This document shows, piece by piece, positions 1-30,477 of a stretch of 30,477 nucleotides of DNA (within the stretch, counting starts at the first letter, position 1; each line of letters begins with the position of its first letter). This stretch comes from a virus, in IMG/VR virus record IMGVR_UViG_3300009088_000027, positions 1 through 30,477 of that record; one strand, 5' to 3'. The notes under the pieces are model-generated. The model made no database searches. It had not been told where the DNA came from and worked only from the letters and a program-made list of their open reading frames with translations. A program made the translations under genes and the position numbers.

Positions 1-4
1 AGAA

Positions 5-310
5 ATGTGCAAAGCACATGCGCAAGAGGCAGTTGTACCAGGATTGAGCCACGAAGGGCAAGAGCATGTATTGTCCGAGATCATTGGACCGATGCGCAGT
101 TATGGGGAGCTGCGTGTCAGGGAGGACAGACAGGCCATTGAGGAGCGCATAGAGAAGTGGTTGAAGGATCATGGGGTTGAGGTGAGGATAGGATATAGAA
201 GCCTGATGGATCAGACCATTGTGCAGACGATCAAGCATGCCGACAATATCGGAATTGGCGAGACGTTGGACGAGGCTCTATTCAATTGGATAGAGCAGCT
301 TCTAGAGTAG
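5..310 (+). CDS. Hypothetical protein, possibly 5'-truncated by window edge
   Basis: A 101-aa reading frame from an ATG four bases inside the window. Because nothing upstream is visible, the true start may lie outside and this may be the C-terminal part of a longer protein. The protein is charged and mostly helical-looking, with Glu/Arg-rich stretches near residues 38-55 and an amphipathic C-terminus ending in LLE. There is no Cys motif, membrane segment or signal peptide. I do not recognise the family. It sits at the head of a run of small + strand genes typical of a phage early region, 70 bp before the next convincing start. Confidence 0.6.
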   Translation: MCKAHAQEAVVPGLSHEGQEHVLSEIIGPMRSYGELRVREDRQAIEERIEKWLKDHGVEVRIGYRSLMDQTIVQTIKHADNIGIGETLDEALFNWIEQLLE

Positions 311-380
311 TTATCGTAGTGTGTTTGGCCTGCAGTTTCGCAAGGAGCTACAGGCCACAAGTGGAAAGGGTATTCATATT

Positions 381-710
381 ATGGCAGACGATCAGGCTAG
401 GCAGAAGACCCCGGCCAGGGCAGTGGCTGAAGATGTATATACTATCATGTTTAGTGCATTGACAGCCGGACTACACATAGAAGGCATTGTAGATAAGATG
501 GAGATAGAGAGGATAAAAAGCAGGATAGAGACCAGGATTAACTCATTCCAGATAACAAGCGTCGCACTAGACAGAATAGAGCAAGACGACGCAATCACCA
601 GCTTTCTACTCGACATGGGGGCGAAGGTCGAGATGGATGAGTATTTTCACATATCACTTCAAGGCACTCAGGAGAAAGCAGCGCCAACTGGTAAATTCGA
701 TGAAGAGTGA
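381..710 (+). CDS. Hypothetical protein; 5' part of a gene interrupted by a MITE-like element
   Basis: A 109-aa frame. I chose ATG 381 because GGAAAGGG (363-370) lies at ribosome-binding distance; the frame also opens at a GTG at 321 without such a site. The protein is helical and acidic with no recognised domain. Its last coding bases and stop (708-710) lie inside the left terminal inverted repeat of the element at 689-1093, so the C-terminal residues after APT are element-encoded. If the element and one CCAAC copy are removed, this frame joins in phase to the frame ending at 1423, giving a 210-codon gene. I therefore read this as the 5' fragment of a broken gene, though the fragment could still be translated. 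Confidence 0.6.
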   Translation: MADDQARQKTPARAVAEDVYTIMFSALTAGLHIEGIVDKMEIERIKSRIETRINSFQITSVALDRIEQDDAITSFLLDMGAKVEMDEYFHISLQGTQEKAAPTGKFDEE

Positions 711-756
711 GCACTTTTTAGCGCGAAGGGTGGGATTTTGGCGTGAAGGGTGAGCA
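689..756 (+). repeat. Left terminal inverted repeat with three GCGYGAAGGGTG-type modules
   Basis: The left arm contains three related modules centred on GAAGGGTG or GAAGAGTG, with GAAG at 702, 725 and 745 (spacings 23 and 20 bp). The first copy is degenerate in this arm but intact in the right arm. Spaced direct repeats inside a terminal repeat resemble multiple protein-binding sites, for example for a transposase; that role is inferred. Confidence 0.75.
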
Positions 757-1423
757 ACCAAGCCACCGGCCATCTGAGAAGCCGCTCCAGAGGCGGATCG
801 TTCTCTCTTGTTTCTGTAAATTCGACGCTCGTTTTGCTGCCTTCGCACGTTCTCTCCTGCAAAGACTTGAACCAGATCCGGCGAAGCTGGCTGTTTTGAA
901 TCCAGGTTTGGACGAAAAGCTACGGGCTTCTGTCTACAATTCAGGCAATTCAGGCTCGGGATTTACAAAAACGAAAATGACGAACGGGCTTCTGGAGCCA
1001 TATTACCCAACAGCAATTGATGAGCTGCTCACCCTTCACGCCAAAATCCCACCCTTCGCGCTAAAAAGTGCTCACCCTTCGCGCCATTTACCACCAACGC
1101 TCAAGGATGCATTCCGTTTGTGGGTGTTTGAGTTGGTAATGTCGCGGCCAGGCGCACCACGCAGGCGCAAGCATCAGCATAAATTAAAGCGTAATTATCA
1201 ATTCCCTAATTGCGTCTGGTTCGAGCACAACGACGAAAACAAAGTCACCTGCTGGGTGACGAATGTAGTGGGGAACAAGCCTATCTATGGAGTGGTCCGC
1301 TACTTCGTTGACGGTGATCAACGCGCATGGGTGGAGAGCGATACATTCGACCAGGACAAAGATACGGCGATCAGGTGGTGTAGAGAGAAGATGAAGGCAC
1401 TGGCAGAGGAGCAAAGTAAATGA
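743..1423 (+). CDS. Chimeric frame: element-derived N-terminus plus 3' part of the interrupted gene
   Basis: The frame opens at a GTG at 743 inside the left repeat arm, runs through the MITE-like element and ends at 1423. Residues 1 to about 117 are therefore translated element sequence and are probably not a natural protein. The genuine part starts after the right target duplication (residues TLKDAFRLWVF, from 1097) and may be translated from ATG 1139 as a 94-aa protein beginning MSRPGAPRRRK. That part has a very basic N-terminus and a beta-rich region with several Trp residues (CVWFEH, CWVTN, RAWVES, IRWCRE). I recognise no family. The stop overlaps the next start (ATGA at 1420-1423). The stop coordinate is secure; the start is not. 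Confidence 0.5.
   Translation: MKGEQPSHRPSEKPLQRRIVLSCFCKFDARFAAFARSLLQRLEPDPAKLAVLNPGLDEKLRASVYNSGNSGSGFTKTKMTNGLLEPYYPTAIDELLTLHAKIPPFALKSAHPSRHLPPTLKDAFRLWVFELVMSRPGAPRRRKHQHKLKRNYQFPNCVWFEHNDENKVTCWVTNVVGNKPIYGVVRYFVDGDQRAWVESDTFDQDKDTAIRWCREKMKALAEEQSK
1026..1093 (-). repeat. Right terminal inverted repeat of the MITE-like element
   Basis: Reverse-complement copy of the arm at 689-756. It holds the same three modules in opposite orientation; the outermost module here reads GCGCGAAGGGTGAGCAC on the minus strand and is the least degenerate. Confidence 0.75.
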
Positions 1424-1854
1424 GCACGACGTGTGAAGTATGCGGGGTCAACTGCAGGGGCAAATGTGGGAAGTGCAGCGCAAGGTTGTGCGCCGCACAC
1501 AAGCCCAAATCTGGCTGGGCAAGATGCGCGATCTGTAATGTGCAGAAGCATGGCAATTATGGGAGGCAGACACAGACGCAGCGATCTAGCACGGCCAACC
1601 AGGGAACCGCATATTACACACCTCGCACGCGCCCGGACTTTGAGAACATGCAGCCTGGCGAGGTACTAGCATTCTTCTATGGTTGCAAAGGCAGGCTAGA
1701 GGCAAAAAGGATACGGGAACGCAATTATTTAGATCGGCGGGCAGCTCGCGGGGCACATACGCCAACAGATGATGCCTATGAGGCTGATCAACTACTAGAG
1801 TTTGATTTACTTGACTTGTTAGATTTCTTAGCAAAGAAGTTAGGGGAGATATAG
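1420..1854 (+). CDS. Small Cys-rich, probably zinc-binding protein
   Basis: A 144-aa protein whose first 40 residues carry a dense Cys/His pattern: CEVCGVNC, CGKC, CAAH and CAIC. It looks like a treble-clef or double zinc-ribbon knuckle. A polar Gln/Thr-rich linker follows, then an acidic Leu/Asp-rich C-terminus (about residues 120-144). The start overlaps the previous stop as ATGA, suggesting translational coupling, and the next gene starts 2 bp after its stop. Zinc binding is inferred from cysteine spacing only. In an early phage block it could be a nucleic-acid- or protein-binding regulator, but I cannot name a family. Confidence 0.75.
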   Translation: MSTTCEVCGVNCRGKCGKCSARLCAAHKPKSGWARCAICNVQKHGNYGRQTQTQRSSTANQGTAYYTPRTRPDFENMQPGEVLAFFYGCKGRLEAKRIRERNYLDRRAARGAHTPTDDAYEADQLLEFDLLDLLDFLAKKLGEI

Positions 1855-1856
1855 GA

Positions 1857-3032
1857 ATGAGCATCTTAGCAATCATTGATCTAGACACCAACCGCGAACG
1901 TGGCCAGTCTGAGAACATCATGGTAGTTAATAATAGCGAACGCTCCAGCCTCGCCCGTGAGTATGCTAACCATTTTAGTAGACGCGAACAAACCAGCGCA
2001 TTCTTTACGAAAATGTTTGATGTAGACCTGGTCAAGCATGATGTGATCGAGGGCCAGGCTAAAGACCTGCTAGAGCGCATAGAGGCACGAGGGGCACAGG
2101 TAGTCTATCTGACAAATCGACCACATACTATGCAAGAAGCTACAGAGAAATGGCTTATCGATCAAGATGTGTATTACAAGAGTTATTTCAAGAATTACGG
2201 CACTGGCGAGATTGCGCCAGATGGCAAACCTGACACTGGCGACCGCTTCATCAAAACAACCACGTGGAAGGCGCGCGAGGTACAGCGCATCATTACAGAA
2301 GTTGAGACCAGTCTGAACGAGAAACTTACCTCAGTACTCTTTGTGGACGACGAAGAGGCCAACCGCGCAGCCGTGGCCGAGATTGGCGATCCACGCATCC
2401 TAATACGCTGCAGCCTGGAGGATGCGGCAACACATGACTTCCAGAGATATGAGGTTGAGCAGGATACTCAACCATTCTTGAAGCGGTTGAGAGAGTTAGC
2501 CAACATCCTGGAGATGCACGAAGCATTCGAGGCACAAGATAAGTGCCAGTTAACTATCACCAGTCCGGTGGTCCCCGGACAGGACACGACAGGGCAACAT
2601 ACCAGTGTCATGATTGAGAGCTGGCGGGCTACAGCATACGCACCTGACACTGACCCTAACCTACGCTACTACCGCTATAACGAGCTATATCCACAGCGCA
2701 ACGAACTTTCGGAAATAGAGCAGATTATTGCTTTGCAGGTATGTTGCAATAGCGATGGGAAAGTAGTTTCGGTCAAAATGGCGAAGTCAGGGCCTGCGCT
2801 TTCATTGATCAATAAATTGGAGGAAGTATTCGACGAACCAGAGAAGGCACAAGCCTATGCCGACACGTGGGTAGCGCACGCCATTGAAGAGTTCGGCTAT
2901 GTGGAGGTTGCAAAGGCGCAACGAGGGATGCAGTTGCTAGGCAAACCCGCCCTTGATGCATACATAGCTCACCTCCGTCAGAAAAGCGAGGAGATCAGGG
3001 CGGCTCTCAGAGGCGGTAAAGCCGATGAGTAG
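1857..3032 (+). CDS. HAD-superfamily phosphatase-like protein with unknown C-terminal domain
   Basis: A 391-aa protein; GGGGAGATATAGGA precedes ATG 1857. The N-terminal ~200 residues show HAD-superfamily motifs in order: motif I IIDLD (Asp8, Asp10), motif II VVYLTNRP (Thr86), a lysine region near residues 133-138, and motif IV SVLFVDDEEAN (Asp164, Asp165). HAD enzymes use the first Asp as nucleophile for phosphoryl transfer, and phage members often act on nucleotides or polynucleotide 3' ends. The substrate cannot be read here. Motif I is slightly unusual: the two Asp residues are present but the following DxT context is DLDTN. Residues 210-391 are helical, end in a Lys/Arg-rich tail, and are unrecognised. 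The gene overlaps the next by 8 bp. Confidence 0.75.
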   Translation: MSILAIIDLDTNRERGQSENIMVVNNSERSSLAREYANHFSRREQTSAFFTKMFDVDLVKHDVIEGQAKDLLERIEARGAQVVYLTNRPHTMQEATEKWLIDQDVYYKSYFKNYGTGEIAPDGKPDTGDRFIKTTTWKAREVQRIITEVETSLNEKLTSVLFVDDEEANRAAVAEIGDPRILIRCSLEDAATHDFQRYEVEQDTQPFLKRLRELANILEMHEAFEAQDKCQLTITSPVVPGQDTTGQHTSVMIESWRATAYAPDTDPNLRYYRYNELYPQRNELSEIEQIIALQVCCNSDGKVVSVKMAKSGPALSLINKLEEVFDEPEKAQAYADTWVAHAIEEFGYVEVAKAQRGMQLLGKPALDAYIAHLRQKSEEIRAALRGGKADE

Positions 3033-3453
3033 CACCATCTTTGAGCGCAACCTGGACGGGGTGATTGTGCCACGCCAGAATGCCCAGGTTCGCATATTCC
3101 TCGGAGAGAAAGAGCAATGGCGCACCTATGGACGTCGCCGTCAGATGATCGGGGAAGAAAAGATTTACGAGCTTTGTGAACTACTAGAGTTCTGGCCTGA
3201 TCATGATTATAGGATGAAAATGAGAGGGCGTGTGCTGGTACGCCCAACTCCAAAACTTCTAGAGACCTACGCCGGTAAGCCGGGCATACCATACGACGAA
3301 GGATGGATGGAGTTGCGCGAGACGGAGCTGCACCCGGAGGACCGGGAGAACCTGTATATACATTGCGCGCGTAAGTTAGACGGTGGAGCACTCATTATCC
3401 ATCGGGCTCGTCCCGACCTGGACGGAGAAGAAAACAAGGATGAACAGCAATAA
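3025..3453 (+). CDS. Hypothetical protein
   Basis: A 142-aa protein starting inside the end of the HAD-like gene (8-bp overlap) and overlapping the next start at 3440, so it is part of a translationally coupled run. It is rich in Arg, Glu and aromatic residues, with segments such as ELCELLEFWPDHDYRMKMRG and a C-terminal Asp/Glu-rich tail. There are no Cys motifs, membrane segments or recognised domains. It may be a small early phage protein; function unknown. Confidence 0.7.
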   Translation: MSSTIFERNLDGVIVPRQNAQVRIFLGEKEQWRTYGRRRQMIGEEKIYELCELLEFWPDHDYRMKMRGRVLVRPTPKLLETYAGKPGIPYDEGWMELRETELHPEDRENLYIHCARKLDGGALIIHRARPDLDGEENKDEQQ

Positions 3454-3694
3454 AGTAGCAGGGCAGTGGGACAAGGCTGATATTATCAGACCAAACGATG
3501 TCACAGTAGGGGATGATCATGTAGCATGTTTGCACGAGAAAGGTGCGCTACGGGTGGCTATCCGCTTCCTAGTTAACATACTGGCTGATAGCGATGGACG
3601 AGAGATTACACCGGAGGAGAAACAGAAGATTGTCGAGTGTTTTCAGGATATACAAGAGGTTATGAAAGGAGAAATAAGATGCGACCAGTATTAA
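3440..3694 (+). CDS. Hypothetical protein, start at the internal ATG
   Basis: An 84-aa frame from ATG 3440, preceded by GGAGAAG at 3424-3430. The same frame can be opened at a TTG at 3383, but that would overlap the previous gene by 70 bp, so I prefer 3440. The protein has a short polar N-terminus, then GALRVAIRFLVNILADSDG and a C-terminal helix with TPEEKQKIVECFQDIQEVM. This layout resembles small regulatory or accessory phage proteins, but no family is recognised. It overlaps the next gene by 16 bp. Confidence 0.65.
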   Translation: MNSNKVAGQWDKADIIRPNDVTVGDDHVACLHEKGALRVAIRFLVNILADSDGREITPEEKQKIVECFQDIQEVMKGEIRCDQY

Positions 3695-4068
3695 CCATTC
3701 ATTGTGATCCGATGATCCTCATTTCCATGTTCACAATATCATCAAGAACTATGCCTCGTGAGAAGGGTGATGTGATCAGGGAGCCGCATGTAGATGATGA
3801 GACCGGAGACGGGTTTATCACCGTTGTGCTCAGAGAACAGGAGGGCACGACAGAGGAGATCATCAGGGACATCATGGACGCGAAGCCAGAGGGCAGCAAA
3901 GTAACCAGGGGCCAGTGGATAAGATCACTTATAGCGATAGGCATAGCTAAGGGGGCAGATCTGCATATAGATGATTGGGTGTCAGGAGAACGGACGCTAG
4001 ACATTGCCACAGGTATCACAACAGATAGTCAGGGCCGGGTGATTTACGAGCCAGGACAGGAGGGATAA
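3679..4068 (+). CDS. Hypothetical protein
   Basis: A 129-aa protein from ATG 3679, with GAAAGGAG just upstream fixing the start; an upstream in-frame alternative at 3637 has no such site. The N-terminus is hydrophobic beta-like (VLTIHCDPMILISMFTISS), followed by an acidic segment and then EEIIRDIMDAKPEGSKVTRG and a Gly/Asp-rich C-terminus. The pattern suggests a small alpha/beta fold. No catalytic motif or family is recognised. It is separated from the next gene by 3 bp. Confidence 0.65.
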   Translation: MRPVLTIHCDPMILISMFTISSRTMPREKGDVIREPHVDDETGDGFITVVLREQEGTTEEIIRDIMDAKPEGSKVTRGQWIRSLIAIGIAKGADLHIDDWVSGERTLDIATGITTDSQGRVIYEPGQEG

Positions 4069-4071
4069 AGA

Positions 4072-4443
4072 ATGCCGGAGGAACGAAATTTCAAGAAGTA
4101 TGTCAAAGCCAGGGCAGAACTTGACAAAAGGCTTGCCAAAGCTGGGATACCAGAGAGTGAGTACCTAAATCTTCTAGATCTGCTAGAAACGGTCACTGAG
4201 ACATATCTAGAAGATGCACGGCAAAGCCAATTTTTCGATGATGCTAACGAATTGGCAATTAGCATACAGGCCGCAACCGAGAAGAAAATAAGACAGGTTT
4301 CTACTTACTTGCGCAATTTCGCCGAGCACATAGTAAAGCACGCCTGCAACATCCAGGACGATGCAAAGATACAAAGCATTGTGGATAGCTTGCCACAGAT
4401 GAACGATGGAGATGTAGAAGAAATTGGGGATCAGGAGAGATAG
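4072..4443 (+). CDS. Hypothetical helical protein
   Basis: A 123-aa protein; GGAGGATAAAGA precedes ATG 4072. It is almost entirely helical and charged, with heptad-like stretches (KYVKARAELDKRLAKAG, ATEKKIRQVSTYLRNFAEH) and an acidic C-terminus. There is no membrane segment. A role as an oligomeric or partner-binding early phage protein is possible but not demonstrated. Five bases separate it from the next start. Confidence 0.7.
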   Translation: MPEERNFKKYVKARAELDKRLAKAGIPESEYLNLLDLLETVTETYLEDARQSQFFDDANELAISIQAATEKKIRQVSTYLRNFAEHIVKHACNIQDDAKIQSIVDSLPQMNDGDVEEIGDQER

Positions 4444-4448
4444 AAGCG

Positions 4449-4823
4449 ATGGCAATACATTTTCTAACGAATGAAATGTGGGAGAACCTGAGCAACACGC
4501 TATTCAGCATAGCTAATCAGTGCCTTGAAGAACACAAAGAACATACCGTAAGCATTGAAGTTTCAATGGTGATTCTCCAATCAGTTGAGCATGGCGAGCA
4601 ATGCCAGATATTGTACGGGCTAGCCCGCCTACAGATACGATCTTTGGTGCAGGGAGATACACAGGCCTACCAGATTGCAACCAGCGCTCACGACCATGTC
4701 AAGCGTTTGATGAAGACATATCAGCAAGCATGCTATGATTGCAAAACGATCCACGATACCACCTACGATGAGGATTATATGATTTACCTGTGTAAGGCTT
4801 GCCAGTTGAGCAGGAAGGGATAG
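4449..4823 (+). CDS. Hypothetical protein with C-terminal zinc-ribbon-like Cys pairs
   Basis: A 124-aa protein; GGAGAGATAG lies just upstream of ATG 4449. Residues 1-90 are helical (NLSNTLFSIANQCLEEH and following). The C-terminus has CYDC and, about 17 residues on, CKAC, the usual four-cysteine arrangement of a zinc ribbon. This suggests a nucleic-acid- or protein-binding role, inferred from cysteine spacing alone. The next gene starts 5 bp after its stop. Confidence 0.7.
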   Translation: MAIHFLTNEMWENLSNTLFSIANQCLEEHKEHTVSIEVSMVILQSVEHGEQCQILYGLARLQIRSLVQGDTQAYQIATSAHDHVKRLMKTYQQACYDCKTIHDTTYDEDYMIYLCKACQLSRKG

Positions 4824-4828
4824 CTGAG

Positions 4829-5116
4829 ATGGAAGCACAGATTTTTGTACCAGCACCTACAACATTCATGGTGCGGATCAAAATACATGGTACTTGGAGA
4901 CCTGTCTTAAACTGGCATGAGTTGCAAGATGAAGCACGCCAGGCCGCTGAGCCAGAACTGCGAGAGCGCTGGAGAGTGCACCAGAAGAAGCTAGTCATAG
5001 ACGCTATTCATGCGTTGGAGACTGACAGCATCGAGGCGCTGATGAAGGTGGCGACGAGCCCAAGCATGTGCTATGCTTGCCCACCAGAGTTAGCGGCAAA
5101 GATAGAGGAAATATAG
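4829..5116 (+). CDS. Hypothetical protein
   Basis: A 95-aa protein from ATG 4829, preceded by AGGAAGGGATAG. A TTG at 4799 in the same frame would overlap the previous gene and has no ribosome-binding site. The N-terminus is beta-like (IFVPAPTTFMVRIKIHGTW), followed by a charged helix and a short C-terminal CYACPPE motif. No family is recognised. It sits in the tightly spaced early run, 4 bp before the next start. Confidence 0.65.
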   Translation: MEAQIFVPAPTTFMVRIKIHGTWRPVLNWHELQDEARQAAEPELRERWRVHQKKLVIDAIHALETDSIEALMKVATSPSMCYACPPELAAKIEEI

Positions 5117-5120
5117 ATAG

Positions 5121-5321
5121 ATGGACAAGAGAGAGCGATCTGAAACACAACTGATGAGGAAAGCATATCTTATAGCAGCAAAGAACATAGAAGCATCTGC
5201 AGAACAGTTGGATCAAGAGCTACCAAACTATACACGCATAGAAAGAGAATCGGTTAGAGCACATATGAGGGACATTGCACAGAACTTGCGAGATCTAAGA
5301 AAAGTAGTAGCCTGCAATTAG
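5121..5321 (+). CDS. Small helical hypothetical protein, last gene of the early run
   Basis: A 66-aa charged, fully helical protein. It begins with a basic segment (MDKRERSETQLMRKAY) and ends RDLRKVVACN. AGAGGAAATATAG precedes the ATG. It is the last gene before a 323-bp gene-free stretch, so it probably ends this transcription block. Function is unknown; a small DNA- or protein-binding accessory role is only a guess. Confidence 0.6.
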   Translation: MDKRERSETQLMRKAYLIAAKNIEASAEQLDQELPNYTRIERESVRAHMRDIAQNLRDLRKVVACN

Positions 5322-5644
5322 TTTTGAGATGAAATAGAAAAGTTCTGCCAGTGCACACGTGTGCATCATCAAAATCCGATGGAACAAGGTAGATAGTTCG
5401 TTGTATTATTGTGGAGCTTCCCAAAATGGAGAAACGGCGCGGTAGTGTGGGGGGGGATGATAAACAGGGGAGCCAGCGGTAGAAAAAATAGTAGTAGAAA
5501 TGGAGTCGCCGCACCGGAGTCAAATCTTAGCAGGTTTCTCCAATGCGGCGTATCAATATCGATGAACAGAATAACACATAGCTTCACTCGTGTCAATATA
5601 TATCACGTCACATTCTCCAGAATAGCCAAAGTGGGGGGTGCAGC
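5322..5644. other. 323-bp intergenic region before the Rep-like gene
   Basis: I see no convincing gene here. The only frame (5409-5648) starts with TTG and overlaps the next ATG. The stretch contains a perfect 14-bp palindrome at 5352-5365, a G8 run near 5450, an inverted GGAGAAAC/GTTTCTCC pair about 100 bp apart, and GTGGGGGGTG just before ATG 5645 that can act as ribosome-binding site. It is the logical place for the promoter and operator of the replication gene, but I cannot identify a reliable -35/-10 pair. Confidence 0.5.
5352..5365. promoter_or_regulatory. Perfect palindrome TGCACACGTGTGCA, operator candidate
   Basis: A perfect 14-bp inverted repeat 30 bp after the last early gene and upstream of the Rep-like gene. 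The size and symmetry fit a dimeric regulator site. It occurs once as far as I can see, so binding is inferred. Confidence 0.35.
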
Positions 5645-7822
5645 ATGAGCACCACTACTACCACAACTGAGCCAACACCAAATAAATATATTTACGATGA
5701 GTTCGCCGGTATCAGAGGCGAGAAGTATCTGAACACTTTAGCCGAACTTATTTTGACACAGGCCCAGGCGCGAACCTGGAGAGCCGCGATGATGTTTCAG
5801 GCACCAGGCAAGCAACTCTATGCTGGAGCTGATAAGATATCAGAGAAAACACGACCAGGCGGAAGAAAAATATACCTAGACATGCAGAGCCTTCAGAGAA
5901 GTGGCATGATGGCCAGAACACACGAGCTAGTCACAGAGAAACAGAAAGATGGGTCATGGAAACGCTTCAGGGCCGCAATAAAAGACTTCTCCTACTTCTA
6001 CCATATGGCCCATGAATATCACCTCTGGTTGCAAGATAAAGAGAACTACATAGAACCCACGTGGGATAACCAGGACTTTATCAAGCAACTAGACGAACCA
6101 ACCAAACAGAAGCTTATGAGGTTCGATGTCTACAGACGTATTCTGACGCAGAATAAACCCGGTCGCAAGAGAAAAACACCCCCAAACAGCTACATGGCTC
6201 CACAAGCTTCCTCACAAGACGAGAAACTGAACAACTATTTTTTTGCTTCTTCACCAAATCGAAATAGTAGTGGTAATGTTTTAAATTCGATAGAGAATTC
6301 GAATTCCGTATCCATCTTTGAAAGCTTGCTTAATGGGAACGGAAATTCGATTTCTGACTTGGAGAAGGAACGGGTTAGAACATCCATACCAGAGGTAACA
6401 AAAGAGCAAGCATTCATACTCAGTAATTTCTTTTCTCCAGAACAGTTAAGGGTGATGGTAGGCACTGGCTATAAGCAAGCAAGCATCAATGCTTCTGATA
6501 GTCATACACTACAAAGTAAGCAGACAAGTAAGCATGATTACACAACCGGAGAGCAGATAGAGCAAACATTCAACTATCCACCAACACAATCGAACTTTCC
6601 ACATTTTGAGGAAATAGCGCCGAAGCAAGCAATCAGTGATAATGCAGAAAGGTATGCTGAGAGCATAGGTGAACCGGAGGGATCGGGGCCGCTGCGATAT
6701 GCTAGTAGCATAGATGATAGTCACCGGCAGTATCATGAAATGGTGAGGAGCCAGGCGCAGGAACATATACTGCAGCGAGCAGAGCACAAACGCCAGAAAT
6801 GGCAGCGTAAGCAGTGCTGGAACGAGCAGCAGAAGGAGGAGCACGCCAGACGCGAGGCTTATAGGGGAGAAGTATTAGCGCTTTACTTCGGCCCAACAGT
6901 TAAAAAACTATCCCTGCAGTTTAGCGACGAAGAACCAAGGTCGTCGCTCAAACTCGTGAGAGATGAGTGGCAAACCTGGAAAGAGCGAGGCCTGAGTGAG
7001 AGAGGTTTCAATCAACTTCTTGAGCAGTGCAGAGACATAGTAAGCCATCGTGCAATCAGGAAAAGGACGAAGGACGGCAAACAAGTGCTCAGGATGCCGT
7101 ATTTCCTGAAGTGTCTGCACAATGAGATTGAGAAGTATACAACGCCTGGCAGCGGATATTCATGGGTGGATAGCCAGAACCAGAACGAGACAGAACCAGA
7201 AGAGTACAAGGTATCAGATAAATTAATGGACGAACTGGGGTACTATCCTCAGGACGAGACAGAACCAGAAGCAACAACCGACAACAGTGTAGTGCCAACG
7301 GTCACCAGCGCTGCGGAGGAGGACGATCAGGGGTGGCCAGTACCATCAGCTAGTATCACTGGAAGACTTAGGAGTAAGGGTATGAATTTGGATGATATTA
7401 TCTTTGAACAGGAAAATGAGATTTATCACACCGGCCAGCGCATTGTACGCCAGGTCAATAAAATAGAAGATGGCGTACAGGTTGACGCCGCTTCTCAGTC
7501 CAACTATGCCAAAGAGGGGCAGAGCCTGAGCGCTCTACGTACGAGGATAGGCAGGGAGTTGCTTGATAACTCTAACGTTCAAGACATGGCACCACAGACA
7601 CAATTCACTATCTCTCATAATGCTATGTCATGCAAAAAATGTAAGGGCATCATTTTCTATCATATACAGGGCCCCAATAACAACAGAATGAGAATGTGCG
7701 CTCATTGCCAGCCTTCACAAAAATGGGATCAGCCCACCCGACAGCGTTTACTCTCGGTTATCAATTCAATACCAACTCTCGACCAGGTCAAAGCAATGAT
7801 AGAGAAAGAGCAAGAAAAGTAA
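5645..7822 (+). CDS. Replication-initiator-like protein with C-terminal zinc ribbon
   Basis: A 725-aa protein. Residues 1-150 form a compact, aromatic- and basic-rich domain (GRKIYLDMQSLQRSGMMAR, DFSYFYHMAHEYHLWLQ) that looks like a winged-helix DNA-binding module. Residues about 190-340 are an Asn/Ser/Gln-rich low-complexity linker. A helical domain follows near 395-500, with the pattern W-x-GLSERGFNQLL and MPYFLKCLHNEIEKY, reminiscent of DnaD-like or plasmid-initiator C-terminal domains. The C-terminus has C663-x2-C666 and C685-x2-C688, a zinc ribbon. The DNA-binding, linker and helical order recalls phage initiators such as lambda O, whose origin lies in the linker-coding DNA. I infer a replication role; the homology is not proven. 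It could instead be a transcriptional regulator. Confidence 0.5.
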   Translation: MSTTTTTTEPTPNKYIYDEFAGIRGEKYLNTLAELILTQAQARTWRAAMMFQAPGKQLYAGADKISEKTRPGGRKIYLDMQSLQRSGMMARTHELVTEKQKDGSWKRFRAAIKDFSYFYHMAHEYHLWLQDKENYIEPTWDNQDFIKQLDEPTKQKLMRFDVYRRILTQNKPGRKRKTPPNSYMAPQASSQDEKLNNYFFASSPNRNSSGNVLNSIENSNSVSIFESLLNGNGNSISDLEKERVRTSIPEVTKEQAFILSNFFSPEQLRVMVGTGYKQASINASDSHTLQSKQTSKHDYTTGEQIEQTFNYPPTQSNFPHFEEIAPKQAISDNAERYAESIGEPEGSGPLRYASSIDDSHRQYHEMVRSQAQEHILQRAEHKRQKWQRKQCWNEQQKEEHARREAYRGEVLALYFGPTVKKLSLQFSDEEPRSSLKLVRDEWQTWKERGLSERGFNQLLEQCRDIVSHRAIRKRTKDGKQVLRMPYFLKCLHNEIEKYTTPGSGYSWVDSQNQNETEPEEYKVSDKLMDELGYYPQDETEPEATTDNSVVPTVTSAAEEDDQGWPVPSASITGRLRSKGMNLDDIIFEQENEIYHTGQRIVRQVNKIEDGVQVDAASQSNYAKEGQSLSALRTRIGRELLDNSNVQDMAPQTQFTISHNAMSCKKCKGIIFYHIQGPNNNRMRMCAHCQPSQKWDQPTRQRLLSVINSIPTLDQVKAMIEKEQEK
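6256..6350. repeat. AATTCGA repeats in the linker-coding region; origin candidate
   Basis: AAATTCGA occurs at 6283-6290 and 6343-6350, GAATTCGA at 6295-6302 running into GAATTCC, and the related AAATCGAAAT at 6256-6265. The segment is locally AT-rich, with a T-run at about 6238-6244. The position inside the initiator-like gene, in a low-complexity linker, parallels the lambdoid origin arrangement. Replication activity is inferred. Confidence 0.35.
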
Positions 7823-7899
7823 CATTAGAAAATGCTTAGAGATAATTTAGATTATAACTTGTAAGATATTTCTATCTACTGATCGTTATGATGCATAGA

Positions 7900-7922
7900 T
7901 GTATAAATAATTAATTTATACA
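7900..7922. other. AT-rich inverted repeat between the Rep-like and following gene
   Basis: TGTATAAAT and ATTTATACA (9-bp arms, 5-bp loop) lie in the 137-bp AT-rich gap 7823-7959. Arms this AT-rich form a weak terminator; an operator or a melting region is equally possible. GAGGTAGAACAA just before ATG 7960 is the ribosome-binding site of the next gene. Confidence 0.4.
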
Positions 7923-7959
7923 ACACAAGAAAGAAGAGTAGTAGATAGAGGTAGAACAA

Positions 7960-8292
7960 ATGTTGTTCAGGCACAGCCTGGCAAAGAAAAAAGCAAGTTC
8001 TGTAACACAAGTCAACGGGGCCAACGTACACATAGACGTGTATATCGATCAACAAAACAATATAAACCAGGCGGCTAACAAGGAAATGGATATACAAAGG
8101 TGCAAGCTAGTGATGCTTGCGACACAGACAGGGTTCCGAAATGTAATTTTAGGTAGTGGGCGTGAGATTGGATATGGTCCGTCATGCTGGGCAGAGTTCG
8201 CAGTAGAGTGCTCAATGGATGAATGCTGTCAAGCACTATTCCTACTCAAGATCATTGCCACCAAGCAGAATATAGTATGCATAGGATTTTAA
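7960..8292 (+). CDS. Hypothetical protein
   Basis: A 110-aa protein with a basic N-terminus (MLFRHSLAKKKASS), a beta-like segment (GANVHIDVYIDQQNNIN) and a C-terminal half with CSMDECCQALFLLKIIATKQ. The Cys residues are not in a zinc-ribbon spacing. ATAGAGGTAGAACAA precedes the ATG. It lies between the Rep-like protein and the exonuclease, so a replication-linked accessory role is conceivable but unsupported by any motif. Confidence 0.65.
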   Translation: MLFRHSLAKKKASSVTQVNGANVHIDVYIDQQNNINQAANKEMDIQRCKLVMLATQTGFRNVILGSGREIGYGPSCWAEFAVECSMDECCQALFLLKIIATKQNIVCIGF

Positions 8293-8327
8293 TTTGAGTA
8301 GCAGATTGAAAGGAGTCAGTTAGTAAA

Positions 8328-8966
8328 ATGTCACATATCGTTAAGGCTGCGGAATTAAGTTTCCCAGAGTGGTGCCAGTCACTAACCAGGAGAACAGATT
8401 GGGGCATTGTGGATACCGAGACAACGGGGTTTAAAGGCGAGGTAATTGACCTGGCTATTGTGTCTCACGACGGACGGACGTTATTTGATCAGTTGATCAA
8501 GCCGACGATCCCGGTAGAAGCTGGGGCGCAGGAAGTTCACCATATATCTGAGACAATGTTGCAAAGCGAGAAGACACTAGCAGAGCACTGGCCAGAGATT
8601 GAGCCAGTACTACAGGGGAAACTGATCATCACGTACAATGCTAAGTTCGATATGCAACGCATTGTGCAGAGCTGTCGGGCCAACGGCATCGCTTCACGAT
8701 CAAACATTTGGATCTGCGCGATGGATAGCTATGCAAGATATTACAAAGCCCCAGACAAATATGGGCGGCCAGGTGGATGGCAGAAATTAGAAAAGGCATG
8801 CGAGCAGCAAGGAGTTAAGAAGCCAGATGGGCAGCAGCATAGGGCAGCATTCGATGCTTTATGGACCTGGCGGCTGATTATAAAGTGCGCGGAGCTGGGC
8901 GACCAGGTCGCGACATATAAGACAAAAATAGCCGGTGGTAGTCAAGCCACAAGAGAGATGATATAA
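8328..8966 (+). CDS. DnaQ-like DEDDh 3'-5' exonuclease
   Basis: A 212-aa protein with the three exonuclease motifs of the DEDDh (DnaQ/RNase T) superfamily: Exo I DTETTG (Asp29, Glu31), Exo II NAKFD (Asp108) and Exo III H171-RAAF-D176. The acidic residues bind two metal ions that hydrolyse nucleotides from 3' ends. Length is normal for a stand-alone exonuclease domain, with no fused polymerase or helicase. AAAGGAGTCAGTTAGTAAA precedes ATG 8328. Position after the Rep-like gene suggests proofreading or end processing in phage replication, or RNA degradation. It is the last gene before a set of terminator hairpins. Confidence 0.9.
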   Translation: MSHIVKAAELSFPEWCQSLTRRTDWGIVDTETTGFKGEVIDLAIVSHDGRTLFDQLIKPTIPVEAGAQEVHHISETMLQSEKTLAEHWPEIEPVLQGKLIITYNAKFDMQRIVQSCRANGIASRSNIWICAMDSYARYYKAPDKYGRPGGWQKLEKACEQQGVKKPDGQQHRAAFDALWTWRLIIKCAELGDQVATYKTKIAGGSQATREMI

Positions 8967-9053
8967 TTCTGGTAGGACTGCTACAGAAGCGACCTTTATT
9001 ACCCTTACCACATACCATCCCAAAGAAATGGCTTCTAGGACCGCCGCACGAGA

Positions 9054-9102
9054 GAAAAGGAACCTGCGCACGAAATACAGACCAGTGCGCAGGTTCCTTT
9101 TC
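9054..9102. terminator. Bidirectional rho-independent terminator
   Basis: An 18-bp perfect stem (9054-9071 with 9085-9102), 13-nt loop, GC-rich core CCTGCGCAC, with A-rich sequence on the left arm and CCTTTTC on the right. It can terminate transcription from either side. Confidence 0.85.
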
Positions 9103-9241
9103 ATTATAATTGTTTTATGTTATTATTCAAATGTAGAACAAGAAGAAGTCGTTTCAACTTACTATCTCCTTTACTACTACAGAACGCATACGAAACGTAC
9201 CCTTTTACTTTTGTGAACGAGAGAACACAAGGCAAGCAAAA

Positions 9242-9280
9242 AACAAGAAGCCGCCCAAACAGACCGGGCGGCTTCTTGTT
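9242..9280. terminator. Bidirectional rho-independent terminator
   Basis: A 15-bp perfect stem (9242-9256 with 9266-9280), 9-nt loop, core GCCGCCC/GGGCGGC, A-tract before and CTTCTTGTT after. Confidence 0.8.
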
Positions 9281-9316
9281 ATTGTGGTAAAGGTCGAACA
9301 GGTAAACAGCTAAAAT

Positions 9317-9339
9317 TACAAGCTTTATTTAAGCTTGTA
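9317..9339. other. Weak AT-rich hairpin
   Basis: TACAAGCTT (9317-9325) pairs with AAGCTTGTA (9331-9339) across a 5-nt loop. It lies between two stronger terminators. Its role is unclear. Confidence 0.45.
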
Positions 9340-9366
9340 TATACTCAGTATAACACCAGCAAAAAC

Positions 9367-9404
9367 AAGAAGCGCTTGCAGATAGCTATCTGCAAGCGCT
9401 TCTT
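9367..9404. terminator. 38-bp perfect palindrome, terminator
   Basis: The sequence is fully self-complementary around position 9385.5, with core GCGCTTGCAGATA and flanks AAGAA/TTCTT. A-rich sequence precedes it and a T-rich stretch follows, so it can terminate in both directions, including for the minus-strand gene ending at 9491. Confidence 0.7.
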
Positions 9405-9490
9405 ATTCTTAACCTGCTGAGATAATATGCCTTAAATATTAAACCATACTGGTTAGAAAGGGAATTCTGTGACCAGTATATCATACATAT

Positions 9491-9781
9491 TTAAACAAAC
9501 ATATAGGGTGCAGCCTCGTGCAGCTCGCGGTACTTGCCATAGATCTTACGGCCATCAACCCTAGTATTAATGATCTGCAGTGTTCGCCCATTGTGATCCA
9601 GGACCGACACGATCAGGCCATCCGCAACATCTTTGATAATATAGTCGGGCATCGCAGGGCCTGCGGTAAAAAGCAAGAGTTCGCCACGCCTGGCGCGTGA
9701 AGTTACGGCGGTCGCTTTCTTCTTTTTGCGCATGTGCGTGGCGGGTGACTTGCCGATCAGGGACTTTCGCGGCAGCGGCAT
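9491..9781 (-). CDS. Small basic hypothetical protein
   Basis: A 96-aa minus-strand protein. I chose ATG 9781 because AGAGGTGT lies about 9 nt upstream on that strand; the frame extends to 9823 without a site. The N-terminal 35 residues are very basic (PLPRKSLIGK, MRKKKKA), and the C-terminal 60 look like a small beta barrel (DYIIKDVADGLIVSVLDH, TLQIINTRVDG). A basic tail plus small beta domain suggests nucleic-acid binding, which is inferred. It is one of only two minus-strand genes here, and it diverges from the tail glycosidase gene. Confidence 0.6.
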   Translation of the reverse strand: MPLPRKSLIGKSPATHMRKKKKATAVTSRARRGELLLFTAGPAMPDYIIKDVADGLIVSVLDHNGRTLQIINTRVDGRKIYGKYRELHEAAPYMFV

Positions 9782-10046
9782 GATAGTTACACCTCTATCC
9801 TTTATAAAGTACAACGTCCGCATCTGTCATCTATCACCCAAAGCAGAATAATAGCTCATAGGTATCTTGCTCACTGTGGTTCGTTTAATGGCAAGGTCGA
9901 GGGCCTGAATGCCACACACGCAGGGTAACAAGCAAAAGGCATCCAGCAAAATCGTAGTAAGGCACCTTAACACCGCTTGCAGAGCAATACCACAGGTGGA
10001 CAAAACGGGCACTCATCTATATGAAGAGAGCATTTAGATATATCAC
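9782..10046. promoter_or_regulatory. 265-bp divergent intergenic region
   Basis: It separates the minus-strand gene starting at 9781 from the + strand gene at 10047, so promoters for both should lie here. I see no confident -35/-10 pair and no strong palindrome. A 61-codon minus frame (9827-10012) starts with GTG without a ribosome-binding site. Confidence 0.4.
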
Positions 10047-11456
10047 ATGTACACAGGACATATGCCAAACTATAATGAAGATATGAGCGATGGACCATAC
10101 GGCATAACTTACTATTCATCTTCCAACAGTGACACATTAAAGAGCCAGGCGATTACCGACATGCAGGCGCTTGGCGTGACCTGGTTGCGTTATCAACTAC
10201 ATTGGACATCAATCGAAAATCCACAGAACACCTATACCTGGACTGCCCTGGACGATGCCGTATCAAAGTGCAATACCGCAGGCATAAACATCGTGTTCGT
10301 CATTCAAGGCGCGCCAGCTTGGGGACTATCAGGCTCAATACCATCAGCCACACCCAGCGCGACATTCGCCACCCAGGTGGCCACCAGGTACAACGGCAGC
10401 AATGGCCACGGACACCTCGACGCGATAGAGGTCTTCAATGAAGAGTTTGATAGTGTCGTAGGGCACACCGATGGAACCGATTATGTGGCAGTAGCAAAGG
10501 CGGTTGTGATAGCGATCAAGGCCGCAGGGTTCACGGGGAAGATCGGCGCTGCTGCGTTGTTGGGCGCAGGATCGACGAGCCACATCACGACCTGGTTGCA
10601 GAATATCTACAATGCTGGTGTGCCGCAGTTGTTTGATTATCTCAATTTTCATTACTATGTGGGGAGCGGAGTACCAGGTATCTCTGGCACAACTGGCAAC
10701 AATAGCCAGTTTCTTATCTCGTTTGATCAGTACTGGTACACAATGCTACAGGTGATAGCCAACAACAACGACGCAGGGAGACAAATATGGTGCACTGAGG
10801 TGGGTTGGCCGACGAGCACGACCGGTGGCTATGGATCTACGGCAGTAGTAACCGAGGCGCAACAAGCGGCCTATCTACAGTACTGTTTGAACTCGGCCAG
10901 GCTATCTAATTGCATGCAGAAGCTGTTCATCTATACGATGGACATTGCTACATCAAACAATGATGGTATGAGCATCACGCAAGGGCTTTCTCCCAATGAG
11001 TTTTTTCTGGCCAGCTTCTCTATGTTCCAGCAGCAGATATTGAGTTACCCGACCTGGCCGACACCATCCACATCATATAATCCTCCCATTGAAGTCTCTG
11101 CGCTGGTCGCCGATAGTTCGGTTACTCTGGCAGCACTACAGACCAGGACCATAACAGACACAGGTGTCGTGTGGCAGATATACCTCAAGGATAGGTTGGG
11201 AAAGAACGCTATAGACCTGACCAATCTTTCCTACCTTAATTTATTCATGAGAATAAAGAATATTGGTACAGGCGGAACAAACACGGGAGTAGGGACGTTC
11301 AAAGTACTCAATGCTACGCAAGGGCTAATCAGCTATCAGTGGAATGTGGATGATATAGGCGTAGTGGGGTCATACAGCATTCAAGTAAGCGCATATTTTC
11401 CCACAGGGCCAGTACATTTCAACCTGGTCTCATTAACGGTAATTACTGATTATTAA
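10047..11456 (+). CDS. Tail-associated clan GH-A glycoside hydrolase with BppU-like C-terminal domain
   Basis: A 469-aa protein. Residues 10-345 read as a (beta/alpha)8 glycosidase of clan GH-A (GH5/GH39-like): ALGVTWLRYQLHWTSIE near the start, acid/base motif EVFNEE (Glu132 after Asn131), and WCTEVGWPTS with probable nucleophile Glu251. There is no signal peptide, as expected of a virion enzyme released by lysis. Residues about 350-469 (VWQIYLKDRLGKNAIDL, then ISYQWNVDDIGVVGSYSIQV) match the layout of the BppU N-terminal baseplate domain, suggesting the enzyme is anchored on the tail and trims cell-surface polysaccharide. The exact substrate is unknown. The ribosome-binding site is weak; Met6 (10062) is an alternative start. 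Confidence 0.75.
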   Translation: MYTGHMPNYNEDMSDGPYGITYYSSSNSDTLKSQAITDMQALGVTWLRYQLHWTSIENPQNTYTWTALDDAVSKCNTAGINIVFVIQGAPAWGLSGSIPSATPSATFATQVATRYNGSNGHGHLDAIEVFNEEFDSVVGHTDGTDYVAVAKAVVIAIKAAGFTGKIGAAALLGAGSTSHITTWLQNIYNAGVPQLFDYLNFHYYVGSGVPGISGTTGNNSQFLISFDQYWYTMLQVIANNNDAGRQIWCTEVGWPTSTTGGYGSTAVVTEAQQAAYLQYCLNSARLSNCMQKLFIYTMDIATSNNDGMSITQGLSPNEFFLASFSMFQQQILSYPTWPTPSTSYNPPIEVSALVADSSVTLAALQTRTITDTGVVWQIYLKDRLGKNAIDLTNLSYLNLFMRIKNIGTGGTNTGVGTFKVLNATQGLISYQWNVDDIGVVGSYSIQVSAYFPTGPVHFNLVSLTVITDY

Positions 11457-11495
11457 TACAGATTATTTATTGGGGCGGATAGGGAGGGGAACAAC

Positions 11496-12818
11496 ATGAC
11501 GACACCACAGCCAGCACAATCCACATCGGTTATAGATCCAGCGACAGGATATCAATTAAAGCCAAATAGCGACGGTAGTCTAAATACAACTTTGGATGCG
11601 TCTAATATAGCTTTAGAAACAGGCGGCAACCTTGCTTCGTCTAAAACCGATCTTGATAACATCCTTACAGCTATTGGCGCAATTTCAGATAGCACATGGA
11701 GCGGTTCAGGTAATGGCTCACAGGTAGCAATTCTTAAGAAGGTAGTGGCTCTACTGGCGGCTACACTTAGCGTCTCAGGCACTATTACGGCCAATGCTGG
11801 AACAAACCTGAATACTTCACTCCTCGCGCTTGAGACAGGCGGCAACCTTGCGTCGATAAAAACCGACTCTGACTCTATCGTAACGAATACCTCAAACACT
11901 GCGACAAACACATCGAATACAGCGACTAACACCAGTAACATCAATACTCACGTTACGAATATTGATACAGCGACAGCAGCGTCAAAAACTGATCTTGACT
12001 CGATTGTTACCAATACCGGGAAGATCCCAGCACAGGGAGCGGCTATAACATCAGCAAGCACACCTGTCAATATTGCCTCTGATCAAACGGTTCCAGTAAA
12101 AGGTGGTTTTGCAGAGCAAGCCAGTCTAACAGCAGGAAGTCTCAATGCTGATTTGGTCGCAAGTACTGATGTTTCGGCGTACAAATGGATGAGTATTCAT
12201 GTTGTCGGAACATATTCCGGCACGCTCACATTCCAGGCATCTAACGATAATAGCAACTGGATAAATATCTTACTTTATAGAATAGATTCAGCAAATTCCC
12301 TAAATGCCTCAGCCACAACAACACTCACTAATGTTATTTTTGCTGGTCAGGTCCAATATCGCTACCTACGCATACGTATGACATCTTATGCAAGCGGGAC
12401 GGCACAAGGAACACTTGAGCTTTATACACAAGCGACATCTTTTAACCTCAACACACTAACCGCAGTCCAAGGAGGTACATGGACCGTTCAGCCAGGGAAC
12501 ACACCTAATACAACGGCATGGCTTGCGATGCCGTCAGGTGCTACTAGTGCCATTATAGCCGCAGGTGCAACAGGACCAACGGTAATCAAAGCGAGCGCTG
12601 GCATCTTCTATGGAGCATTGATAACTTCAGTGGGGGCAGGCGCACCACTTGGCTACGATAACGCTACTACGACATCAGGCAATATCATTAGCGCAGTGGC
12701 GGCAAGTGCGGCTGTTGGTACTCGTGATACTCCTCCCTCTGTAGGAAGCAAATTTACTAGTGGCCTCACTTTTGCCGGTGGAGCAACGATGCCAGCAATG
12801 ACAGTATTCTATAGTTAA
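11496..12818 (+). CDS. Tail fibre-like structural protein with coiled-coil repeats
   Basis: A 440-aa protein preceded by GGATAGGGAGGGG. Residues 35-150 contain two copies of ALETGGNLAS-x-KTD, and residues 125-175 a run of TNTSNTATNTSN-type Thr/Asn repeats with regular hydrophobic spacing, typical of trimeric fibre stalks. This leads to a P-V-x-IASDQTVPVKG segment. The C-terminal half is beta-rich (residues 225-310 look like a jelly-roll: KWMSIHVVGTYSGTLTFQAS) and ends in an Ala/Gly/Thr-rich domain. It directly follows the glycosidase and probably forms part of the same surface structure. Receptor binding is inferred; no enzyme motif is visible. Confidence 0.65.
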   Translation: MTTPQPAQSTSVIDPATGYQLKPNSDGSLNTTLDASNIALETGGNLASSKTDLDNILTAIGAISDSTWSGSGNGSQVAILKKVVALLAATLSVSGTITANAGTNLNTSLLALETGGNLASIKTDSDSIVTNTSNTATNTSNTATNTSNINTHVTNIDTATAASKTDLDSIVTNTGKIPAQGAAITSASTPVNIASDQTVPVKGGFAEQASLTAGSLNADLVASTDVSAYKWMSIHVVGTYSGTLTFQASNDNSNWINILLYRIDSANSLNASATTTLTNVIFAGQVQYRYLRIRMTSYASGTAQGTLELYTQATSFNLNTLTAVQGGTWTVQPGNTPNTTAWLAMPSGATSAIIAAGATGPTVIKASAGIFYGALITSVGAGAPLGYDNATTTSGNIISAVAASAAVGTRDTPPSVGSKFTSGLTFAGGATMPAMTVFYS

Positions 12819-12829
12819 GGAGATAAATC

Positions 12830-13084
12830 ATGCCAGTCAATCATGCAGTAACAATTCCATCAGCAAACAACTTACCTGATCCATCGGGAACACCTATTGA
12901 TCCTGATCAACCAAACCCAACTTCAGACGATCCATGGCAGTGTTCATATGCATGCACCATCACAGGTCACACCGATACAGTACAGTTGCTTTGGGATGGA
13001 CAGTTCTTTTCGCTCACAGATAGTGAGGCCAATGATCCAAACTTCGGATCAGTAGCATTTACTTACGATCCACCCCTTACCTAA
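12830..13084 (+). CDS. Small hypothetical virion-associated protein
   Basis: An 84-aa protein with a perfect AAGGAGATAAATC before ATG 12830, 11 bp after the fibre gene. It begins with a Pro/Asp/Asn-rich flexible segment (residues 15-40, DPDQPNPTSDDPWQ) and ends in a short beta-rich domain (SYACTITGHTDTVQLLWDG). Probably a small structural or fibre-attachment protein by position; no family is recognised. A 113-bp gap without recognisable features (13085-13197) follows. Confidence 0.6.
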   Translation: MPVNHAVTIPSANNLPDPSGTPIDPDQPNPTSDDPWQCSYACTITGHTDTVQLLWDGQFFSLTDSEANDPNFGSVAFTYDPPLT

Positions 13085-13260
13085 TAAATATCTATCTATC
13101 ACCTATACACAGTCTTGTTTAATAACTATAATGAAATATGTAGGCGAAGCTTATTAGATCGATCATTGTATGCGAGCCATTCAACAGGCGGGGCGGCATG
13201 TTGCTCAGATATGTTGCCCTACCTCCTGATAATTGGGCGGATGGGAGGGTTGTAGGGAAC

Positions 13261-13725
13261 ATGGGAAAACTCTTTCATCACCAACTGCCAGATCACCAGC
13301 ACATCAACGTCAACGAGATCCACGACGAGCAGCTTACCATCGGGCAAAGAATTGCCGACCAGGTCGCCACGGTTATGGGCAGTTGGAATTTCCTCATCGG
13401 CCAGGCACTTCTGCTTACTATCTGGTTCATCATCAACTCAGTGGCATGGTTCTATCACTTCGACGCCTACCCCTACATACTTTGTAATCTCTTAATGAGC
13501 GCACAAGCAGCCTTCGCCACACCTCTGATTATGATGAGCCAGAATAGACAGGCCACAAAGGACCGGCTAACAGCCGAGAATACCTACAAGGTCGATGTGA
13601 AGTCAGAACAGGAAGTACGCGCGATCCTGGCACATATGGAGGCCCAGGACGAGGAGCTGTTGAAACAGACAAATTACCTCATAGAGCTAATTGGACATAA
13701 AAAGAAAGAGGCTATAAATGGATAG
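13261..13725 (+). CDS. DUF1003 family membrane protein
   Basis: A 154-aa protein of the DUF1003 family, recognised by IADQVATVMGSWNFLIGQ, the segment FDAYPYILCNLLMSAQAA and the hallmark PLIMMSQNRQATKDR. Two transmembrane helices (about residues 42-65 and 70-93 from this start) are followed by a soluble helical tail. I chose ATG 13261 because GGGAGGGTTGTAGGGAAC precedes it; an ATG at 13198 in the same frame would add 21 residues. The biochemical role of the family is not established. In a phage it may be a host-acquired accessory gene or act on the membrane during infection. It overlaps the next gene by 8 bp. Confidence 0.85.
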   Translation: MGKLFHHQLPDHQHINVNEIHDEQLTIGQRIADQVATVMGSWNFLIGQALLLTIWFIINSVAWFYHFDAYPYILCNLLMSAQAAFATPLIMMSQNRQATKDRLTAENTYKVDVKSEQEVRAILAHMEAQDEELLKQTNYLIELIGHKKKEAING

Positions 13726-14107
13726 ATCACCACACTCGCCAGTGCAACCCAAATGTGAGCATGCATGCAAAGATGGAGGGTCAGCACCGTTTTATACAAT
13801 CTACGAGAAAGACGGTGGAGGCTGGAGGACTGGCAGGAGTACAGTGATTTGCCACACCTGCTTTCACACTGGGGTGAAGCCTAAGTACAGAGGCGATCTT
13901 ACAATTACACCAGTGGATGAGATTATAGAAGGTTCTCTGCATGTGGCCGAAGAGAAGAAGACAGCCAGCCAGATCGAGACGAGAGTTGAGGTTATTGGCC
14001 CATCTGCGCCAGATGTAAGAGATCATGACGGGATGATGGACGTCTCTCATTATGAAAAAGATCGTGAGGAACACCGGAAAAGGAGGACGGCAAAAGAGAG
14101 TAAATAG
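13718..14107 (+). CDS. Hypothetical protein with N-terminal zinc-binding-like Cys/His cluster
   Basis: A 129-aa protein overlapping the DUF1003 gene by 8 bp. The N-terminus contains CEHACKDGG, then about 30 residues on VICHTCFHTG, a plausible four-ligand zinc site. The rest is charged, with a Lys/Glu/Arg-rich C-terminus (EKDREEHRKRRTAKESK). No family is recognised. It may be a small regulator; it is the last gene before the integrase cassette. Confidence 0.65.
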   Translation: MDRSPHSPVQPKCEHACKDGGSAPFYTIYEKDGGGWRTGRSTVICHTCFHTGVKPKYRGDLTITPVDEIIEGSLHVAEEKKTASQIETRVEVIGPSAPDVRDHDGMMDVSHYEKDREEHRKRRTAKESK

Positions 14108-14148
14108 CAACAAGTAGACGGTGTTACTTATCACATCTATACCCGTTG

Positions 14149-14179
14149 AATTAGTGATTTCATTAGAAAATCACTAGTT
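14149..14179. promoter_or_regulatory. Inverted repeat immediately upstream of the integrase gene
   Basis: AATTAGTGATTT (14149-14160) pairs with AAATCACTAGTT (14168-14179), one G-T mismatch, loop of 7. It ends 16 bp before the integrase ATG and could be an operator, a leader hairpin or an integrase/excisionase site. AAAGAGG lies between it and the start. Confidence 0.45.
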
Positions 14180-14195
14180 TAAAAAGAGGTATAAG

Positions 14196-15203
14196 ATGCA
14201 AGAGTTAACACCTTTCGAGGGTTCTCACAAACCGTCAGTAGGACAAATAGCCGACTATTACGCAAGGCAACATGTTTTTATGGAAGAGCAGCAAGGCAAA
14301 TCTTATAACACCAGGCGCAGATATAAAAATGATCTAGAAATATTCAGCCAGTATCTTGAAGAGGCTGGGCTCTATTTGCCTGAAGAAGAATTACACAATA
14401 ATCCACAATCATGGGGTCAGATTTCCTATGGTCTGGTTGCAGGCTTCGTACAATGGCAACTTAAAAAGGGGTATGCTATCGGTAGCTGTAACATTAGATT
14501 ATTCACCGTGAGAAAATTTGCAAAGCTTGCATTTAAGGCTGGGGCTGTTAACAACGAAACATGTCAGCTTATTAACAGTATCAAAGGTATTAGCCCGACA
14601 GCAGGACGTAACATTGATAGAGATCGGCAAACAAAGAGGTGCGGCAGGAAGAAGGCAACACCAATTTTCCTTTCATCTGAACAGGTTACACAACTCAAGC
14701 AGCAGCCTGAGACGCCACAGGGATATAGAAACCTTTTGCTCATATGTCTGCTTGTTGATCTTGGTCTCAGGTGTGGCGAGGTTGGACGTGCAGGTGAGAT
14801 TGAGAAGCTTACTGCAGAGAGCATTACTTTCAGTAACAGGACTATCAGATTTTATCGGGAGAAGGTTGATAAGTGGCAAACACATAGGTTGTCTCACGAC
14901 ACTATAGAGGCTGCGCGAAAGTACTTACCAACCATTCAGGCTAATGGGCCGCTATTCTATGGGTATAAAGGTAAGGCTCTATGCAACAATACGATTAATT
15001 ACATTATTAAACAGTCAGGCAAAAAGATAGGGATAGCAAACCTATCTCCGCATGATCTAAGGCACACATGGGCTACTAATGCAGCAAGAAATGGTACACC
15101 GCTACATGCGCTTAAAGAGGCAGGTGGATGGACTTCAACGTCTACAGCCCTGTCTTATCTTGAAGCCAATAAGATAGCCAATGATGGGGTGGTGCTGGGA
15201 TAA
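14196..15203 (+). CDS. int: Tyrosine recombinase (phage integrase)
   Basis: A 335-aa protein with the two-domain layout of phage tyrosine integrases. Residues 15-130 form a SAM-like core-binding domain (YNTRRRYKNDLEIFSQYLEE). The catalytic domain runs about 155-330. All catalytic elements are visible: Arg192 in LGLRCGEV, a beta-hairpin Lys in YREKVDKWQ, His286 and Arg289 in HDLRHTWA, Trp312 in GGWTS, and nucleophile Tyr321 in SYLEANK. It should cut and rejoin DNA through a 3'-phosphotyrosine to integrate or excise the element. AAAGAGGTATAAG precedes the ATG. Unusually it lies inside the virion gene order, between fibre-type genes and the portal. Confidence 0.92.
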   Translation: MQELTPFEGSHKPSVGQIADYYARQHVFMEEQQGKSYNTRRRYKNDLEIFSQYLEEAGLYLPEEELHNNPQSWGQISYGLVAGFVQWQLKKGYAIGSCNIRLFTVRKFAKLAFKAGAVNNETCQLINSIKGISPTAGRNIDRDRQTKRCGRKKATPIFLSSEQVTQLKQQPETPQGYRNLLLICLLVDLGLRCGEVGRAGEIEKLTAESITFSNRTIRFYREKVDKWQTHRLSHDTIEAARKYLPTIQANGPLFYGYKGKALCNNTINYIIKQSGKKIGIANLSPHDLRHTWATNAARNGTPLHALKEAGGWTSTSTALSYLEANKIANDGVVLG

Positions 15204-15233
15204 CACTATTATACATAGGGAGGCGGCAGCGTG

Positions 15234-15277
15234 GAAAGTGTGAAAGTGTTTTTATACAAAAATAGAGTACAAAGTGT
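15234..15277. repeat. Three AAAGTGT direct repeats downstream of the integrase gene
   Basis: GAAAGTGT occurs in tandem at 15234-15241 and 15242-15249, and CAAAGTGT at 15270-15277. An inverted AACACT lies at 15202-15207. Short repeated sites next to an integrase gene resemble arm-type binding sites of a phage attachment region; the function is inferred. Confidence 0.35.
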
Positions 15278-15313
15278 AGCTTGCCTGATTCTCAATGCGT
15301 AGGGCAAGCTACA
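15275..15313. terminator. Hairpin downstream of the integrase gene
   Basis: TGTAGCTTGCC (15275-15285) pairs with GGCAAGCTACA (15303-15313), 11 bp, 17-nt loop, followed by a TTATGATTATT stretch. It may end the integrase transcript. The loop is longer and the T-tract poorer than usual, so an attachment-site element is the main alternative. Confidence 0.5.
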
Positions 15314-15464
15314 TTATGATTATTGGCTGCACAACGCCACGCAAGATAACAAATACTTCCAACAGGCAGCAATCCACTACGCACAAGCGAACGGCATCAA
15401 CCTCATCGAGACCCATAATCAAAACATAGATAGATGGATCAGGAAAAATACGCATGTCGGCAGC

Positions 15465-15809
15465 ATGCTCCAGCAAGAGCGCAACATGATGCAATGGGTA
15501 GAGAACATAGCCAGGCACGCCGAGAAGATTGGTGTGCCAAATGATGAGATTTACGAATTCACCACCAGGGCGGAACAGATCGTTATTGTGCCCAGACCGC
15601 TTGTAACAGTTGGGTTAGATCTGTCTACCGATGAGTTACACCGCACACGTACATGTAGTGGAACTGCGTGGAAGGTGCTGGACTATCCACTAATTGAGCT
15701 TGAGTACAGTAGACAGGACTGCATTAAGATCGTTGAGGATGCAAGGCTACAAGTGCAAGGAGAGAAGCAAGAGCAGTGTAGAGAGATCATTATGAAGGGT
15801 GGAGGATGA
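15465..15809 (+). CDS. Hypothetical protein, probably missing its 5' end
   Basis: From ATG 15465 the frame gives 114 aa (ARHAEKIGVPNDEIYEF, VGLDLSTDELHRTRTC, a C-terminal helix ending KQEQCREIIMKGGG). No good ribosome-binding site precedes this ATG. The frame is open upstream to 15302, directly after a TAG, and that extra stretch reads like real protein (YDYWLHNATQDNKYFQQA, IHYAQANGINLIETHNQNID) but has no ATG, GTG or TTG start. I infer that the gene was cut at its 5' end at the integrase-side hairpin. No domain is recognised. The portal gene begins 4 bp after its stop. Confidence 0.55.
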   Translation: MLQQERNMMQWVENIARHAEKIGVPNDEIYEFTTRAEQIVIVPRPLVTVGLDLSTDELHRTRTCSGTAWKVLDYPLIELEYSRQDCIKIVEDARLQVQGEKQEQCREIIMKGGG

Positions 15810-15813
15810 GGGC

Positions 15814-17391
15814 ATGAGTAGAAGACGAAGATACAAAGCGCAGCGCATACGCGAGCAGGACCAACAGAAGCGTGTAACAGAGCAGATCGATCCTACCGTT
15901 ATGTCAGGGCCTACAGGAACGCAGGAAGACTGGTATTGGTCCCGTTACACCAACGGTACTGATGAAGATTTCTTATGGCGAAGACTTAGCGACCAATTTT
16001 ATCTAAAAGATGTAATACCTTCAACTTATTTAGAAATACATAATCAATGTTATGAAGCTTACCAGGCCAACCCCCTCGCCTTCGCCATCATAGAACTAAC
16101 AACTAGCTTTGTGTTAGGCGAAGGTATCACAGTGGCCGCAAAAAACAAAAGAGTGCAGCAGGTAATAGATGCTTTCTGGCAAAATCCAGAGAACCACATG
16201 GACGAGCGAACTTACAGCCTATGCACTGAGCTAGCTTTGTACGGAGAGCAATTCATCCACTTCTTTGTCAATCAGTATGATGGTAGCGTGGTCATTCGCC
16301 AGATAGATCCTTCCTTAATCGATCAGATCGAGACAGACCCCGAAGACGTTGAGAAACCTTTGCGATACCATAGAAGACCAATAGCCCAGATTATGAGCGC
16401 CACCTCCGGCGATCCACCCAACTTCGACCCGACCCAGGAGCAAGACACACAAGGCCAGTGGTTCACGGCCAGAGATGAAGTGCTCCAGATTGCCATCAAC
16501 AAAGTCAGCAACGCCAAGCGTGGTAAAAGTGACCTGGCTACCCTTTTGCCGTGGCTCAGAAGATACAAAGATTGGCTTACTGACAGGGTGCGTATCAACA
16601 AATTCAAGGCCGCGTTTCTGTGGGATGTCCAACTCACAGGCGCAGATAAAAAGACCATTGACCGCAAGAAGATGGAGTACACCTATCCACCAGAACCCGG
16701 AAGCGTGATCATCCATAACGAGGCGGAGAAGTGGAGCGCGGTCGAACCTAACATCAACGCCGGGGATGCTAGCGAAGATGGGAGGCAGATCAAGCTCATG
16801 GTAGCAGTTGGCGCAACCCTGCCAGAACACTATCTAGCCGACGGTGACAACGGCAATCGAGCAACTGCGTCAGAAATGAGCCTCCCGACATTGCTCAAGT
16901 TCAAGAGGCGGCAGCGCATACTCAAACATATGCTTACTCTTATACTTGATCGGGTGATAGCCGAAGCGTTGAAGGCCGGGAAGTTGGGGCCTCGGATAGA
17001 TACCAGCTATGACATCACTTTCCCAGAGATCGATAGCGGTGAGCACCAGACACTGGCCCAGGCGATGAACTTCCTTGTGCCTGCACTACAGACCGCTGCG
17101 GCTCAAGGTTGGGTATCCAGAGAGACTGCTATGCGTATCATGTTCGAGTATTGCGGCGAGGAGGTGGATATTCCCGATGAGATAAGTAAAATCATGGCAC
17201 AACAACAACAGCCTGCGCAACAAGCAGGGCCAGGAGCACCACCACCAGGAGCACCACCTAATAACGGCAATGCACAGGCAGACCCACAATCACAGATGCC
17301 GCTCAGTCAGCAACCGTCAGACTTGCCGCCGGGGTTGAACGGCTACGGATCAGGAGTTCATCCAACAGTTTTGTATGATCGGGGGTATTAG
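15814..17391 (+). CDS. Phage portal protein
   Basis: A 525-aa protein. ATG 15814 is preceded by GGTGGAGGATGAGGGC; a GTG five codons upstream overlaps the preceding gene. The sequence fits portal proteins: an N-terminal basic segment, then ANPLAFAIIELTTSFVLGEG (about residues 86-105), EQFIHFFVNQYDGSVVIRQIDP, a central RVRINKFKAAFLWDV helix, the loop region GATLPEHYLADGDNGNRATA, and a long clip/stem helix FKRRQRILKHMLTLILDRVI. The last 70 residues are Pro/Gln/Gly-rich and probably disordered. Portals form the dodecameric head vertex through which DNA enters. It heads the head-gene block, although no terminase gene precedes it here. Confidence 0.88.
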   Translation: MSRRRRYKAQRIREQDQQKRVTEQIDPTVMSGPTGTQEDWYWSRYTNGTDEDFLWRRLSDQFYLKDVIPSTYLEIHNQCYEAYQANPLAFAIIELTTSFVLGEGITVAAKNKRVQQVIDAFWQNPENHMDERTYSLCTELALYGEQFIHFFVNQYDGSVVIRQIDPSLIDQIETDPEDVEKPLRYHRRPIAQIMSATSGDPPNFDPTQEQDTQGQWFTARDEVLQIAINKVSNAKRGKSDLATLLPWLRRYKDWLTDRVRINKFKAAFLWDVQLTGADKKTIDRKKMEYTYPPEPGSVIIHNEAEKWSAVEPNINAGDASEDGRQIKLMVAVGATLPEHYLADGDNGNRATASEMSLPTLLKFKRRQRILKHMLTLILDRVIAEALKAGKLGPRIDTSYDITFPEIDSGEHQTLAQAMNFLVPALQTAAAQGWVSRETAMRIMFEYCGEEVDIPDEISKIMAQQQQPAQQAGPGAPPPGAPPNNGNAQADPQSQMPLSQQPSDLPPGLNGYGSGVHPTVLYDRGY

Positions 17392-17395
17392 ATAG

Positions 17396-17635
17396 ATGAG
17401 AGCAGGAACAAGTATGGCAGTCAACAGAGACATCGTAATGATTGATAGGTTCCCGGATGATGAGAAAGCTATCCTGATAAGAACCTGCCCCGTCATCATG
17501 GCTCAAATTATGCTGCGTGATAAGCGCATCAGAGAGCTTGAGAGCCAGGTGAAAGGCTTAGAGGGCAGGGTGCGGGAGGTAGAGCCAGAGATGTTGTTTG
17601 TACAGGAGACATTACTAGAGCTACCAGGAGATTAG
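17396..17635 (+). CDS. Small coiled-coil protein
   Basis: A 79-aa protein; residues 40-70 (RIRELESQVKGLEGRVREVEPE) form a clear coiled coil. It starts 4 bp after the portal stop. An in-frame ATG at 17414 with AGCAGGA upstream is an equally good start. Position between portal and the next head gene suggests an assembly or connector accessory; no family is recognised. Confidence 0.6.
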   Translation: MRAGTSMAVNRDIVMIDRFPDDEKAILIRTCPVIMAQIMLRDKRIRELESQVKGLEGRVREVEPEMLFVQETLLELPGD

Positions 17636-17638
17636 GTA

Positions 17639-18022
17639 ATGCCACTCGACGCCAATAAGATTGCACACATCCAGGCCATAACGCTCAAATCATACACAGG
17701 TCGCCAGAAAACGGTCGTGTTTGTTTACCTCATTTCTGGCAGTTACAGTTATGTTGCTACACAAGTGATCTTTCGTCCGCAGGATGTTATTGACCCGGAG
17801 ATACCAAACATAGCAGGCGAGGCTCCTAAGCAGCGATACGACATGCTCATGATTGCGCCTATCACCACGAATTTCGCTGGACTAGTTATGGTATCGGATA
17901 CAACCACGGCCACGAGCGGAGCGGTGGCAGCCGCCGCCAAGTACGAACCGATTGAGACAATTCCGGTCGGCATTGTGCCAGGCGGCACACACTATGTTGT
18001 GCAGTTAAGAAGATTGCGCTAA
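17639..18022 (+). CDS. Hypothetical head-region protein
   Basis: A 127-aa protein, 3 bp after the previous gene, with CAGGAGATTAG before ATG 17639. It is beta-rich (KTVVFVYLISGSYSYVATQVIF, YDMLMIAPITTNFAGLVMV) and ends GGTHYVVQLRRLR. There is no membrane segment, zinc site or catalytic motif. By place in the operon it may be a minor capsid or head-completion protein. A 111-bp gap with hairpins follows. Confidence 0.6.
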   Translation: MPLDANKIAHIQAITLKSYTGRQKTVVFVYLISGSYSYVATQVIFRPQDVIDPEIPNIAGEAPKQRYDMLMIAPITTNFAGLVMVSDTTTATSGAVAAAAKYEPIETIPVGIVPGGTHYVVQLRRLR

Positions 18023-18035
18023 TTTTTTTACGGCT

Positions 18036-18083
18036 TTGCTCATAGATTGAATAGTAATAGATTGAGTGACATACTATGAGCAA
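18036..18083. terminator. Long-loop hairpin after the minor head gene
   Basis: TTGCTCATAG (18036-18045) pairs with CTATGAGCAA (18074-18083), 10 bp with a 28-nt loop, preceded by a T7 run at about 18023-18029. The large loop and missing 3' T-tract make termination uncertain; it may instead be an RNA processing or regulatory site. Confidence 0.35.
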
Positions 18084-18089
18084 GAGCAT

Positions 18090-18107
18090 TTTGTATGATC
18101 ATACAAA
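18090..18107. promoter_or_regulatory. 18-bp perfect palindrome upstream of the capsid genes
   Basis: TTTGTATGATCATACAAA is fully self-complementary and sits 10 bp before the very strong GAGGAGGAGG ribosome-binding site (18117-18126) of the next gene. It could be an operator or, in RNA, a short hairpin affecting initiation. Confidence 0.4.
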
Positions 18108-18133
18108 TTGACAAGTTGAGGAGGAGGATTTAC

Positions 18134-18982
18134 ATGGGGGAGTTTGATCAAATTATTGAAGCAATGCTACCAGAGCCAACACTATCACCACCGGAGCCAG
18201 TTCACCCGGTTCCACAAGGCGGCAACATTCCACAGATGAACCTGGCAGGGGTTGATGGGTATCCTTTCAACGTAGCCAGTGGCTATGCACGGCAACCTAT
18301 GCCTGATCCCGGCAAACCAGCACCATACGATCCAGTGTTAAGCGGCTCGCCGGAGTGCGCAGGATACGACATGGCCAACCCTGCACCAATGCCGCAGAAC
18401 CTGGCAGGGGTTGATGGTATGCCGACTCCAGGTTACATGGCAGATCAGCAGACAGGGACGTGGAAGCGCAATGTAGGCGGGGATTATGGCATGTCGGTTG
18501 GCGTGGATTGCACGATCAAGCCATACGATCTGACAGAGCCAGGCATCAATTATTCTATCGGTGGCGAGTTCGAGCCTGATCCGATGATGCCCGACCTGGA
18601 GGACTACAATAAGCCAATGGGCCTGGATATTCATAATCCCATCCAGACAGGCAACCTTTTCACGCCTGATCCTGTGTTAGCAGACTTGACTCAGTACGAT
18701 GTGACTGGCGGCATTGACATCATTGCACGACAGCCAACAGACCCGGACCCATCCGTACCTGACTTGCAACAGCCACAGCTTACTCAAGATGTTCATATGC
18801 AGGAGCGCCCCGGCGACATGGACGATGATGCTATCGACATCGTAAATGCAGACCCAACTCACAAACTTGATGATGGCGCATCTTACATGCAAGCATTTCT
18901 CGATCCAGATGGCATGAATAATTCCCGACGTAGAAAGTCAGTGCTGCGTGATAGCGGTCTGAAAACAGTTGGGGATGCATAA
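18134..18982 (+). CDS. Acidic Pro-rich repeat protein upstream of the prohead protease
   Basis: A 282-aa protein. ATG 18134 is chosen because GAGGAGGAGG precedes it; the frame opens at 18095 without such a site. It is strongly acidic and Pro/Asp/Met-rich with almost no predicted regular structure. NLAGVDGYP and NLAGVDGMP are one repeat pair. A second repeat, PDP-x3-PDL (or ADL) followed by Y and DI, occurs three times around residues 160-235. The C-terminus turns basic (NNSRRRKSVLRDS). Location and TAATG overlap with the protease/capsid gene suggest a co-translated head protein such as an internal, scaffold-like or surface protein. No family is recognised. Confidence 0.65.
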   Translation: MGEFDQIIEAMLPEPTLSPPEPVHPVPQGGNIPQMNLAGVDGYPFNVASGYARQPMPDPGKPAPYDPVLSGSPECAGYDMANPAPMPQNLAGVDGMPTPGYMADQQTGTWKRNVGGDYGMSVGVDCTIKPYDLTEPGINYSIGGEFEPDPMMPDLEDYNKPMGLDIHNPIQTGNLFTPDPVLADLTQYDVTGGIDIIARQPTDPDPSVPDLQQPQLTQDVHMQERPGDMDDDAIDIVNADPTHKLDDGASYMQAFLDPDGMNNSRRRKSVLRDSGLKTVGDA

Positions 18983-21429
18983 TGATACAGCCTATTCCGA
19001 TGTCCTACAACACACCCACCAGTAGCACTCAGAATATTGGCGATAGCAACGGCCAGGATATCATGGAGCAAGCCAAACAAGCCCATGAAGAGAAATGGCC
19101 GCATGATAAGCGTGTGGCCTATCACCAGGCACATCCCGAAAATTTCGCGGGTGAAGGCATGTCATTTCCTATCGAGGATGCTACTGATGTAAAGCATGCG
19201 GCGCAGCTCCACGGCCAGTCACACGATGCAGACAAGGTCAAAGCGAAGATCATCAAAATTGCCACGGAGATGAAGCTTGATCAGGCACTACCAGATGAGT
19301 GGAAGTTGACGCCTGGAGCACAGAAAACAGGGCCAGTTAAGGAGGCTCAAATACAGATTGAGCCACGTATTACTGAGTCACTGGATGCTGGCCAGGCTGG
19401 GCATGATGTAAGAGTGACGGTCATACAAGGCGGAACATCGATCAATGGCTACGCCTACGATAATGCAGCGCTCCAACAGATAACCAGAATGATCGAAGGG
19501 GCCCAGGCTTACGCCGATCATGGCAGAAGTGCAGCGGACGAGGCGACCCGATCAGTGCGCGACATCGTTGGCTTTTACCACGATGCCGCATTCGTGTCAG
19601 CCAGCGGAGCACAACCAGCAAGGGTTGATGCCACGCTGCACATCTTTGATGCAGCCGATTGGCTGTGGAAGATCATTCACGAGAGTGTGCTGCTAGGCAA
19701 GCCTAATCTAATAGGGTTGTCCATTGATATATTCGGCCAGTGGCAGCAAGAGAACAATTCAAAGAAGGTCACGAATGTAAAGCAGCTTAACAGTTGCGAC
19801 ATTGTGACCAGGCCGAGCGCAGGCGGCTCCGTCCAGCGCATATTACACGACCTGCCCTCTAACAAGAGCGAGCAACTACAAGGAGGAAACACCAGCATGG
19901 AGGAACTTAACACTACTACTACACCGCAGAGCGATCCACCGGCACAGCCGCAGATAACACAGACACCACCACCAGCGCCTGCCACTCAGCAAATACAGGA
20001 ACAGACTCAGCCATCATCAACTATGCTTGAGCAGCATACGCGCATGATGGAACAATTGCAGGGCCTGGAGGCGCAGCGCGTTGAGGTCGAGAAGTTGATG
20101 CAGCAGGCCAAGATGGGCAATGCTCAGTTGATGCTTGAACGCAAGTTGCACGAGAGCATTTTACCTGCTGCTATCAAGGGACAACTCAAGGAGCGCTTTA
20201 CTGGGCGCATCTTCGAGGAGAGCGAGCTGGATAACGAGATGATCAGCGCGCTAAACGTCATGGCGCAATTAGCCAGAGATGGCATTGTCCGAGGTCACTC
20301 CTATGAGAAAAGTGAAATCAGCGGGCAGGTTACGGAGGCCGAGAAGGTTCAAGCAGCCTTCGATAGAATGTTCGACCTGGATATCGATACCACCAAGTTG
20401 GGCAATATCAGGGGTTTTGGTGGCGTCAGAGAGGCATATCAACGGGTCACAGGCGATCCTTCTTTATATGGCGGCATCAGCAGTAATACTAGCCTCGGCA
20501 ATATTCGCGTGAGTGAGAGCGCTCCAATGGCGCGTATCACTGAGGCTGATACCACAACGGCTACTTTCTCTTACCTGCTTGGCACCAGCATGAATAAGCG
20601 CCTGCTAAAAGACTATCAGGCGTGGCCTGCTGAGTGGCAAAAATTTGTAACGATTGTTCCAATCCGCGATTTTAAACAGCAAACTCGCGTGCGGTTGGGC
20701 GCATTCGCATCGCTGTCAACCGTGGCAGAGGATAGCGCCTACACCACGCAGACGCTAACTGATAGCGCGGCTACATATGTGCCAACCAAGCGCGGCAACC
20801 TGGTTACTGTGTCACGCGAGACAATCATCAATGACGACCTGCAGAGCATCAAGCAGATCCCCACTAAGCTCGCGGTGGCGGCAGCTTACACTCTGGCCGA
20901 GTTCGTCTACGCCTTCTTCCTGAACAATCCCAACATCTATGATGGTTCGGCCCTGTTCTTGACAGGAGCGCCACACAGCAATCTTGGCACAACTGCACTA
21001 AGCAGCGCGGCGATCCAGACAGGCGTAACCGCTATGCGTGAGCAAACAAACTTTGCTAGCAAAAGGCTTGGGTTGCGCCCACGGTTCTTAATTGTTCCAC
21101 CCGAGCTAGAGTTCACGGCTATGGTGGTCACTAAGAGCGCGGGCGTGCCGGGAAGCAATAACAACGACATCAACCCGATGCTAGGGTATGTAACCCCGAT
21201 TGTGTCGCCACAGTTAACGAGCACGACACAGTGGTTCTTGAGTGCTGATCCACGTGAAATCGACACTATCGAAATTGGCTTTGTGGGTGGACAGTGTAAT
21301 CCTGCTTTATTCATTCAGGACAGTCCCCTATTAGGGCTCAACTTCTCAACTGACGCAATCTCTTATAAAATTAGGCATGAATACGGAGGTTGTGTAACAG
21401 ACTACAGAGGATTATACCGAGGTATATAG
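18982..21429 (+). CDS. Prohead protease-major capsid protein fusion
   Basis: An 815-aa protein whose ATG overlaps the preceding stop (TAATG). Residues about 135-295 resemble prohead maturation proteases: GTSINGYAYDNAALQQI, YADHGRSA with candidate catalytic His180, then KPNLIGLSIDIFGQW with candidate Ser247, and LNSCDIVTRPSAGG. Residues 306-345 are a Pro/Gln/Thr-rich linker, 340-400 a coiled coil like a capsid delta or scaffold domain, and about 520-815 an HK97-type capsid region (RLGAFASLSTVAEDSAYT, RGNLVTVSRETIINDDLQ, C-terminal YKIRHEYGGCVTDYRG). Fused protease-capsid proteins are known in tailed phages. Here the protein should cleave itself during head maturation. An internal start (19897) probably yields capsid protein alone. 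Confidence 0.85.
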   Translation: MIQPIPMSYNTPTSSTQNIGDSNGQDIMEQAKQAHEEKWPHDKRVAYHQAHPENFAGEGMSFPIEDATDVKHAAQLHGQSHDADKVKAKIIKIATEMKLDQALPDEWKLTPGAQKTGPVKEAQIQIEPRITESLDAGQAGHDVRVTVIQGGTSINGYAYDNAALQQITRMIEGAQAYADHGRSAADEATRSVRDIVGFYHDAAFVSASGAQPARVDATLHIFDAADWLWKIIHESVLLGKPNLIGLSIDIFGQWQQENNSKKVTNVKQLNSCDIVTRPSAGGSVQRILHDLPSNKSEQLQGGNTSMEELNTTTTPQSDPPAQPQITQTPPPAPATQQIQEQTQPSSTMLEQHTRMMEQLQGLEAQRVEVEKLMQQAKMGNAQLMLERKLHESILPAAIKGQLKERFTGRIFEESELDNEMISALNVMAQLARDGIVRGHSYEKSEISGQVTEAEKVQAAFDRMFDLDIDTTKLGNIRGFGGVREAYQRVTGDPSLYGGISSNTSLGNIRVSESAPMARITEADTTTATFSYLLGTSMNKRLLKDYQAWPAEWQKFVTIVPIRDFKQQTRVRLGAFASLSTVAEDSAYTTQTLTDSAATYVPTKRGNLVTVSRETIINDDLQSIKQIPTKLAVAAAYTLAEFVYAFFLNNPNIYDGSALFLTGAPHSNLGTTALSSAAIQTGVTAMREQTNFASKRLGLRPRFLIVPPELEFTAMVVTKSAGVPGSNNNDINPMLGYVTPIVSPQLTSTTQWFLSADPREIDTIEIGFVGGQCNPALFIQDSPLLGLNFSTDAISYKIRHEYGGCVTDYRGLYRGI
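19897..21429 (+). CDS. Major capsid protein from an internal in-frame start
   Basis: Inside the fusion gene, AAGGAGG (19880-19886) lies 10 nt before ATG 19897, exactly in frame (codon 306). Translation from here gives a 510-aa protein beginning MEELNTTTT, comprising the linker, coiled-coil delta-like region and complete capsid fold, without the protease. A perfect Shine-Dalgarno at the domain boundary is unlikely to be accidental. It would supply many capsid subunits per protease, comparable to the nested scaffold start in lambda C/Nu3. The capsid identity is well supported; use of the internal start is inferred. Confidence 0.65.
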   Translation: MEELNTTTTPQSDPPAQPQITQTPPPAPATQQIQEQTQPSSTMLEQHTRMMEQLQGLEAQRVEVEKLMQQAKMGNAQLMLERKLHESILPAAIKGQLKERFTGRIFEESELDNEMISALNVMAQLARDGIVRGHSYEKSEISGQVTEAEKVQAAFDRMFDLDIDTTKLGNIRGFGGVREAYQRVTGDPSLYGGISSNTSLGNIRVSESAPMARITEADTTTATFSYLLGTSMNKRLLKDYQAWPAEWQKFVTIVPIRDFKQQTRVRLGAFASLSTVAEDSAYTTQTLTDSAATYVPTKRGNLVTVSRETIINDDLQSIKQIPTKLAVAAAYTLAEFVYAFFLNNPNIYDGSALFLTGAPHSNLGTTALSSAAIQTGVTAMREQTNFASKRLGLRPRFLIVPPELEFTAMVVTKSAGVPGSNNNDINPMLGYVTPIVSPQLTSTTQWFLSADPREIDTIEIGFVGGQCNPALFIQDSPLLGLNFSTDAISYKIRHEYGGCVTDYRGLYRGI

Positions 21430-21539
21430 ATATTACGGGCATAATGTATCATCAAGCAGTCATAGGAAATTAAGATGAGTGTGCTACAAACAAAAAGACA
21501 ACCTATCATCTTGGACAGGTTGCCAGGAAGCCAAAACAA

Positions 21540-22382
21540 TCAGAATAGCGGAGGTTGGTCAGCTTGCTGTTTTGCAAGCTTGTTGGCAAGTCTTGTTGCC
21601 TTCTGCTTCGCTATAGACTCAGGCGTGCGTGTTTTGCCAAGGTGGGAAGCACTCAGCTTAGCAACATGCTCAGGTGCAAGCTTTCTACCACGATGGAAGG
21701 CTGCGGTTTTAGCAATAGCTTCAGGAGATCGATTTTTACCAGGCTTACCACGTTTAGCAGCACTCATCTTAGCCTTATGCTCAGTGGTAAGCTTTTTACC
21801 TGTATTAGCAGCACTTAATTTTGCACGCTGCTCAGGAGTAAGTTTTCTACCACGAAGAGAGGCTGCTCGTTTCTCTACAAGTTCAGGCGATTGCTTACCA
21901 GTTGACTTACCACGTTTAGCAGCACTCAGTTTAGCTCTTGTTTCAGGGGAACGATGTTGGCCTGTATTGGCTATACGTGCAGCCTCAGTAGCTTTAGAAA
22001 CACTAACTCTTAGTTTTGCAAGATACTCCGGTGTCCTTTCCATGCCAAGAGTGCTACCAGCCACACGGGCAATATTATATTGCGGGTTAAGCCCATCAAT
22101 ATAACGCTGCTCTACCGAAAGAAGATCTTCAACGTGCTTAACGAGATCAATAACAACAAAACAAAACTTGTCAGGTCCATAAAGGTCATAGGCACGTTGC
22201 AGATGGGAATTAACATGTTTACCTGTTCTCAAAGCACTAAGATGATCACTCTTTCGTCGAAGGAGATCCACAGACGAGCCAACATAAAAATTGCTATTGG
22301 ACATATTAACAATGGCATATATGCCAGGGGTGGAGGGAACAACATTCACTTGAGAGGTGTCGTGAGGTACAATGATATCCAT
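21540..22382 (-). CDS. GIY-YIG homing endonuclease with NUMOD3-type repeats
   Basis: A 280-aa minus-strand protein. I chose ATG 22382 because AAGGAG lies 12 nt upstream; a TTG at 22394 abuts that site and cannot use it. The GIY-YIG nuclease domain occupies residues 18-100: GIYAIVNMSNSNFYVGSS, catalytic Arg42 or Arg43 in DLLRRKSDH, and metal-binding Glu91 in SVEQRYIDGLNPQYN. Residues 105-265 contain about six NUMOD3-like units of RSPE-x-RAKLSAAKRGK type, which bind DNA as a modular array. Such enzymes are selfish elements that cleave an allele lacking them. It lies antisense between capsid and surface-protein genes, in neither of which it interrupts a reading frame. Confidence 0.9.
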   Translation of the reverse strand: MDIIVPHDTSQVNVVPSTPGIYAIVNMSNSNFYVGSSVDLLRRKSDHLSALRTGKHVNSHLQRAYDLYGPDKFCFVVIDLVKHVEDLLSVEQRYIDGLNPQYNIARVAGSTLGMERTPEYLAKLRVSVSKATEAARIANTGQHRSPETRAKLSAAKRGKSTGKQSPELVEKRAASLRGRKLTPEQRAKLSAANTGKKLTTEHKAKMSAAKRGKPGKNRSPEAIAKTAAFHRGRKLAPEHVAKLSASHLGKTRTPESIAKQKATRLANKLAKQQADQPPLF

Positions 22383-22536
22383 AGTGAGGGTCAACTCCTT
22401 ACTATCACGCTCCCGGTTGTTTCAGCAATGCGGGGGCAAAACATTATTACCTCATCAGTATACCACACATCAGGTTTAAAGCCATTATTCATGTACTAAT
22501 CTACTATAGAACAGTAGACATTTTAAGGAGGCAATA

Positions 22537-22563
22537 ATGCATAAAACAATGGGGAGAGGATAG
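22537..22563 (+). CDS. Eight-codon leader ORF (MHKTMGRG)
   Basis: AAGGAGG (22525-22531) is 5 nt before ATG 22537, and the frame ends TAG at 22561-22563, directly abutting ATG 22564 of the next gene. Its own codons include GGGGAGAGGA, the ribosome-binding site of the downstream gene. This could be a translational-coupling minigene. It may also be a chance ORF whose strong site once served a longer gene. Confidence 0.3.
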   Translation: MHKTMGRG

Positions 22564-23985
22564 ATGGGAGTACCAAACACCAAGGAGAGTACATTCACTG
22601 ATGGAGTAACAGACCGTTTGAACATAAACACTTCAGTCGGTCAAATAGAAGTACCTAATGCAACCCCGATTGTGTTTTTTTCGGACGCCTATACCTCGCT
22701 CACAGGGCAAATAAAAAACGGGACACTAGCCCCAGCCATCAGCGCCACAGCGGCAGCCATCGCCACCAGCGGCACAGTTACAACAGCCAGCGTTGGCATA
22801 GCTCGATTAAACCCGGCCAGCGCAGTAACAGCAATAGTCATGCAGGCAGGGACGTTCACAGGTCAGCAGTGTTGGCTTATCAATGAGGCAGTTGCGGCCA
22901 ACTCTATTACCTTCGATGTGAGCGGAACCAGTAACGTAGCAGATGGCACGAGCGATGTCATCCCGGGGCTACAGGGGCGGCTCTATGTCTGGGATGGAGC
23001 TAAGAGCTTGTGGTATGCCACTCCGCAGCTCGCAACAGTGACAGCACTTGTTCAGAGTGGCACTGCTGCGGCTACGGCCTCGTCAGGCTCAATTACAACG
23101 GCCAGCGTTGGGGTTGCGCGTGTGTCGCCTGTAGCAGCGATCACGAGCGTTATATTGCAGGCTGGGACAGTTGCCGGTCAGCAATGTTGGGTGCTCAATG
23201 AAGCGGTTGCAGCTAATAGCGTGACATTTGCGGCCAGTGGCACAAGTCATGTAGCGCAAGGAACTGACTGTATCATCTATGGGCTACAAAGCCGCTTGTT
23301 CGTGTGGGACAGCAGCACGAGCCTCTGGTATGCGGCAACTTCATTCAATGTAAACGGCACAATAGTATTCCCATCAGGAGGACCTGGAGACCCAGGTGGT
23401 GGTGGCACCATCACGACCAGCGGGGTGGGCGTTGCACTACTCAATCCAGCCGCGGCACGCACAGGCGTGATTATGCAGGCAGGTGGGTTTACCGGGCAGA
23501 TATGCGTGGTGGCTAATGAAAGTGCTGCAGCCAAGTCAATTACCTTTGATGTGGTCGGTACTTCAAACGTGGCGGATGGCGTAAGCAATACCATCTGGGG
23601 AGGTCAGTCTAAGGTCTTTGTGTGGGATGCTGGGATATTCGCATGGGTGACGGTTTCTACTCTGGTTAGCGGCACGATAGCCACCGTAGTTAGCGCCACA
23701 ACTCCAGACCCAGGCGGGAATGGCACCATAGCGACGGCAGGCGTAGGGGTGGCACTTACAACACCTGCAGCAGCCAGGACAGGTATTATTCTAGGCGTTG
23801 GCACAATTAACGGCCAGGAGCTTACAGTCATCAATCAGGGCACAGCAGGTAACTCGCTAACTATGGCGGCCAGCGGAACCAGCAATGTAGCAGACGGAAC
23901 ATCAGATGTGATATCTAATTTTACGGCTGCTAAGTTTGTTTGGAATAGTACAGCGGCTTTATGGTATCGCGTAAAGGCATCATAA
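22564..23985 (+). CDS. Virion surface protein with four tandem ~90-residue beta repeats
   Basis: A 473-aa protein. After a 65-residue N-terminal segment it has four related repeats at about residues 70-153, 176-258, 281-362 and 385-470. Each reads (I/V)TTA-x-VGVA-x-L-x-PAAA-x-T-x-I-x-QAG, then GTSNVADG(T/V)S and a closing FVWDS-x-T-x-LWY. The third and fourth repeats are joined by Pro/Gly-rich linkers (GGPGDPGGGG, TTPDPGGNG). The pattern fits stacked beta domains of head fibres or decoration proteins. No enzyme motif is seen. GGGGAGAGGATAG precedes the ATG. It is separated from the capsid gene only by the antisense endonuclease, suggesting capsid-surface display; this is inferred. Confidence 0.7.
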   Translation: MGVPNTKESTFTDGVTDRLNINTSVGQIEVPNATPIVFFSDAYTSLTGQIKNGTLAPAISATAAAIATSGTVTTASVGIARLNPASAVTAIVMQAGTFTGQQCWLINEAVAANSITFDVSGTSNVADGTSDVIPGLQGRLYVWDGAKSLWYATPQLATVTALVQSGTAAATASSGSITTASVGVARVSPVAAITSVILQAGTVAGQQCWVLNEAVAANSVTFAASGTSHVAQGTDCIIYGLQSRLFVWDSSTSLWYAATSFNVNGTIVFPSGGPGDPGGGGTITTSGVGVALLNPAAARTGVIMQAGGFTGQICVVANESAAAKSITFDVVGTSNVADGVSNTIWGGQSKVFVWDAGIFAWVTVSTLVSGTIATVVSATTPDPGGNGTIATAGVGVALTTPAAARTGIILGVGTINGQELTVINQGTAGNSLTMAASGTSNVADGTSDVISNFTAAKFVWNSTAALWYRVKAS

Positions 23986-23986
23986 G

Positions 23987-24553
23987 ATGGGATTTACGAA
24001 CTCGGACGGTTCGGATCTTATTGGAGGTCTCAATCCATCATGCATCGGCCAGGCGCTGGAGGTCGATGCCAGCGGCAGATTGATAACGCAGGATTTTATC
24101 AGACAGGCGGTTATTGCTGGGCAGGATTTCATAGTGAATAATACCAGCCCCAGCTTGAATGCGAACACGTATGCTCTAAGTGTGTTCAATCCTGCGAACT
24201 CCGGCAAAAGCATTTTGATCTACTCGGTCAGGATGGCTAACGGTGGAGGCCCTAGCATACAGCAATTAACAACAGGAACAAGCGATCCAGCCTATGGCAA
24301 TTCAGCTACGCCAATAAATACAAAAATAGGTGGGGCAGCTAGCGCGATAGCTACACATGTCACATATGCAACAACAAATCAATCGGTATCGGGCACAGTA
24401 CTCATAATAGAGCCAGGCCCGCAGAACACGCCGGTTGAGATGCTATCAGCGCCGGTACTTCTACCAGCGGGTAGTGCTAAAGGCCTGATTGCTTTCATGA
24501 CGACGTTTAGCAATGGCTATCTAGCTCAGTCTATGCGCTGGATCGAGTTCTAA
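23987..24553 (+). CDS. Structural beta-rich protein
   Basis: A 188-aa protein beginning 1 bp after the previous stop. The N-terminus (GGLNPSCIGQALEVDASGRLITQDFIRQ) resembles the attachment segments of phage fibre proteins. The remainder is beta-rich with a hydrophobic core (LSVFNPANSGKSILIYSV, GTVLIIEPG, GLIAFMTTFSNGYL). No catalytic motif is present. Probably a fibre or capsid-surface component working with the upstream repeat protein; family unknown. Confidence 0.65.
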   Translation: MGFTNSDGSDLIGGLNPSCIGQALEVDASGRLITQDFIRQAVIAGQDFIVNNTSPSLNANTYALSVFNPANSGKSILIYSVRMANGGGPSIQQLTTGTSDPAYGNSATPINTKIGGAASAIATHVTYATTNQSVSGTVLIIEPGPQNTPVEMLSAPVLLPAGSAKGLIAFMTTFSNGYLAQSMRWIEF

Positions 24554-24565
24554 TATTACAGATCT

Positions 24566-24639
24566 GATTTAGTTAAGACTAACTTTACTGGATCACATAT
24601 GCTCACCAGGTCGATTTAGTTGAAACTAACTTTACCTGG
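24566..24639. repeat. Two direct-repeat hairpins between structural genes
   Basis: GATTTAGTTAAGACTAAC (from 24566) and GATTTAGTTGAAACTAAC (from 24613) are near-identical 26-27-bp repeats 47 bp apart, each ending TTTAC-CTGG or TTTACTGG. Each contains a small hairpin (TTAGT/ACTAA and TTAGTT/AACTAA). The second is enclosed by ACCAGGT/ACCTGGT (24605-24611 with 24634-24640). GGAGGAAACTAAATT follows as the ribosome-binding site of the next gene. Processing site, regulator site or duplication remnant are all possible. Confidence 0.6.
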
Positions 24640-24662
24640 TTAATTATGGAGGAAACTAAATT

Positions 24663-24965
24663 ATGAGTCTCATGGAAGAAGCACGCTTGAATGGGTTAGG
24701 TTGGTATGAAGGTGGCGAGGTTGCACCAATCGGCTCGTATTGGGCACCTGCAGTAAACTGCTACATTCAGAGCGCAAGCGATCAGACGCTTCCTCTGATA
24801 AATACCTGGATTAAGGTAACGACAAGCGGCACGTCAACGGGAAGCCAGATTGCTACGGCTATCAACGGTATTGTAAGCGGACTGGCTTACACAAGTAGCA
24901 ACTTGCACAGCTACACAAGTGCAGATCTGAGCACCGCACCAGGTACCGGCGCAAACGACGCTTGA
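24663..24965 (+). CDS. Small structural-type hypothetical protein
   Basis: A 100-aa protein with GGAGGAAACTAAATT before ATG 24663. The first 30 residues contain EEARLNGLGWYEGG and IGSYWAPAV; the rest is Ser/Thr/Ala-rich and beta-like (INTWIKVTTSGTSTGS, TYTSADLSTAPG). No Cys motif or membrane segment is present. It lies among virion surface genes and is probably a minor structural protein. A stem-loop lies 10 bp after its stop. Confidence 0.6.
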   Translation: MSLMEEARLNGLGWYEGGEVAPIGSYWAPAVNCYIQSASDQTLPLINTWIKVTTSGTSTGSQIATAINGIVSGLAYTSSNLHSYTSADLSTAPGTGANDA

Positions 24966-24974
24966 TCATTGTAT

Positions 24975-25009
24975 GGTAGGGGCAATCAATCATACCGGTT
25001 GCCCCTACC
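24975..25009. terminator. GC-rich stem-loop without T-tract
   Basis: GGTAGGGGCAA (24975-24985) pairs with TTGCCCCTACC (24999-25009), 11 bp, 13-nt loop. It directly follows a gene but lacks a poly-T tail, so termination would be partial; it may protect the 3' end of upstream mRNA. Confidence 0.5.
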
Positions 25010-25056
25010 GCGCCCGGCGACCAACAGGGAATGATAGAAGGGCAGGTAGGGGAGGC

Positions 25057-25755
25057 ATGACCACAACACTACACCACGCTCCAGTAGTAACACTAAGATC
25101 TTTACTGCACACCAGCAAGACACCAACAACCACAAAACGAGGCAAGAGCACAACACGCACGGTCAGGGAGGTCATCAAGCGCGGGGTGCTCGTCTCATTC
25201 GCGCCAGCCACCTACACCGCCAGTATCCTCATCCTGGAGGCCACAAGCACCTATCTTCAGAATATCCCGATAGCGAACCATGTCGATGGAACGAGCGCGG
25301 TATACGGGGCTTTGTGCGCGGTGTTGTTTTTCGATGAGCAGAACCTGAGCGATGCCGTTGTGATTGCCATGTACCCCAACGGAGCACAGGGCATACCAGT
25401 GCCCGCCCCTGGTCGCGTCGTGTTCGTGACAGGCTTCCAACAGGTGAACGGGAGCACAATCAACTCAGGAACGACCAGCAACTTCCAAATAACTGGCAAT
25501 GGTGGCATCCCAACAGGAGCACTAGGTATTGTTTATGCTGCCAATTTCACCAGCCCAACCACCGGAACCTATATACAGATAGGTCCACATGGGGCTACGT
25601 TGTCAAACTATCAGGCGCTGGGCAATCTGGAAGTAGCTAACAGCTTCTTAAATGCTAATGGCATTGTGCAGCTTGATAGCAATGGCAAGATCGATATTCG
25701 GGCCAATAGCGGGAATTGTACAGTCAGTCTCTACACACAGGGATACATACAGTAG
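25057..25755 (+). CDS. Virion structural protein, beta-rich
   Basis: A 232-aa protein from ATG 25057, preceded by GGGGAGGC. An in-frame ATG at 24973 would place the start inside the stem-loop and add 28 Arg/Gly-rich residues, so I reject it. Residues 1-45 are basic (TLRSLLHTSKTPTTTKRGK). A beta-rich body follows (GVLVSFAPATYTASILIL, VYGALCAVLFFDEQNLSDAVVI) and a fibre-like tip (LDSNGKIDIRANSGNCTVSL). Probably a head or tail surface protein by location. Confidence 0.65.
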   Translation: MTTTLHHAPVVTLRSLLHTSKTPTTTKRGKSTTRTVREVIKRGVLVSFAPATYTASILILEATSTYLQNIPIANHVDGTSAVYGALCAVLFFDEQNLSDAVVIAMYPNGAQGIPVPAPGRVVFVTGFQQVNGSTINSGTTSNFQITGNGGIPTGALGIVYAANFTSPTTGTYIQIGPHGATLSNYQALGNLEVANSFLNANGIVQLDSNGKIDIRANSGNCTVSLYTQGYIQ

Positions 25756-25778
25756 GTGGGCGAATAGGGGGTGAATAG

Positions 25779-26120
25779 ATGATAGATCAACAAGCACAAA
25801 AGCCGGAATGGTTCAGCAAAAACGAGCGATCCAGGAGAAGGCACGATACTCTTACGCGCATAAATGACCAGGTTGATCGTGCCGAGAGAATGATTAAGCA
25901 GTTGCTTGATGGAGTGGACATCAGCGAGTTGACAGCTTTCGAGCGCATAAACACGAGTCTCAAGTTTATGAGCCAGCACTCCAGATTGATGATGCTGCGT
26001 CAGACTTGCGAACTGGACGAGCCAGAGAATGCTAGCGCGTTGATGATAGAGGCCTTCCAGCGGCAACTGCGTGGAGAGATGGTTGCGCCGCCAGTCGATG
26101 ACGAGGGCACACATGGTTAG
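25779..26120 (+). CDS. Helical hypothetical protein
   Basis: A 113-aa helical, strongly charged protein with AGGGGGTGAATAG before ATG 25779. Segments: KNERSRRRHDTLTRINDQVD, ERMIKQLLDGVDISEL and a C-terminal MIEAFQRQLRGEM helix. Its size and helical build recall small-terminase or tail-assembly chaperone proteins, but no specific motif supports either. It overlaps the hub gene by 8 bp, suggesting translational coupling and a tail-assembly role. Confidence 0.55.
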   Translation: MIDQQAQKPEWFSKNERSRRRHDTLTRINDQVDRAERMIKQLLDGVDISELTAFERINTSLKFMSQHSRLMMLRQTCELDEPENASALMIEAFQRQLRGEMVAPPVDDEGTHG

Positions 26121-28197
26121 ATCGTTAAGTGGGACACTCACAACGGCAGTGGGAGCCAAGACAAGGATACCAGCCGTAACACTCTCAGCTCAGGACCAGG
26201 TGATGCACCTGCAGAATACTGTCACAACCAGCAATACAGATGCATTCAGTAGCGCATGCGTGGCAAATGATGGAAGCATCATAAGGGTACGGCTAACGAG
26301 AGATCCAGCCGGTATCACAACATTCTCACAGAATTTTCAGTGGCAAAGAATAACAGATGTGACGAGCGCTAGCCAGTGGCAGACATGGACAACGCTAACA
26401 GGTGGCAGCGGAAATATGGCACAGGATAGCGGGTGCGCTGTCTCCAACAATAGCGGGACGATCAGAGCATTCGCACAGCAGGGCACCGGAGGAAACGCTA
26501 TCTTCACCTGGTCCAGCACGAACAATGGTACGAGCTGGAGCGGATCAGCCACGACAGTGTTATCACCACCAGCAGCAGGACTTACAAAGGGGATAAGTAG
26601 CGCAGGGAACAATGATGTGTTTTTCCTCTATGATGTTGTTGCAGGCGACGCTATTGGCTCGTCTGTGTTCTCAGGTGGCGCATGGAGCGCACTTCAGACG
26701 TGGAGCCTACCAGCCATAACATATGTAGGAAATGATTCAGGATTAGCAGTAGTATGGCATAGCGCAGACTCGCTTTACTATGTGATCTACTCTGATTTCT
26801 ACGCGCTACACTTAGCAACAGCCACATCAAATAGAGTGACATGGACAGCGCTGCAGGATATTGCGCCTTCCGTCAATGGAGCAAACATCATAAGGATCGT
26901 GCCACAAATAGCCTTGTTTGATGGCATCTATAACATGATTTGCACTGAAATTGACAATGGGACATATACAGGGACCGCATACAAATATCCAAGAGTAAGA
27001 CAGAGCATTGATCTGATACATTGGTCCAATGGCTTCATATTAGAGGATATGAGCTATTATTTCGGTGCGACTATTCAGAAGGCACAGACCCCCAGCGACA
27101 CAAGGCAGAAGTACGTTGTGGCCACCATGACGAAGGTGTTCTACTCCAATGCATATCTACAGAGTGATGCTACACAATACGCTGATATGAGCGCGAAGAT
27201 CATTGAGTATAAAAGATCGGACGATATAAACAAGCCGAGCACGCTAGCAGTTGCATTAGACAATGCTGGAAGCGCCATAACAAGCCTGGTCAGCAACTAT
27301 GGTGTGACATACGAACCGTTTGGATTGAATAATAAGCTCGTGTTGAGCGAAGGGTATAAGACCGGATCGCCACCAACGACGGTCGAGGTAGTCAACACTG
27401 GCACCTACAGAATTAAGGCCATTATCTTCGAGCGCTCGCCAGGCGTTAATCATATCGTGTTAGAGGCATTGGATTTATCGCATGTGCTTGATCACAAGAA
27501 TCGCTATCAAGTAACTTACATAAATCAGACCTTGAGCTACATGATCAAGGAAGTATGCGCTAAGGCTGGGCTGCTAAACATATCAGTACCAAGCACAAGC
27601 CAGATGAGCACCAACATAGTCGCATTTATCTTGCATGCTGGACAATCGTATCGCGCAGTACTAGACGAGCTATGCAGGATTGGATGGCTGGAATATTACC
27701 TCGATCAAACGGAAACGATGATCTTCAAGGAACTGGCAAGCGGAGATACAAGTGTGTGGACATACACACCGGAGATCGAGACGCTTGTCCTGGGCAGCGA
27801 TGATATTCGCGGCAATCACGTGGTTGTGACAGGTCTACCGCCGGTGAGCTCTTTTCTATGGTCAGTGACCAACGGCGAGGCGTACGACACAACACACGCG
27901 CACGTGACAGGTCAGGAGCGTGTTGAAATAGATACAGATACAAAGCTTATTACAGCCGGACTATGTGCAACTAAAGCCGCATTCATACTCGCCCAGGAGG
28001 AACGCGACCAGGTAGCGCATAGCGTAACGGTTCCGCTCAATCCGGCATTACAGTTGGTTGATGTGGTCACATTGAATGACCAGGCTCCACTGGTCGGCAC
28101 GAGTCAGAGCGCGGTGGCCAGGATCTTTAAGGATGAAGTGCATTACTTGCCGGAGAAAGCAATTTTTGAGATGAAGCTAGATCTAGAGGGAGTTTAG
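26113..28197 (+). CDS. Tail/baseplate hub-like protein with BNR-like N-terminal region
   Basis: A 694-aa protein from ATG 26113, overlapping the previous stop; the frame opens at 26071 but without a ribosome-binding site. Residues about 85-330 look like a beta-propeller of sialidase type, with an Asp-box-like FTWSSTNNGTSWSG and periodic W/Y-rich strands. Residues about 365-694 resemble phage hub proteins (gp27-like/late control D-like): VEVVNTGTYRIKAIIFERSP, then TLSYMIKEVCAKAGLLNIS, FILHAGQSYRAVLDELCRI and a C-terminal barrel HSVTVPLNPALQLVDVVTLN. Such proteins form the central tail hub that contacts fibres and penetrates the envelope. Glycan binding by the propeller is inferred; no sialidase catalytic set is identified. 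Confidence 0.6.
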   Translation: MVRSLSGTLTTAVGAKTRIPAVTLSAQDQVMHLQNTVTTSNTDAFSSACVANDGSIIRVRLTRDPAGITTFSQNFQWQRITDVTSASQWQTWTTLTGGSGNMAQDSGCAVSNNSGTIRAFAQQGTGGNAIFTWSSTNNGTSWSGSATTVLSPPAAGLTKGISSAGNNDVFFLYDVVAGDAIGSSVFSGGAWSALQTWSLPAITYVGNDSGLAVVWHSADSLYYVIYSDFYALHLATATSNRVTWTALQDIAPSVNGANIIRIVPQIALFDGIYNMICTEIDNGTYTGTAYKYPRVRQSIDLIHWSNGFILEDMSYYFGATIQKAQTPSDTRQKYVVATMTKVFYSNAYLQSDATQYADMSAKIIEYKRSDDINKPSTLAVALDNAGSAITSLVSNYGVTYEPFGLNNKLVLSEGYKTGSPPTTVEVVNTGTYRIKAIIFERSPGVNHIVLEALDLSHVLDHKNRYQVTYINQTLSYMIKEVCAKAGLLNISVPSTSQMSTNIVAFILHAGQSYRAVLDELCRIGWLEYYLDQTETMIFKELASGDTSVWTYTPEIETLVLGSDDIRGNHVVVTGLPPVSSFLWSVTNGEAYDTTHAHVTGQERVEIDTDTKLITAGLCATKAAFILAQEERDQVAHSVTVPLNPALQLVDVVTLNDQAPLVGTSQSAVARIFKDEVHYLPEKAIFEMKLDLEGV

Positions 28198-28202
28198 TAG
28201 GG

Positions 28203-28679
28203 ATGAATACAAGCGGAATTATTAGCAACGTGGTTTTATTATTATTGCCAATCTTTATAGCTGTTTCACTTTACTGCTATAAAGCGATCGAACAAAACCT
28301 GCCTGAGAAGCAAAGAGCAGCGCTGACAGAGATTACTCGAATGGCAGTCTATAGCGTAGAGCAGCAGTATAGCAGCGTGGACAGCGAGCACAAGAAGAAT
28401 GCCGCGGTGAACATGGTAGGCAACATATTCAGGGCGTTCAAGTTGCCAATTCCTGAGATGTATATTATTAGCGCAGCCATCGAGGCCTGCATACTGGAGA
28501 TGAATATGTTTCAGAATGGCAGTGGCGGGGATGATCTCCTACCAATATTCAACCCGCGCTCGCCACTACCGTTTCATCCAATGACGCCAGCACCACCACC
28601 TACGCAGCTCCCGCCATCGCAACCGAGCACGCCACTACCAGCGGGACCAACTACAGGAGGAGACAATCATGCTTCTTAG
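28203..28679 (+). CDS. Holin, LLH family
   Basis: A 158-aa protein with one N-terminal transmembrane helix (VVLLLLPIFIAVSLYCYKAI). The soluble helical part follows the LLH holin pattern: ALTEITRMAVYSVEQQYSS, EHKKNAAVNMVGNIFRAF, then IPEMYIISAAIEACILEMN. The C-terminal 45 residues are Pro-rich and disordered. LLH holins assemble in the membrane and release endolysin or trigger lysis. GAGGGAGTTTAGTAGGG precedes ATG 28203. No endolysin gene is visible next to it, and it lies unusually between hub and adaptor genes. It overlaps the next gene by 11 bp. Confidence 0.8.
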   Translation: MNTSGIISNVVLLLLPIFIAVSLYCYKAIEQNLPEKQRAALTEITRMAVYSVEQQYSSVDSEHKKNAAVNMVGNIFRAFKLPIPEMYIISAAIEACILEMNMFQNGSGGDDLLPIFNPRSPLPFHPMTPAPPPTQLPPSQPSTPLPAGPTTGGDNHAS

Positions 28680-29835
28680 CGATGTCGAAACGATGGTACG
28701 TCAAGATCTGTTCGACACTGGCGCGACGAGGTGGCAGACAAGCGACATCGATAGAGCCATCGATAAAGCAGTAGACAGGTATAGCGCCTACTATCCTAAC
28801 GTGGCCTTTACGGACATGCAGATGCAGCCTTATCAAAGGACTTACCCATACCCAACACCATGGAATGCTAGCTACCCGGTCATGTGGATTGAGAAAGTAC
28901 TTTATCCGTTGCAGGTGTATGGCAGCGGGTACGCAGCACCCACATCAGCACCAAGCGCGGCTAAGACGGCAGGCGCAGGGTTAAGCTCAGGCGTTTATCA
29001 GTATCTCTGTACATATCTCACGCAGGGAGGCGAGACAACAGCAGGCGCAACTGTGAGCGTAACCACAACTACAGGAAATGACCAGGTCAGATTGACTACT
29101 ATACCAATCGGGCCAAGCCAACCATTGCAGCCAGGAATAGCGACCAACAATATTATCGGCAGAAACATTTACAGGACAAAGGTGGGAGCCAGTGTGTTCT
29201 TCCTTCTGACGGCGATCCAGGATAATACCAGCACTACGTATACAGATGCTACGGCTGATAGTAGTTTGACTGGCCAGCCATCTCCTCCCACGGTTAATAG
29301 TAGCGGAGTTATGATATGGCAGCCACAAGAGCGCGCTTTCTCGGAGTACTCCAATCTGTATGACTCAAATACCGCGCTTGCAGCAGGCGGCAACATGGGA
29401 GCAATGGGCGCGGTAGGGCGAACAGGCGCGGACCCGACAAACCTGACTTCGCCCAGCTTCACAATCAATATGAGCCCAACTGAGTTACCCAAGGATAACA
29501 CTCTGATAATGAGAGTGTTTTACGCCAACAAGCAGCAACTTGATAGTAGCGGGAGCACGATACCAGAGATCCACAGGGACATCATTGTACTGGGTGCGGT
29601 CGCTTATTGCATGGAGGCTTACCAGGTGCCGACCAACGATAACTTTGATTTTCAGGATGGGGGGCTGCGTGATCGTATAGATGATACCCAGATCCCCAAA
29701 AATTGGCTTGCAATGACACAGGTAAGGATGAAACAGTTCGAAGATAGACTTACCGAAATTAAACAACAGAGGGACTTCGCATCTTCATCTCGCGCCAACT
29801 GGGGCGATATACCGTATCGTTATACAAGATTGTAG
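28669..29835 (+). CDS. Head-tail adaptor-like protein with inserted Ig-like domain
   Basis: A 388-aa protein; AGGAGGAGACAATC precedes ATG 28669. Residues 1-80 (MLLSDVETMVRQDLFDTGA, WQTSDIDRAIDKAVDRYSAY) and 285-370 (HRDIIVLGAVAYCMEAYQV, VRMKQFEDRLTEIKQQ) form the helical halves of a gp6-like adaptor. Adaptors sit under the portal and join the tail. Residues about 95-200 are a beta-rich insert (GVYQYLCTYLTQGGETTAG, IGRNIYRTKVGASVFFLL, NTSTTYTDATADSSL) of Ig/fibronectin type, which phages often use for surface display. The adaptor fold with an Ig insert is inferred by eye. It ends the tail block before a gap with two hairpins. Confidence 0.6.
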   Translation: MLLSDVETMVRQDLFDTGATRWQTSDIDRAIDKAVDRYSAYYPNVAFTDMQMQPYQRTYPYPTPWNASYPVMWIEKVLYPLQVYGSGYAAPTSAPSAAKTAGAGLSSGVYQYLCTYLTQGGETTAGATVSVTTTTGNDQVRLTTIPIGPSQPLQPGIATNNIIGRNIYRTKVGASVFFLLTAIQDNTSTTYTDATADSSLTGQPSPPTVNSSGVMIWQPQERAFSEYSNLYDSNTALAAGGNMGAMGAVGRTGADPTNLTSPSFTINMSPTELPKDNTLIMRVFYANKQQLDSSGSTIPEIHRDIIVLGAVAYCMEAYQVPTNDNFDFQDGGLRDRIDDTQIPKNWLAMTQVRMKQFEDRLTEIKQQRDFASSSRANWGDIPYRYTRL

Positions 29836-29857
29836 GGATGGGTAGAGCTTATAGATA

Positions 29858-30019
29858 ATGAAGACGTGGAAGATAATCTACTACATCGGGGATAAAATCT
29901 ATGATGTAGTAGAGTGCAGGTATCAAAGAAAACCCCATCAGCTTGCAAAGTTATGGATGGGGTTAGCTGAACGTTTTACAGTTGAGGAGGTTAGGGAGGA
30001 TGGATCAGACACTATATAA
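29858..30019 (+). CDS. Possible 53-aa small protein
   Basis: ATG 29858 to TAA 30019. The product starts MKTWKIIYYIGDKIYDVVEC and ends FTVEEVREDGSDTI, a plausible small protein with a charged C-terminal helix. There is no strong ribosome-binding site upstream. Two hairpins lie within the frame and its end overlaps the next gene by 20 bp. It may be a real short gene or an accident in a structured leader; confidence is low. Confidence 0.4.
   Translation: MKTWKIIYYIGDKIYDVVECRYQRKPHQLAKLWMGLAERFTVEEVREDGSDTI
29878..29912. other. 10-bp hairpin after the adaptor gene
   Basis: CTACTACATC (29878-29887) pairs with GATGTAGTAG (29903-29912) across a 15-nt loop. Confidence 0.5.
29931..29964. terminator. 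Possible terminator hairpin before the last gene
   Basis: AACCCCATC (29931-29939) pairs with GATGGGGTT (29956-29964), 16-nt loop, with an A-rich run before it but no T-tract after. Weak intrinsic terminator or mRNA structure. Confidence 0.4.
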
Positions 30020-30477
30020 TGTCACCAGCATTGTGAGCACAGTCCTAATTATAGGCACAATCATAGGAGGATTTCTCGCAGTGCGCAACGGTTTTATGAA
30101 GGCCACCAGCGAAATGCAGAAGAACGCGGGTGACTATCAGGCGCAGGCCATCAGCGCGCTACGCGAGGAAGTGACGACGCTACGCGCAAAGCAAAATGAC
30201 TTGCATAACGAGAATATAAGACTACAGCAAGTTATACAGACAATATGCGAGGCGTTGAAACTAAGGGATATTGTTATCTCCATAGATGGAACGATGGTGA
30301 ATATCCGCGACAACGGGAACAGCACCACGTCCAGAATACACGAGAGCCAGGTGAATGGTGTGCTGGAATTATTTGATAGCGACAAACAGCAGTTTGGTTT
30401 TATATCGCAGTTAAACAGCGCGCCAGGGGTAGAGACGAGCCAGGTGATGAAGCCCATCAGCCAGCAATTTAGGAACC
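30000..30477 (+). CDS. Membrane-anchored coiled-coil protein, runs off the window
   Basis: ATG 30000 is preceded by GAGGAGGTTAGGGAGG, one of the strongest ribosome-binding sites here. The frame stays open to the end of the window (at least 159 residues). Residues 8-30 form one transmembrane helix (IVSTVLIIGTIIGGFLAV), followed by a coiled coil at about 50-85 (ISALREEVTTLRAKQNDLH) and a beta-like segment (DIVISIDGTMVNIRDNG). A single membrane helix plus coiled coil next to a holin gene suggests a lysis accessory or membrane-tethered regulator, for example a spanin-like or antiholin-type protein; this is only positional inference. The C-terminus is missing. Confidence 0.7.
   Translation, partial: MDQTLYNVTSIVSTVLIIGTIIGGFLAVRNGFMKATSEMQKNAGDYQAQAISALREEVTTLRAKQNDLHNENIRLQQVIQTICEALKLRDIVISIDGTMVNIRDNGNSTTSRIHESQVNGVLELFDSDKQQFGFISQLNSAPGVETSQVMKPISQQFRN

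Follow-up and report, generated by a model that had tools for sequence, protein, structure and literature searches.

A 405-bp insert splitting an early phage gene is probably a Ktedonobacteria miniature transposon with putative TnsAB- and TnsC-like helpers

In a virus contig of 30,477 bases (the whole stretch analysed here, hereafter the window), a 405-bp segment at 689-1093 separates two reading frames that run on as one when it is taken out, raising the question of what the segment is, what machinery moved it and whether it serves the phage. A sequence-only reading had described it as a MITE-like insertion that either inactivated an early gene or created a regulated split of it. We find it probable, at roughly 0.8 and from sequence comparison, that the segment is a MITE of a Ktedonobacteria family that inserted into an early phage gene, with putative TnsAB- and TnsC-like helpers supplied in trans.

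The insert consists of two transposon ends of ~135 bp around a centre of ~136 bp, flanked on either side by CCAAC (Table 1). Its inverted arms match at 62 of 68 positions (91% complementary) and are perfect over the inner 50 bp; by comparison, the longest perfect inverted arm between 300 and 1500 averaged 9.9 bp, with a maximum of 15 bp, in 200 dinucleotide shuffles. For coding signal we used a codon-usage score whose table was built from 15 window ORFs, with off-frame and in-frame control stretches (2000 each) drawn from the same ORFs. By this measure the insert showed none, scoring negative in all six frames (-0.15 to -0.45), and a search of the window against Rfam gave no match at gathering score.

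Table 1. Positions of the split gene and the insert in the window, and of the autonomous elements in other loci
Feature	Locus	Position	Strand	Basis or detail
5' half of interrupted gene, 102 codons plus AC (ATG at 381, GGAAAGGG upstream)	window	381..688	+	codon score +0.27 bits per codon
Target-site duplication, left copy CCAAC	window	684..688	.	sequence
Left transposon end: TGGTAAAT, three internal repeats (~701-713, 721-735, 741-756)	window	689..823	+	36-end alignment
Left terminal inverted repeat, 68 bp	window	689..756	+	arm comparison
TGTAAAT of left end	window	815-821	+	starts at +127
Centre between ends, without a coding-scoring frame	window	824..959	.	six-frame codon scores
Right transposon end, same architecture as left	window	960..1093	-	36-end alignment
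TGTAAAT (reverse complement) of right end	window	961-967	-	starts at +127
Right terminal inverted repeat, 68 bp (repeats 1026-1043, 1046-1063, 1069-1086)	window	1026..1093	-	arm comparison
Target-site duplication, right copy CCAAC	window	1094..1098	.	sequence
3' half of interrupted gene	window	1099..1423	+	codon score +0.10 bits per codon
Autonomous element, 4855 bp	L115	5596-10450		ACTCG twice
Autonomous element, 4999 bp	L113	7322-12320		GGAAT twice; tnsAB broken
Autonomous candidate, 3821 bp	L120	8283-12103		CACAT twice; broken tnsAB plus tnsC

Removing the insert together with one CCAAC joins the two flanking frames into an ORF of 633 nt (210 codons plus stop) that reads ...KAAPTLKDAF... 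over the junction and whose TGA overlaps the ATG of the next gene (1420); left unjoined, the frame from 381 is closed by a stop within the left repeat, at 710. The codon scores agree with this reconstruction, which the sequence-only reading had proposed. Neither half's score was reached by any of the 2000 off-frame stretches, and against the in-frame controls the 5' half was ordinary (1485/2000 lower) and the 3' half low yet within range (202/2000 lower). Since both halves score as coding in the joined phase, the insert does not, and the frame is closed at 710, an intact gene most likely once stood at 381-1423 and was then interrupted, the in-frame stop truncating its product after 102 codons. 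If the flanks were instead two separate genes and the joined ORF a coincidence of frame, it would fit that the fused protein was not seen in any homologue; the shared coding phase and the exact 5-bp duplication around an element typical of the family described below make this very unlikely.

One piece of expected evidence did not materialise, namely a relative of the gene with an empty site. Neither half matched Pfam or PHROG at E 0.001, and several searches, one of them run without a positive control, found no homologue of the split gene and hence no empty site for the window insertion. A weak match of the joined protein to L142 (E 0.076) lay inside a seemingly unrelated protein and was rejected. 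Synteny gave no empty site either, because a comparison of the early phage genes near the insert with 30 loci (10 surrounding portal matches, 20 stretches of ~20 kb) yielded no relative at a threshold of E 0.001, and one of the early-gene product of 1857-3032 with viral_contigs yielded none either.

We also considered that the phage keeps the element because the split yields two useful products or because a cue drives excision. An ORF at 743-1423 (226 aa, GTG start) does stay open through the remaining element into the 3' half, and the region holds three terminator-like sites against a shuffle mean of 1.2 (sd 1.2), two of them inside the element at 878-890 (+) and 1033-1019 (-). Against these observations stand the insert's lack of coding signal in any frame and the count of promoter-like sites at scan threshold in 300-1500, which was 0 where shuffles averaged 1.1, and we regard a useful split as highly improbable. 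Truncation of the gene product follows from the stop at 710, and the regulated split finds no support.

Relatives of the insert were sought in genome contigs and in the class to which Ktedonobacter racemifer (genome G001) belongs, represented by 47 genomes. A repeat-motif pattern that matches the window three times returned three loci from the genome contigs, one of them a K. racemifer element whose repeats are identical over 79 bp; it has AGTGG at either end and encloses a GNAT acetyltransferase gene. L004 and L006 from that scan were dismissed as chance matches in GC-rich DNA after inspection of ~400 bp each. The end of the K. racemifer GNAT element matched 16 times in G001, the right end of the window insert matched in 11/47 genomes, and 22/47 contained matches to a sequence-only model built on 22 ends. 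With this model, each of three genomes gave at least 70 matches, counts that are lower bounds because 70 candidates were scored per genome. Furthermore, the 269-bp core between the 68-bp repeats is 78% identical to L061 over 240 bp (E 1.5e-51) and 66% identical to L029 over 253 bp (E 2.6e-25), and it also aligns with L062, L071 and L078 at 62-66%; the flanks differ among these copies, and L078 and L062 lack a duplication. Judged by its ends and core, the window insert is a member of a large Ktedonobacteria family with common ends.

When 36 ends (18 elements, the window insert among them) are aligned, they display a start resembling TGGTAAAT, three repeats of GAAGGGTGAGCA type and TGTAAAT, with fewer than three repeats in some ends (for example, the right end of L072 and the end at 7199 in L065). 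TGTAAAT falls at 115-140 in 29/36 ends, with +126 in L115, +127 in L113 and +127 in both window ends. As the common alignment extends to TGTAAAT, the transposon end measures ~135 bp per side, twice the repeat first reported; the 68-bp inverted repeat is present as described and forms only the outer part of that end. The window ends, which score 95.0 bits (left) and 94.6 bits (right) in model R1 and were both also in its building set, reach 72% identity to ends of non-autonomous elements (MITEs and cassettes) but only 44-53% to the L115 and L113 ends. The insert thus has what marks a prokaryotic MITE: 405 bp without a transposase gene, terminal inverted repeats with a target-site duplication, and several copies at unrelated sites (core homologues with different flanks), while the sharing of ends with an autonomous element lies in architecture (L115, L113), at only that low identity. 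The original proposal of a MITE-like insertion consequently holds in its arms, its paired CCAAC, its non-coding interior and its homologous copies in the host class.

The prediction that other copies with these ends would carry different 5-bp duplications was borne out. Exact 5-bp duplications flank 17 of the 22 paired elements, window included, while 5/22 have no duplication and none has one of 6-8 bp; permuting the right flanks 10,000 times gave a mean of 0.87 and a maximum of 7. Adding weaker pairs without a duplication (L062, L070, L076, L116, L119) brings the proportion to 17/27. These counts omit single-end loci and mixed pairs of different elements, both leave out L161 (ATATT, left end one base inward), and among the 22, both L074 elements and L120 were recognised partly through their duplication. 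One L074 element, at 14760-14897, is only 138 bp long, its ends nearly meeting between two copies of TTATC, and is perhaps the smallest family member.

A substitute for the missing empty site comes from a different insertion, that of a 399-bp sister MITE in K. racemifer (L029), which sits inside an IS605-type tnpB gene (Pfam OrfB_IS605). Its 300-bp joined site, with a single CCTGG, occurs uninterrupted in the same genome, three times at 100% and once at 99%. Likewise, the autonomous element of L113 lies in an IS6/IS240-type transposase gene whose joined site recurs at five places in the same genome (86-87% over ~295 bp).

Besides MITEs of ~400-500 bp, the family includes cassettes with one or two passenger genes between family ends. 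The passengers encode a GNAT protein (L032, L023), a glyoxalase-family protein (L025, L064 and L070, the last without a duplication), an alpha/beta hydrolase (L066), a MerR regulator plus an NmrA-like protein (L072) and a PQQ-repeat protein (L075). The L023 element holds further genes beside GNAT, and two of its ORFs presumably resemble IS110 and IS66 transposases.

Three further loci carry autonomous elements or a candidate for one (Table 1). In L115 the TnsAB-like fusion is intact (856 aa) and is accompanied by a TnsC-like ATPase and one small ORF; both L115 and L113 agree with the window family in the outer TAGTAAAT/TGGTAAAT, in repeat layout and in the placement of TGTAAAT. The end profile missed the ends of L120, which are assigned from its TGGTAAAT termini plus the duplication. 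TnsAB-like fusion ORFs of 844-883 aa occur in L112, L114, L116 and L117 as well, and one TnsB of the family matched in 13/47 genomes at E 1e-10; a search of one family TnsC against plasmids gave no match. Within the window, K. racemifer TnsA, TnsB and TnsC queries returned nothing convincing, the lowest E value (0.17) falling outside the insert.

Residues 275-729 of the L115 fusion match TnsB of a solved CRISPR-associated transposon (PDB 7svw, E 9.9e-12), and other TnsB chains in PDB match too, as expected of a TnsB-type DDE transposase. The N-terminal part is conserved in the family and weakly TnsA-like (Pfam Tn7_TnsA-like_N, E 0.17), and a profile of 7 such parts matched no TnsA in PDB. D462, D546 and E583, which we take to be the catalytic residues of the TnsB-like part, are invariant in 5 fusions. 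TnsA-type nucleases are expected to have a lysine in a PD...EAG-type stretch; the one within residues 107-131 of the L115 fusion has none, although K131 shortly after it is invariant in 5/5 sequences. The ATPase, encoded downstream of tnsAB, matches Pfam AAA_22 (E 2.2e-14), TniB weakly (E 0.007) and, in PDB, TnsC weakly (E 0.053).

These features bear on whether another transposase family, IS21-type IstA/IstB or an unseen IS, moved the MITE, the TnsAB elements being merely similar to it. IS21 elements have repeat-bearing ends and make 5-bp duplications, so that three repeats per end and the observed duplications would suit them too, and the modest identity between the window ends and those of L115 and L113 leaves room for a different helper. 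What makes this reading improbable, if less so than the two alternatives above, is that L115 and L113 have the same outer sequences, repeat layout, TGTAAAT position and 5-bp duplications as the family, that the best PDB match of the transposase is TnsB, and that the L115 ATPase (8306-9532) has no Pfam match up to E 1 to IstB (PF01695, presumably the IstB-type ATPase of IS21). We thus favour a TnsAB/TnsC-like helper for the window copy, although its exact helper was not found among these elements.

No TniQ, the target selector, was found with the likely helpers. Three L115 ORFs and two L113 ORFs had no Pfam match to TniQ up to E 1, L120 has space for tnsC and a broken tnsAB only, and PF06527 found no TniQ anywhere in G001 and G029, the two genomes that contain L113 and L115. 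Across the class, TniQ is present in 6/47 genomes, and it coexists with matching ends in G002, G027, G034, G035 and G046, so help in trans is possible there. In G002, L114 (7072-13286) has an operon of TniQ-type, TnsAB, TnsC and TniQ genes, its fusion 46% identical to that of L115 and its TniQ-type ORFs one above and one below the curated cut-off. A TniQ-bearing sister therefore exists; no family-type end was found around L114 at E 10 or at E 1. The autonomous elements share with Tn7-like transposons the repeat arrays in the ends, with their putative TnsB sites, and the 5-bp duplications, and the family appears to work like a Tn7-type mini-transposon system. TniQ/TnsD is called ubiquitous in the Tn7 branch in section 8 of one review (PMC10293859). 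With no TniQ in the elements or in the K. racemifer genome, we do not file the family as typical or strict-sense Tn7.

The phage itself points to the same bacterial class. The window portal protein has relatives in 25/47 genomes, with 60-71% identity in long matches, and the other structural proteins reach 42-62% among the best hits in the fetched loci; by these relatives, a Ktedonobacterium is the most likely host. The phage carries an integrase gene at 14196-15203, which suggests that it is temperate. For window 15799-17391 and 18982-21429, portal relatives mostly amount to one or two matches per genome, a distribution that may reflect a domesticated particle or prophages that are widespread, and the head gene resembles a fused protease and major head protein. 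Immediately after the major head gene, but on the other strand, 21540-22394 (-) encodes a GIY-YIG endonuclease with a NUMOD3 motif, a possible homing element.

Although the 405-bp element had no match in the phages collection, a search of viral contigs with four patterns, two of which returned nothing, led to L161 with one pattern and to L155 and L156 with another. L161 is a related phage contig (68% identity to window 28669-29835) with a 518-bp family member whose shortened ends are flanked by ATATT on both sides if the left end starts at AGTAAAT. The end model matched this member though it was absent from the model's building set. Two genes that overlap in the window have homologues on either side of this member, the second 38% identical over 98 aa. 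The ~1.95 kb between those homologues (L161 1647-3597) also holds an antibiotic-biosynthesis-monooxygenase-like gene. L156 has a relative of the window tail gene (44%) and a 31-bp single end (E 0.0036) that is weak alone; in L156 3748-6635, this end is accompanied by two further ORFs near structural genes, which we presume to be transposase-like and metallo-hydrolase-like. The L155 match lies inside coding sequence of another phage and was attributed to chance, a few chance matches being estimated for the pattern. By these comparisons, the window and L161 bring the number of phage contigs with a family member to at least two.

Combined, these results chart a probable course of events. A TnsAB-like protein in the host cell would bind the three repeats in each end and cut the element from a host replicon, and the same protein with a TnsC-like ATPase would paste it at a little-specified target. 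The phage would have been hit while inside a host supplying both proteins, and the insertion duplicated CCAAC (5 bp) and truncates the gene product after 102 codons. To our knowledge, transposons of this type are not expected to be excised precisely by their transposase, and an intact gene would likelier be regained by repair from an uninterrupted phage copy than by such excision.

Among known systems, Tn7 makes 5-bp target duplications, and mobile insertion cassettes carry a passenger gene between MITE-like ends and depend on a helper in trans. The cassettes of the window family follow the same plan; the known ones are tied to IS231-type helpers, whereas the likely helper here is TnsAB/TnsC-like. 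Prokaryotic MITEs as described in the available portions of PMC10969869 are, like the window family, short and transposase-free with terminal inverted repeats, target duplications and several copies, from which the family differs by its structured ends of ~135 bp with three repeats. Those portions mention Tn7 only as an attTn7 example and in one reference and contain no word starting with 'phage' ('bacteriophage' fell outside that check). The Tn3-derived TIMEs, according to the accessible part of PMC4133298, are likewise miniature, retain the termini that define a large transposon family, make 5- or 6-bp duplications and include derivatives with functional genes, as in the window family; their ends are 38-bp Tn3-family ends, as opposed to TnsB-type ones. 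With Tn7-like transposons, as far as the excerpts of PMC8649781 and PMC10293859 go, the family shares a TnsB-like transposase with an N-terminal part (only weakly TnsA-like here), an AAA+ partner (weakly TnsC-like here) and arrays of binding-site-like repeats in the ends (putative here). These excerpts present large elements with target selectors, of median lengths of 14-29 kb (PMC8649781), whereas TniQ/TnsD was not found in the family's autonomous elements, which measure ~5 kb, and the family's targets are scattered. No Tn7-type MITE was described among the titles and abstract starts listed in our literature search, whose coverage left out most subscription journals. Beyond what had been read from the insert, the present analysis adds that the insert belongs to a family, that this family probably has TnsAB/TnsC-like helpers that carry no TniQ themselves, and that it is abundant in one class and occurs in phage contigs.

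More tentatively, and at somewhat less than even odds, we propose that a TniQ-less TnsAB-TnsC offshoot that lost its target selector drives the Ktedonobacteria MITEs and the one- and two-gene cassettes (GNAT, glyoxalase, hydrolase and others), with phages as vehicles between cells and the split gene a snapshot of a jump from host to phage. If true, a TnsAB/TnsC-like family without TniQ would offer a simple natural system for target choice by the TnsB/TnsC pair alone, and a family that runs both miniature and passenger-gene elements would open a route to studying the spread of gene cassettes without integrons. The locus would also indicate that phages of a little-studied bacterial class pick up mini-transposons of their hosts.

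Follow-up and report, generated by a model that had tools for sequence, protein, structure and literature searches.

A putative nested scaffold-capsid start at the protease/capsid boundary of a fused phage head gene

In phage lambda, the protease-scaffold gene C contains the nested in-frame start of the scaffold Nu3, and both products end at a common stop codon. Herpesviruses use a similar layout, in which the protease-scaffold gene UL26 harbors the in-frame nested gene UL26.5 and the two proteins have a common C-terminus. Direct fusions of a protease to a capsid protein have been reported in Rhodobacter RcC phages (PMC8601537), in Microbacterium cluster EE and other small actinophages (PMC7302621) and in Paracoccus (PMC6536676), and a nested start is not mentioned in the passages of these papers that were examined. 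Here we analyze a fused gene of this kind in a 30,477-nt contig of a soil virus (the window). Its sequence suggests that one gene very probably gives rise to both the fusion and a shorter shell protein.

Domain organization of the fused gene

The protease-capsid fusion is encoded on the + strand (18982-21429) and comprises 815 codons. Its ATG overlaps the stop codon of the preceding ORF (18095-18982) and is preceded by a GGGGA resembling a Shine-Dalgarno (SD) sequence (18961-18984 including the ATG; dG -5.5). An N-terminal helical domain is predicted at residues ~23-108; the segment of residues ~20-112 (positions 19039-19318) that holds it is missing from some homologues, whose ORF begins near residue 112-119. 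The protease domain (residues ~139-290, 19396-19851) is specific to the long product. A profile search with the whole protein matches residues 138-290 to the head maturation protease family phrog_15531 (E=3.5e-9), and the first 305 residues alone match the same family (E=8.8e-10), which places a prohead protease domain at the N-terminus of the fusion. A Pfam search of the N-terminal part returned no match for the protease. In the homologue alignment, His180 is almost invariant and Ser247 is located within a consensus GLSID motif.

The C-terminal region (residues 522-813) constitutes an HK97-fold capsid domain. It is matched by Phage_capsid_4 (E=6.6e-45), and Foldseek searches with the predicted model identify HK97-fold capsids, including HK97 itself. 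The part following Met306 additionally matches the fused head families phrog_4523 and phrog_133. In the AlphaFold model of the fusion, which has a mean pLDDT of 65 and can be trusted only at the level of domains, a disordered linker (residues 278-355, 19813-20046, pLDDT <50) is followed by long helices (351-490) reminiscent of a scaffold or delta domain, a second disordered stretch (494-527) and the capsid. According to this model, Met306 is located in the linker that divides the protease from the scaffold-capsid unit.

Directly downstream of the capsid gene, an antisense ORF (21540-22394, - strand) resembles GIY-YIG/NUMOD3 homing endonucleases. The window also encodes a cellulase (GH5)-like protein (10047-11456, E=1.7e-6) and a DUF1003 protein (13198-13725) that adjoins the integrase region on the upstream side. 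A group I intron (Rfam RF00028, 55.6 bits) splits the capsid part of one homologue near residues 774-782 (contig L010, 3002-3211). In contigs L020, L021, L022 and L023 the homologue breaks at a single capsid position, ~residues 556-560, with unrelated sequence or the contig end beyond; in one of them the two halves lie ~27 kb apart. An Rfam search found no intron at this break.

The internal start site and its conservation

The original prediction described an AAGGAGG 10 nt before an in-frame ATG at codon 306. Direct reading of the sequence confirms this: the internal SD (19880-19886, + strand) is separated by the 10 nt AAACACCAGC from the ATG of Met306 (19897-19899), which lies 305 codons into the fusion ((19897-18982)/3 = 305). 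Counted from the last G, this gap is at the long end of the range. With a dG of -11.2, the internal site pairs more strongly with the anti-SD than the start of the fusion itself. The anti-SD used for the pairing energies is the right one, since the 16S rRNA of one host of a related prophage, a member of the Ktedonobacteria, ends in GGATCACCTCCTTTCT. Upstream pairing of dG <= -10.9 is found for 7 of the 636 ATGs on the + strand of the window and for none of the 543 on the - strand. AAGGAGG occurs six times on the + strand, twice with an ATG 4-12 nt downstream.

The nested frame (19897-21429, + strand), delimited by the ORF and the profile matches, encodes 510 residues and its product would begin with MEELNTTTTPQ. 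It has the makings of a nested in-frame head gene: an internal start, a ribosome-binding site of its own and a stop codon in common with the fusion. The start was also rightly placed exactly at the protease/capsid boundary, as residue 290 is the last one matched by the protease profile, disorder extends over 278-355, the scaffold-like helix begins at ~351 and the capsid occupies 522-813. The description of the nested product as a 510-residue capsid protein needs amendment. The frame has this length and contains the capsid, but it is not capsid alone, as the scaffold-like segment (351-490) is included.

Homologous loci were drawn from three sources: viral contigs, a single genome scan and 47 surveyed genomes of the class. 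The related prophages were found in members of the Ktedonobacteria, among them Ktedonosporobacter, Dictyobacter and Thermogemmatispora. The resulting set contains 38 non-redundant sequences from Ktedonobacteria phages and prophages that cover the linker. An in-frame, SD-preceded ATG is present in the linker of all 38, each with a dG of -5.8 or stronger (mean -8.2); sequences within a family are related, so that such counts are not independent, though the linkers are highly diverged. The 503 other in-frame ATGs in the same ORFs have a mean dG of -2.2, and a dG of -7 or better is reached by 84% of the nested sites vs 2.8% of the other ATGs, a raw comparison with a mild selection effect because the best linker ATG was picked where several exist. 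Synonymous-codon shuffling with the peptide fixed provides a conservative test. The shuffles give a mean dG of -5.6 (sd 0.33), corresponding to an observed z of -7.8.

The original prediction named loss of the internal site amid conserved flanking codons as evidence against it, and the homologues display the opposite pattern, a site kept in every sequence within an unconserved linker. Column identity amounts to 0.69 for the protease and 0.83 for the capsid, vs 0.18 in the linker (289-345) and 0.05 over residues 296-306. The distance from the protease end to the nested ATG varies from 6 to 46 residues. The codon phase of the SD differs in L016, L017, L019, the Thermogemmatispora prophages and the RcKemmy family, and also within a family. 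The shuffling result and the occurrence of the SD in several codon phases indicate selection on the RNA rather than on the peptide. More distant capsid relatives (L024-L033, 29% identical) were unusable for the site test, as their genes are unfused.

Other protease-capsid fusions and alternative explanations

Five further fusion families were gathered with the queries RcKemmy, PY223, S1, Mae-JY22 and F10. We scored the presence of an ATG with dG <= -5 in a window at the boundary and in windows of equal size from the rest of each ORF. The boundary site is present in 34/35, 54/55, 34/43, 6/7 and 14/14 members of the families, or 142/154 together, compared to 16-23% of these control windows. Including the Ktedonobacteria set, 180 of 192 fusions carry the site. 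In profiles computed at 30-residue steps the main peak coincides with the boundary, and extra peaks are confined to the ClpP domain of F10. The SD is weaker evidence in the ClpP-type families (Gifsy-2, F10), where the amino acids flanking the nested start are themselves conserved. Overall, a nested start looks close to a rule for protease-capsid fusions.

Among eight actinophages examined, six (RRH1, GMA5, Rahul, BlueFeather, Penoan and Decurro) have an SD-ATG at the boundary. SallySpecial (L427) and EricDab (L428) have no strong boundary site; they carry an SD-ATG ahead of the protease (residues 134 and 117), dividing an N-terminal hydrophobic segment from the protease-capsid part. The fusion of Lactococcus phage c2 contains AAAGGAG and an ATG at residue 131. 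In phage eb1, 99.4% identical to c2, the annotated capsid CDS (415-1467) starts at exactly the corresponding ATG, and the Pfam family PF06673 (L_lactis_ph-MCP) begins at that same ATG. The SD of the long product of c2 is strong as well, and SD strength is therefore no proof that the fusion is in short supply.

It is conceivable that only the fusion is made and that all capsid subunits arise from it by proteolysis, with one protease per subunit and a chance or vestigial SD-ATG. The frame is open from end to end, and the mature c2 capsid protein on record begins at codon 206, so that maturation would hide the N-terminus of a precursor. This explanation is improbable in view of the RNA-level selection at a site kept throughout the Ktedonobacteria set inside an otherwise unconserved linker, and of the recurrence at one position in most fusions of the other families, where a vestigial site would decay.

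Seven S1-family members (L375, L377, L378, L381, L383, L409 and L422) lack the SD but retain the linker ATG, with A/T-rich sequence upstream. The other genes on their contigs mostly have weak SDs too; the pattern resembles SD-independent initiation and may mark hosts that use it. Across 180 nested sites, we computed features expected of a start. Proline is found at position 2 of 41% of the nested starts vs 4% of other Met residues, and the RNA near the nested start is less structured than in synonymous resampling (mean z +0.77, sem 0.10). These features bear on a second, still less probable explanation, in which the SD-like sequence causes a translational pause that lets the protease fold before the capsid part and the ATG is incidental. 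While the position exactly at the domain boundary would suit a pause, an ATG 4-11 nt downstream would be superfluous for a pause, yet every Ktedonobacteria-phage homologue has one; the ATG is also retained in the SD-less members, and proline is enriched after it. Least probable of all is a conserved linker peptide, for example a site of protease cleavage or binding with a terminal Met, whose codons happen to resemble an SD: many closer homologues do read [K/Q/E]G..M, but much of the SD strength disappears when synonymous codons are shuffled under an unchanged peptide, the same RNA motif appears in other codon phases and residues 296-306 are nearly devoid of column identity.

Internal initiation at Met306 is thus very likely real, and conservation, shuffling, the other families and the start-like features concur that the internal start is kept by selection. 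In the split relatives Epona and Dulem virus 34, protease and scaffold-capsid are separate genes, and the scaffold-capsid gene starts at the same place with a strong ribosome-binding site, which suggests that the nested site has been retained in the fusions. Three other candidates for such split members were rejected: L172 and L047 are frameshifted copies instead of true two-gene versions, and the match of L266 is limited to the capsid side.

Proposed mechanism and comparison with known systems

We propose, with high confidence, that the gene consists of two overlapping in-frame cistrons, encoding an 815-residue fusion and a 510-residue scaffold-capsid protein that would co-assemble. Ribosomes initiating at 18982 would produce the protease-scaffold-capsid fusion, while those recruited by the SD at 19880-19886 to the ATG at 19897 would produce the scaffold-capsid protein, the counterpart of HK97 gp5 together with its delta domain. 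The bulk of the shell would be built from this short product, and the fusion would enter as a minority subunit that carries the protease covalently into the prohead. The protease, either released or within the prohead, would then remove the scaffold and itself to yield mature capsid subunits. The internal site is best viewed as the ribosome-binding site of a formerly separate capsid gene, retained after the intervening stop codon was lost. Initiation, product ratio, co-assembly and cleavage are modeled here on the biology of HK97 and lambda, and SD strength does not settle the ratio. We infer that the gene yields both proteins and that the arrangement serves stoichiometry.

While a protease-capsid fusion would seem to impose one protease per shell subunit, the conserved nested start would resolve this difficulty in a simple way. 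It predicts a specific second product for many genes annotated as a single 'major capsid and protease fusion' protein, and offers an evolutionary route in which a stop codon is lost and the downstream ribosome-binding site is kept. Laboratory phages, for instance Lactococcus c2, and F10-type prophages thereby offer a direct test of the stoichiometry question. It is likely, with somewhat less assurance than for the locus itself, that a nested scaffold-capsid start is near-universal in the protease-capsid fusions of tailed phages, in at least five host phyla and with differing protease and capsid families, that it determines how many proteases each prohead contains and that these fusions never ceased being two genes. 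We found no description of a nested start in fused capsid genes in the part of the literature that was searched, and its novelty is provisional.

The ClpP-scaffold-capsid fusions of Gifsy-2, Fels-1, mEp043 and F10 have the same tripartite order as the window gene, a related capsid (phrog_133, Phage_capsid_4) and an SD-ATG at the protease end (residue 221 in Gifsy-2). Their protease is of the ClpP type, whereas that of the window matches the head maturation protease family phrog_15531. CLP_protease matches the N-terminal part of Gifsy-2 (E=2.7e-39) but not that of the window, which falls outside the ClpP subfamily. The Rhodobacter RcC-cluster, Bordetella PY223 and Stenotrophomonas S1-type fusions also join a prohead protease to a capsid with an SD-ATG at the boundary; they are ~20% identical to the window protein over its whole length, and Peptidase_S78 is detected in RcKemmy and PY223, unlike in the window. 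The major capsid genes of Lactococcus c2 (l5) and eb1 likewise join a protease to a capsid with an SD-ATG at the boundary, but have a different capsid family (L_lactis_ph-MCP), a shorter scaffold segment and a Bacillota host. The small actinophages (RRH1, Gordonia, Arthrobacter) likewise fuse protease, scaffold and capsid, mostly with the boundary SD-ATG, and some have an additional N-terminal membrane segment.

Lambda C/Nu3 is similar to the window in its in-frame nested start, with a long product that contains the protease and a short one that is a structural head component. In lambda, however, the nested product consists solely of scaffold, with a separate gene for the capsid protein E, whereas the nested product of the window includes the major capsid protein. 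Herpesvirus UL26.5 also differs from the window, being scaffold only and expressed from its own transcript. HK97 gp5, with its scaffold domain and HK97-fold capsid, corresponds by fold match to the nested product; in HK97 the protease (gp4) and the delta-capsid protein (gp5) are encoded by separate genes, while in the window they are fused and overlapping.
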